From positions 1 to 44,537 of the forward strand of contig SVKQ01000017.1 in NCBI GenBank assembly GCA_015068325.1: DNA of 44,537 bases, in the 5' to 3' direction. The position numbers and the translations under genes are program-made. The stretch's first letter is position 1; every line of letters begins with the position of its first letter. Below, piece by piece: positions 1 through 44,537 of the stretch. This DNA is from Oscillospiraceae bacterium (lineage in GTDB: Bacteria > Bacillota > Clostridia > Oscillospirales > Oscillospiraceae). The notes under the pieces are model-generated. The model worked only from the letters and a program-made list of their open reading frames with translations, had not been told where the DNA came from and searched no databases.

Positions 1-2
1 CC

Positions 3-545
3 GCCAACAGCGACGGCAGCTTTGACATCACCCTGCCCAAGGATCAGTGCGGCTGGGCCATCCCCATCGCCCTCCTCAAGGCCGACGGCACCACCACCGG
101 CGACCAGTATTACCTGGCCATCCCTGCCGAGGACAAGCTGATGCCCCAGGAGCCCGTGGAGCCGGAGGAGCCCGAAAATCCGGAGGCCCCCGCTGTGGAG
201 CCCTTCCCCTATGACGGCGACGAGGTCCAGTTCATTAACGTCGACGGCAACGCTTTCGGCATGTTTACGCCCCAGGAGGGCACCACCGCCTCCATCGACG
301 GTGACAATGTAGTCATCCACTACGTGCCCAAGAACACCACCGTCTACGGCGCCATCTACTTTGGTGCCATCTCCGACGCCGAGCTGACGGCGGACGTGAC
401 GTTCAACGGTGACGGCAGCTTTGACATCACCCTGCCCAAGGACCGGTGCGGCTGGGCCATCCCCGTGGCCCCCATCAAGATCAAGGACGGCGGCACCACC
501 TCCTCCCAGTACTATCTGGCCATCCCCGCTGCGGACAAGCTGACG
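3..545 (+). repeat. Tandem module repeat inside the surface protein gene, period 399 nt
   Basis: The segments 3-143 and 402-542 encode nearly identical peptides. Both contain DGSFDITLPKD, then CGWAIP, then QYYLAIPA(A/E)DKL. The offset is 399 nt (133 codons). The first copy is cut by the window edge, so more copies may lie upstream. Confidence 0.85.
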
Positions 546-2006
546 GATGTGACGGACGAGCCGGAGACCGCAGACTACTCCGCCGTGGATGCAGCCATCG
601 CCCAGATTCCCGATGACCTCTCCCTCTATACAGACGAGAGCGTGGCGGCGCTGCGGGAGGCGCTGGACGCCGTGGAGCGTGATCTGCCCGCCGACCGTCA
701 GGCCGATGTGGACGCCATGGCCCGGGCCATCGAGACTGCCCTCGCCGCCCTGGTGGAAAAGCCGTCGGATGGCCGCGTAGACCTGGAGATCATCAACAAC
801 ACCGGCATGTTCAAGGCCCTGTTCGCCTATGTGCAGACCGAGGACGGCCAGTCCACTCTGGTAGTGGCGCTGACCGGCAGCACCTATCACTATCTGTACA
901 AGGGCACCTACGCCCAAGCTGTGGCCAACGGCGACAACCGCGATAGCTGGATCGCCGGCTATCAGAACGAGGCTGGTAAGTGGCTGTTTGACTTCGACTT
1001 GGCGGACGGCGAGACCTATATCCCCGTGGTCTCTATCTCCAACACCTATCTCACCAGCTATGAGCGCGGCGACAACCCGCTGGAGCGCGCCTTCTATCCC
1101 CGCCAGTTGGAGCTGGATCTAGAGGCTGCGACACTGACGGTAGGCGACTACGACGAAACTGTTACCGTCTCCGTCACCAGCAGGGACGACACCTTCCAGG
1201 TGGCCGACACCGCCCGGATGCGCGTGGTGGGCGGTCCCAACTCCAACAACTTCCGCATATCGCCCGTGCTGCAGATGCTGGACGACACCTATGACCAGGT
1301 GACCTATCCCACGGTGACCGACGGCAAGCTGACCACCGCCACCGCGGCCCTGTCCGCCGAGGGGACCTTCACCATCGATATGCTGAACGCCCCCAATCTG
1401 TTCGCCTTCCGGGAGAAGGAGCCTATTGAGCTGCAGCTGCGCGTCAAGGCCACCGGCGAAACGGTCAATGTCACCATGACCATCGACCTGCTGGCCGGCA
1501 CCCTGGTCATCGGCGGCGATTCCGCACCGGAGGCCGAGTCGATCGTGTACACCTTTACTGTGGGTGGCAATGGCCAGTGGACCCAGGGCTCTGACGAGCC
1601 CTTCACCATTACGGTCAAGCGCAGCGTTGACGACGCTTCCACGTTCAGCCGGTTCACCGGCGTGCTGGTGGACGGCGAGACGGTGGATCCTTCCTGCTAT
1701 ACTGCCACCGCCGGCAGCGTGAACATCGCGCTGAACAGCTCCTATCTGGCCACCCTCTCCGCCGGCACTCACACCCTCACCGTCACCTTCACCGATGACG
1801 CGGTGAGCACGGAGTTCACTGTTCTGTCCGAAGACGACACCACAGATGAACCCGACGAGCCCACCGATATTGCGGAGGAGCCCGCTCAGCCTGAAGTCTC
1901 CCCCAAGACCGGTGACGGCGGCGTGACCCTGTGGGCCGTGCTGCTGTGCCTGTCCGCCGCCGGCGCGGTGACCCTTACCGCAGCCCGCAGACGCAGGGAT
2001 GCCTGA
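3..2006 (+). CDS. Sortase-anchored multidomain surface protein (5' end outside window)
   Basis: The frame is open from the first bases of the window, so the gene starts upstream and only about 668 C-terminal residues are seen. The visible order is: the end of one module (3-143), a second full module ending near 545, a FIVAR-type three-helix domain (about 561-770), a third related beta-rich module starting with NNTGMFKA (about 795-1130), a further beta domain, and an X2-like Ig-fold domain (about 1546-1830). An acidic Thr/Pro/Glu spacer then leads to SPKTGD, a hydrophobic helix and RRRRDA. The last three parts form a classic LPXTG-type cell-wall sorting signal with Ser in place of Leu, so the protein should be covalently attached by a sortase. 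The ligand is unknown; FIVAR and X2-like domains are common in adhesins and glycan-binding proteins of gut Firmicutes. Confidence is high for surface anchoring and low for function. Confidence 0.85.
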   Translation, partial: ANSDGSFDITLPKDQCGWAIPIALLKADGTTTGDQYYLAIPAEDKLMPQEPVEPEEPENPEAPAVEPFPYDGDEVQFINVDGNAFGMFTPQEGTTASIDGDNVVIHYVPKNTTVYGAIYFGAISDAELTADVTFNGDGSFDITLPKDRCGWAIPVAPIKIKDGGTTSSQYYLAIPAADKLTDVTDEPETADYSAVDAAIAQIPDDLSLYTDESVAALREALDAVERDLPADRQADVDAMARAIETALAALVEKPSDGRVDLEIINNTGMFKALFAYVQTEDGQSTLVVALTGSTYHYLYKGTYAQAVANGDNRDSWIAGYQNEAGKWLFDFDLADGETYIPVVSISNTYLTSYERGDNPLERAFYPRQLELDLEAATLTVGDYDETVTVSVTSRDDTFQVADTARMRVVGGPNSNNFRISPVLQMLDDTYDQVTYPTVTDGKLTTATAALSAEGTFTIDMLNAPNLFAFREKEPIELQLRVKATGETVNVTMTIDLLAGTLVIGGDSAPEAESIVYTFTVGGNGQWTQGSDEPFTITVKRSVDDASTFSRFTGVLVDGETVDPSCYTATAGSVNIALNSSYLATLSAGTHTLTVTFTDDAVSTEFTVLSEDDTTDEPDEPTDIAEEPAQPEVSPKTGDGGVTLWAVLLCLSAAGAVTLTAARRRRDA

Positions 2007-2064
2007 CAGGCGGCCCCGGTGATCCAGCGGCTGTGCCAGCCGGTTTCTCAAACTCAAACAATAC

Positions 2065-2099
2065 AGGGCGGGCACGGATCGTGCCCGCCCTACTCTTAT
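2065..2099 (+). terminator. Terminator after the surface protein gene
   Basis: An 11-bp perfect stem (AGGGCGGGCAC / GTGCCCGCCCT) with a GGATC loop lies 58 nt after the stop codon. It is followed by a pyrimidine-rich but not pure T stretch. Confidence 0.7.
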
Positions 2100-2116
2100 C
2101 CCCCGCGCATCACCCA

Positions 2117-2145
2117 TTGTTTTTTCCGGGAGAACCGTGTATAAT
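2117..2145 (+). promoter_or_regulatory. Sigma-A promoter for lplA
   Basis: TTGTTT, a 17-nt spacer, then a consensus TATAAT, about 50 nt ahead of the lplA start and just after the preceding terminator. Confidence 0.75.
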
Positions 2146-2195
2146 CTCCTTACAAATCGCGGCGCATGCATGCCGCCGGCACGGAGGAAGCAGCC

Positions 2196-3191
2196 ATGAA
2201 GCTGTCCTATCTGGACCTGACCACCACCGATCCGGCCTGGAACCTGGCCGTGGAGCAGTATGTCTTTGACAGTCTGCCCCGGGATCGGGCCTATTTCATG
2301 CTGTGGCAGAACGACAACGCCATCATCATCGGCAAGCACCAGAACACGTTGGCGGAGATCAACGAAGCCTACGTAGCCGCCCACGGCATCCGGGTAGTGC
2401 GTCGGCTCTCCGGCGGCGGTGCCGTCTACCATGACATGGGCAACCTGAACTTCACCTTCATCACCGATGCGGCCGACACGGAACAGCTGGATTTCAAGCT
2501 TTTCTGCCTGCCGGTGGTCCGCACACTGGAGCGCCTCGGCGTAAGCGCCCGGGTGGACGGCCGCAACGACATCACTATCGGCGGCCGCAAGTTCTCCGGC
2601 AATGCCCAATACCTCCGCGGCGGCCGCGTGATGCACCACGGCACCATCATGTTCGACTCCGACCTGGAGGTGGTGGGCCGGGCACTGCAGGTGGACCCCG
2701 ACAAAGTGCACTCCAAGGGCGTCAAATCCGTCCGCAGCCGCGTCACCAACGTGCGGGAGCACCTGCCCCGGGACATCTCCCTGCCGGAGTTCCGCGCTAT
2801 ACTGTTGCAGAACATCCTGCAGGAGACGCCCGGTGAGCCCTGGGTACTGACGGAGGCTGATCTGGCCGCCGTGGCCGCGCTGCGGGAGCAGCGCTACGCC
2901 GCGTGGGAGTGGAACTACGGCTCCTCCCCCGTCTGCACCGTGGTGAAACGGCGCCGCTTTGACGGCTGCGGTCTGGTGGAGGTCTACCTCACCGTAGAGC
3001 GCGGCCTTATCACCGGCGCCGCCTTCCGGGGCGACTTCTTCAGCGCTGTGGAGCCGGAGGAGCTGGCTGCCCGTCTGACGGGCCTGCGGCCCGAGCCGGC
3101 CCACTATGAAGCTGCTCTGCGGGGCGTGGATGTACCCCGCTATTTCACCGGCCTCACCAACGGGCAGCTCTTGTCGCTGCTGTGTGAGTGA
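2196..3191 (+). CDS. lplA: Lipoate-protein ligase A
   Basis: The 331-residue protein has the LplA signature RRLSGGGAVYHDMGN and the conserved GGRKFSGNAQ lysine region. The family activates lipoate with ATP to lipoyl-AMP and transfers it to lysines on GcvH and on E2 subunits of 2-oxoacid dehydrogenases, in the cytoplasm. An upstream ATG exists at 2166, but GGAGGAAG at 2183-2190 sits 5 nt before the ATG at 2196 and that start matches family N-termini. No lipoylated target protein is encoded nearby, so the gene probably serves exogenous lipoate scavenging for proteins encoded elsewhere. It is followed after 31 nt by a kinase-like gene and is probably cotranscribed with it. Confidence 0.93.
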   Translation: MKLSYLDLTTTDPAWNLAVEQYVFDSLPRDRAYFMLWQNDNAIIIGKHQNTLAEINEAYVAAHGIRVVRRLSGGGAVYHDMGNLNFTFITDAADTEQLDFKLFCLPVVRTLERLGVSARVDGRNDITIGGRKFSGNAQYLRGGRVMHHGTIMFDSDLEVVGRALQVDPDKVHSKGVKSVRSRVTNVREHLPRDISLPEFRAILLQNILQETPGEPWVLTEADLAAVAALREQRYAAWEWNYGSSPVCTVVKRRRFDGCGLVEVYLTVERGLITGAAFRGDFFSAVEPEELAARLTGLRPEPAHYEAALRGVDVPRYFTGLTNGQLLSLLCE

Positions 3192-3222
3192 GCCGATTCT
3201 TTGACGAAAGGAGCCCGCGGCC

Positions 3223-4602
3223 ATGGAGTATCTCGGCATCCCGGTCTCCCTGCGGAACCGTCCGCCGCTGGACCCGGATTTTCTCCCCCTGCACCGGTTC
3301 AGCGAAAGCTTTCTGGCCACCGCCCGCCGCCCTTTCTCCCTGGCCGTGGAGCGTCCCGGCGGCGTGGCCGTGTGCCGCACCCGCATCCACGGCACCTCCG
3401 ACCGTTTCGCCGCGGACGTGTATCATGTAGAGCGGTGTCTCAAGACGCTGCTGTGGGTGAAGGGTGGCTATCGGGTCCATCTCTCCGGCGACGCGGACGT
3501 GTGCGCCGCTCTGCGCCGGATCTACGCCCCTGGCGGCGCGCGCGCCTTTGACGCCTGTTTCATGGCCGATGTCTACCGACAGCCTTTCCAGGTGATCGAG
3601 TCGGATCTTCTGCCTGCCCGGCAGGACGATTTCCGGCCGCTGGGTGGCCATCTCCGCGGCTACCGTATCGGTTTCGACGCCGGCGGCTCCGACCGGAAGG
3701 TATCCGCTCTCATCGACGGCCGGATTGTGTATAGCCAGGAGGTCGTCTGGCACCCTGCGCAGAGCACAGACCCTGCCTATCACTATGACGGTGTCGTGTC
3801 GTCCCTCCGCGCCGCAGCGGCACACCTGCCCCGGGTGGACGCCGTGGGCATCTCCTCCGCCGGCATCCTTTTGGACAATCGGATCATGCGTTCCTCCCTC
3901 TTCCGCGGGATACCGCCGGAGGCCGCCGACGATGTGCCGGATCTCTATCTCCGCGCCGTGACCGATACCTTCGGCTCCGTGCCCTGCGCCGCCGCCAACG
4001 ACGGTGATGTCTCCGCTCTGGCCGGTGCCATGGCCCTGGGCGAGCGCAGCCTGCTGGGGATTGCCATGGGCACCAGTCAGGCCGGCGGTTTCGTAGATGC
4101 CGGCGGCCGCATCACCGGGTGGCTCAACGAGTTGGCCTTTGTGCCAGTGGATGTCCGCCCCGATGCCGCGGCGGACGAGTGGAGCGGCGACGTTGGCTGC
4201 GGCGCCCAGTATTTCTCCCAGGAGGCCGTCATCCGCCTGGCCGCTGTCGCCGGCATCCCCCTGGACGATCACCTGTCCCCCGCCGAAAAGCTGCAGCAGG
4301 TGCAAACCCTTCTGGAGCATGACGACCCCCGCCCCGCCGCTGTATTCGACACCATCGGCGTATATCTGGCCCACGCGCTGGCCCAGTACCACACCATATA
4401 CGGCTTCCACCATGTGCTGCTTCTGGGGCGGGTCACTTCCGGCCACGGCGGCGAGCACATTCTGGCGCGCTGCCGGGCCGTGTTGGCCGACGAATACCCC
4501 GCCGTGGCCCGGGCCGTCCACCTCACTCTGCCGGATGAATCTTTCCGGCGGCTGGGTCAGTCGGCCGCCGCTGCCAGCCTGCCGGCGCTCCCGCTGCTAT
4601 GA
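3223..4602 (+). CDS. ROK-like sugar kinase / ASKHA-fold protein with an N-terminal extension
   Basis: Residues from about 145 on fit the ASKHA fold of ROK kinases. There is a phosphate-1 loop (GFDAGGSDRKVSALIDG), a central NDGDVSALAGA that aligns with the ROK ND-A-N-A segment holding the catalytic Asp, and a glycine-rich MGTSQAGGFVDAGG. The usual zinc-binding Cys motif of ROK proteins is not visible, and about 145 residues precede the kinase fold; I do not recognise that domain. At 459 residues the protein is longer than a typical 300-320 residue ROK glucokinase, and there is no HTH to suggest a repressor. The start is set by AAAGGAG at 3207-3213. It lies 31 nt after lplA and ends before a strong terminator. 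Substrate unknown. Confidence 0.7.
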   Translation: MEYLGIPVSLRNRPPLDPDFLPLHRFSESFLATARRPFSLAVERPGGVAVCRTRIHGTSDRFAADVYHVERCLKTLLWVKGGYRVHLSGDADVCAALRRIYAPGGARAFDACFMADVYRQPFQVIESDLLPARQDDFRPLGGHLRGYRIGFDAGGSDRKVSALIDGRIVYSQEVVWHPAQSTDPAYHYDGVVSSLRAAAAHLPRVDAVGISSAGILLDNRIMRSSLFRGIPPEAADDVPDLYLRAVTDTFGSVPCAAANDGDVSALAGAMALGERSLLGIAMGTSQAGGFVDAGGRITGWLNELAFVPVDVRPDAAADEWSGDVGCGAQYFSQEAVIRLAAVAGIPLDDHLSPAEKLQQVQTLLEHDDPRPAAVFDTIGVYLAHALAQYHTIYGFHHVLLLGRVTSGHGGEHILARCRAVLADEYPAVARAVHLTLPDESFRRLGQSAAAASLPALPLL

Positions 4603-4623
4603 ATGGATTGAATGGATGAAAAG

Positions 4624-4654
4624 GAGCGGGCCCCGGTCTGACCGGGGCCCGCTC
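4624..4654. terminator. Bidirectional terminator between converging genes
   Basis: A perfect 14-bp stem (GAGCGGGCCCCGGT and its complement) with a 3-nt loop lies between the kinase-like gene (plus) and the permease gene (minus). TTCTTA follows on the plus strand and CTTTTC on the minus strand. Confidence 0.85.
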
Positions 4655-4674
4655 TTCTTAATATCCGCCTGTGG

Positions 4675-6144
4675 TTATTGATCCTCTTTCTCCTGTCGGG
4701 CCAGCTTCTGGGCCTTCAGTTCCGCCAGATGGGCGGCGGCCTCCTCGGCGGCCCGATCCTCGGCGGTCTTGGGGATCAGCAGGTTCAGCACGATGGCCAG
4801 CAGCGCCGCCGGCACGATGCCGGAGCCGCCGAACACCAGGTTGATGTTGGTGCCCAGGCCGGCGATGGCGCCGGCAGTAGCGCCCAGGCCATAGCCCACA
4901 CCCAGCGCCACGGACACGATGGTGATGATGCGGTTGGTGATGCCGTACTTGGTGATCAGCTGGATGCCGGAGATGGCGATGGAGGCGAACATCATCACAG
5001 CGGCGCCGCCCAGCACGCTCTGAGGCATGATGGACACCACGGCGGCCAGCTTGGGGCTCAGGCCACACAGCACCAGGAAGACAGCTCCCACCGCCAGGGC
5101 GAAGCGGTTGACCACCTTGGTCATGGCCACCAGGCCCACGTTCTGGGAGAAGGAGGTGTTGGGCAGTACACCGAACAGCGCTGCAAAAGAGGAACCCAGA
5201 CCATCACAGGTGACGGCACCGGAGAGCTCCTTGTCGGTGGCCTCGCGGCCCATGCCGCCCTCGATGCAGCCGGCGGTATCGCCCACCGTCTCCACGGCGG
5301 TGACGATGAACATGATGGCGATGGGGACAATGGCCTCCATCTGGAAGGTGGGCTTCACCGGCAGCAGCCTGGGGATGGAGACCCAAGCCGCGTCGCGGAT
5401 CTGGGCCCATTTCAGCACCCACGCCTTGGTGAATTCAGCTCCGTCGGCATCCACGCCGGTGGTGGGCAACACCATGCCCAGCACGGCGCACAGGATGTAG
5501 CCGAAGATGATGCCGAACAAAATGGCGGAGGTGGATGTGATCCCCTTGGTAAAGTGCTTCAACAGTACGATGACCGCCAGTACGGCCGCGCCGATGAGCA
5601 GGTTCTCCAGCGAGCCAAAGTCCTTGGCGCCGGAGCCGCCTGCGAAGGAATTGACGCCCACGGAGATCAGGCTCAGGCCGATGGCCAGCACCACCGTGCC
5701 TGTAACCACCGGCGGGAACAGCTTGCGCAGGGGCTTGATGAAGAAGCCCAGCACCGTCTCGAACAGGCCACCCACGATGGAGGCGCCCAGTATGGCGCCG
5801 TAAGCGATCACGCCACCGCCCATGGAGGCGGCCACGCTGCGCATGACACCCAGGAAGCCGGAGCTGGTGCCCATGATGATGGGTACCTGGCCACCGATGG
5901 GACCGATGGAGAACAGCTGCACCAGCGTCACCAGGCCGGCCACCAGCATGGCGTTCTGCAGCAGCGTCACATACAAGGCCGGGTCGCTGGCGGTGATGCC
6001 GCAGGCGCCGCAGATGATGATCAGCGGGGTCAGGTTGCCCACGAACATGGCCAGCACATGTTGGATGCCCAGCGGGATGGCATGCTTGAGGGGGATGCGG
6101 CCCCGGAACTCATAGGGGCTGGAGTATTTTGCCTCTTTTTTCAT
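4675..6144 (-). CDS. NCS2 family nucleobase permease, probably xanthine/purine
   Basis: This 489-residue integral membrane protein has the features of nucleobase:cation symporter-2 transporters: many hydrophobic helices, a TAVETVGDT segment in the central substrate-binding helix region, and the family motif around SFSQNVGLVAMTKVVNR. NCS2 proteins import xanthine, uric acid or uracil with protons or sodium. The sequence reads closer to the xanthine/urate branch than to UraA, but specificity is inferred. The start at 6144 is chosen over longer frames because AAAGGAGCGTAT directly precedes it. The C-terminal tail is charged and rich in Ala, Glu and Lys. I saw no purine riboswitch in the short leader. 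It appears to be a single-gene transcript. Confidence 0.85.
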   Translation of the reverse strand: MKKEAKYSSPYEFRGRIPLKHAIPLGIQHVLAMFVGNLTPLIIICGACGITASDPALYVTLLQNAMLVAGLVTLVQLFSIGPIGGQVPIIMGTSSGFLGVMRSVAASMGGGVIAYGAILGASIVGGLFETVLGFFIKPLRKLFPPVVTGTVVLAIGLSLISVGVNSFAGGSGAKDFGSLENLLIGAAVLAVIVLLKHFTKGITSTSAILFGIIFGYILCAVLGMVLPTTGVDADGAEFTKAWVLKWAQIRDAAWVSIPRLLPVKPTFQMEAIVPIAIMFIVTAVETVGDTAGCIEGGMGREATDKELSGAVTCDGLGSSFAALFGVLPNTSFSQNVGLVAMTKVVNRFALAVGAVFLVLCGLSPKLAAVVSIMPQSVLGGAAVMMFASIAISGIQLITKYGITNRIITIVSVALGVGYGLGATAGAIAGLGTNINLVFGGSGIVPAALLAIVLNLLIPKTAEDRAAEEAAAHLAELKAQKLARQEKEDQ

Positions 6145-6198
6145 ATACGCTCCTTTCATGTGCATCTCTGTCTCTTTCTTGCCCGTCGATACAATAAT

Positions 6199-6227
6199 GT
6201 TATACCACATTTCCGGTTCTTTGAAAA
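6199..6227 (-). promoter_or_regulatory. Possible promoter for the NCS2 permease
   Basis: On the minus strand TTTTCA, 17 nt, TATAAC lies about 55 nt upstream of the permease start. The -35 is poor, so this is tentative. Confidence 0.4.
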
Positions 6228-6309
6228 GCAAAACTGCCACATTATTTCCTTATCGCAGGGTTCACATTCCTCCCGGCAAGCCCGCTTTTCCGCACCTCAA
6301 GCGCAGTTT

Positions 6310-6353
6310 CAGACAAAAGGCGGCATGTTGAAAAACATGCCGCCTTTTGTCTG
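6310..6353 (-). terminator. Terminator of tRNA-Thr
   Basis: A perfect 20-bp inverted repeat with a GAAA loop (GAAA on the plus strand, TTTC on the transcript). The first stem bases lie inside the encoded CCA end of the tRNA, so the hairpin begins within the tRNA 3' end. Cleavage or exonuclease trimming would be needed to free the mature end. Confidence 0.85.
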
Positions 6354-6427
6354 GAGCTGGATGCGGGATTCGAACCCGCGACCTCATGATTACGAATCAG
6401 GCGCTCTACCGGCTGAGCTAATCCAGC
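6352..6427 (-). tRNA. tRNA-Thr (anticodon CGU)
   Basis: The cloverleaf runs from GCTGGAT at 6427 to an encoded CCA at 6354-6352, 76 nt in all. The acceptor arm is a 7-bp match, the D arm is GCTC/GAGC, the T arm is GCGGG-TTCGAAT-CCCGC, and the anticodon loop is TTCGTAA, giving CGU for threonine ACG codons. One oddity is a C28-U42 mismatch in the anticodon stem. A consensus promoter lies upstream and a strong hairpin lies immediately downstream. Confidence 0.95.
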
Positions 6428-6475
6428 GTATGCACGTGTCCCGCGGTACCGGCCCTGCCGAAAACCACGCTTGCT

Positions 6476-6504
6476 ATTCTACCATTCTTTTGTTTGTTCG
6501 TCAA
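6476..6504 (-). promoter_or_regulatory. Sigma-A promoter for tRNA-Thr
   Basis: On the minus strand TTGACG, a 17-nt spacer, then TAGAAT, about 50 nt upstream of the tRNA 5' end. Confidence 0.8.
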
Positions 6505-6968
6505 CTCCCAATTCCCGTTTATCTCCCCCGCCTGTCCGGATTATACATAATGTAATCATTCCCCGGAATATCCCCCAAAAATGTCGCTTGTACCGGCAGT
6601 TCCTATGCTCCTGCATTTTTTCCGTCAAAATTGACCGTTGGAAAAGTACTCTTTCCTGTCGGAATACTCTTCTTTTTCCGCACTTTTTTCCCCTCTCGCT
6701 TTCATATCCGCTTCCGCAGAAATTTTACATAATTTTTAACTGAATAATCTTCTACAAGAAGTTATCCACATTTTCCACAGATTTTTCCACAGTTTCAAAA
6801 TCGTTTTAATCACAGGTTTTTCGCCATAATATCCTAATTTTTCCAGTTCCGGCAATGCTCTTTTGCCCACATCTGGATTTCACATTTTTATTTACATAAT
6901 ACGACATATGCCCGGTTTGGCTGTTTTGATGCATCCTCCGCCTGCCTGCTGTGGTTTACACAAACGGA
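6505..6968. other. AT-rich intergenic region with a cluster of DnaA boxes
   Basis: No convincing gene lies in this stretch. It is much richer in A and T than its neighbours. At 6762-6791 there is a perfect DnaA box, TTATCCACA (6762-6770), followed directly by TTTTCCACA (6771-6779) and TTTTCCACA (6783-6791), all in the same orientation. Looser matches occur at 6541-6549 (TTATACATA), 6723-6731 (TTTTACATA) and 6863-6871 (TTGCCCACA). What the cluster does is unknown; see findings. Confidence 0.7.
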
Positions 6969-6998
6969 CGGCCCCGCGGCGATGCTGCCGCAGGGCCG
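6969..6998 (-). terminator. Hairpin ending the polA-rimI-tsaD transcript
   Basis: CGGCCCCGCGGC and GCCGCAGGGCCG form a 12-bp stem with one C-A mismatch and a 6-nt loop. It starts 4 nt after the tsaD stop. The T stretch is stronger on the plus strand, so termination in the tsaD direction is plausible but not certain. Confidence 0.55.
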
Positions 6999-7002
6999 TT
7001 TT

Positions 7003-8016
7003 TCACATGTTTTTCCCCAGATCCATGGTGGCATAGGCGTTCAGATCCAGCGCCGCCGTGTGTCCGCCCAGGTACTCATAGTACCCCTGGGCGCCAATCA
7101 TGGCGCCGTTGTCGCCGCACCAGCGCAGAGGCGGCAGATACAGCCTGACGCCCGCTGCGGTACAGGCCGCCTCCAGATCCTCCCGGATCACGGAGTTGGC
7201 CGCCACGCCACCGGCAGCCACCAGCTTCCTGCGCCCGGTCAGTTCCAGCGCCCGCATGGCCCGCGGCACCAGCTCGTCGCTGACGGCCCGGGTGAAATCC
7301 ATGGCCAAGGCCTCCCTGTCCAGCGCCTCCCCCTTCTGCTCGGCGTTGTGGGCCAGATTGACCACCGCCGTTTTGAGGCCGGAAAAGCTCATGTCCAGCT
7401 CCGCGCCGTCCACATGAGCCCGGGGCAGGTCGTACCTGCCGCCCGTCGACTGCCGGGCCAGCTCGTCCATGGGCTTCCCTCCGGGATAGGGCAAGCCCAG
7501 TACCCTGGCCACCTTGTCGAAGCACTCGCCGGCGGCGTCGTCCCGGGTGGAGCCCAAGATCTCCATATCGGTATAGTCCCGCACATCCACGATCAGCGTG
7601 TTGCCGCCGGAAATAGCCAGCGCCAGAAACGGCGGCTCCAGTTCTGGAAAAGCCAGATAGTTGGCGGCGATATGGCCGCGGATATGGTGCACCGGAATCA
7701 GCGGAACGCCCAGAGCATAGGCCACCGACTTGGCAAAGCTGACGCCCACCAGCACCGCGCCGATGAGTCCCGGGGCATAGGTCACCGCCACCGCGTCGAT
7801 GTCCACTTTTGTCACTCCCGCGTCCCGGAGTGCCTGGTCGGTGAGCCCCACAATGGCCTCCACATGCTTCCGGGAGGCGATCTCCGGCACCACACCGCCG
7901 TACAGGGCGTGCATGTCCGCCTGGGAGAGGATGGCGTCGGACAGCACCGTCCGGCCGTCCCGCACCACCGCCACGGCGGTCTCGTCGCAGGAGGACTCAA
8001 AGGCCAGTATGTTCAT
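7003..8016 (-). CDS. tsaD: tRNA N6-adenosine threonylcarbamoyltransferase
   Basis: This 337-residue protein has typical TsaD (Gcp/YgjD) features: the N-terminus MNILAFESSCDETAVAVV, the metal-binding segment HHIRGHIAAN near residue 110, and GGNTLI of the ASKHA nucleotide pocket. TsaD transfers threonylcarbamoyl from TC-AMP to A37 of tRNAs that read ANN codons. It acts with TsaB and TsaE, neither of which is encoded in this window. Its ATG overlaps the rimI stop in an ATGA, with GAGGAGGACGGGGA as ribosome binding site inside rimI, so the two are translationally coupled. Family length is normal. Confidence 0.97.
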   Translation of the reverse strand: MNILAFESSCDETAVAVVRDGRTVLSDAILSQADMHALYGGVVPEIASRKHVEAIVGLTDQALRDAGVTKVDIDAVAVTYAPGLIGAVLVGVSFAKSVAYALGVPLIPVHHIRGHIAANYLAFPELEPPFLALAISGGNTLIVDVRDYTDMEILGSTRDDAAGECFDKVARVLGLPYPGGKPMDELARQSTGGRYDLPRAHVDGAELDMSFSGLKTAVVNLAHNAEQKGEALDREALAMDFTRAVSDELVPRAMRALELTGRRKLVAAGGVAANSVIREDLEAACTAAGVRLYLPPLRWCGDNGAMIGAQGYYEYLGGHTAALDLNAYATMDLGKNM

Positions 8017-8492
8017 TCCCCGTCCTCCTCATAGCCGTATGTCTTCGTCAAGATCAGCGCATCCTCCTTGGGCAAGTCGTAGTAGTTTCTCCGCCGCCCC
8101 GCCTCTTCAAAGCCAAAGCGCCGGTAGAGGGCGATGGCCCCCGTATTGGAGGGCCGTACCTCCAGCGTCAGAAACACCAGACGGTTGGCCCTGGCAAAGC
8201 GATCGAACACAGCGATCAGCTGTCCCGCCACGCCGTGCCGGCGGTACTCCGGGAACACCGCCACATTGGTGATGTAGCCCTCGTCGGCCATCACCAGCAG
8301 TCCGGCGTAGCCCACCACCTGCTCTGTGGCCGGATCCAGCGCTGTCAGAAAGGCGGCACACTGGTTGTCCAGCTCCTCAGCCAGCATCTTCCGCGACCAG
8401 GGGCGGGAAAAGCAGATCCGCTCCAGCCGCGCCAACTCGTCCAGATGGTCCGCCGTCATAGGGACCACCTTCACACGCATCGTCTCACTCAT
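8013..8492 (-). CDS. rimI: Ribosomal protein bS18 alanine N-acetyltransferase
   Basis: This 159-residue GNAT protein has the acetyl-CoA loop PEYRRHGVAGQLI and the RimI-typical segment LEVRPSNTGAIALYRRFGF, followed by RRNYY. RimI acetylates the N-terminus of ribosomal protein S18. The start at 8492 begins MSETMRV and overlaps the polA stop as ATGA; a longer in-frame extension inside polA has no support. RimI and TsaD are neighbours in many Firmicutes, usually with tsaB and tsaE; here polA takes that upstream place. Confidence 0.92.
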   Translation of the reverse strand: MSETMRVKVVPMTADHLDELARLERICFSRPWSRKMLAEELDNQCAAFLTALDPATEQVVGYAGLLVMADEGYITNVAVFPEYRRHGVAGQLIAVFDRFARANRLVFLTLEVRPSNTGAIALYRRFGFEEAGRRRNYYDLPKEDALILTKTYGYEEDGE

Positions 8493-11137
8493 CCCTTCGC
8501 CTCCAGCCAGTTCCGGCCCGCATGGGCCTCGGCCCGCAGAGGCACGGCCAGCGAGACCACCCGCTCCATCTCCTCGGTCAGCAGCCGCTGCACCGTCTCC
8601 TGCTCCGCCTCCGGGCACTCCACGATCAGCTCGTCGTGGACCTGCATGATGAGCCGGGCTGCCAGACCCTCGTCCTTCAGCCGCCGGTACACCCGCACCA
8701 TGGCCAGCTTGATGATGTCGGCGGCGGTGCCCTGGATGGGCATGTTCAGCGCCACCCGCTCGCCGAAGGCGCGCAGGTTGAAGTTGGAGGACTTCAGCTC
8801 CGGCAGCGCCCGACGGCGGTGCCACAGCGTCTCCACATAGCCCCGCTCCTTTGCCTGCTCCACCACGTCGGTCATATACTGCCGCACGCCCTGATAGGTG
8901 TCGAAATACCGCTCCATATAGTCCCGTGCCTCCGCCACCGTAACGCCGATGTCCTGGCTCAGGGAAAAGGCGGAGATGCCGTACACGATGCCGAAGTTTA
9001 CCGCTTTGGCACTGCGGCGCATCTCCCCTGTCACCATGTCCGGGCTCACGTGGAACACCCGGGCCGCGGTGACGGTGTGGAAATCCGCCCCTTCCCGAAA
9101 GGCCTGCTGCATCGCGGTGTCGCCGGCCATGTGGGCCAGCAGCCGCAGTTCGATCTGGGAGTAGTCCGCGTCCACCAGCACGCAGCCCTCTTCCGCTGTG
9201 AACAGCCGCCGGATCTGGCTGCCCAGCTCCGTGCGGGTGGGGATGTTCTGCAGGTTCGGCTCCGTGGAGCTGAGGCGCCCCGTGGCGGTCACGGTCATCT
9301 GAAAGCTGGTGCGCACCCGCCCGTCGGGCCCGATGGCCTTCAAAAGGCCATCGGCGTAGGTGGATTTCAGCTTGCTGTACTGGCGGTACGTCAGGATCTT
9401 CTCCACAATGGGCGCGTCAGGCCGCAGCTTTTCCAGCACGTCGGCGTTGGTGGACCAGCCGGTCTTGGTCTTCTTTCCGTGGGGCAGGTGCAGGTCTTCG
9501 AAGAGCACCTTGCCCAGTTGTTTGGGAGAGTTGATGTTGAACGCCCCGCCGGCCGCGGCGTAGATTTCCCGCTCCAGTGCGTCAATCTCCCTTTGCAGCC
9601 AGTCGCCAAAGGCGGCCAGCGCCCTGCCGTCGCAGCGCATGCCGAAGCGTTCCATCTCCGCCAGCACGCGGCACAGCGGCAGCTCCACCCCGGTGAAGAG
9701 TTCCCACAGCTCCTGCTCGCGGAGGCGGGGCTCCTGAAACTCCCGCAGCGCCGCCACGGCGCTGCAGCGGCTGTCCAGCGCCGCCTCCGCCGCGGCGCTG
9801 TCGCCCAAGGGAGCAAAGTCGGCGGCAGTCAGCGTGCTCTGCCCGAACACCTCCGCATTGTAATAGGACATGAACAGCCGCTCGATTTCGTAGCTGCCGG
9901 CAGTGGCGTCCAGCAGATAGCCCGCCACCGCCGTGTCGAACAGGAAACCGGCGGCGTCCACGCCTCGCTCCAGCAGTGCACGGATCAGATCCTTGCTGTC
10001 GTGGGTGACCTTGCGGATATCTGCGGCAAACAGCGCCGCAAGCAGCGCGTCCCAGTCGCCGCTGTAGCGGCTCTCGATCAGATTGGCAGTCAGAGAGGTC
10101 TTCTCCCCCGTGTCGCACTCCACCGCGACGGCGCCCAGGTCCGGCAGGGCGTATACCGTCACCGCCTCCGTCTGCCGCCACAGGGCCAACAGCTCCGCCG
10201 CCCGCTCCGGCGCCGTCACGGTCTCCGCCGTGATCTGGCAGTCGGTGTCCAGCTCCGCCGTCTCCCGGGCGGGGGAGAGGCCGTACTTGTCGATGAGCTT
10301 TTTGAATTCCAGCTTCAGGAAAATGTCGTACAGCTCCGGCCGGAAAGGCCTGCGCAGGTTCTGCGCCGGGTCGAACTCCAGCGGCGCATCGGTGACGATG
10401 GTGGCCAGCCAGTAGGAATGGCGGGCGCTCTCCTCCCCCTCCGCCAGCTTTTTGATGATGCCCGGCTTGGCGTCCACCGCCGGCATGGCGGCATAAATGG
10501 CGTCCACGGACCGGTACTCCTGCACCAGTGCCAAGGCGGTCTTCTCCCCCACCCCCGGCACGCCGGGGATGTTGTCGGAGCTGTCGCCCATCAGCGCCTT
10601 CAGGTCGATCATGTGGCTGGGCTCGAAGCCGTACTCGGCCTGAAAGGCGTCAGGCGTCATGTCCTTTGTAGTGGTCTGTCCCATTCGGGTGGACACCAGT
10701 TTCACCTTTGTCCGATCGGTGATCAGCTGCAGGCTGTCCTTGTCGCCCGTGACCACCACGCACTCCCAGCCCGCCGCCTCGCACCGGCGGGAGATGGTGC
10801 CGATCAGGTCGTCGGCCTCGTAGCCCGCCAGCTCGTAGCGGGGGATGGACATGGCGTCCAGCACCTGCTTGAGCACCGGCATCTGCACGGCCAACTCCTC
10901 CGGCATACCGTGGCGGGTAGCCTTGTAGGAGGCGTCCGCCCGGTGACGGAAGGTGGGCTCCCGCCGGTCGAAGGTGACGCACAGTGCCTCCGGATGCTCC
11001 TCGTCCACCAACTTCTGTAGTGTGGTTACGAAGCCATACACCGCATGGGTATAGAGTCCCTCCCGGGTGGTGAGGGGGCGGATCCCGTAAAAGGATCGGT
11101 TGATGATGCTGTTGCCGTCCAAAACCATCAGTTTCAA
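8489..11137 (-). CDS. polA: DNA polymerase I
   Basis: At 882 residues this is a standard three-domain Pol I. The N-terminal 5' nuclease (about 1-290) has GYEADDLIGT and TGDKDSLQL. The middle exonuclease-like domain shows TVYALPD where E. coli has its DTE motif, so proofreading is probably lost, as in Bacillus Pol I. The polymerase domain has motif A DADYSQIELR (near 657), motif B RRSAKAVNFGIVYG and motif C QVHDELIVE (near 833). It fills gaps in repair and removes RNA primers. The start is TTG at 11137: GGAGGGA at 11144-11150 is 6 nt away, whereas the internal ATG at 11128 would be 15 nt away. A consensus promoter lies upstream. The 3' end overlaps rimI. Confidence 0.97.
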   Translation of the reverse strand: MKLMVLDGNSIINRSFYGIRPLTTREGLYTHAVYGFVTTLQKLVDEEHPEALCVTFDRREPTFRHRADASYKATRHGMPEELAVQMPVLKQVLDAMSIPRYELAGYEADDLIGTISRRCEAAGWECVVVTGDKDSLQLITDRTKVKLVSTRMGQTTTKDMTPDAFQAEYGFEPSHMIDLKALMGDSSDNIPGVPGVGEKTALALVQEYRSVDAIYAAMPAVDAKPGIIKKLAEGEESARHSYWLATIVTDAPLEFDPAQNLRRPFRPELYDIFLKLEFKKLIDKYGLSPARETAELDTDCQITAETVTAPERAAELLALWRQTEAVTVYALPDLGAVAVECDTGEKTSLTANLIESRYSGDWDALLAALFAADIRKVTHDSKDLIRALLERGVDAAGFLFDTAVAGYLLDATAGSYEIERLFMSYYNAEVFGQSTLTAADFAPLGDSAAAEAALDSRCSAVAALREFQEPRLREQELWELFTGVELPLCRVLAEMERFGMRCDGRALAAFGDWLQREIDALEREIYAAAGGAFNINSPKQLGKVLFEDLHLPHGKKTKTGWSTNADVLEKLRPDAPIVEKILTYRQYSKLKSTYADGLLKAIGPDGRVRTSFQMTVTATGRLSSTEPNLQNIPTRTELGSQIRRLFTAEEGCVLVDADYSQIELRLLAHMAGDTAMQQAFREGADFHTVTAARVFHVSPDMVTGEMRRSAKAVNFGIVYGISAFSLSQDIGVTVAEARDYMERYFDTYQGVRQYMTDVVEQAKERGYVETLWHRRRALPELKSSNFNLRAFGERVALNMPIQGTAADIIKLAMVRVYRRLKDEGLAARLIMQVHDELIVECPEAEQETVQRLLTEEMERVVSLAVPLRAEAHAGRNWLEAKG

Positions 11138-11175
11138 GGGCGATCCCTCCCTGCGTGATTTTCCATAATGGATAT

Positions 11176-11204
11176 ATTATAGTACATTTTTCCCGGCAAG
11201 ACAA
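11176..11204 (-). promoter_or_regulatory. Sigma-A promoter for polA-rimI-tsaD
   Basis: On the minus strand TTGTCT, a 17-nt spacer, then a perfect TATAAT, about 40 nt upstream of the polA TTG start. Confidence 0.85.
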
Positions 11205-11231
11205 CCGGTATTCCCGTCCCCGAAAACACGG

Positions 11232-11263
11232 CAGCCCCGCTGAAAGAGCGCTCAGCAGGGCTG
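11232..11263 (-). terminator. Hairpin after the GerMN lipoprotein gene
   Basis: CAGCCCCGCTGA and TCAGCAGGGCTG pair with one mismatch across an 8-nt loop, 18 nt after the stop codon and just before the polA promoter. There is no long T stretch. Confidence 0.5.
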
Positions 11264-11281
11264 TCGTCTGTTGTCACGTCT

Positions 11282-12196
11282 CTATGCCGCCGTGCCGTCC
11301 AGGGGCTGGCTGATGTCCACCGTGCCGAAGGCACCGCGCAGCTCGCCGTCCAACAGGATCTGCACCCGGTCGATGCCCCGGATAGAGCACAGTGACCGCA
11401 CGATGCTCTGCACCAGCATCGCCTGCTCCTCCTCTGCCTCCGGCAGCAGTTCCTCGTTCGTCCCCGGCAGGTTCAGATAGCACACGCCCTCCTCCGTCCG
11501 CATGGACAGCACCGCGAAGTCCTCCGGCAGCAGCGGTGTCAGTTCCGGGCTCTGGGGCCCTGCCAGCAGGGTGTTCACGACCACCGCAGCCCGTGTCTCA
11601 CCCTCGTACAGCGTCAGCACCCGGTCCTCGCCGACCAGTTCGCCGTCGGCCCCCCGGAAATAGAGCCGGGCGGCAAAGGTGCGCACCACGTCCTCGGTGC
11701 TGGTGAGCAGCGCGTCGCTGGCAAAGAAGGTGTTGCTGTTCCGATAGGCCAGTTCGCGGCCGTTTACCAAGATCCGTACCATAGATATGCCACCGATCTG
11801 GGTCAGTGTCAGCGTCACGCAGTAATCGGCGATGGTCAGTTCCATACCGGACAGCTGCCCGTAGGCGCCGGAGAGATCCACCACGGCCGTGTTCCCGTTG
11901 ACGTTGCAGCTCAAAAGCTGCGTTCCCGCCGGGACAGGGCTGCTGAACCCCGCCGTCCGGCAATTGCCCAGCAGCTGTTCCATGGCCGCCTGTGCCTGCT
12001 CCTGGGTTGTTTTCTCCGCCTGTTGGCTCCAATCCACCTGGACGGAGGCCAGAATGTCGCCGCCCTGCACCGTTTCGGGATCAGCGGCGTAGTATACGGC
12101 CAGTGTATCCCCCTCCGGCACGGACGGCGCAGCGCCGCAGCCGATGACGGAGGCCAGCGTCAGCAGGGTCAGACACAGGGTCATCCACCGCTTCAT
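11282..12196 (-). CDS. GerMN-domain lipoprotein
   Basis: This 304-residue secreted lipoprotein has a hydrophobic signal ending in the lipobox SVIGC (Cys20). Two GerMN-like repeats follow (about 70-170 and 205-300), the second including TLLAGPQSPELTPLLP and a C-terminal VQILLDGE. GerMN domains occur in B. subtilis GerM (sporulation and germination) and in actinobacterial LpqB, a lipoprotein that modulates the MtrB sensor kinase. Here the ATG overlaps the stop of a histidine kinase gene (ATGA), which favours a kinase-associated role over a purely sporulation one. That role is inference. It is the last gene of a four-gene operon. Confidence 0.85.
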   Translation of the reverse strand: MKRWMTLCLTLLTLASVIGCGAAPSVPEGDTLAVYYAADPETVQGGDILASVQVDWSQQAEKTTQEQAQAAMEQLLGNCRTAGFSSPVPAGTQLLSCNVNGNTAVVDLSGAYGQLSGMELTIADYCVTLTLTQIGGISMVRILVNGRELAYRNSNTFFASDALLTSTEDVVRTFAARLYFRGADGELVGEDRVLTLYEGETRAAVVVNTLLAGPQSPELTPLLPEDFAVLSMRTEEGVCYLNLPGTNEELLPEAEEEQAMLVQSIVRSLCSIRGIDRVQILLDGELRGAFGTVDISQPLDGTAA

Positions 12197-13617
12197 GACG
12201 CTTCACCTCCCTCTGCCAGCGGCAGGCGCACGGTGAACACCGTACCTCCGCCTGTCCGCTCCTCCACGGAAATGGTGCCGCCGCGGCGCACCACCGTGTC
12301 CCGCACGATGGCCAGCCCCAGCCCGGTGCCGCCCACTTGGCGGGAGCGCATCTTGTCCACCCGGTAAAAGCGGTCGAAGATCTGGTCCCTGTCCTCGGCG
12401 GGGATGCCGATGCCGTTGTCCTCCACCCGGATGACCACGGCCTGCTCCTCCACCCGCGCTTGGGCATGGACAAAGCCCGCCCGGCCGGAATACTTGATGC
12501 CGTTTTCGATCAGGTTATACAGGATCTGATGGATATCGTCCCCGGCGGCCATGACCACGGCGCTCCCGTCCGCCTCCCAGGACAGAGAGACCTCCTTCTC
12601 CCTTGCCACCAGCCCCAGCATGCGCACCACCCGCTCCAGCACCGGGCCCACATTCACGGCCTCGGCTCGCTCCAGGGCACCGCTGTCCAGTCGGGTCAGG
12701 CGCAGCAGATCCTCGGTGATGCGGCTGAGCCGCTCCGCCTCCTGTCCGATGTCGCTGACGAACTCCCGCACGGTGCTGTCGTCCATATCCTCCGTCTGTA
12801 AAATGGAGTCGGTCAGCAGCCGGATACCAGCCAGCGGCGTCTTCAGCTCATGGCTGGCGTCTGACACGAAGCGGCGGCGGGCGTTCTCGGTGGTCTGCAG
12901 CCGGTCTGTCAGGCTGTTGAACTCGGCCGCGATCTGGGCGATCTCGTCACCGCCCCGCACGTTGGCCCGGTGGCTGTAGGCGCCTTCCCGCACACTGCGG
13001 ATGGCCTGCAACAGGTCGCTGATCTGCCGGGTGAACAATCGGGACAGGATCACGCTCAGCAACAGCACCAGGGCGCCCACCAGCGCGGAGATGGCCTGCA
13101 GGTTTTTTTGAAAGCTCTGCAGCAGTCTTGCCTGCTCCGTGTCGTACTCATAGGCGTAGATAGCGCCCACGGTCCGGCTGCGGTAGACCACCGGCACGGC
13201 GCTGCGGCTGATGAAAGCCTCGCTGTCATAGCGGCAGTAGAAGGCGTCGTTGCCGGCAAGTGCCTGCGCCACCTCCGTGTAAAAGGCATAGAGGCCCCTT
13301 GCGTTGCCCGTCTCACGGGTGTCGTAGAGGATGCGGCCCGCCGTATCCGTGACCAGAATGCGGCTGACGCCCGTCTCCCGCAGCCCGCTGAGGGCCTGCC
13401 CCACGTTCTCCTCCGTCAGCTCCGCCAATCCCGATAGGGACGACTCGATCAGCTTCACGCTGCCGGACATGGAGCTCTGCTTCGAGCGAAACACCAAGTT
13501 CTGCGACACCAGCAGCGGATAGGAGTTCAGCAGCGCCAGCACCGCCAGAATGATCACGATATAGCTCAGGCCGAATTTAAATTGAAGGCTGGTTCTCCCC
13601 TTGAAAATAGTAACCAA
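12193..13617 (-). CDS. Membrane sensor histidine kinase
   Basis: The 474-residue protein has one membrane helix at about 14-33, an extracytoplasmic sensor of about 135 residues, a second helix at about 174-193, then HAMP, HisKA with SDASHELKTPLAG (phospho-acceptor His near 256), and an HATPase domain with the N box NLIENGIKYS, DNGIGIP and GGTGLGLAI. It is a class I kinase of the PhoR/WalK kind. The partner is the upstream response regulator, which it overlaps by 41 nt. The TTG start at 13617 is uncertain: the GGGGAG ahead of it is almost touching the codon, so a start a few codons downstream is possible. The downstream GerMN lipoprotein is translationally coupled. Confidence 0.93.
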   Translation of the reverse strand: MVTIFKGRTSLQFKFGLSYIVIILAVLALLNSYPLLVSQNLVFRSKQSSMSGSVKLIESSLSGLAELTEENVGQALSGLRETGVSRILVTDTAGRILYDTRETGNARGLYAFYTEVAQALAGNDAFYCRYDSEAFISRSAVPVVYRSRTVGAIYAYEYDTEQARLLQSFQKNLQAISALVGALVLLLSVILSRLFTRQISDLLQAIRSVREGAYSHRANVRGGDEIAQIAAEFNSLTDRLQTTENARRRFVSDASHELKTPLAGIRLLTDSILQTEDMDDSTVREFVSDIGQEAERLSRITEDLLRLTRLDSGALERAEAVNVGPVLERVVRMLGLVAREKEVSLSWEADGSAVVMAAGDDIHQILYNLIENGIKYSGRAGFVHAQARVEEQAVVIRVEDNGIGIPAEDRDQIFDRFYRVDKMRSRQVGGTGLGLAIVRDTVVRRGGTISVEERTGGGTVFTVRLPLAEGGEAS

Positions 13618-14278
13618 CTCCCCACTTTGTGATGATGTGCACCGGCGCGGCCGGGTTTGGCTCCAGCTTCTCCCGCAGGCGGCGGATGTGTACGTCCACC
13701 GTGCGGTAATCTCCCACGTAGGAGTATCCCCACACCAGGTTCATCAGGCTCTCCCGGCTGTAGACCCGCCGAGGGTTTTTCATCAGCAGCTCGATCAGGT
13801 CGTACTCCTTGGCGGTCAGGTCGATGATCTGCCCGTCCCGTATGGCCACCCGCTGCTCCATATCCAGGCTCAGCGGTCCCACTGTCAGCAGCGCCGCACT
13901 GCGCTGCTGCTGTGCCGCGCCGCCGGTGCGGCGCAGCAGGGCGCGGATGCGGGCCTTCAGCTCCATGATGTTGAAGGGCTTCGTCACATAGTCGTCCGCC
14001 CCGCAGGCAAAGCCCATCAGCTTGTCGGCATCCTCGCTGCGGGCCGTCAGCATAATCACCGGCACGTCTGAGAACTCCCGGATCTTCATGCAGGCTTCGC
14101 TGCCGGAGAGCACCGGCATCATCAGGTCCAGGATAATCAGATCGAAGCTTCCCGTCCGGGCCATCTCCACGGCGGCGGCCCCGTCATAGGCGGTCTCCAC
14201 CTGATAGCCTTCGTTTTCCAGGTTGAAGCGGATCCCTTTCACCAACAGCTTTTCATCGTCAACTACCAGTATCTTCAC
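13577..14278 (-). CDS. OmpR/PhoB-family response regulator
   Basis: The 233-residue protein has a receiver with the acidic pair Asp7-Asp8, phospho-acceptor Asp51 in ILDLMMP and Lys in YVTKPF. A winged-helix output domain ends with the family pattern VGDYRTVDVHIRRLREKLE and WGVGYYF, close to WalR/PhoP. The GTG start at 14278 is chosen because GGAGGGGAG at 14286-14294 lies 7 nt upstream and the receiver begins there; a longer frame only extends into the ComEA-like gene. It overlaps comEA-like by 20 nt and the kinase by 41 nt, so all are cotranscribed. It is probably phosphorylated by that kinase. Target genes are unknown. Confidence 0.93.
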   Translation of the reverse strand: MKILVVDDEKLLVKGIRFNLENEGYQVETAYDGAAAVEMARTGSFDLIILDLMMPVLSGSEACMKIREFSDVPVIMLTARSEDADKLMGFACGADDYVTKPFNIMELKARIRALLRRTGGAAQQQRSAALLTVGPLSLDMEQRVAIRDGQIIDLTAKEYDLIELLMKNPRRVYSRESLMNLVWGYSYVGDYRTVDVHIRRLREKLEPNPAAPVHIITKWGVGYYFQGENQPSI

Positions 14279-14672
14279 GTCTCGTCTCCCCTCCTGTGTT
14301 CTCCGGGCCCGTTTCACCAGCCGCGGCATAGGGCCGGATGGCCTCCACCGTCTTCTCCCCGATGCCGCTGACCCGCGTCAGCTCGTCCACCGAGACAAAG
14401 GGGCCGTTGGCCTCCCGCTCGGCGATGATCCGCTCCGCCAGCGTCGGCCCGATGCCCGGCAGCTGCTGCAGCGTCTCGGCATCCGCCGTGTTCAGGTCGA
14501 TCAGCCGCTCCTGCGGCTGCGCCGTCTCTCCCGTCTGTCGGGCCGTCACCGTGTAGCTTCCCTGCCTGCCGCCGGCCGCCGTCAGGTGCGCAGTCAGCAC
14601 CGCCGCCAGGAACAGCAGCGTCACCGCCAGCAGGAGCATCTCATTTTTTGTTATGTTTCCCGGCTTTCTCAC
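14259..14672 (-). CDS. ComEA-like helix-hairpin-helix DNA-binding protein
   Basis: The 137-residue protein has a single membrane helix at about 11-30, a short linker and then two helix-hairpin-helix motifs: LPGIGPTLAERIIAER and VSGIGEKTVEAI. ComEA proteins of this layout bind incoming double-stranded DNA at the outer membrane face during competence. It lacks the SLBB domain of B. subtilis ComEA, as many short clostridial versions do, and no comEB or comEC is seen nearby. The start appears to be GTG at 14672, 9 nt after GGGG. It shares its start region with a divergent promoter for the carboxypeptidase gene. A role in DNA uptake is family-based; the operon context points to signalling instead. 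Confidence 0.8.
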   Translation of the reverse strand: MRKPGNITKNEMLLLAVTLLFLAAVLTAHLTAAGGRQGSYTVTARQTGETAQPQERLIDLNTADAETLQQLPGIGPTLAERIIAEREANGPFVSVDELTRVSGIGEKTVEAIRPYAAAGETGPENTGGETRREDTGS

Positions 14673-14674
14673 AG

Positions 14675-14703
14675 TTGACTACCCCATGGTTTTTGCTTAT
14701 AAT
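14675..14703 (+). promoter_or_regulatory. Sigma-A promoter for the D,D-carboxypeptidase gene
   Basis: TTGACT, a 17-nt spacer, then a perfect TATAAT. It points away from the comEA-like gene and leaves a leader of about 90 nt. Confidence 0.88.
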
Positions 14704-14799
14704 AATTTTATTCCCGTTCAAATCCTCCGCGGATCGCCGCTTTGCTGGACGCCGCGTCTGTCTTTTTGCACATTATAACATATCGAGGGAAAAAATCCT

Positions 14800-16152
14800 A
14801 TGAAAATCCGCCGTATTTTGTCTGTTTTTTTGCTGGCCGTCCTTTTGACGGGCCTGCTCTGCGTCGTGCCGGCTCAAGCCATTGAGGATCCGGACATTCA
14901 GGCCAGGGCCGCCATGCTGGTGGACGCCGACACAGGCCGCGTGCTCTATGAGAAAAACGGCTACACCGCACAGTACCCCGCCAGCATCACCAAGGTGATG
15001 GTGGCGCTGCTGGTGCTGGAGGCGGTGGACCAGGGCGACCTGCGGATGGACCAGGAGATTACCGCTACCGAGTCCTCCCTGGCCAACCTGACGCCCGACA
15101 GCAGCACCGCCGATATCGAGGCTGGCGAAACGCTGACGGTGGAGCAGCTGCTCTACTGTATGCTGCTGGTGTCCGCCAACGAGACCGGCGACATTCTGGG
15201 TGAGGCCATGTACGGCAGCGACACAGCCATGGTGGAGCAGATGAACCGGCGGGCGGCGGAGCTGGGCTGCACCAACACCCACTTTGCCAACACCTCCGGT
15301 CTCCACGACCCCAACCACTACATCTCCCCCTGGGACATCTATCTCATCGCCCGCGAGGCGCTGAAGCATGACACCTTCGTCACCATCTGCAGCAGCAAAT
15401 CCTATACCGTGCCGGAGACCAACATGCACCAACAACGGGACCTGCACACCACCAATGCCCTCATCTCCAACTGGCGGTCCACCGGCTACCTCTATGAGGG
15501 CGCCACCGGCATCAAGACCGGCACCACCCAAGAGGCCGGCCACTGTCTGCTGGCTTCCGCCACCCGCAACGGCCGCACCCTCATCAGCATCGTGCTGGGC
15601 GCCGGTATCTCCAGCGAGGAGGACGGCTACCGCACCATGAGCTTTACCGAGACCAGCCGTCTGTTCGACTGGGGCTTTGACAACTTCACCAACCTCACCG
15701 TGCTGGAGGAGGAAAAGCTCTACGCCGTGCCGGTGGAGCTGTCCAAGGAGACCAACACGGTGATGGTCCACCCGGAGCGTACCACCCAGGCGGTGCTGCC
15801 CTACGATCTGGACCCCGAAGCCGACCTGACCTATACGCTGGATCTGCCCACCTCGGTGGACGCGCCCGTCACCGCCGGAGAGCAGCTGGGCACCGTTACC
15901 GTCAGCTACAACGGGCAGGATTACGTCACCGTGCCTCTGCTGGCTCTCAATGATGTGCCTGTGTCCCGGTTTCTGGTGGGCAAGCGGGCTGTGGAGGCCT
16001 TCTTCGCCCGCTCGACCGTCCGGATCGCGCTGGTGGTGCTGGCAGTGCTGATCGTGCTGCTGCTGATCTGGCGGCTGGTCCGTCCCCGCCGGCGCTATGG
16101 CCGCGGCGGCCGCCGCTCGCTCCACAGCTCCTACCGGGGCAGGCGGAGATAA
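14800..16152 (+). CDS. D-alanyl-D-alanine carboxypeptidase (DacF/PBP5-like)
   Basis: The 450-residue protein is an S11-family serine peptidase. A signal peptide (cleavage near VPAQA, residue 27) is followed by the active-site motifs SITK (Ser62-Lys65), SAN (125-127) and KTG (239-241). A PBP5-type C-terminal beta domain follows, then a membrane helix at about 406-427 and an Arg-rich tail with repeated RGR/RRR. The family trims the terminal D-Ala from peptidoglycan stem peptides, controlling cross-linking. A transmembrane C-terminus is more than the amphipathic anchor of E. coli PBP5. The start is supported by GAGGGA at 14785-14790 and a strong vegetative promoter, so it is not clearly the forespore DacF. 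Confidence 0.93.
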   Translation: MKIRRILSVFLLAVLLTGLLCVVPAQAIEDPDIQARAAMLVDADTGRVLYEKNGYTAQYPASITKVMVALLVLEAVDQGDLRMDQEITATESSLANLTPDSSTADIEAGETLTVEQLLYCMLLVSANETGDILGEAMYGSDTAMVEQMNRRAAELGCTNTHFANTSGLHDPNHYISPWDIYLIAREALKHDTFVTICSSKSYTVPETNMHQQRDLHTTNALISNWRSTGYLYEGATGIKTGTTQEAGHCLLASATRNGRTLISIVLGAGISSEEDGYRTMSFTETSRLFDWGFDNFTNLTVLEEEKLYAVPVELSKETNTVMVHPERTTQAVLPYDLDPEADLTYTLDLPTSVDAPVTAGEQLGTVTVSYNGQDYVTVPLLALNDVPVSRFLVGKRAVEAFFARSTVRIALVVLAVLIVLLLIWRLVRPRRRYGRGGRRSLHSSYRGRRR

Positions 16153-16161
16153 AAACGCTGT

Positions 16162-16190
16162 GCTGCCATCCCACGGGATGGCAGCTTCTT
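16162..16190 (+). terminator. Weak terminator between the carboxypeptidase and rluA-like genes
   Basis: GCTGCCATCC and GGATGGCAGC form a 10-bp hairpin with a very short loop, followed by TTCTTTG. The next gene begins 19 nt later, so read-through is likely. Confidence 0.45.
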
Positions 16191-16208
16191 TGAAGGGAGG
16201 CCGTCTGC

Positions 16209-16880
16209 GTGCCGGAACTCACCATTCTCTATGTTGACGAGTACCTGGTCGTGGCCGTCAAGCCCGCCGGCGTCCTGTCGGAGGACAGCGACCGCGGCAC
16301 CTCTATGCCCGCCCTGCTGCGGCGGCATTTCCAGGCGGCCGGGGAGAGCGATTATGTTGCCACCGTCCACCGGCTGGACCGGATCGTGGGCGGCGGGATG
16401 GTGTTCTCCCGCCGGCGGGAAGTCACCGGCAAGCTGGCCGACGCCATCCGGGAGCGCCGCGTCACCAAGGAGTATCTGGCGGTGCTGCGGGGCCACCCCA
16501 CCCCGCCGGCTGACACCCTCACCGACCTGCTGTTCCGGGATGCCGCCCACAACAAGAGCTATGTGGTAAAACGGGTGCGGAAGGGTGTGCGGGAGGCGTC
16601 GCTGGACTACACGGAGTTGGATCGGACGGAGGACCTCTCCCTGGTGCGGATCCAGCTCCACACCGGGCGCACCCATCAGATCCGGGTGCAGTTCTCCTCC
16701 CGCGGTCTGCCGCTGCTGGGCGACATCCGCTACGGCAGCAAGGATCCTCGCTGCGGCGCCGCCCTGTGGTCGTACCGTTTGGCCTTCGATCACCCCGTCA
16801 CCGGGGCAGCTGTGGACGTCACCTGTCCCCCGCCGGACACCTTTCCCTGGGCGCTGTTCGGCGCCATCAGCCGCTTGTAG
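16209..16880 (+). CDS. RluA-family pseudouridine synthase
   Basis: The 223-residue protein has the RluA catalytic motif HRLDR near residue 56 (Asp is the nucleophile) and the substrate-binding segments RVTKEYLAVLRG and HTGRTHQIRVQF. It converts specific uridines in 23S rRNA or tRNA to pseudouridine. There is no S4 domain, and the usual HRLDRxTSG reads HRLDRIVGG here. The target cannot be told from the sequence. The GTG start is set by GGGAGG at 16196-16201. Confidence 0.9.
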   Translation: MPELTILYVDEYLVVAVKPAGVLSEDSDRGTSMPALLRRHFQAAGESDYVATVHRLDRIVGGGMVFSRRREVTGKLADAIRERRVTKEYLAVLRGHPTPPADTLTDLLFRDAAHNKSYVVKRVRKGVREASLDYTELDRTEDLSLVRIQLHTGRTHQIRVQFSSRGLPLLGDIRYGSKDPRCGAALWSYRLAFDHPVTGAAVDVTCPPPDTFPWALFGAISRL

Positions 16881-16932
16881 GGGGCGTTTATTGGCATTCA
16901 TTAGGCACCTATAGAGCTCGTATGCGCGCGAT

Positions 16933-16966
16933 AAAGCCGCTTACCGGACCGGTAAGCGGCTTTTTT
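16933..16966. terminator. Bidirectional terminator between rluA-like and the spo0A paralogue
   Basis: AAAGCCGCTTACCG and CGGTAAGCGGCTTT form a 14-bp perfect stem around a GAC loop, with T stretches on both strands. The two flanking genes converge. Confidence 0.88.
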
Positions 16967-16978
16967 GTTGTCCTCTGC

Positions 16979-17710
16979 TCACGCGCCCGGATCCCGGACC
17001 CGGAAACACAGCTTCTCCGCCATGGTGGCGATGAAGGTCCCGTTGCTCCAACGCAGCTCCGCCTTGAAGAGCTTCCTCTGGATCTCCGGGTCGCCCCGCA
17101 GCCAAGCGGCCTCTACCGCGCTGCGGATGGCCCGCTCCACGCATCCCGGCGTGGTGGCGAACTGGCGAGCCAGCGCCGGGTACAGTTCCTTGGTCAGGGC
17201 GTGGGCCAGATGCGGCTCCTCCATCACCATCAGGATCGCGCGGCGCACGTAGGGATAACCCTTCAGATGGGCCGGCATGCCGATATTCTGCAGCGCCCGG
17301 GTGACCAGCAGCTCCCACCGGGCTGGGGCCGCGCGCTCCACGCCGGCGCCACAGGCGCGGCGGAGCGTCTCCAGCAGCGCCTCCGTCTCAAATGGCTTGG
17401 GCAGAAAATGGCGGATACCCTGGTGGATCGCCTGCAGCATCACGGCACGGGTACAGAAGCCGGTGATCATCACCAGGCCGGGCACCACACCTTCCAGCCG
17501 GCCCAGCAGTTCAAAACCGTCCAGCCCCGGCAGCACCGCATCGGTGATCACCACGTCGGGCTGTAGGCGCAGCGCCAGCTCCAGCGCCTCGGCGCCGCTG
17601 CCGGTGTCGGCCACGAGCCGGAACTCACCCGTGCTCTCGATGAGATCCCTCATCAAGAGGCGATACTCTTCATTTGCATCCGCCAACAACACGTGCTCTT
17701 TTCCGCTCAT
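16979..17710 (-). CDS. Spo0A paralogue (response regulator with Spo0A-type output domain)
   Basis: This 243-residue protein aligns along its whole length with the canonical Spo0A encoded at 19376-20134. The receiver keeps phospho-acceptor Asp57 (ITDAVLPGLDG), the Thr switch residue and Lys in FLPKPF. The C-terminal Spo0A DNA-binding domain is recognisable from IGMPAHLKGYPYVRRAIL and VERAIRSAVEAAW. In the recognition-helix region the canonical [15 protein letters not shown] is GCVERAIRSAVEAAW, and the usual C-terminal [15 protein letters not shown] is changed to a WSNGTFIATMAEKL form. So it may bind a related but not identical site, or act as a competitor. The start at 17710 is set by GGGGAGAAAGCC. 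A perfect Spo0A box lies upstream. Confidence 0.88.
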   Translation of the reverse strand: MSGKEHVLLADANEEYRLLMRDLIESTGEFRLVADTGSGAEALELALRLQPDVVITDAVLPGLDGFELLGRLEGVVPGLVMITGFCTRAVMLQAIHQGIRHFLPKPFETEALLETLRRACGAGVERAAPARWELLVTRALQNIGMPAHLKGYPYVRRAILMVMEEPHLAHALTKELYPALARQFATTPGCVERAIRSAVEAAWLRGDPEIQRKLFKAELRWSNGTFIATMAEKLCFRVRDPGA

Positions 17711-17754
17711 GGCTTTCTCTCCCCACACTGTTTTCTCTCGGTCCTGTAGTAGGT

Positions 17755-17783
17755 ACATTACCACAGCTTTGTTCCGTTTTCAA
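17755..17783 (-). promoter_or_regulatory. Promoter for the spo0A paralogue
   Basis: On the minus strand TTGAAA, a 17-nt spacer, then TAATGT, about 45 nt upstream of the ATG. Confidence 0.6.
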
Positions 17784-17813
17784 GAAAATATTGCCATTTT
17801 TCGTCAACTTTCG

Positions 17814-17822
17814 TTCGACAAA
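17814..17822 (-). promoter_or_regulatory. Perfect Spo0A box upstream of the spo0A paralogue
   Basis: TTTGTCGAA on the minus strand contains the full 7-base core TGTCGAA known for Spo0A~P binding. It ends 31 nt upstream of the putative -35 of the paralogue and about 80 nt upstream of the divergent yfcE-like promoter, so it could act on either. Confidence 0.6.
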
Positions 17823-17900
17823 ATCCGCACATCCGCAACTTTAGGAAGATATAGTAGGGGTTGGGTGCGGTACCCACAAAATATAGTTTTTGCCCGGCTG

Positions 17901-17929
17901 GTGACAAAAACCCCGCCACGTGCTACAAT
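17901..17929 (+). promoter_or_regulatory. Promoter for the YfcE-like phosphodiesterase
   Basis: GTGACA, a 17-nt spacer, then TACAAT, about 30 nt before the start codon. Confidence 0.65.
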
Positions 17930-17958
17930 AGAGAAAACATCGACGGAGGTATGGTACG

Positions 17959-18504
17959 ATGAAATGGATGGTGGCGTCGGATCTGCATGGCAGCGCGACC
18001 GCCTGCGAGAAGCTGCTGGCGGCCTATGAGCGGGAGCAGGCGGACAAACTGCTCCTGCTGGGGGATCTGCTGTACCACGGGCCGCGCAACCCGCTGCCGG
18101 GGGGTTACGACCCCAGGCGGTGCTATGAGCTGCTCAATGAGTGCCGGGACGAGATCCTCTGCGTGCGAGGCAACTGCGACGCGGCGGTGGACCAGATGGT
18201 GCTGGAGTTCCCCATCATGTCGGAGTATCTCCTGCTGCAGCTGGGCCGGCGCACTGTGTTCGCCACCCACGGCGACGTGTGGAGCCCAGAGCGCCCGCCG
18301 CTGCTGGCCCCCGGCTTTATCCTGCTGGCCGGTCACACCCATCACGCCGCCTGCGACATGTTCCCGGACTTTCTCTACCTCAATCCCGGCTCCCCCTCTC
18401 TGCCCAAGGGTACAGAGCACCGGGGCTATCTGATTCTGGAGGAGGACCGCGTCACCTTCAAGGAGCTGGACGGCACCGCGTATCGGGAACATACGCTGGC
18501 ATAG
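17959..18504 (+). CDS. yfcE: YfcE-like metallophosphodiesterase
   Basis: The 181-residue protein shows all calcineurin-like metal-binding motifs of the YfcE family in order: SDLHG, GDLLYHGPR, RGNCD, THGD and GHTHHA. The family hydrolyses phosphodiesters with Mn2+; YfcE of E. coli acts on artificial substrates and its cell substrate is not settled. Length is normal. The start follows GGAGG 8 nt upstream. It is a monocistronic plus-strand gene between two spo0A-type genes, sharing its upstream region with the paralogue. Confidence 0.9.
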   Translation: MKWMVASDLHGSATACEKLLAAYEREQADKLLLLGDLLYHGPRNPLPGGYDPRRCYELLNECRDEILCVRGNCDAAVDQMVLEFPIMSEYLLLQLGRRTVFATHGDVWSPERPPLLAPGFILLAGHTHHAACDMFPDFLYLNPGSPSLPKGTEHRGYLILEEDRVTFKELDGTAYREHTLA

Positions 18505-18596
18505 ACGACATGCGAGCTTTGATGGTCAAAGGCGAACATCCACCGGCAAAGATCCTCTTTCATCAGTTATGTTTTATATTACATGATTATATGCAA

Positions 18597-18629
18597 TAGA
18601 CCGCCCCGCACCGCGGGACGGTCTATTTA
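18597..18629. terminator. Terminator shared by the yfcE-like and RHH genes
   Basis: TAGACCGCCCCGC and GCGGGACGGTCTA form a 13-bp stem with one mismatch around a short loop, followed by TTTATT on the plus strand. The right arm includes the stop codon of the minus-strand RHH gene. Confidence 0.7.
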
Positions 18630-18799
18630 TTCTCCTCATCCTCCAGGTTTTGCAGGGCGAAGTCTATGCACTGGTTGATGAACTCATTGCGGGAGATTCC
18701 ATACTGTGCGGCTTTCCCGTCTATGGCAGCCAATTTGTCCGTCGATATACGCATGGAAATAACTTCTTTCTCGCTTCTCTTTGGAATAAAGTTTGCCAT
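18623..18799 (-). CDS. Small ribbon-helix-helix (Arc/CopG-like) protein
   Basis: The 58-residue protein has a short beta strand (EVISMRIS) followed by two helices (DKLAAIDGKAAQYG, then SRNEFINQCIDFALQNL), the ribbon-helix-helix pattern of Arc/MetJ/CopG DNA-binding dimers. The start at 18799 is favoured over a GTG nine bases upstream because GGGAGGTG is correctly spaced for it. No toxin gene is next to it, so an antitoxin role is not supported. It lies in an AT-rich patch unlike its neighbours. Targets are unknown. Confidence 0.75.
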   Translation of the reverse strand: MANFIPKRSEKEVISMRISTDKLAAIDGKAAQYGISRNEFINQCIDFALQNLEDEENK

Positions 18800-18896
18800 A
18801 TTGTCCACCTCCCTCTTGCTAAATTGTATTTTATATGATATGATTTATCTATATTCTAATTTCGATATCTATTATTAAATACTACGGGGGTGCCAT

Positions 18897-19268
18897 ATGA
18901 AAAAAAGCTTATTTTTGTCTTTCTGCCTATGCGTCACAATTCTGTTGATTGGCTGTAACTCATCGTCAAAAGACCCTTTGATTGGAACGTGGGTACTTGT
19001 GGATCCGCCCTCTGATGTAACAGAGGAGTTTACGTTCTATCCAGATGGGACATGTGCTATCTTGGAAGGCACCGAGTCCCTTACTTTTCAATGGACAGCC
19101 ACTGAAGATCGCTTGAAACTCACAGACACATCTGACGATGCGTTTGAACTCACATTCAAGTATTCCATCAAAGGTAAAAAGCTCACCCTCGCATATGATC
19201 TATCCGATTTGGATTTACCTGACCTGGATGAAGCAAGCACAACTTTGACTCTTACAAAAAAACAGTAG
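18897..19268 (+). CDS. Small putative lipoprotein in an AT-rich patch
   Basis: The 123-residue protein begins with a signal peptide ending in the lipobox LIGC (Cys20). The rest is a small beta-rich domain with the pattern DPLIGTWVL ... FYPDGTC ... SLTFQWTATEDRLKLT, as in the lipocalin-like DUF5640-type proteins of Firmicutes. Codon use is clearly richer in A and T than the surrounding genes, suggesting transfer or low expression. GGGGGTG precedes the start. Function unknown. Confidence 0.75.
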   Translation: MKKSLFLSFCLCVTILLIGCNSSSKDPLIGTWVLVDPPSDVTEEFTFYPDGTCAILEGTESLTFQWTATEDRLKLTDTSDDAFELTFKYSIKGKKLTLAYDLSDLDLPDLDEASTTLTLTKKQ

Positions 19269-19310
19269 TGTCAGATTTATCGTAAGTACTTATCCATATT
19301 TATCTGTCAC

Positions 19311-19363
19311 AAAAGCACCCCCGACCTGCCGTATTTTAAAATCGGCCCCTCGGAGGTGCTTTT
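19311..19363. terminator. Terminator at the 3' end of spo0A
   Basis: AAAAGCACC and GGTGCTTTT form the outer stem, with an inner partial pairing (CCGA/TCGG). T stretches follow on both strands, so it can serve the lipoprotein gene (plus) and spo0A (minus). Confidence 0.65.
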
Positions 19364-19375
19364 GCACTTTTGCGC

Positions 19376-20134
19376 TCACGCCCGCTTTTGCTTCATCTGC
19401 AAGCTCAGGCGGTCTGCGATCATGGCGATGAACTCCGAATTGGTGGGCTTGCCCTTGGCGGAGTTGACGGTATAGCCGAAGTACTTCTGCAGCGTCTCCA
19501 GGTCGCCGCGGTCCCAGGCCACCTCGATGGCGTGGCGGATGGCGCGCTCCACCCGGGAGGCGGTGGTGTCGAACCGACGGGCCACCTCCGGATAGAGCAC
19601 CTTGGTGACAGCGTTGATGACATCCATATCCGACACGGCGATCAGGATGGCCTCGCGGAGGTACTGATAGCCCTTGATATGGGCGGGCACGCCGATCTCG
19701 TGGATGATGGCGGTGACCTGACCCTCCAGCGCCGGAGAGGCTTCGCTCTCCGCCGGCTCCGGCCCCGCGGCGCGGCGCATGTGCTCCAGCAGCGATGACT
19801 CGCTGATGGGCTTGGGCAGGAAGGCCCACACACCCAGGGCCGCCGCCTCCGCCACGGTGCGCTGGCCGCAGAAGGCCGACACCACGATGGCACGGGGTGC
19901 GGCTGTGCCCCGCTCGGCACAGCGCCGCAGCAGCGCAAAGCCGTCCAGCGCCGGCAGCACCAGGTCCGTCACCAGCAGCTGGGGCTGCTGTTCCACCACC
20001 AGGCGCCACGCCTCCTGTCCGTCGCCGGTGTCGCCTGCTACGACGAACTCTCCCGTCTCCTCGATGCTCTGCCTGAGCAAGATACGAAACTCCTCGCTGC
20101 TGTCGGCGAGGACCACTTTGATCTTGTTTTCCAT
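19376..20134 (-). CDS. spo0A: Sporulation master regulator Spo0A
   Basis: The 252-residue protein has a receiver with phospho-acceptor Asp57 ([11 protein letters not shown]) and Lys in FLPKPI. The C-terminal Spo0A domain carries the near-invariant [18 protein letters not shown] and [15 protein letters not shown]. When phosphorylated it binds TGTCGAA-type boxes to switch on sporulation and repress growth-phase genes. The usual second acidic residue after Asp11 is replaced: ADSSEE rather than ADDN. The start at 20134 follows AGAGGACGG. It lies directly downstream of spoIVB, the normal arrangement in endospore formers. Upstream there are two imperfect Spo0A boxes that may mediate autoregulation. 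Confidence 0.98.
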
Positions 20135-20263
20135 GGGCAATCCGTCCTCTTTTCGCAAAATTTCAATGTCCGCACAACCTGCCGCCTTTCCGCGGCAAAT
20201 CAACATCCGTCCCTTGACCTGCCTATAATGTAGCAGAATCGGACAGCGTTTTCCCGCGGATTT

Positions 20264-20292
20264 CGTCGAACCGCCCGGAGAATCGCTCGACA
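20264..20292. promoter_or_regulatory. Two imperfect Spo0A boxes upstream of spo0A
   Basis: CGTCGAA on the plus strand (20264-20270) and TGTCGAG on the minus strand (20286-20292) each match 6 of 7 core bases. They lie about 130-160 nt upstream of the spo0A start. This is suggestive of autoregulation; no promoter could be fixed with confidence. Confidence 0.4.
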
Positions 20293-20316
20293 ATTTCCGC
20301 CGGAAAACGGCAGGAG

Positions 20317-20349
20317 AAGGCGGCCGGAGAACGCTCCTCCGGCCGCCTT
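20317..20349 (-). terminator. Hairpin between spoIVB and spo0A
   Basis: AAGGCGGCCGGAG and CTCCGGCCGCCTT form a perfect 13-bp stem with a 7-nt loop, 10 nt after the spoIVB stop. No strong T stretch follows, so it may only attenuate read-through into spo0A. Confidence 0.6.
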
Positions 20350-20359
20350 GCGCCCCGGT

Positions 20360-21388
20360 CTATCCGGCCATGGAGAGCATGTTCTCCATGAGGATTCCGT
20401 AGCCCTGGGTTGGGTCGTTGACCAGCACGTGGGTCACGGCACCCACGAACCGGCCGTCCTGGATGATGGGACTGCCGCTCATGCCCTGCACGATGCCGCC
20501 GGTGGTCTCCAGCAGCCGCCGGTCGGTAACGCGCAACAGCAGATCGCGCATGTCCTGCCGGCCGGGACAGAGGCGTGTGATCTCCACTCGGTAGAGTTCC
20601 GTCCGGTCGCCGGAAACGGTGCAGAGGATCTCGGCCTCGCCCGGATGGACCTCGTCAGGTGCGGCCACCGGGATGGGCTGTCCGCCGCTGGCGAAGGCAC
20701 TGTCCGACACCACTCCAAAGATGCCGGCAGCGGTGTTGGCAAAGACGGTGCCCACGTCCCGCTGGACGGAGAAGTCGCCCTTCAGCTCACCGGGGTCGCC
20801 CCGCTGACCCTTTTTCACCGCACGGACCGTGGTCTCCATGATAGAGCCGGAGCTCAGGGGCATCAGCACCTGAGTGTCCACATCGGTGATGCCGTGGCCC
20901 AGAGCCCCGTAGTTGCCGGTGTTGGGATCGTAGAAGGTCAGCGTGCCGATGCCGGCCATGCTGTCGCGGATCCAGACGCCCAGGCGATAGACGCCGTCGT
21001 CACACAGCACGGCGCAGGTGTCCACCGCCGAGGTGCGCTGACCGCGGCGGACGGTCAGCGTCACCGCCGCCTCGCCGTGCTCCTGCAGGAGGGACTGCAA
21101 ATGCTCTGTTGACTGGATCTCCTCATCGTCAATCCGGAGGATCAGGTCTCCTTCCCGTAATCCGCAGTCCTCCGCCGGAGAGCGCCCGCCTGTGTTCAGG
21201 TCAGAGGTGGCCACCACCAGCACGCCGTCGGCGAACAGCTTGATGCCAACGGCGCGGCCCATGGGGATCAACTGCCGGCTGCCGCCCTCCGCCGCCCAGA
21301 CCGGCTGACAACAGCACAGGGCCAGCAGGATCGCCAGCAGCAGCGCGGCGCTCCGCCGCAGAAAAGATGGTCGTCGCGTTTCATGCAT
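20360..21388 (-). CDS. spoIVB: SpoIVB peptidase (S55 family)
   Basis: The 342-residue protein has an N-terminal signal/anchor helix, a PDZ domain (about 60-130; GLREGDLILRIDDEEI) and an S55 peptidase domain with GALGHGITD holding the catalytic His and GMSGSPIIQDG holding the catalytic Ser near 306. SpoIVB is secreted from the forespore and cleaves SpoIVFA to trigger SpoIVFB and activate sigma-K. It is shorter than the B. subtilis protein (about 425). The start follows GGGGTG. No convincing forespore promoter was found, so it could also be read from ftsZ upstream. Confidence 0.96.
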   Translation of the reverse strand: MHETRRPSFLRRSAALLLAILLALCCCQPVWAAEGGSRQLIPMGRAVGIKLFADGVLVVATSDLNTGGRSPAEDCGLREGDLILRIDDEEIQSTEHLQSLLQEHGEAAVTLTVRRGQRTSAVDTCAVLCDDGVYRLGVWIRDSMAGIGTLTFYDPNTGNYGALGHGITDVDTQVLMPLSSGSIMETTVRAVKKGQRGDPGELKGDFSVQRDVGTVFANTAAGIFGVVSDSAFASGGQPIPVAAPDEVHPGEAEILCTVSGDRTELYRVEITRLCPGRQDMRDLLLRVTDRRLLETTGGIVQGMSGSPIIQDGRFVGAVTHVLVNDPTQGYGILMENMLSMAG

Positions 21389-21483
21389 CGGATCACCCCT
21401 TATTTTGTTTTGTCACCGGCGACAGCATTACTTTGTGCCGAATGGGGCATGATTATGTCGGTCAAAATCAGGAAAACAGGCAC

Positions 21484-21519
21484 AAAAAACGGACACCGCG
21501 GCGTGTGCCGCGGCGTCCG
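21484..21519 (-). terminator. Terminator of ftsZ
   Basis: CGGACGCCGCGGC and GCCGCGGTGTCCG (minus strand) form a 13-bp stem with an ACAC loop, followed by TTTTTTG. It begins about 16 nt after the ftsZ stop. Confidence 0.88.
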
Positions 21520-21534
21520 GTATCCATCTGGTTT

Positions 21535-22635
<1,101 letters not shown>

Positions 22636-22712
22636 GACGGTTCCTCCTGCTATCTGTTGTATTGTAAAGACAGATTATCTGCCCGTAACCCCAATATAGA
22701 GTGGTTTGTACT

Positions 22713-22741
22713 ATTGTATTACGGATCGGGCCGCAGGTCAA
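22713..22741 (-). promoter_or_regulatory. Sigma-A promoter for ftsZ
   Basis: On the minus strand TTGACC, a 17-nt spacer, then TACAAT, giving a leader of about 70 nt. This allows ftsZ expression independent of the upstream dcw genes. Confidence 0.8.
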
Positions 22742-22777
22742 GAGCTCCGCCGTGTTTTCCGGAAAAAAGTTGTGTGA

Positions 22778-23527
22778 TCAGTCGGGGATGAAGTTGACCC
22801 GGTCATCCCGACTCATGTTGATGGTGCCGTGCTCGTTGTCCTCCAGCCGCTCCACCACCGCCAGCAGGTAGTTGAGCTTGTAATTCATATCGGCGTTCCA
22901 AGGGATCTGCACCCGGAAGCGGTCCAGATACTCCAGCGTGATGACGGCGGGATCCTCCAGACGGATCGCGTCCACGTCGCCCAGCATGTCCTTGCTGCGC
23001 AGATGCTGCAGCAGATCCAGCAACACGGCGCATGCGTCGCCGTCCTCGGCGGCAATGGTGCGGCCGATTTGCGGATCCTGCAGCGTCAGCCCCGTCACCA
23101 GGGCGAACTCCTTCGTACCGGGGGTAATGGTGTCCACAATCTTGCCGGTGCCGGCCACCAGCCACAGCACGTCGTCCTGCTCCACTGCCACGGTGACGGC
23201 GCACTCCGTCACCGTGATACGCAGCGTGCTGGGCAGGCTGCGGCTGATCTGCACCGTTTCCACGTAGCTCAGCGCGGAGCGGACCCGCTCCGCTACCTCG
23301 TACTTATCCATCAGAAACAGATTGTCACCCACTGAAAGGCCGCTGGCCTCCATCACCTCCTCGGAGCTGTAGCGCTCCGTGCCGGTTACCTCGATGGTCT
23401 CTATCTTGAAAAACAGGGCCAGCGCCGCCACAATGGCGCCGCAGATGACCACGAACGTCAGCAGGCGGTAGAGGAAGGCAAACCTTCCCCGCCTGCTTCT
23501 TCGATTGCGTCTGCTGTGTCTGGCCAT
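22778..23527 (-). CDS. ftsQ: Cell division protein FtsQ/DivIB
   Basis: The 249-residue protein has a short Arg-rich cytoplasmic tail (RHSRRNRRSRRGR), one membrane helix at about 18-39, then a POTRA domain (IETIEVTGTERYSSEEVMEASGL is the expected first strand and helix region) and a FtsQ beta domain. It links FtsL and FtsB-type partners to the septal synthase outside the membrane. The start at 23527 follows AGGAGAG; a longer frame extends into murA without support. It begins 10 nt after the murA stop. Confidence 0.9.
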   Translation of the reverse strand: MARHSRRNRRSRRGRFAFLYRLLTFVVICGAIVAALALFFKIETIEVTGTERYSSEEVMEASGLSVGDNLFLMDKYEVAERVRSALSYVETVQISRSLPSTLRITVTECAVTVAVEQDDVLWLVAGTGKIVDTITPGTKEFALVTGLTLQDPQIGRTIAAEDGDACAVLLDLLQHLRSKDMLGDVDAIRLEDPAVITLEYLDRFRVQIPWNADMNYKLNYLLAVVERLEDNEHGTINMSRDDRVNFIPD

Positions 23528-23537
23528 GCGTGCTCTC

Positions 23538-24794
23538 CTACTCCCTGATCTCCTGTATCCTGGCGCCCAGATGGGCCAGATCGCCCGCCAGGTCGCTGTA
23601 TCCGCGTCTGATGTGGTGGATGTTCTCCACCTGGGTGATGCCGTCGGCCTGCAGGCCCGCCAGCACCAGCGCCGCACCGCCCCGCAGGTCCGTGCAGCGG
23701 ACAGCGGTGCCGCACAGATGCGGCACGCCGCACACCACCGCTACCCGACCCTCCAGCCGGATGTCCGCGCCCATGCGCAACAGCTCCGACACATGGCGAT
23801 AACGGCTCTGAAACATATTCTCCACGAACACCGTGGTGCCTCTCGCCCGCAGCAGCGACGCCATCAGCACCGCCTGGGCGTCGGTGGGAAAGCCGGGATA
23901 GGGCGAGGTGCGTACCGGGCAGATGCCCCGCAGGGCGCCGTCGCTGCGCAGGCGGATGTACTGTTCGTCGCTGCTGATGCGGCAGCCGGCCTGCTGCAGT
24001 GCCGTGGTCACCGTGGACAGACTGCGGTAGTCCACGCCGCTCAGGCAGATGTCTCCGCCCACGGCGGCGGCAGCCGCCAGATATGTAGCCGCGGCGATCC
24101 GGTCGCCGATGCATCGGTGGCAGCAGCCCCGAAGCGGCCGCACGCCCTCCACGATCACCGTGGAGGTGCCGGCACCCCGCACCTCGGCGCCCAGCTTGCG
24201 CAGGAAATCCTGCAGATCGATAATCTCCGGCTCGCGGGCCGCATTGACGATGACTGTGGTGCCGCAGGCGCCGCAGGCCGCCAGGATGGCGTTCTCCGTG
24301 GCGCCCACGCTGGGCAGGCCCAAAACGATCTCCGCACCCCGGAGTCCTTCGCCCCGACAGCACACCCGGCCGCCGCACTCCTCCACCTGCGCACCCAGCG
24401 TCCGCAGGGCGGACAGGTGCAGGTCGATGGGCCGCGGCCCCAGCTCGCAGCCGCCGGGATAGCTCAGCTCTGCACGACCGCACCGGGCCAGGATGGCTCC
24501 CAGGAAGATTACGGACGAGCGCATCCGCCGCATGAGCGCATCCGGGATGTCCCAGCGGACAAGGCTGCTGCTGTCCACCACCAGGTCCTCCCCCTGCCAG
24601 CACACCCGGCAGCCCAGGTGCCGCAGGATGGCGCCGCTGGCCTCCACATCCTCCAACCGGGGGCAGCGCTCGATGACGCACACGCCGCTGCTCAGTATAG
24701 CAGCCGCCAGGATTGGCAGCACGCTGTTTTTGGCACTCTGCACCGTCAGCTCCCCCCGGAGCCGGCTGCCGCCCTCCACCGCGATCATATTCAT
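23538..24794 (-). CDS. murA: UDP-N-acetylglucosamine 1-carboxyvinyltransferase
   Basis: The 418-residue protein is an EPSP-synthase-fold enzyme that transfers enolpyruvate from PEP to UDP-GlcNAc, the first committed step of peptidoglycan synthesis and the fosfomycin target. Visible signatures are SAKNSVLP near the N-terminus (catalytic Lys-Asn), GGCELGPRPIDLH with the fosfomycin-reactive Cys, and DLRGGAALVLAGL near the C-terminus. Length is normal. It is unusually Cys-rich for the family. It sits where murB often lies, between murG and ftsQ. Confidence 0.95.
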   Translation of the reverse strand: MNMIAVEGGSRLRGELTVQSAKNSVLPILAAAILSSGVCVIERCPRLEDVEASGAILRHLGCRVCWQGEDLVVDSSSLVRWDIPDALMRRMRSSVIFLGAILARCGRAELSYPGGCELGPRPIDLHLSALRTLGAQVEECGGRVCCRGEGLRGAEIVLGLPSVGATENAILAACGACGTTVIVNAAREPEIIDLQDFLRKLGAEVRGAGTSTVIVEGVRPLRGCCHRCIGDRIAAATYLAAAAAVGGDICLSGVDYRSLSTVTTALQQAGCRISSDEQYIRLRSDGALRGICPVRTSPYPGFPTDAQAVLMASLLRARGTTVFVENMFQSRYRHVSELLRMGADIRLEGRVAVVCGVPHLCGTAVRCTDLRGGAALVLAGLQADGITQVENIHHIRRGYSDLAGDLAHLGARIQEIRE

Positions 24795-24854
24795 CCTACG
24801 CCCCGCCTTTCATTGCTTTCTCAAGCCATTCTATGCAAGGTGGGAAACGTGAGG

Positions 24855-25973
24855 TTACTTCACCAGCGCCATGACCGTGTCGTAGATGCGCTCTGTGGCG
24901 TCCAGGATGCCCAGCGAAGCCATGCCCCGGGACATGACGGCGCGGCGGGACGGGTCGGACAGGATGCCGCGGGCCGCCTCATACAGCTTGTCGCCGGTAC
25001 ACTCGCTCTCCAGCAGCAGTACGGCGCCGCCGTGCTGCTCCAGGATACGGGCGTTCTTCTCCTGATGGTTGTTGACCACGTATGGCGACGGCACGATAAC
25101 GGTGGGCACCGCCAGTGCCGTGACCTCGCTGACGGTGGAGGCACCGGCCCGGCAGATCACCAGATCCGCCGCACGCATGACCACCGCCATATCATAGATA
25201 TATTCCCGCACGTCCAGCGACGGACACCTGTCCAGCCCCCGGGCGGCCAGTTCGCTCTTCATCTTCTCCCAGCCACCGCGGCCCACCGCGTGGATGTGGT
25301 GGAAGGGCTCGCCCTCCGCCTGCTCCCGCCGGAAGAAGTCCAGCATCTGCGCGTTCATGCCGCTGGCCCCCAGACTGCCCCAAAAGGACACCACCAGTGG
25401 CCGATCATCGGAAAATCCCAGACGCTGCCGGGCCTCGTCGTGGGTCAGAGCAAAGAAGTCTCCCCGCACCGGCGTGCCGGTGACGGCCACCTTGTCCGGG
25501 CGCCTGTAGTGCGCCCGGCACTCCTCAAAGCCCACCATGATGCGGTCGGTGTACTTCTCCAGCATGCGGGTGGTGAGGCCCGGCACCATGTTGGACTCGT
25601 GCACCGCTGTGGGGATGCCCGCTTTGGCGGCGGAGCGAATCATGGGATAGCTGGCGTAGCCGCCGGTGCCCACCACCAGATCGGGCCGGAACTCAGCCAG
25701 GATGGCGCGGGCCTGGCGGCGGGAGGTCACCATGCGCTTTGCGGTTTGCAGGTTGTGGCCCAGCGCCGCCGGCTTCAGGGAGCGCTGAAAATTGGAGATC
25801 TCCACACCGCGGAAATCGTAGCCGCTCTTCTCCACCAGACCACGCTCCATGCCGTCCGGCGTGCCCACAAACAGCACGCGCAGCTCCGGCAGGCGCTCCT
25901 TCATATAGCCCGCCAGCGCCAGGGCCGGGTTCACATGGCCCGCCGTGCCGCCGCAGGTAAAGATCACATTCAT
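24855..25973 (-). CDS. murG: Undecaprenyl-PP-MurNAc-pentapeptide GlcNAc transferase
   Basis: The 372-residue GT-B glycosyltransferase converts lipid I to lipid II at the inner membrane face. It shows the G loop CGGTAGHVNPALAL at the N-terminus, GTGGYASYPM, HESNMVPGLTTR and RAGASTVSE for UDP-GlcNAc binding. The start at 25973 follows GGGGAGGACAGAACC; a longer frame is only an overlap with ftsW. It starts 35 nt after the ftsW stop. Confidence 0.97.
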   Translation of the reverse strand: MNVIFTCGGTAGHVNPALALAGYMKERLPELRVLFVGTPDGMERGLVEKSGYDFRGVEISNFQRSLKPAALGHNLQTAKRMVTSRRQARAILAEFRPDLVVGTGGYASYPMIRSAAKAGIPTAVHESNMVPGLTTRMLEKYTDRIMVGFEECRAHYRRPDKVAVTGTPVRGDFFALTHDEARQRLGFSDDRPLVVSFWGSLGASGMNAQMLDFFRREQAEGEPFHHIHAVGRGGWEKMKSELAARGLDRCPSLDVREYIYDMAVVMRAADLVICRAGASTVSEVTALAVPTVIVPSPYVVNNHQEKNARILEQHGGAVLLLESECTGDKLYEAARGILSDPSRRAVMSRGMASLGILDATERIYDTVMALVK

Positions 25974-26008
25974 GGTTCTGTCCTCCCCGTCGGGAAATGT
26001 TCGCTTTG

Positions 26009-27211
26009 TCAGCTGCTTCTGGGCGCCGGAATCTGCCGCGAGACGCTCAATACGATGCCCGTCTCCAGCAGCTGCAGCGCCAGCGCCGTGCCGCCGTAGC
26101 TGAAGAACGGCAGCGAAATACCGGTGGCCGGCACCAGGCCGCTGACCACGGCGATGTTCAGGAAGGTCTGCAGTGCAATCTGGGTGGTGATGCCCACCAC
26201 CAGCAGGGAGCCGAACCGGTCCCGGGCATGGAGGGCGATCCAAAAGCCGCGGATGATGAGCAGGGCGAAGATCAGCATGATGACGCAGGCCCCGATGAGG
26301 CCCAGTTCCTCGCACACGATGGCGAAGATACAATCATTGTGCTCCTCCGGCAGATAGAGGAATTTCTGGCGGCTCTTGCCCAGGCCCACGCCCAGCAGGC
26401 CGCCGGAGCCGATGGCGATAAGGCTCTGGACCATCTGGTAGCCGTCGTTCAGCTCATCGATCCAGGGGTCATGCCACATGGCGATGCGGTTGGCGCCGTA
26501 GGAGATGATGCCGGCCTCCACCAGCTTGACGTACAGCACTGCTGCCGCGGCCACGCCGCCGATGCCCGCCAGCACCAACCAGGTCTGGATGCCGCCTACG
26601 ATCATCATGACCACGCCGGTACCCACGATGAGGATAGTGCCGGACATGTGGGGCTCCAGCATCATCAGCACGCCGATGATGCCCAGAATGGCTACGTAGG
26701 GCCAGATGCCCTGGCGCCAGGTGAGCATCTTCTCACGCTTTTTGGAGATGCTGTCGGCAAAATAGACGATGACACCCAGCTTGGCGATCTCCGAGGGCTG
26801 GAAACGGAAGCTGGAGCCCGGGATCCCCAGCCAGCGGGTGGCGTTATTGACGGTGACGCCCACGCCGGGGATGACTACCAGGATCAGCAGGAACACAGAA
26901 AAGCCCAGCAGCAGTCTGGAGGCGCCGCGCCAGCGCTGGTAGTTGATCTTGCCCACCACGAACATGGCCACGATGCCCAGCGCGGCGAAGATGGCCTGGC
27001 GCTTGAAGTAAAAGGCCGGGTCACCGGACTCGTAGTAGGCCGAGGGAAAGCTGGCGGAGAACACCATCACCAGTCCAATGGCCGTCAGCAGAAGTGTCAA
27101 CAGCAGGAAGGGAATATCCAGACGCCCCTTGGAGGCCTCATAGCTCTTTCTCTCCGTCTCTTTGGCGTGCTGCTGCCGCTCCTTTTGTCTGTGGTATTCC
27201 TCGCGGGTCAT
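26009..27211 (-). CDS. ftsW: SEDS family peptidoglycan glycosyltransferase FtsW/SpoVE
   Basis: The 400-residue protein has about 10 membrane helices after a charged cytoplasmic N-terminus of some 33 residues. SEDS hallmarks are seen: FRFQPSEIAKL, WHDPW, GGLLGVGLGKSRQKF and LPEEHNDCIFAIVCEELG, the last holding the conserved region near the catalytic Asp. It polymerises lipid II at the septum with a class B PBP, here the SpoVD-type protein. The start at 27211 follows GGGGGGA. FtsW and SpoVE cannot be told apart from sequence alone. murD, normally just upstream, is absent. Confidence 0.93.
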   Translation of the reverse strand: MTREEYHRQKERQQHAKETERKSYEASKGRLDIPFLLLTLLLTAIGLVMVFSASFPSAYYESGDPAFYFKRQAIFAALGIVAMFVVGKINYQRWRGASRLLLGFSVFLLILVVIPGVGVTVNNATRWLGIPGSSFRFQPSEIAKLGVIVYFADSISKKREKMLTWRQGIWPYVAILGIIGVLMMLEPHMSGTILIVGTGVVMMIVGGIQTWLVLAGIGGVAAAAVLYVKLVEAGIISYGANRIAMWHDPWIDELNDGYQMVQSLIAIGSGGLLGVGLGKSRQKFLYLPEEHNDCIFAIVCEELGLIGACVIMLIFALLIIRGFWIALHARDRFGSLLVVGITTQIALQTFLNIAVVSGLVPATGISLPFFSYGGTALALQLLETGIVLSVSRQIPAPRSS

Positions 27212-27243
27212 GATATCCCCCCTCTCTGAAAAAAACGACGCAG

Positions 27244-28239
27244 TCAGATGCCGAAGCGATCCATCACGCCCAAATAGGCCAGCATGCAGAAAACAGCGCT
27301 GACGGCGGTGAACACCGCCACCACCTTGGTCTCTTTCCAGCCGCACATCTCGAAGTGGTGATGCAGCGGCGCCATTTTGAACACCCGCTTGCCGTGTGTC
27401 AGCTTGAAATAGGCCACCTGGATGATGTCGCTGAGCGTCTCGCAGATATAGACGATGCCCACCAGGATCAGCACAAGAGGCATGTCACAGGCGAAGGCCA
27501 GGGCCGCCACCGCGCCGCCCAGGAACAGCGAGCCGGTATCGCCCATGAACACCTTGGCGGGATAGTAGTTGTAGATCAAAAAACCCAACAGGCCGCCCAG
27601 CAGCGCCGCGGCGAACACGCTCAGCTGCAGGTACTCCGTGCCCCACTTCCATCCGACAGCGGCGAAGAACACCGCCACCGGTACCGTGACGCCGGAGGCC
27701 AGCCCGTCCACGCCGTCGGTGATGTTGACGGCGTTGACCGTGCCTACAATGATAAAGGCAGCCAGCACCAGATACACCACCCAGTTCAGCACAATGTGGG
27801 TGTGGAAAAACGGGATATACAGGTTGGGGCTCAGCAGACCCTCGTGGCGCATCAGGCTCAAAAATGCCACCGCCGCTGCCAGCTGCAGCAGAAACTTCTG
27901 CAAAGCTGTGAGGCCGGTGTTCTGGTGGTGCTTCACCTTCTGATAGTCATCGATATAGCCGATGGCGCCGAACACCAGCGCGAACAAGTACACGTACAGA
28001 TGGGCAAAGCTGCCGCCGATCATTCCCCTCCAGCCGCAGATCACGATGGACACGCCGATGCCAATGATGAACATCAGCCCGCCCATGGTGGGAGTGCCTT
28101 GCTTGGTCATGTGCCAGGTGGGGCCGATCTCCTTGATGCTCTGGCCCGCTTTCAGCTGCACCAGCATGGGGATCAGCAGTCTGCCCGCCAGGGCAGTGAC
28201 CGCAAAGCCGATTGCCAGTGCCAGTAGGATCCGAATCAT
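27244..28239 (-). CDS. mraY: Phospho-MurNAc-pentapeptide translocase
   Basis: The 331-residue integral membrane enzyme makes lipid I from UDP-MurNAc-pentapeptide and undecaprenyl phosphate. The signature motifs are YIDDYQK, NITDGVDGLA, FMGDTGSL and the HHHFE loop near the C-terminus. The ribosome site AAAGGAG is well placed for the ATG. It follows murE with a gap of 42 nt that holds a small hairpin; murF, usually between the two, is not there. Confidence 0.97.
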   Translation of the reverse strand: MIRILLALAIGFAVTALAGRLLIPMLVQLKAGQSIKEIGPTWHMTKQGTPTMGGLMFIIGIGVSIVICGWRGMIGGSFAHLYVYLFALVFGAIGYIDDYQKVKHHQNTGLTALQKFLLQLAAAVAFLSLMRHEGLLSPNLYIPFFHTHIVLNWVVYLVLAAFIIVGTVNAVNITDGVDGLASGVTVPVAVFFAAVGWKWGTEYLQLSVFAAALLGGLLGFLIYNYYPAKVFMGDTGSLFLGGAVAALAFACDMPLVLILVGIVYICETLSDIIQVAYFKLTHGKRVFKMAPLHHHFEMCGWKETKVVAVFTAVSAVFCMLAYLGVMDRFGI

Positions 28240-28281
28240 ACGCTCTCCTTTGCGCCCCGCAGTGGGGCGACGCCTCCTGTG

Positions 28282-29721
28282 TCAGTTCTCTTTGAAATAT
28301 GCCGCGAGAATCTCCCGCTCGTCCAGATGGTGGCGGGTACGGCCGATCTCCTGATACGTCTCGTGGCCCTTACCGCACAGCACCACCACGTCCCCCGGCC
28401 GTGCCAGGGTCAGCGCGCGGCGGATGGCCTCTGGTCGGTCCTCTACCGCCACATAGTGGTCGCAGCCGGACATGCCGGCCAGGATGTCGCGGATGATGTC
28501 CGACGGCTGCTCGGTGCGGGGGTTGTCGCTGGTGACCACCGCGAAGTCCGCCAGACGGGCCGCGATGGCGCCCATCCGGGGCCGCTTGGTGCGGTCACGG
28601 TCACCGCCGCAGCCGAACAGGGCGATGACCCTCCCTGCGGCAAAGCCGCGCACCGTCGTGAGCACGTTCTCCAGCGCGTCCGGCGTATGGGCGTAGTCGA
28701 TGAGCACGGTATACGCCCCGCCGGGGACGGCCACCGGCTCCATCCGGCCCCGCACGGCGCCGAACGTATCCAGTGCGGCGGCGCAGTCCACCGGCGGCAC
28801 GCCCAGCACATTGCAGACGGCGATGGCGCCCAGCGTGTTGTAGACGGTGAAGCGGCCGGGGATGCCGATCCGGACCGGGATGCTCCCCTCCGCCGTCACG
28901 GCCTCATAGCTGACGCCGCCGGCGCCCAGACAGATGTGCCCGGCCCGCAGATCTGCCGGCGTTTCCACGCCATAGGATATGCGGCGACAGGTGCTGCCGC
29001 GCAGCAGCCGCTCATGCCACGGGTCGTCGGCGTTGTACACCGCCGCGGCGCAGCGGTGGAACAGCTTCGCCTTGGCGTCGCAGTAGTCCTCCATGGTACG
29101 GTGGAAATCCAGATGGTCCCGGGTCAGGTTGGTGAACACCGCTGCGGCAAAGGGAATGCCGTATACCCGATCCAGGGCCAGGGCGTGGCTGGAGACCTCC
29201 ATCACCGCATGGGTGCAACCCGCATCCGCCATCTGCCGCAGCAGCTGCTGCAGATCCCGGGACTCCGGCGTAGTGTGCCGGGCCGGCAGGACATCGTCCC
29301 CAATCCGGTTTTCCACGGTGCCGATCAGGCCCGTCTTCGTCCCCAGCGCACGCTCCAGGATGTGCCGGATAAGGCAGGCGGAGGTGGTCTTGCCGTTGGT
29401 GCCGGTGACGCCCACCACGGTCAGCTGACGGGCGGGATGGCCAAACCAATTGGCGCTGATGACAGCCAGCGCCCGCCGGGGCGAGGCCACCACCACACAG
29501 GGCACCCCTGCCACAGCCTGCCGGCACACCACGCAGGCAGCGCCGGCGGCCGCGGCCTCGGCCGCATAGAGGCGGCCATCGGTCTCAGTACCATCAATGG
29601 CCACGAACACATGGCCGGGGACCACGGTGCGGGAATCATAGCTGACGCCGGTGATCTCCCGCGCCGGATCGGCCCGGAACTCCAAAAGTTCCAGACCGGT
29701 GAGCAGTTCGTTCAGTTGCAT
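28282..29721 (-). CDS. murE: UDP-MurNAc-tripeptide synthetase (meso-DAP-adding)
   Basis: The 479-residue Mur ligase has the ATP loop GVTGTNGKTTSACLI near residue 107 and the DNPR motif (TSDNPRTEQP, near 397), which marks meso-diaminopimelate-adding enzymes rather than Lys-adding ones. The cell wall is therefore inferred to be of the DAP type. It has the three-domain arrangement of the family. It starts 123 nt after the PBP gene. Confidence 0.97.
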   Translation of the reverse strand: MQLNELLTGLELLEFRADPAREITGVSYDSRTVVPGHVFVAIDGTETDGRLYAAEAAAAGAACVVCRQAVAGVPCVVVASPRRALAVISANWFGHPARQLTVVGVTGTNGKTTSACLIRHILERALGTKTGLIGTVENRIGDDVLPARHTTPESRDLQQLLRQMADAGCTHAVMEVSSHALALDRVYGIPFAAAVFTNLTRDHLDFHRTMEDYCDAKAKLFHRCAAAVYNADDPWHERLLRGSTCRRISYGVETPADLRAGHICLGAGGVSYEAVTAEGSIPVRIGIPGRFTVYNTLGAIAVCNVLGVPPVDCAAALDTFGAVRGRMEPVAVPGGAYTVLIDYAHTPDALENVLTTVRGFAAGRVIALFGCGGDRDRTKRPRMGAIAARLADFAVVTSDNPRTEQPSDIIRDILAGMSGCDHYVAVEDRPEAIRRALTLARPGDVVVLCGKGHETYQEIGRTRHHLDEREILAAYFKEN

Positions 29722-29844
29722 CGGAGCAGCTCCCTTGCCGGTTATTTCCCTTCCGGCTCCCGGAGGGCCGCTCCTCGCTGTACGGCGGCGGCAACGCGCC
29801 GCACCACACTATATGTCAGGCCGCCGGGCGGCTATGACTTAGCG

Positions 29845-32121
29845 TCAATCCTGCACGGAGCTATCGCCCAGCTGCACTGTGATGACGGTGCCGGCGGGTA
29901 CCTCCGCACCCACCTCTTCGGACTGGCTCATCACGTGGACGCTGCTGCCCTCTCTGTCGGTGGTGCCGGCGAAACGGATCAGCAGTCCGGCATTGGTGGC
30001 CGCGGTGTTGGCCTCGGAGGGCGTACGGCCCAGCAGGCTGGGCACGGTGCACAGATCATCCGGCTTGTCGGCGCCGGCATAGAGCACCACCACCGACTTG
30101 CCGGGGATGATGGCGCCGCCCAAGGGCGTCTGATCGGTAATCGTCTCGCCGCTGCCCACCACGCGGCTGCTGAAGCCGCGGTCCTTCAGCCGCTGCTGGG
30201 CCTCCTCGGTCGACATGCCCACCACGTTGGGCACAGTGGTGTCCGCGCCCAGCAGCTCCTCGGCGGAGTAGGAGGGCTCGATTCCCAGGTACGGCAGGAT
30301 CTCTGCCATGATCTGGCTGCAGGCGGGGGCCACCATGTTGCCGCCGGAGGGATAGGTGCCGGTGGTGCGGCTGGGGGTGTCCAGTGCCAGCAGCATGATG
30401 ACCTCCGGGTCATCCGCCGGGGCAAAGCTCATAAAGGACACGATCAGGTCCTTGGTCTGGCCGCTGGCGTCGCGCTTGTCGGCGGAGCCGGTCTTGCCGC
30501 CGATGCGGTAACCGGCCACCTGGCCGTTCCTGCCGGTGCCCTTTTCCACTACATATTCCAGCACCTCACGGACCTGGGCGCTGGTGGACTCGCTGACTAC
30601 CTGGCGCACCGGTGTGTCGTCGTGCTGCCAGATCACGTTGCCGTCGTCATCCAGCACCTGGGCCACCACGTAAGGCTGGCACAGGTAACCGCCGTTGACG
30701 CAGGCCGCCTGGGCCGCGATCAGGGAGATAGGGGTAACGCTGAAGTTCTGGCCGAAGGCATAGCAGGCCAGATCCAGTTGGGTGAACCTGTTGGGGTCAA
30801 TGAAGATGCTGGTGCCCTCGCCGTCCAAATCCACGCCGGAGCCGGTCATCAGGTTGAAGGCACGCATATACTCATAGAACTTCTCGGTGCCCAGCCGCAG
30901 GCCGTAGGTGATGAAGGCCGGGTTGCAGGAGTGGGCCGCCGTCTCCTTCAGCGTCTGATAACCGTGGTTGGCGGTGCAGTTGATGGTGGCGTCGGCCACA
31001 CGGATGGAGCCGTGGCACTCGTAGGTGGTACTCATGTCGATGACGCCCTCCTCCAGCGCGGCGGCCAGCGTCAGCGTCTTGAAGGTGGAGCCGGGCTCGT
31101 AGACCTCGTTGAGGGCCTTGTTCCACCACTGACGCATCTGCATCTCCGCCAGCGTGGCCTCGCCGGACTCGATGGCGTCCAGCATGCTCTGGTCGCGCAC
31201 GGCGCTGAAGTCGTTGAGGTCGTAGTCGGGGTAGGAGGCCATGGCGTATACGGCGCCGGTCTTGGCGTTCATGATGATGCCCATACCGCCGTTGGCCACC
31301 TCGTACTTTGCGTTGATCTCCTCCAGCGTGCGCTCCAGGTAGTACTGCATGGTGGTATCGATGGTCAGCACCAGATCATCGCCGTTGCGGGCATCAAAAT
31401 ACTGCTCGAACTCGTAGAGCATATCCCGGTTGGCGGCATCCTTGGCGGTGATCACCAGGCCGGTCTGGCCCTCCAGCTCCTCCTCGTATTTGGCCTCCAG
31501 GCCGTACAGGCCGGTGTTGTCATTTCCTACAAAGCCGATGACGTGAGCGGCCAGGTCGCTGTAGGGATAGTATCGCTTGCTGTCCGTCACCAGATAGACG
31601 CCCTGCACCTTGTTCTCGTTGATGTACTCCCGCACCCGGTTGGCCACATCCTCATCGGCCCGCAGCTTGATGACCTCATACTGGGAGTTGATGTTATCCA
31701 TGCGTTTGCGGACGCTCTCCTCGTTCACGCCCAGAAGCTCAGCCAGATCGGCGGCCAGGGAATCCTTGGTCCAGTTCACCTTATCCTTGGCGTCGGTGGC
31801 CTCGTCACTGGCCTTCAGCGTCCGGTCAATCTCCAGCGGGGAGAGGAACACCGTCTCTGCCGAGGCGGAAATGGCCAGAATGTTACCGTTGCGGTCATAA
31901 ATGGTGCCGCGGGAGGCGGACACCACCGTGCTGCGGGTCTGCTGGTTCACCGCCAGCTTCTGCAGCTCCTCATGGCGGGTGATCTGCAGCTGATACAGCT
32001 TGGCAAACAGCAGCAAAAATACGCCGACGCCCAACACCAGCATCAGAATAAACGTACGCTGCTGGATTACCCGGTTGGCGCGGCGCACATGTTCATTTTT
32101 CCGGTTGCTCGATCCTGCCAC
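29845..32121 (-). CDS. spoVD: Class B penicillin-binding protein with PASTA domains (SpoVD/FtsI type)
   Basis: The 758-residue protein has a short basic tail, one membrane helix at about 25-45, a dimerisation/pedestal domain, and a transpeptidase domain with STFK (Ser near 343), SCN (in HSCNPAF) and KTG (GGKTGSADK, near 544). Two PASTA domains end the protein (about 627-758), beginning VPNVVGMST and VPSLLGRTP. It cross-links septal or spore peptidoglycan with the SEDS partner FtsW. The GTG start at 32121 is chosen because AAGGAGAACAAG precedes it and the upstream frame has none. As the only class B PBP in this cluster it may do both vegetative and sporulation septation. Confidence 0.93.
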   Translation of the reverse strand: MAGSSNRKNEHVRRANRVIQQRTFILMLVLGVGVFLLLFAKLYQLQITRHEELQKLAVNQQTRSTVVSASRGTIYDRNGNILAISASAETVFLSPLEIDRTLKASDEATDAKDKVNWTKDSLAADLAELLGVNEESVRKRMDNINSQYEVIKLRADEDVANRVREYINENKVQGVYLVTDSKRYYPYSDLAAHVIGFVGNDNTGLYGLEAKYEEELEGQTGLVITAKDAANRDMLYEFEQYFDARNGDDLVLTIDTTMQYYLERTLEEINAKYEVANGGMGIIMNAKTGAVYAMASYPDYDLNDFSAVRDQSMLDAIESGEATLAEMQMRQWWNKALNEVYEPGSTFKTLTLAAALEEGVIDMSTTYECHGSIRVADATINCTANHGYQTLKETAAHSCNPAFITYGLRLGTEKFYEYMRAFNLMTGSGVDLDGEGTSIFIDPNRFTQLDLACYAFGQNFSVTPISLIAAQAACVNGGYLCQPYVVAQVLDDDGNVIWQHDDTPVRQVVSESTSAQVREVLEYVVEKGTGRNGQVAGYRIGGKTGSADKRDASGQTKDLIVSFMSFAPADDPEVIMLLALDTPSRTTGTYPSGGNMVAPACSQIMAEILPYLGIEPSYSAEELLGADTTVPNVVGMSTEEAQQRLKDRGFSSRVVGSGETITDQTPLGGAIIPGKSVVVLYAGADKPDDLCTVPSLLGRTPSEANTAATNAGLLIRFAGTTDREGSSVHVMSQSEEVGAEVPAGTVITVQLGDSSVQD

Positions 32122-32177
32122 CTTGTTCTCCTTCCGGCGGCTTTCGCCGCTCTCTGCAATACGCGTATGATGCCAAC

Positions 32178-32210
32178 GAAGGAGCAAGAAGTCCCCTTCT
32201 TACTCCTTTC
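32178..32210 (-). other. Intercistronic hairpin between ftsL-like and spoVD
   Basis: AAGGAGTAAGAAG and CTTCTTGCTCCTT (minus strand) form a 13-bp stem with one wobble and a small loop. No T run follows, so this is not a standard terminator. It may stabilise or process the mRNA. Confidence 0.5.
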
Positions 32211-32257
32211 GTCGTCAGGTCTGTTTGGAGTGGTCCCTCCCTGTTATATGGGATGGC

Positions 32258-32800
32258 TCACCGAAAATATTCCACCACCGCGGCCAGGATGGTCTCCGCC
32301 CGCTCTGCCATACCGCTCAGCAGTCCGCCGGCGCCGGCCTGGTAGACCACGGCCGTGTCCGTACCACTCAGGTCCACGTACTCGATCTGGGCGCTGGTGG
32401 GTTTGCTCATGCCCGCCGCCTCGGCGGTCTCTTTGACGGTGGCCAGGTCGAAGGTCTGTTCATACTTGGTCAGCAGGGAGACATGCTCGTCGTCCAACGC
32501 AGCCAGCTCGCTCTTCATGTCCGCCACATCGCCGGAGATGGTAGTCAGCTGCACGTAACCCATGATCAGCGCCAGCACCATGGCCGCCAGCACTACGATG
32601 CCGCCCACCAGCAGGGGCGACGCCTTGGTGCGGGGTTGGGTCTCCGCCTGACGGCGAAGCTGGGGCCGGGGTTGGGGCCGCTGCTCCTGCTCGCGTACCT
32701 TGGCGGCTTCTTCCAGCTCACGCTCCCGGGCCAGCGTATCCAGATTATACGCCAGAGAGCCGTATGTGTTGGTGCGAGGTCTCTTTCTCTGCTCTGCCAT
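32258..32800 (-). CDS. FtsL-like cell division protein
   Basis: The 180-residue bitopic protein has a long basic, Gln/Arg/Pro-rich cytoplasmic part (1-62), a membrane helix at about 63-85, and an extracytoplasmic coiled coil (TTISGDVADMKSELAALDDE) ending in a short LATVKETAEAAGMSKPT motif typical of FtsL/DivIC-type proteins. It should form the FtsL-FtsB-FtsQ subcomplex that activates FtsW and its PBP. Position between rsmH and the PBP gene is the classical ftsL place. It is longer than B. subtilis FtsL (117) because of the cytoplasmic tail. Sequence divergence of the family prevents certainty. Confidence 0.8.
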   Translation of the reverse strand: MAEQRKRPRTNTYGSLAYNLDTLARERELEEAAKVREQEQRPQPRPQLRRQAETQPRTKASPLLVGGIVVLAAMVLALIMGYVQLTTISGDVADMKSELAALDDEHVSLLTKYEQTFDLATVKETAEAAGMSKPTSAQIEYVDLSGTDTAVVYQAGAGGLLSGMAERAETILAAVVEYFR

Positions 32801-32839
32801 GACCGGGAGCCTCCTTTCTCGTTCTTTTCACAAATGATC

Positions 32840-33811
32840 CTACAGCTTTTCCGCCACGCGCAGTTTGGCACTGCGGGCGCGGGGATTGTATGTCAGTTCC
32901 GCGGGGCCGGGCGTCACCGGCTTGCGGGTGATGAGCCGCAGCTTTGGCTTTCTGCCGCACACACACACCGGGAACTCCGGCGGGCAGGTACAGCCGGTGG
33001 CCAGCTCCTGCAGCGTCCGCTTGATGATCCGGTCCTCCAGTGAGTGGAAGGAAATCACTGCCAGACGGCCGCCAGGTCGCAGCCGCTCCGCCGCCGCGGC
33101 CAGCATGGGCGGCAGAGAGTCCAGCTCACCGTTGACGGCGATGCGGATGGCCTGAAAGCTTCGCTTGGCCGGATGCTGCTTCTCACGCAGCGCCTTGGCG
33201 GGCATGGCCCGGCGGATCAGCTCCGCCAGTTCCAGTGTGGTCTCGATGGGAGCCTCGTCCCGCTGGCGGCAGATGGCCGCGGCGATGGCGGGCGCGTAGC
33301 GCTCCTCGCCGTATTCGTACAGGATGCGGCGCAGTTCTTCATAGCTCCATTCATTGACCACCTGGCGGGCGGTCAGCGCCGCGGTGCGGTCCATCCGCAT
33401 GTCCAGGGAGGCGTTGTGCATATAGGAGAAACCGCGCCCGGCATCGTCCAGCTGTGGGGAGGACACGCCCAGGTCGAAAAGCATCCCGTCCACACCGCCG
33501 ATGCCGAGCTCGTCCAGTATTTCATCCAGCCGTTCGAAGTTGTTGTGGACCAGTGTGACGCGGTCCATATAGTCTCGCAGCCGCTCCCGGGCGGCGGTCA
33601 GTGCCGCCTCGTCCCGGTCCACACCGATGAGCCGTCCCGTGGTCAGCCGCCGTACGATCTCCAGCGAGTGGCCGGCCCGGCCCAGTGTGCCGTCCAGATA
33701 GGTGCCGTCGGGCCGGATCTCCAGCGCCGCCAGACACTCCTGCAGCAGTACCGGCCGGTGGCCGTAAGCCGCGTCCTCTGCACCGTTGCGGCGGAATCCG
33801 CTCTCCTCCAT
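32840..33811 (-). CDS. rsmH: 16S rRNA (cytosine-1402 N4) methyltransferase
   Basis: The 323-residue protein is RsmH/MraW: HRPVLLQECL, the SAM-binding GTLGRAGHS and D in VDRDE, FDLGVSSPQLD, and PAKRSFQAIRIAVN. It methylates N4 of C1402 in the ribosomal P site. The ATG at 33811 has no clear ribosome binding site, and it lies only 3 nt after the mraZ stop, so translational coupling is likely. About 16 residues precede the family core. Confidence 0.96.
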   Translation of the reverse strand: MEESGFRRNGAEDAAYGHRPVLLQECLAALEIRPDGTYLDGTLGRAGHSLEIVRRLTTGRLIGVDRDEAALTAARERLRDYMDRVTLVHNNFERLDEILDELGIGGVDGMLFDLGVSSPQLDDAGRGFSYMHNASLDMRMDRTAALTARQVVNEWSYEELRRILYEYGEERYAPAIAAAICRQRDEAPIETTLELAELIRRAMPAKALREKQHPAKRSFQAIRIAVNGELDSLPPMLAAAAERLRPGGRLAVISFHSLEDRIIKRTLQELATGCTCPPEFPVCVCGRKPKLRLITRKPVTPGPAELTYNPRARSAKLRVAEKL

Positions 33812-33814
33812 GGG

Positions 33815-34231
33815 TTACAGGCCCATGGCCTCCATGGCCGCCTCCAGCGCGCCGCTAGAGAAGGCCTGGCTCTCCATCTCGGCCCAGCGCTGGGCGTTCC
33901 AGATCTCCACCCGGTCGAAACTGCCGATGACCACGACCTCTTTCTCCAGCCCCGCATATCTGCGCAACTGGGAGGGAATCAGGATGCGGCCCTGGGCGTC
34001 CGGCTCACAGTCCGCCGCGTTGGCAAACATGGGGCGCAGCTCCTTCACCTGGCTGTAGGACATCTCCTTCAGCTTCTCCATGCGGAGGTTCCAGCTCTCG
34101 TCCGAGTAGACCGACAGGCAGTGATCCTGCCCCACGGTCACGTGGAAGGTGGCACCCAGTTCCTCCCGCAGCTTGGCGGGGATAAACAAACGTCCCTTGG
34201 CATCGATATTGTGCGCATACTGACCGGTCAC
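33815..34231 (-). CDS. mraZ: Transcriptional regulator MraZ
   Basis: The 138-residue protein carries two AbrB-like swapped-hairpin repeats with the motifs NIDAKGRLFIPAKLRE and DAQGRILIPSQLR. MraZ forms ring-shaped oligomers, binds short repeats in front of its own gene and represses the dcw operon. The GTG at 34231 is preferred over an ATG 28 codons upstream because GGGAGG is 9-10 nt away and the family core starts there. It is the first gene of the cluster. Confidence 0.95.
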   Translation of the reverse strand: MTGQYAHNIDAKGRLFIPAKLREELGATFHVTVGQDHCLSVYSDESWNLRMEKLKEMSYSQVKELRPMFANAADCEPDAQGRILIPSQLRRYAGLEKEVVVIGSFDRVEIWNAQRWAEMESQAFSSGALEAAMEAMGL

Positions 34232-34302
34232 GTCTGTCACCTCCCTCTTCTGCGGGGCATTGCCGGGGTTGACCGTGGGGCTGTACACCACAAATGTGGG
34301 CT

Positions 34303-34332
34303 CATCCCCCATCATTCACCACCAGGTACTTT
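34303..34332 (-). promoter_or_regulatory. Candidate MraZ operator
   Basis: On the minus strand three 10-nt units in tandem, AAAGTACCTG, GTGGTGAATG and ATGGGGGATG, lie right after the promoter. Known MraZ sites are G-rich repeats spaced 10 nt apart in this position. The match is loose. Confidence 0.4.
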
Positions 34333-34333
34333 G

Positions 34334-34362
34334 AGTATACATAATTTACCCGCCAAATGCAA
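34334..34362 (-). promoter_or_regulatory. Sigma-A promoter of the dcw cluster
   Basis: On the minus strand TTGCAT, a 17-nt spacer, then TATACT, about 100 nt upstream of the mraZ GTG. Confidence 0.75.
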
Positions 34363-34465
34363 GAAGTTTTTTCACTGGAAGAACTGTCGTTTTCCGCTGT
34401 TTTTCGCGTATTTTCGCACTTTTTTGGCCCATTTTATGAAACGTTTGTTCTATTTATCGGGCATA

Positions 34466-34500
34466 TAAAAACAGCGAACACTATATATAGTGTTCGCTGT
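34466..34500 (-). terminator. Perfect 30-nt palindrome acting as terminator of the HAD-coaD transcript
   Basis: ACAGCGAACACTATA and its exact complement meet with no spacer at 34471-34500. On the minus strand the second arm runs into TTTTTAT, giving a rho-independent terminator about 100 nt after the coiled-coil gene. It lies 108 nt upstream of the mraZ promoter, so a protein-binding role is also possible. Confidence 0.7.
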
Positions 34501-34601
34501 CAGATGTTGACCACAAGATATTCCGATGGGGTTTTGTGTGGGAAATCCGCCTATAGGATATGGTTATTTTTCACAAAATTTGTTTGAAAATTTCGGCGTT
34601 T

Positions 34602-35123
34602 TTACTCGGTCTCCCGCTCAGTTCCGGACTTATCCAGCTGTTCGCGCTGCTCCTGCATTTTCTCGACGGAAGCGGCGCGGAAGCGGGTGCGGGACTCCTG
34701 CACCTCGTTGAGGGCCATCTGAATGGCCTCCTCCGTGCGGCGCAGCGCATCCTCGGTATAGGTGTTGGCGGCACGATAGAGCTCCTTGCTGCGCTCCTCG
34801 GCCCGGCGAATGATCTCGGTGCTCTTCTGGCGAGCGCGCTGGATGGTCTCGCTCTCGGAGATGATGGTCTGGGCATCCAGCTCGGCTTGGCGCAGCATCT
34901 TCTCCACCTCTTTCTTGGCGGAATTGACGTACTCCTCCCGGGCACGGATCAGTTCCTGGGCCTTTTTCATCTCCAGAGGCAGCTTGGCGCGGATCTCGTC
35001 CAGCAGGTCCAGAGCCTCGTCGCGGTTGACCAGGCATTTGTCGGAGCTGAAGGTGGCGTTTTTTGCCTCGTCGATCATACCGTAGAGCATATCCAGCAGG
35101 CGCTGTACATCTTTCTCTTCCAT
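34602..35123 (-). CDS. Coiled-coil protein downstream of coaD
   Basis: The 173-residue soluble protein is almost wholly helical and charged, with heptad-like repeats from about residue 45 to 165 (for example KKEVEKMLRQAELDAQTI). It resembles the ATP-synthase-subunit-H/DivIVA-like coiled-coil proteins that often follow coaD in Clostridia. No enzymatic motif or membrane helix is seen. It starts 2 nt after the coaD stop. A scaffold role is a guess. Confidence 0.7.
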   Translation of the reverse strand: MEEKDVQRLLDMLYGMIDEAKNATFSSDKCLVNRDEALDLLDEIRAKLPLEMKKAQELIRAREEYVNSAKKEVEKMLRQAELDAQTIISESETIQRARQKSTEIIRRAEERSKELYRAANTYTEDALRRTEEAIQMALNEVQESRTRFRAASVEKMQEQREQLDKSGTERETE

Positions 35124-35125
35124 AG

Positions 35126-35608
35126 TTAAGCCCTTCCCTTTCGTTTTAATTCCTCCGCCACCGGTGCGGGTACATACAGTTCCATCGGCTGGCCGTAGCG
35201 GATCATCTCGCGCACCATGGTGCTGCTGAAGTGCCGGTACTGTGCGCTGGCAGGCAACAGCACCGTCTCCAGCTGGGGACAGATACCCCGGTTGATGTCC
35301 GCCATCTGATATTCCTGGTCAAAATCAGTGGCGTTTCGCACACCCTTGACCAGCACATAAGCCTCTTTTGCCACGGCGTAATCCGCCAGCAAGCCGCTCC
35401 AGGACTCCACCTCCACATTGGCGATGTCCGCCACGGAGGCGCGGATCAGCGCCACGCGCTCGGTCTCCGAAAACATGTGCGAGTTCTTCTCGCAGTTCAC
35501 CATCACACACACATACACTTTGTCGAAACAGGTGGCTGCCCGGCGGATGATGTCCAGGTGGCCCAGCGTGATGGGATCAAAGCTGCCGGGATAGATTGCA
35601 CTGTTCAT
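35126..35608 (-). CDS. coaD: Phosphopantetheine adenylyltransferase
   Basis: The 160-residue nucleotidyltransferase has YPGSFDPITLGHLDII with the TxGH catalytic motif and VKGVRNATDFDQEYQMA. It joins 4'-phosphopantetheine with ATP to give dephospho-CoA, the penultimate step of CoA synthesis. A late SSTMVRE segment fits the family. Its ATG overlaps the rsmD stop (ATGA), the common bacterial rsmD-coaD pair. Confidence 0.97.
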   Translation of the reverse strand: MNSAIYPGSFDPITLGHLDIIRRAATCFDKVYVCVMVNCEKNSHMFSETERVALIRASVADIANVEVESWSGLLADYAVAKEAYVLVKGVRNATDFDQEYQMADINRGICPQLETVLLPASAQYRHFSSTMVREMIRYGQPMELYVPAPVAEELKRKGRA

Positions 35609-36162
35609 TCATGGCCCTCGTTTCCGCTGCGATGATACACCGTCAGCTTGATCTTGCCGTAGCGATACTCCCGATAGAGCCGATAGGGCGGCTGCACAGG
35701 AGGCAGCGTGTGATTCGCCGCGCTTTCCGCCATTATTATACCATGCCCGCGGCAAATGTCAAACGCTGTAATAGCCTCCAGCGCCTGATCCAGCAGGTCG
35801 CTCTGATAGGGCGGATCCAGGAAGATCAGATCGAATGTTTCGCCGCTGTGCAGATAGGCCAGCGCGTCGCCCCGTTTGATCCGGGCCCGGTCCGCCAGGC
35901 CGCACAGCTCCACGTTCTCCCGCACCAGCGCCGCGGCGTCGCTCCGCTGGTCCACGAACACGCACTCCGCCGCGCCGCGGCTCAGCGCCTCGATGCCCAG
36001 CTGGCCGGTGCCGGCAAACAGATCCAGCACCCGCCGGCCCTCGATGTCGAACTGGACGATGGAGAACATGCTCTCCTTCACCTTGTCGGTGGTGGGGCGG
36101 GTCTCCATGCCTGTCAGCTCCTTCAGCCGTCTGCCCCGGGCAGATCCGGTGATGACTCTCAT
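35605..36162 (-). CDS. rsmD: 16S rRNA (guanine-966 N2) methyltransferase
   Basis: The 185-residue methyltransferase has MRVITGSARGRRL, SAM motif VLDLFAGTGQLGIEALSRG and the catalytic FLDPPY. It methylates G966 in 16S rRNA. Stop and start codons overlap with coaD downstream and with the GDPD gene upstream (both ATGA), so the three are translationally coupled. Confidence 0.95.
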   Translation of the reverse strand: MRVITGSARGRRLKELTGMETRPTTDKVKESMFSIVQFDIEGRRVLDLFAGTGQLGIEALSRGAAECVFVDQRSDAAALVRENVELCGLADRARIKRGDALAYLHSGETFDLIFLDPPYQSDLLDQALEAITAFDICRGHGIIMAESAANHTLPPVQPPYRLYREYRYGKIKLTVYHRSGNEGHE

Positions 36163-37022
36163 ACGTGTTGCTCTCCTTTGGGATCGAATCGTTCAAAGAT
36201 GACCAGGCTTTTGTCCCGCTCGGCGTCTGCCATCTGGTCCCGGTCAGTGATGGTCCAGTTGACCTCCTGCACCCGGTAGAAGCGACGGCACCAGCGCACG
36301 CTCAGACATTTCCGGTCCTGATAGCGGTAGGCGATGAAATCCGGCACCGTCAGGAAGTTCATCAGCAGGTTGCCCAGGATAAACCGGTTCAGCTTGCTCA
36401 ATTGTCCCTCACCGCCGCGACGCAGGAACTGCTCGCTCAACTGGCCCCGGGCGATCTCAGGGCGGTTTCTCCGCAGCCACATAAGGCAGCGGGGATTGAA
36501 AGACTCCATGCAATAGCGCACACGATACCGGTCCAGCAGGGCGACGGCAGCAGCGGTCAGCTCGTCGTGATTGCCCCGGGCCGGCTTGAGCTCCACGATC
36601 AGCGGCGTCTGGTCCTCAAAGAGGGCCAGCACCTCCTCCAGCAGGGGAACTGTCTCGTCGGTACCCTCCAGGCGATACTGCTTCAGTTCCTCCGCAGTCA
36701 GGTCCTCCACCTCCACGTCCGCGCCGGCGGTGCGGCGGAGGCTACTGTCGTGGATGACGGCCAGCCGGCCGTCCCGCAGCAGGTGCACATCCAGTTCCGC
36801 GCCGAAGCGGTGCTCGACCGCCCGGCGAAAGGCCGCCATGGAATTCTCCGGCACAATGGGCTTGTCATGATAACCCCGGTGGGCATAGCGCCACAGCCGC
36901 AGATACTTCCAGTCCGGGTGGCCCCGGCGGCACCGCAGTGCCAGCGTATAGAGTTCACCCAGGACCAGCAGGATCAACAGGATCAGCAGTACGATCCATA
37001 GCGCTCTCTCTTTAATCGGCAT
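36159..37022 (-). CDS. Membrane-anchored glycerophosphodiester phosphodiesterase family protein
   Basis: The 287-residue protein has one N-terminal membrane helix (about 8-28) and a TIM-barrel GDPD domain with AHRGYHDKPIVPENS, ELDVHLLRDG, VIHDSSL and VELKPA. These carry the metal and catalytic His residues. The family splits glycerophosphodiesters into glycerol 3-phosphate and an alcohol. The start at 37022 follows GGAGG and overlaps the upstream transporter gene by 11 nt. The active site probably faces the cytoplasm or outside depending on helix orientation, which I cannot decide. Confidence 0.88.
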   Translation of the reverse strand: MPIKERALWIVLLILLILLVLGELYTLALRCRRGHPDWKYLRLWRYAHRGYHDKPIVPENSMAAFRRAVEHRFGAELDVHLLRDGRLAVIHDSSLRRTAGADVEVEDLTAEELKQYRLEGTDETVPLLEEVLALFEDQTPLIVELKPARGNHDELTAAAVALLDRYRVRYCMESFNPRCLMWLRRNRPEIARGQLSEQFLRRGGEGQLSKLNRFILGNLLMNFLTVPDFIAYRYQDRKCLSVRWCRRFYRVQEVNWTITDRDQMADAERDKSLVIFERFDPKGEQHV

Positions 37023-38568
37023 CCATATCCTCCAGGGCCTCCAGGCCCTTTTTTGCCTCCGGCTTGCTGTCGCCGTGGCGGACAAAGTACATGCTCACCA
37101 GGGCCAGCGCCACGAAAATGGCCGCATAGGGGAACAGGATGCGCATGCCCAACTTATCCATCAGCAATCCGGAGAGCATGGGCGTGGCCACTTGGGCTGC
37201 CATGGAGGCGGTGTAGTAAAAGCCGGTGTAGCGGCCCACATCGCCGCCGCTGGCCAACTCCACCACCATAGGGAAGGAGTTGACATTGATGGTGGCCCAG
37301 GCAATGCCCGCCAGGGCGAACATGGCGTTCATCAGCAGGGTAGGGCTCTCCGCCCGGAGGAAACCCGCCACGCCGAAGGCCACCGTCAGCATCACCACAC
37401 CGGCCATGATGGTCCTCTTCCGGCCCACCTTGCTGGCCACGATACCCACCGGCAGATAGGCCACGATAGCCGCCGCCTGGGCGATGATGAGCGTCAGGTT
37501 ATAGTCCTTGTGCAGGATGTTGGTGGCATAGACGGAGTACTTGCTGGTGACGGCGTTGTAGCCGAAGAACCACAGCACGATGCTCAGCAGGATGAAGAGC
37601 AGGGAGCGCATTTCATCCGGAGAGAGCTTGCGTTTCTCCGTCTCGACAGTCTCCTCTTCCTCCTGGATGCCATATTCCACGCTGTCACGCTGCATCTGCC
37701 GGGCCCACTCCACCTCGCGGACGGTCAGCAGAAAGATGACCAATGCCGCCAGCATGATGGCCGCGATGACGGCAAAGTAGCCGGTATAGCTCATGAGGCT
37801 GTTGCGCACGGCGGAGGTGGCAAACACCATACCCAGCGCCAGCACCAGGATGCCTCCGGCGGAGCCCATCAGGTTGATGACGGCGTTGGCCTTGGAGCGC
37901 AGCGGCTTCATGGTCACGTCCGGCATCAGCGCCACCGCCGGTGAACGGAACACCGACATGGACACCAGGATGATCAGCAACAGCACCACGAAGAACACCA
38001 GCGTGGTGGGGTGTTCCGCCGTGACCTGCCAGGCATAGGCCTGGCGGGCAGGCACCACGTAGTCGGTGTACTCGGGATTGGTAACGGTTTTATCCCCGGC
38101 GGTGATTTGGCTGGTGACGGCGGCAAACTGCTCCGCCGTGTACTTTTCACTGAGAACGTACTTCTCACCGTCGGGCGTCAGCAGCTGGGCGTCCGCCTCC
38201 TTCTCATAGATGGCGGTCAGCGCCGCGGGATCATCGATGGCGGACACATCGGAGATGTTTCGCAGCTGGGCGCCGTCCACAAAGGACAGGCACACCAGCG
38301 TCACCGCGGCGACCAGCGTGCCGAAGACGATGAAGGGCGTGCGGCGGCCCCGCTTGCCCTGGTGCCGGTCGGAGATGGCGCCGAACAAGGGCAGCAGTGC
38401 CAGTGCCAGGATGTTGTCCAGCGCCATGATGACGCCGGACCAGGCCTGCCGCATGCCGAATTTGTTGGTCAGGATCAGGGGAATGGTGTTGTCGTAGGAC
38501 TGCCAGAAGGCGCAGATCAGGAAAAAGGCGAAGCCCACCAGGATGGTGCGTTTGTAGTTGAGTTTCAT
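37012..38568 (-). CDS. MFS transporter (SLC45/sugar-type)
   Basis: The 518-residue protein has two six-helix halves. The MFS loop 2-3 motif reads GAISDRHQGKRGRRTPF, which resembles SLC45/GPH-type sugar transporters. An unusual hydrophilic stretch of about 90 residues (about 100-190, with DGEKYVLSEKYTAEQ) sits in an outer loop of the first half. Another acidic cytoplasmic segment separates the halves (EEEETVETEKRK). Substrate unknown. GGAGGATATGAG precedes the start at 38568, which overlaps the HAD gene stop as ATGA. The neighbours, a HAD phosphatase and a GDPD, hint at a phosphorylated sugar or glycerol compound. Confidence 0.85.
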   Translation of the reverse strand: MKLNYKRTILVGFAFFLICAFWQSYDNTIPLILTNKFGMRQAWSGVIMALDNILALALLPLFGAISDRHQGKRGRRTPFIVFGTLVAAVTLVCLSFVDGAQLRNISDVSAIDDPAALTAIYEKEADAQLLTPDGEKYVLSEKYTAEQFAAVTSQITAGDKTVTNPEYTDYVVPARQAYAWQVTAEHPTTLVFFVVLLLIILVSMSVFRSPAVALMPDVTMKPLRSKANAVINLMGSAGGILVLALGMVFATSAVRNSLMSYTGYFAVIAAIMLAALVIFLLTVREVEWARQMQRDSVEYGIQEEEETVETEKRKLSPDEMRSLLFILLSIVLWFFGYNAVTSKYSVYATNILHKDYNLTLIIAQAAAIVAYLPVGIVASKVGRKRTIMAGVVMLTVAFGVAGFLRAESPTLLMNAMFALAGIAWATINVNSFPMVVELASGGDVGRYTGFYYTASMAAQVATPMLSGLLMDKLGMRILFPYAAIFVALALVSMYFVRHGDSKPEAKKGLEALEDMDAD

Positions 38569-39353
38569 CTCATATCCTCCCAAACACTCTTGATATCTTG
38601 ATAGACCCACGTGGGGTGGATGTCAAACCTCTCGATGTCCGCCCGGACGCCCTCGCCGGAGAGGACGAAGATGCTGTCGATGCCGGCGTTGACGCCGCAG
38701 GCCACGTCCGTATAGATCCGGTCGCCGATGATGACGGCCTGCTCCGAGGCAAAGCCTGTCCGCTCCAGGGCCAGCTCCACCATAGCCGGCCGCGGCTTGC
38801 CGATGAACAGCGGCTGGCGGCCGGTAGCGCGGGTCAGCATGGCGCACACGCTGCCGCAGTCCGGCACGCTGCCATACCAGGTGGGGCAGACCCAGTCCGG
38901 ATTGGTGGCGATCCACTCCGCCCCGCCGTTCAGCAGGATACAGGCGTCCTCCAGCTTTTGAAAGGTCAGTTCCGTGTCGAAGCCGCACAGCAGCACGTCC
39001 GCGCCGCCGCGGCTCGCGGTCACTGGGATGCCGGCCGCCTGCAGCTGGCGGTAAAAGGAGTGGGTGCCGAATACATAGCAGCGCCGCCCGGGCAGATGCC
39101 TCTGCAGATAGCGTATGGTGGCGTCCGTCGAGGTAAGGAAATCCTCCTCCGCGGCGGAGATGCCCAACCGGGCCATCTTTTCGATGTAGCCCTCCACACC
39201 GCGGGAAGAGTTGTTGGTGAGGAACAGATACCGCCCGCCGATCCGGCGCACACGGGCCAGAAAGTCCGGCACACCATCGAAGAGCCGCTCGTCCAGATAG
39301 AGGGTGCCGTCCATATCCAGCAGGAACAGACGCTTGTCCCGCAGCGACGCCAT
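38565..39353 (-). CDS. HAD-IIA phosphatase (NagD/AraL-like)
   Basis: The 262-residue protein has HAD motif I FLLDMDGTLYLDE, motif II FLTNNSSRGVEGY, motif III with Lys in IGKPRP, and motif IV GDRIYTDVACG. The C2b cap between them is typical of the NagD/p-nitrophenyl phosphatase group, which removes phosphate from sugar phosphates and nucleotides. The substrate cannot be deduced. The start at 39353 follows GGGGGAGGGGATCGC; it opens a six-gene run to the coiled-coil gene. Confidence 0.9.
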   Translation of the reverse strand: MASLRDKRLFLLDMDGTLYLDERLFDGVPDFLARVRRIGGRYLFLTNNSSRGVEGYIEKMARLGISAAEEDFLTSTDATIRYLQRHLPGRRCYVFGTHSFYRQLQAAGIPVTASRGGADVLLCGFDTELTFQKLEDACILLNGGAEWIATNPDWVCPTWYGSVPDCGSVCAMLTRATGRQPLFIGKPRPAMVELALERTGFASEQAVIIGDRIYTDVACGVNAGIDSIFVLSGEGVRADIERFDIHPTWVYQDIKSVWEDMR

Positions 39354-39387
39354 GCGATCCCCTCCCCCGGTGCAAAGTACACAATTC

Positions 39388-39416
39388 AGCATAGCACAAA
39401 GCCGCCCGCTGCGCAA
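39388..39416 (-). promoter_or_regulatory. Possible promoter for the HAD-to-coaD run
   Basis: On the minus strand TTGCGC, a 17-nt spacer, then TATGCT. It overlaps the preceding terminator hairpin. Confidence 0.45.
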
Positions 39417-39431
39417 GCGGGACGGCTTTGT
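39396..39431 (-). terminator. Hairpin after the GerA-family gene
   Basis: A 15-bp stem with one bulge and a 5-nt loop (ACAAAGCCG and CGGCTTTGT form the outer part). It begins 20 nt after the gerA-type stop; the T stretch is poor. Confidence 0.55.
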
Positions 39432-39451
39432 TTCCGCATAAAAAACAGCCG

Positions 39452-40858
39452 CTATGTGTTCTCGCGACTGATGGGGCGGCGGTGGAGCAGCGCCCACAGG
39501 GCGTGGCCGTCGAAGGGGAGCAGCGGATAGAGGTAGCCGCGGCCCACCAGAGGGCGGGTGGTGGCGACGAGCAGGAGGATACACGCTACGCCCAGGCCGA
39601 AGCCCCACCAGCCCAGCAGCCAGATCAGCAGCAGCAGTCCGATGCGGCAGAGCTTGCAGGCGTAGCCCATCTCGTAGCTGTGCTGGGCATAGTTGGCCAC
39701 CGCCACGAAGGCCATGTATACCAGCACCTCCGGTACCAGCCAGCGGGAACGGACGGCGAAGTCTCCCAGGATCAGCGCCCCCAGCATGCTGAAGGAGTTG
39801 CTCAGGGCGTTGGGCGTGTTCAGCGAGGCCAGCTTCAAAATGTCGATGATGAACTCCACCAGCAGCAGCTGCAGGATCAGCGGCACGGCAATATCCCCCT
39901 CTACCAGCAGGAAACGGAGAGCATCCGGCAAATGGACCGGATCGTTGACCAACAGATACCACATGGGAGTGATGAACAGCGTCATGGTCAGCACCGCCAG
40001 CCGGATCAGACGCAGATAGGAGCCGATCAACGGTGGAAAATAGTAGTCGTTGACCTCCTCGGCAAAGCTGAAGACGGTGGTGGGCAGAATCATGGCGGAG
40101 GAGGAATTGTCCATCATCAGCAGAACGTTGCCCTCCATCAGGCAGGAGGCCGCCACATCGGGTCGCTCCGTATATCGTATTTTGGGAAAGGGGTTATACC
40201 ACTGGCGGGGCGACAAGCACTCCGCCACGCTCTCCTGGCTCATGGAGAGGGAACGCACGTCGATGGCGGCCAACTTGGTCCGCAGCTCCGCCAGCAGCGC
40301 CTCGTCCGCCAGGCCCTCCATGTAGCACACGGCCACGTCCAGTCCCGTCCGGCCGCCCACCTGGTGGGGCTCCAGCGTCAGGGCGCTGCTGCGGACACGG
40401 CGGCGCAGCAGCGCGGCGTTGCGCATCAGGCTCTCCCCAAAGCCGTCATGGCTGCCCCGCAGCACCCGGCTGGAATCCGGCTCTTCCACCGCCCGCAGGG
40501 GAAACTGCTTGGCGTCCAGCAGGACGACGCCGTCGAAGCCCTCAATCAGCAGCAGCGTCTTGCCGGCAAATACCGCCGTCACCGCCCGGCATCGGTCCGT
40601 CTCCACCGTTACATCGGCGATGCTGACATAGCGCTCCAGAAAATCCTGCAGGCTGCCGATCCCTCTGAAATCCGGCACCGCCAGCCACACAGCGATCATC
40701 CGCTCCAGCACCGCGTCGTCGGCGTAGCCATTGACCACCCACAGCTTAGCCCGGCGCCCGCCGATCCGCAGCACGCGGCTGGTCATGTCGAAACTGCGGC
40801 CGTCGCCCAGCAACGCATCCAGTTCCGCTGCGCAGTGCGCAAAATCCATTCCTCTCAT
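39452..40858 (-). CDS. GerA-family spore germination protein (SpoVAF/GerAA-like)
   Basis: The 468-residue protein has a cytoplasmic N-terminal part (1-270) with family segments such as GRTGLDVAVCYMEGLAD and IRYTERPDVAASCLMEGNVLLMMDNS. A C-terminal membrane part of about 5 helices follows, containing NDYYFPPLIGSYLRLIRL and the conserved PTALSNS-like segment LNTPNALSNSFSMLG. GerA-family A subunits sense germinants in the spore inner membrane. The protein is alone, with no B or C subunit nearby, which points to the SpoVAF branch. The start at 40858 follows GGGAGG. A forespore-type promoter lies upstream. Confidence 0.9.
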   Translation of the reverse strand: MRGMDFAHCAAELDALLGDGRSFDMTSRVLRIGGRRAKLWVVNGYADDAVLERMIAVWLAVPDFRGIGSLQDFLERYVSIADVTVETDRCRAVTAVFAGKTLLLIEGFDGVVLLDAKQFPLRAVEEPDSSRVLRGSHDGFGESLMRNAALLRRRVRSSALTLEPHQVGGRTGLDVAVCYMEGLADEALLAELRTKLAAIDVRSLSMSQESVAECLSPRQWYNPFPKIRYTERPDVAASCLMEGNVLLMMDNSSSAMILPTTVFSFAEEVNDYYFPPLIGSYLRLIRLAVLTMTLFITPMWYLLVNDPVHLPDALRFLLVEGDIAVPLILQLLLVEFIIDILKLASLNTPNALSNSFSMLGALILGDFAVRSRWLVPEVLVYMAFVAVANYAQHSYEMGYACKLCRIGLLLLIWLLGWWGFGLGVACILLLVATTRPLVGRGYLYPLLPFDGHALWALLHRRPISRENT

Positions 40859-40880
40859 CTGCCGCCTCCCGCTTTTTCCA

Positions 40881-40910
40881 TAGTATGGGGCACGGCGGCG
40901 GCGATTATTC
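40881..40910 (-). promoter_or_regulatory. Forespore (sigma-G/sigma-F type) promoter of the GerA gene
   Basis: On the minus strand GAATA, an 18-nt spacer, then CATACTA. Both fit the known GHATR and CATNHTA elements of forespore sigma factors. It lies about 25 nt upstream of the start codon. Confidence 0.7.
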
Positions 40911-40922
40911 CGCCCGGAGGGT

Positions 40923-40958
40923 ATAAAAGCGGCGGACGGAACTGCATCCGTCCGCCGC
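40923..40958 (-). terminator. Terminator of the LysR / DUF2156-GNAT transcript
   Basis: GCGGCGGACGGA and TCCGTCCGCCGC form a 12-bp perfect stem with a 6-nt loop. On the minus strand TTTTATA follows. Confidence 0.85.
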
Positions 40959-40969
40959 AAAGGCATCTC

Positions 40970-42370
40970 TTACACGGTCTTGATGAAATAGTAGAAAGTC
41001 TCATCCTCCCCGCTGCGCCGCATACAGGAAGAGAGCATTTTGAAGGAGGCCGCGTTCTCCTTGCAGCACTTGGCCACTACCTTGCCCAGGCCCAGCCGGT
41101 ACAGCGCCCACTCCGCCGCTGCAGCAAAGGCCTCGGTGCCGTAGCCGTGGCCGGCGAACGCCGGCGCGATACGGCAGCCCAGCTCGGCGCCGCCCTTCCA
41201 GTCGAAGTTGTAGAGCACCGCCTCACCGATGAGGCAGCCCTCCAGCCGCACGGCAAAGTTTACCGCCAGATGCCGGTCAAAGTCCCGGCGGGCCACATCC
41301 AGGAAGTACTCCTCCGTCAGCTCGCCCTTCAGGTCGGCCCGGTAGTCGTAGCCCCACCAGCGGTTGCGCTCGTCGTCCAGACAGAGGGCGTTATAGGCCG
41401 TCTTGTCCGCCTCCCGCAGTGCGTCCAGCGTCAGTCTCTCCGTTGTCAGCGAGGGAATGGCGTCCCAGTCATCCAGCTCACAGCCGATGGCAAAATGCAC
41501 CTTGCTGCCCAGTTCCGCCGGCAGATACTGCATCTTGGAGGTACGCAGGCCCTTGTCCCGGGCGTCATCCTCCCGGTTAATCCACTGGCAGTCGCCCCCA
41601 AAACGGACGGCAAAGGCCTGCACCAACGCGGGATAGACGCCCTCATAGGAGTAGAGGGCCTTCTCCACGTGGATCACCAGCGTGCTGCCGCACTTCTCCG
41701 CCAGGCAGACGGCAATCAGCTTCCCGTCCACCTCCAGAGCGCCGGTGCGGAACCAGCCCGTATCCAGCAGGGTGAACATCTCCCTGGCGTTGGCCAGTTC
41801 CCGCACCGCCCGGGGATCGTCCCCCTTTTGGAATTCCGCCCCATAGGCTTCCCAAAACGCGTCGAGCCGCGGTGCATCCGCCGTCGTCAGCTCCACGAAG
41901 CGGGCCTGGGGGTACCCCTTCCGGAACTTGTTGATGTGGTTGCGCTGGCCGCTGTAGCGACGGCCGGCAAAGGACGCCATGTCGGCGGCGCGGTAGAGAT
42001 AATCCTTCCACACCCGCTCGTTGGTCAGCGTCACCCGGGCATAGCGGCCGCACAGCAGTGCCGTCTGCTCCGCCGGCACCACCGAGATCACCGGGCGGAG
42101 GCCCTTTTGGGTGCAATAATCCTCAATGGCGGTCAGGGCGGCGTCCATGTCGCCCTCCGGTCCCGGTACCGGCAGGTCGAACTCCACCTTCCCGCCGATA
42201 CAGTTGCAGACCACCAGGCAGCCGGCTGCCTCCGCAAAAGCCGGGTTCAGATAGCCACGCCACATCACCTTGGTGCCCGCGGCATACTCACACAGCCGGT
42301 AATCACAGTTTTCATAGTAACGCCGTATCACATGGGCGTTCTGGGGTGTTACTTTTTCAAAAGTCAGCAT
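40970..42370 (-). CDS. DUF2156 (lysyltransferase-like) and GNAT acetyltransferase fusion
   Basis: The 466-residue soluble protein appears to join two GNAT-fold parts. Residues 1 to about 295 resemble DUF2156/phosphatidylglycerol-lysyltransferase C-terminal domains (SGQRNHINKFRKGYPQ, DGKLIAVCLAEK, QWINREDDARDKGLRTSK). Residues about 305-466 form an ordinary GNAT domain (TERLTLDALREAD, IAPAFAGHGYGTEAF, NAASFKMLSS). There are no membrane helices, unlike MprF. Substrate unknown; an aminoacyl or acyl transfer to lipid, peptide or amine is possible. It begins 27 nt after the LysR gene stop, so the two are cotranscribed. The start follows AGAGGA. Confidence 0.82.
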   Translation of the reverse strand: MLTFEKVTPQNAHVIRRYYENCDYRLCEYAAGTKVMWRGYLNPAFAEAAGCLVVCNCIGGKVEFDLPVPGPEGDMDAALTAIEDYCTQKGLRPVISVVPAEQTALLCGRYARVTLTNERVWKDYLYRAADMASFAGRRYSGQRNHINKFRKGYPQARFVELTTADAPRLDAFWEAYGAEFQKGDDPRAVRELANAREMFTLLDTGWFRTGALEVDGKLIAVCLAEKCGSTLVIHVEKALYSYEGVYPALVQAFAVRFGGDCQWINREDDARDKGLRTSKMQYLPAELGSKVHFAIGCELDDWDAIPSLTTERLTLDALREADKTAYNALCLDDERNRWWGYDYRADLKGELTEEYFLDVARRDFDRHLAVNFAVRLEGCLIGEAVLYNFDWKGGAELGCRIAPAFAGHGYGTEAFAAAAEWALYRLGLGKVVAKCCKENAASFKMLSSCMRRSGEDETFYYFIKTV

Positions 42371-42397
42371 ACTATCCTCTGCTTTTCGTGTGATTTT

Positions 42398-43270
42398 TTA
42401 CAGCTTGTCCACCATCTTCCGGACCTCGGCAATGAACTGCCGTGCTGCCGGCCGCAGTTCCCGCCGCAAGGGCAGCGCCACGCCCAGTTCCCGGAAGGCC
42501 GGTGGATCAATGGGCAGTGCCTGCACCGCGCTCTGCCGGCCCTGCAGCACCAGTTCCGACAGCACGCTGATGCCCAGGCCGTGCTCCACCATGGAGATGA
42601 TGGCGCTGTCGCTGATCCGGTTCTGGCCCACCAACGGCTGCACACCGCAGCGGCTCATCACCCGCATGGTATCCAGGTGCAAGCCCGGCGAGGCCGTCAT
42701 CAGTTCCTGGCCGTCAAACCGGCTGACGGGAAAGGACGTGGCCCCGTGCAGGTCGTAGTCCGGCGGCAGGATCACCAGCAGCGGGTCGTCCTTCAGGTGG
42801 ATCCAATCGGCGTTGACGTTCTCCTGCCGGCTGGCAAAGCACATATCCACCCGGTCCTCCTGCAGCCAGCGGTATACGTCGTCCACATTGCCCATGCGGA
42901 GATTGACGCTCACGTTGGGGTGGCTGGCGCGGAATTGCTGGATCACCTCCGGCAGCCAGTGGACGGCGATGCTGGCATAGGAGGCCACGCGGATGGTCTC
43001 CTCCTGGTCGCTGTTCACCAGCGCCACCTCCCGCTCCAGCGTCTCCACCGCCGACAGGCAATCCTGCACCAGGGGGAAGATCCGCTCGCCGCCGGCGGTC
43101 AGCCGCACGCCGGAGCGGTCCCGCACCAGGACGGGGAAGCCCAATTCCTTTTCCAGCGCATTCATCATGTGGGTCAGCCCGGACTGGGTATAGCCCAGCA
43201 CCTCGGCAGCCCGGGTGAAGCTGCCCAGCCGCACCGCCGCCGCCAGCGCCTCCAGCTTCTTCGTGTCCAT
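42398..43270 (-). CDS. LysR-family transcriptional regulator
   Basis: The 290-residue protein has the typical LysR N-terminal winged HTH (LEALAAAVRLGSFTRAAEVLGYTQSGLTHMMNALE) and a periplasmic-binding-like effector domain (about 90-290). The start at 43270 follows GGGGTGAGCC. LysR proteins usually control neighbouring genes in response to a small molecule; the adjacent target candidate is the DUF2156-GNAT gene in the same operon. The effector is unknown. A strong promoter lies upstream. Confidence 0.92.
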   Translation of the reverse strand: MDTKKLEALAAAVRLGSFTRAAEVLGYTQSGLTHMMNALEKELGFPVLVRDRSGVRLTAGGERIFPLVQDCLSAVETLEREVALVNSDQEETIRVASYASIAVHWLPEVIQQFRASHPNVSVNLRMGNVDDVYRWLQEDRVDMCFASRQENVNADWIHLKDDPLLVILPPDYDLHGATSFPVSRFDGQELMTASPGLHLDTMRVMSRCGVQPLVGQNRISDSAIISMVEHGLGISVLSELVLQGRQSAVQALPIDPPAFRELGVALPLRRELRPAARQFIAEVRKMVDKL

Positions 43271-43308
43271 TGGCTCACCCCCCATACATGAGTTTTTTTC
43301 ATATCGTT

Positions 43309-43337
43309 ATTATAAACGAAAATCCAGTGCCTGGCAA
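43309..43337 (-). promoter_or_regulatory. Sigma-A promoter for the LysR gene
   Basis: On the minus strand TTGCCA, a 17-nt spacer, then a perfect TATAAT, about 40 nt upstream of the ATG. Confidence 0.8.
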
Positions 43338-43613
43338 GGCAAACAACGTGTATTTCCACCATTTTGTCGTTTTCCCGACAGACGTTGCAGCAGCGCCCCT
43401 CCCCTTTGTACATCATGACGACTTCTCATGGAAATATGAAAAACCGTCGCTTTACATTTGCGCTCTGCCGCAGTACAGTATGTGCAGCGAATCTCGAAAG
43501 AGACGAGCATCCTTTCTATCCTCAAAATGGTCGGCGTCTTGCCTCGGCGCCGACGCTCCGGAGCCACCCTTCTCCGGAGGGACCCTTTCTTTGTTCTCTC
43601 CAGAACAAACAGT
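43338..43613. other. Gene-free structured intergenic stretch
   Basis: No supported gene is seen in these 276 bases. The right half (43530-43579) holds GTCGGCG/CGCCGAC as a hairpin and two copies of the palindrome CTCCGGAG (43556-43563, 43572-43579). It may be a dispersed intergenic repeat or an untranslated RNA, but one window cannot show this. Confidence 0.4.
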
Positions 43614-43639
43614 AAACGCCGGCCGAAAGGCCGGCGTTT
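43614..43639 (-). terminator. Terminator of the DtxR/MntR-like gene
   Basis: AAACGCCGGCC and GGCCGGCGTTT form an 11-bp perfect stem with a 4-nt loop, 13 nt after the stop codon. Confidence 0.8.
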
Positions 43640-43652
43640 TCTCATGCGTCCG

Positions 43653-44027
43653 TTACTGGCGGCACTTCTGCCAGAAGCCGCGCAGCTTCTCATAGGTCTC
43701 CTCGCTCAAGTGGTGTTCGATGAGACAGGCGTCATGCTCCGCCGTATCGGGGCTGACACCCATTGCACAGAATACCTCCGTCAGCAGGTGGTGCTTGTCC
43801 AACGTGCTGCGGGCGATGGCCATGCCCTTATCCGTCAGCACCAGTTGCCCGTCATCCAGCCGCTTCACACAGCCGCTGTCCACCAGCTTGCTCATCGCCA
43901 CGCTGACACTGGGCTTGGAAAAGCCCAGATGTGCCGCCACGTCCACGCTGCGGCAGCTCCCCTTTGCTTCGCGGACCATCAGGATCGCCTCCAGATAATC
44001 CTCGCTGGAACGTCGTCCGTCTGCCAT
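43653..44027 (-). CDS. DtxR/MntR-family metal-dependent regulator
   Basis: The 124-residue protein has the DtxR-family winged HTH (SSEDYLEAILMV, SVDVAAHLGFSKPSVSVAMSKL) and dimerisation/metal segment (TDKGMAIARSTLDKHHLLTEVF, then AEHDACLIEHHLSEETYEKL). It lacks the SH3-like third domain, as in MntR. It binds Mn2+ or Fe2+ and controls metal transport genes; none is in this window. GGAGG lies before the start at 44027. Confidence 0.9.
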   Translation of the reverse strand: MADGRRSSEDYLEAILMVREAKGSCRSVDVAAHLGFSKPSVSVAMSKLVDSGCVKRLDDGQLVLTDKGMAIARSTLDKHHLLTEVFCAMGVSPDTAEHDACLIEHHLSEETYEKLRGFWQKCRQ

Positions 44028-44074
44028 GTCAGCACCTCCTCTGTCTGTGCCGCACAATTTGTTCCGTTTTGTTT

Positions 44075-44103
44075 ATACTAACTCATATGGACATTTCTGT
44101 CAA
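44075..44103 (-). promoter_or_regulatory. Promoter for the DtxR/MntR-like gene
   Basis: On the minus strand a perfect TTGACA, a 17-nt spacer, then TAGTAT. Confidence 0.75.
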
Positions 44104-44160
44104 GCGGCAAGAGGGGCCAGGCAGCCGGCGGATGGCCCGTTTCAAACACGGAGAAAAGTC

Positions 44161-44195
44161 AAAGAAAACACCGCCCGGCGGGCGGTGTTTTCTTT
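44161..44195 (-). terminator. Terminator of tRNA-Cys
   Basis: AAAGAAAACACCGCCC and its complement form a perfect 16-bp stem with a 3-nt loop. The first stem base is the last A of the tRNA CCA. Confidence 0.85.
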
Positions 44196-44269
44196 GGAGG
44201 TGACACCCGGATTTGAACCGGGGAATGAGGGTTTTGCAGACCCTTGCCTTACCACTTGGCTATGTCACC
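44195..44269 (-). tRNA. tRNA-Cys (anticodon GCA)
   Basis: The 75-nt cloverleaf starts GGTGACA and ends with an encoded CCA. The anticodon stem is AGGGT/ACCCT with loop CTGCAAA, giving GCA for cysteine UGC/UGU codons. The T arm is CCCGG-TTCAAAT-CCGGG. A strong promoter lies upstream and a terminator abuts the 3' end. Confidence 0.97.
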
Positions 44270-44301
44270 GTATGTGCTTGCGGCCCAAAGGCCCGTTGGG
44301 T

Positions 44302-44331
44302 ATTATAATATAGCCCACAGTCCTTTGTCAA
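44302..44331 (-). promoter_or_regulatory. Sigma-A promoter for tRNA-Cys
   Basis: On the minus strand TTGACA, an 18-nt spacer, then TATAAT, both perfect. Confidence 0.85.
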
Positions 44332-44376
44332 GGGGAGATTGGGGGTTTTTTCCGCCGCCGGCACGCACACGACCTT

Positions 44377-44430
44377 CTCAACAGCCCACCGGACTGTTGA
44401 GACCGGGACTTTGTCCCGACCGGTCTTTTC
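44377..44430. repeat. Pair of dyad symmetries in the right-hand intergenic region
   Basis: CTCAACAG/CTGTTGAG (44377-44401) and CGGGAC/GTCCCG (44404-44418), the latter within GACCGG/CCGGTC flanks, form two adjacent hairpins. A TTTTC follows on the plus strand. No gene is attached to them. Confidence 0.5.
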
Positions 44431-44449
44431 GAGCCTCTGCCCGCAGATA

Positions 44450-44488
44450 CCAAAAAAGATACCACCCGCTGGGTGGTATCTTTTTTGG
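44450..44488 (-). terminator. Strong hairpin terminator near the window end
   Basis: A perfect 18-bp stem with a GCT loop (GGTGGTATC with T6 on one side). Like the two tRNA terminators in this window, its first stem bases overlap a CCA trinucleotide on the minus strand. Confidence 0.85.
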
Positions 44489-44537
44489 AGCGGGCGACGA
44501 GGATTTCACCGAAGCACCGCCTGTGGCGGATACAGCG
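44486..44537 (-). pseudogene. Possible 3' remnant of a tRNA gene (cut by window end)
   Basis: On the minus strand the sequence ends CGCCCGC-T-CCA directly before a terminator, as in the two intact tRNAs here. The adjoining 17 nt do not form a T arm and lack the TTCRANN loop, so an intact tRNA is unlikely from what is visible. It may be a broken tRNA or chance. Confidence 0.25.

Follow-up and report, generated by a model that had tools for sequence, protein, structure and literature searches.

The window analyzed here, a stretch of 44,537 nucleotides, is contig C16 and part of a 1.96 Mb genome that is 95% complete. Examination of the open reading frames revealed two full-length genes of the Spo0A type, each matching PF00072 and PF08769, at the coordinates and the spacing of about 1.7 kb given in the initial annotation. 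The order on the minus strand is a spoIVB-like gene, the canonical spo0A, and then the second gene, here called spo0A2, with 1.67 kb between the latter two. This interval carries a YfcE-like gene and a small lipoprotein-like ORF on the plus strand. The names spoIVB-like, YfcE-like, and RluA-like are presumptive. The features of the locus are the following.

16209-16880, plus strand: RluA-like pseudouridine synthase gene, far flank of the insertion (ORF)
16933-16963, plus strand: terminator-like stem-loop where the rluA-like gene and spo0A2 converge (computed scan)
16979-17710, minus strand: spo0A2, receiver and Spo0A_C, 243 aa, ATG at 17710 (ORF list, domain matches, orthologues)
17755-17783, minus strand: promoter-like stretch of spo0A2 as a whole (conservation across six copies)
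17755-17760, minus strand: TAATGT promoter-like element in TGTGGTAATGT (mean pairwise identity 0.79, six copies)
17778-17783, minus strand: TTGAAA promoter-like element, 30 bp past the box (mean pairwise identity 0.89, six copies)
17814-17822, minus strand: exact 0A box TTTGTCGAA (motif search and conservation)
17814-17829, minus strand: extended operator TGCGGATTTTGTCGAA containing the 0A box (motif search and conservation)
17959-18504, plus strand: YfcE-like phosphodiesterase gene, divergent from spo0A2 (ORF)
19376-20134, minus strand: canonical spo0A, 252 aa, adjoining the spoIVB-like gene (TIGR02875, 263.9 bits)
20258-20270, plus strand: extended 0A-type operator GGATTTCGTCGAA upstream of canonical spo0A (motif search)
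20360-21388, minus strand: spoIVB-like gene, synteny marker of canonical spo0A (ORF)

Spo0A2 matched both domain families over its full length, with PF08769 scoring 103.6 bits against a cut-off of 25. The Spo0A equivalog TIGR02875 has a cut-off of 200, and the canonical protein lay above it at 263.9 bits, whereas Spo0A2 lay below it at 153.4 bits. Like the canonical Spo0A of B. subtilis and C. difficile, Spo0A2 joins a receiver with Asp, Thr, and Lys in place to Spo0A_C, keeps the E213, R214, and R217 positions (B. subtilis Spo0A numbering is used throughout), and has a 0A site upstream. It differs from canonical Spo0A in scoring under the TIGR02875 cut-off, in the changes of R211 to C and H218 to S, and in a rewritten or shortened stretch at 225-246; its gene is not beside spoIVB, a place held by the other copy. 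The alignment bore out the retention of the phospho-acceptor Asp and Lys of the receiver, with D57, T83, and K105 all kept (motifs TDAVL, ITGF, and PKP), and the active-site Asp and Lys are retained across the seven close copies in the genus. An AlphaFold model of Spo0A2 based on 8 sequences had a mean pLDDT of 83 and a pTM of 0.55, at which the domain arrangement is not reliable. A structure search with this model ranked full-length response regulators first, with the Spo0A-DNA structure 1lq1 at ranks 14, 21, and 23 and the Spo0A receiver 1qmp at rank 25. The effector domain of the model superimposed on 1lq1 with an rmsd of 1.3-1.6 over 106 columns and a TM score of 0.88-0.90 by target length.

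Related genomes were then searched for the second gene and its synteny. Spo0A2 was found in 9 of 32 genomes of the genus, including that of the window, and not in the remaining 23, several of which are incomplete. Identity of the orthologues was 64-67% in G311, G274, G324, G323, and G317, 52% in G236, 74% in G303, where the gene is a fragment at a contig end, and 37% in G302, whose divergent copy (L174) has a very long branch and an R aligned with the receiver Lys position. Reading frames were open in the eight full-length copies. When a profile built from seven copies (A2) was run against 400 genomes of the family, scores above 400 bits were confined to the genus, and the next best match, at 260 bits, was a canonical Spo0A. 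In the order, with 295 genomes searched, that of the window alone passed E 1e-70.

In all seven genomes showing both genes on one contig, six besides that of the window, the two are adjacent, and in those six spo0A2 lies 0.4-3.9 kb downstream of spo0A, which itself follows spoIVB. Where both flanks are visible (the window, G311, G324, G323, and G236), spo0A2 sits between spo0A and an rluA-like gene. The YfcE-like gene is also beside spo0A2 in G274, G324, G323, G317, and G302, but not in G311 or G236. G304, G306, and G307 keep the order spo0A, rluA-like, dacF-like, comEA-like with spo0A2 absent; their intervals of 0.4-1.4 kb hold other sequence, part of it coding, and tblastn at E 1 detected no remnant of Spo0A2 or the YfcE-like gene in them.

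For 21 pairs among seven Spo0A2 copies, pN/pS was 0.30-0.60 (mean pN 0.254, pS 0.54), compared to 0.11-0.33 (mean pN 0.106, pS 0.44) for canonical spo0A of the same genomes. Spo0A2 is thus under purifying selection, although less tightly constrained than the canonical gene. The prospect that the paralogue would prove to be a decaying copy in this strain only did not hold, given its presence in 9 of 32 genomes and the selection acting on it. A relaxed duplicate that is heading for loss and has been retained by chance would account for the higher pN/pS of Spo0A2, the very divergent G302 copy with its R at the receiver Lys position, and the 23 genomes, some incomplete, in which no copy was found; we consider it very unlikely in view of the open frames of all eight full-length copies, purifying selection over a large dS, and the conservation of operator and spacing described below. 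Spo0A2 is a genuine, maintained second Spo0A. SpoIVA, a marker of sporulation, was found in 27 of the 32 genomes, including that of the window. G125, listed as 100% complete, has a canonical spo0A and no SpoIVA match, and is possibly a non-sporulator.

The initial annotation had reported a perfect 0A box upstream of spo0A2, and the exact TTTGTCGAA was confirmed 103 bp before the spo0A2 start. The window holds two exact copies, compared to 0.12 expected; the other, at 35519-35527, falls within a coaD-like ORF and probably arose by chance. With up to one mismatch there were 6 copies in the window versus 3.98 expected, no clear excess, and the bare 9-mer was not enriched genome-wide, with 12 copies versus 23 of the reversed control. 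A single 0A box by itself proves little, and it is conservation that counts. Among the 232 9-mers upstream of spo0A2, the box alone recurs without a mismatch in 5 of the 6 regions upstream of orthologues, while 196 are present in none. A chance box is ruled out by this conservation, despite the lack of enrichment of the bare 9-mer in the window (at one mismatch) or the genome.

We also searched for the core TGTCGAA within 300 bp upstream, with expectations from mononucleotide shuffles. It precedes 7 of 8 Spo0A2 genes of the genus (0.26 expected), the upstream sequence of the eighth reading N and the G303 fragment having none. Within the genus it likewise precedes 26 of 29 canonical genes (1.08 expected) and 1 of 3 other second copies; elsewhere in the family it was found before 8 of 12 canonical genes (0.47 expected) and 12 of 29 second copies (0.96 expected). 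The exact core is absent before the canonical spo0A of the window, which instead has degenerate 0A-like sites, one of them at 20258-20270.

When six spo0A2 promoters were anchored on the box, mean pairwise identity was 0.96 for the box, 0.77 for the ten bases preceding it, and 0.42 further upstream. Just past the box it was 0.65, falling to 0.49 in the spacer and rising to 0.89 in the TTGAAA-like hexamer, with 0.69 for the 17 bases past the hexamer, 0.79 for TAATGT, and 0.40 beyond. The DNA flanking spo0A2 therefore diverges outside the operator and the promoter-like elements. The hexamer begins exactly 30 bp past the box in 6 of 6 anchored promoters; in G236 the spacing is 29 bp and the hexamer TTGCAT. 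We read these elements as probably of the sigma-A type, and a scan for consensus promoters did not include the proposed promoter at 17755-17783 among its predictions. The box lies roughly 70 bp upstream of the likely transcription start, a position that alone gives no sign of the mode of control. The conserved box and spacing together lend good support to the proposal of a second regulator under a 0A box. A test of shared runs supported a promoter copied from spo0A in G311, G324, and G323 (runs of 12, 15, and 14 nt; shuffled maxima 10-11), gave no support for this in G000 (the genome of the window), G236, and G274, and gave no clear support in G317.

Across the 32 genomes of the genus, the 13-mer GGATTTYGTCGAA has 24 copies, spread over 11 genomes, versus 0 for the reversed control. 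Five of the sites are at spo0A2 promoters and five at spo0A promoters, nine are in two arrays of the window's genome, one precedes a gyrB-like gene (G236), and three are within ORFs (G125, G304, and G325). The remaining site precedes an abrB-like gene in G317, with TTGACA directly past it. Since abrB is a classical target of Spo0A, this suggests that Spo0A recognizes the motif in this lineage.

The larger array, at G000:C9:23050-23178 (L213:1500-1629), is a tandem of seven 19-bp units, each with TGCGGATTTYGTCGAA, the extended operator of spo0A2, and sits upstream of thioredoxin-like and thioredoxin-reductase-like genes. A two-copy array of TGCGGATTTYGTCGAA is located at C9:11905-11939, 11 kb away. 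None of the other 31 genus genomes, many of which are incomplete, yielded an array of this type. The array may serve as a promoter with several binding sites or as a decoy that draws Spo0A or Spo0A2. A 0A-type site was also seen upstream of a gyrB/parE-like gene in two species (L211, own genome C7:6212; L280, G236 C8:5766).

The change in the recognition helix from SRVERAIRH to GCVERAIRS is present in the sequence as first described. The altered residues, 210, 211, and 218, flank E213, R214, and R217, which we take to be the base-reading residues; the work of Zhao in 2002 on 1lq1 reportedly showed positions 213, 214, and 217 to read bases. The surface for sigma-A is said to span residues 227-240 (Hatt and Youngman 1998; Buckner 1998), with F236 and G227 (and V240) presumably being sigma-A-specific mutant positions. 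We aligned 40 second copies, comprising 8 of the Spo0A2 clade, 3 others of the genus, and 29 rows from 28 family loci, and removed 5 near-canonical duplicates to leave a divergent set of 35. The reference was 66 effector positions invariant in 41 canonical proteins, in which the stretch AWDRGD...GYTV..KGKPTNS is near-invariant.

The equivalents of E213, R214, and R217 are retained in 35, 33, and 34 of the 35 divergent copies, which places them among the most conserved of the 66 positions, and in each of the seven close genus copies. R211 is retained in only 7 of the 35, H218 in 4, D225 in 2, Q233 in 1, Y238 in none, and V240 in 4. Mean retention of the 13 invariant positions in 225-246 was 0.29, compared to 0.57 for the other 53 (permutation p 0.003, only a guide, as the rows are related to one another and the bounds were chosen after inspection of the alignment). 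Losses were as heavy at invariant positions beyond these bounds, with 162, 170, 174, 190, 191, 218, 251, and 258 retained in 1 to 5 of 35. In Spo0A2 the segment GYTV..KGKPTNS, whose positions 237-240 and 244 are present in 41 of 41 canonical proteins, is not intact: in the seven close copies 238 and 240 are altered or deleted in all, and 239 and 244 in 6 of 7. F236 is kept in 7 of 7 of the clade and in 30 of the 35 divergent copies, and G227 in 23. Because these two positions are mostly kept, it is not certain that activation has been lost. DNA binding could be weaker without R211 and H218, and the changes at 211, 218, and the invariant 162, 174, and 191, which are DNA-facing or neighboring, indicate that affinity may be lower.

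C211 is present in 19 of the 40 aligned copies, and C211, S218, Q232, and R233 are all fixed in the seven close copies of the genus, where they look selected rather than merely lost. Such fixation would be expected of a neofunctionalized activator or repressor which, switched on by Spo0A, runs a gene set of its own through other boxes or other contacts with RNA polymerase, and which would be a branch and not a brake. The retention of F236 and mostly of G227, together with the diverged receivers (23-33% identity to the canonical partner in the alpha4-beta5-alpha5 stretch of the seven copies), also fits such a regulator. We regard it as somewhat unlikely, since nearly all copies keep the presumed base-reading residues and the target sites of Spo0A2 should therefore overlap those of Spo0A.

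The reading we tentatively prefer, and which may quite possibly be right, is that Spo0A2 is a 0A-box-controlled, phosphorylatable paralogue acting as a feedback brake, able to bind 0A boxes but with weak activating power or none. The conserved operator, set at constant spacing from a promoter-like sequence that is conserved too, would place spo0A2 in the Spo0A regulon, with Spo0A~P presumably binding there. From the kept D57, T83, and K105, Spo0A2 is predicted to be phosphorylated on D57 like Spo0A and would then dimerize. With the equivalents of E213, R214, and R217 in place, it would bind the same 0A boxes as Spo0A, and with the segment around the sigma-A-activating surface (~225-246) rewritten or shortened, it would occupy them while activating RNA polymerase little or not at all. 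Spo0A2 would compete with Spo0A~P at promoters that are activated, and at repressed ones it could still repress. The predicted outcome is negative feedback with a delay, serving as a brake on commitment to sporulation or as its dose limiter. The initial suggestion that the second regulator tunes or antagonizes sporulation thus fits the changed activation segment but sits less easily with the two presumed activation positions, which are mostly kept. The low identity of the alpha4-beta5-alpha5 stretch to the canonical partner also weighs against the brake.

The kept receiver Asp and Lys of the seven close copies would equally serve a kinase or phosphate sink, in which the Spo0A2 receiver competes for phosphate and the DNA-binding half is of little weight. 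This is improbable, as the effector domain is constrained, with 213, 214, and 217 kept, and helix alpha-1 is only 27-53% identical to that of the canonical partner in the seven, such that shared kinases are not evident. If the proposed brake is correct, a chromosomal, 0A-controlled Spo0A that binds without activating would be a simple negative-feedback device, and the hypothesis makes a residue-level prediction testable in B. subtilis. Many Clostridia spread as spores and, to our knowledge, how Spo0A is restrained in them is poorly known.

A second Spo0A as such is already known from C. thermocellum (Cthe_3087 / Clo1313_0637), where, as here, the genome has a distant homologue in addition to the primary spo0A; what is added here is a testable brake hypothesis for Spo0A2. 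According to PMC3804516 and PMC4890492, C. thermocellum has two spo0A genes, deletion of the primary one abolished sporulation, and the role of the second is unexplained. The two papers describe mutations that arose in evolved strains. Phages carry receiver-less spo0A homologues that may interfere with host sporulation, according to PMC10294663. These are extra effector domains in a phage, whereas Spo0A2 has its receiver and is full length, chromosomal, and syntenic beside spo0A. A phage origin is ruled out by this full length and by the synteny among chromosomal genes. PMC3485338 describes base- and backbone-contacting residues conserved between B. subtilis and C. difficile, with the core TGTCGAA. 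PMC4690370 places a sigma-A activator region in the effector domain, with mutants failing at sigma-A promoters, and for its Spo0A-deficient strain a table there gives a deletion of residues 235-242. No description of non-activating full-length Spo0A paralogues was found among the papers listed in literature searches that mostly lacked subscription journals, and the portions available of PMC6136694, PMC3416734, and PMC7924749 make no mention of Spo0A duplicates.

The Spo0A2 clade has tree support of 100/98. In topology tests on 67 of 81 rows, 14 long or redundant rows having been dropped, a single clade uniting the genus copy and 9 similar ones found in other genera was not rejected (p-AU 0.38), nor was an origin inside the genus (p-AU 0.215) or with the canonical genes of its own subclade (0.13). 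The AU tests leave both an old paralogue and duplication in place as candidate origins, and the position of spo0A2 next to spo0A together with the sites lacking the gene favors duplication in place.

The generalization of one Spo0A for most spore formers serves poorly in this family. Second Spo0A-type genes are frequent in the family, with at least two matches at E 1e-30 in 38 of 400 genomes (up to six candidates scored per genome), and the number of Spo0A_C matches should not be equated with the number of sporulation master regulators. Around 31 second-copy loci of family and genus, no group of neighbors recurred in more than two genomes, and five were shared by pairs (rough ORF picking, 1.5 kb), which likewise speaks against a phage origin. 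The alignment of second copies leaves aside, among others, those in G002, G368, G394, G395, and G210 and further copies in G052, G161, and G340; the fragments L149, L177, L178, and L179 were excluded from trees and residue counts, and L170 had no effector match. It is rather doubtful, though the shared losses of R211, H218, and the activation segment would point that way, that full-length Spo0A duplicates across the family repeatedly became DNA-reading, non-activating antagonists of the master switch, many of them 0A-box-controlled.

Other second Spo0As of the genus, L159, L164, and L166 (in G315, G036, and G322), fall outside the Spo0A2 clade. The G036 and G322 copies, the latter running into a contig end, branch within a local canonical group; R211 is still present in them, whereas H218 and the GYTV stretch are already gone. 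The Spo0A matches L033, L034, and L038, from Oscillospiraceae/Clostridia MAGs, share 61-65% identity with canonical genus copies.
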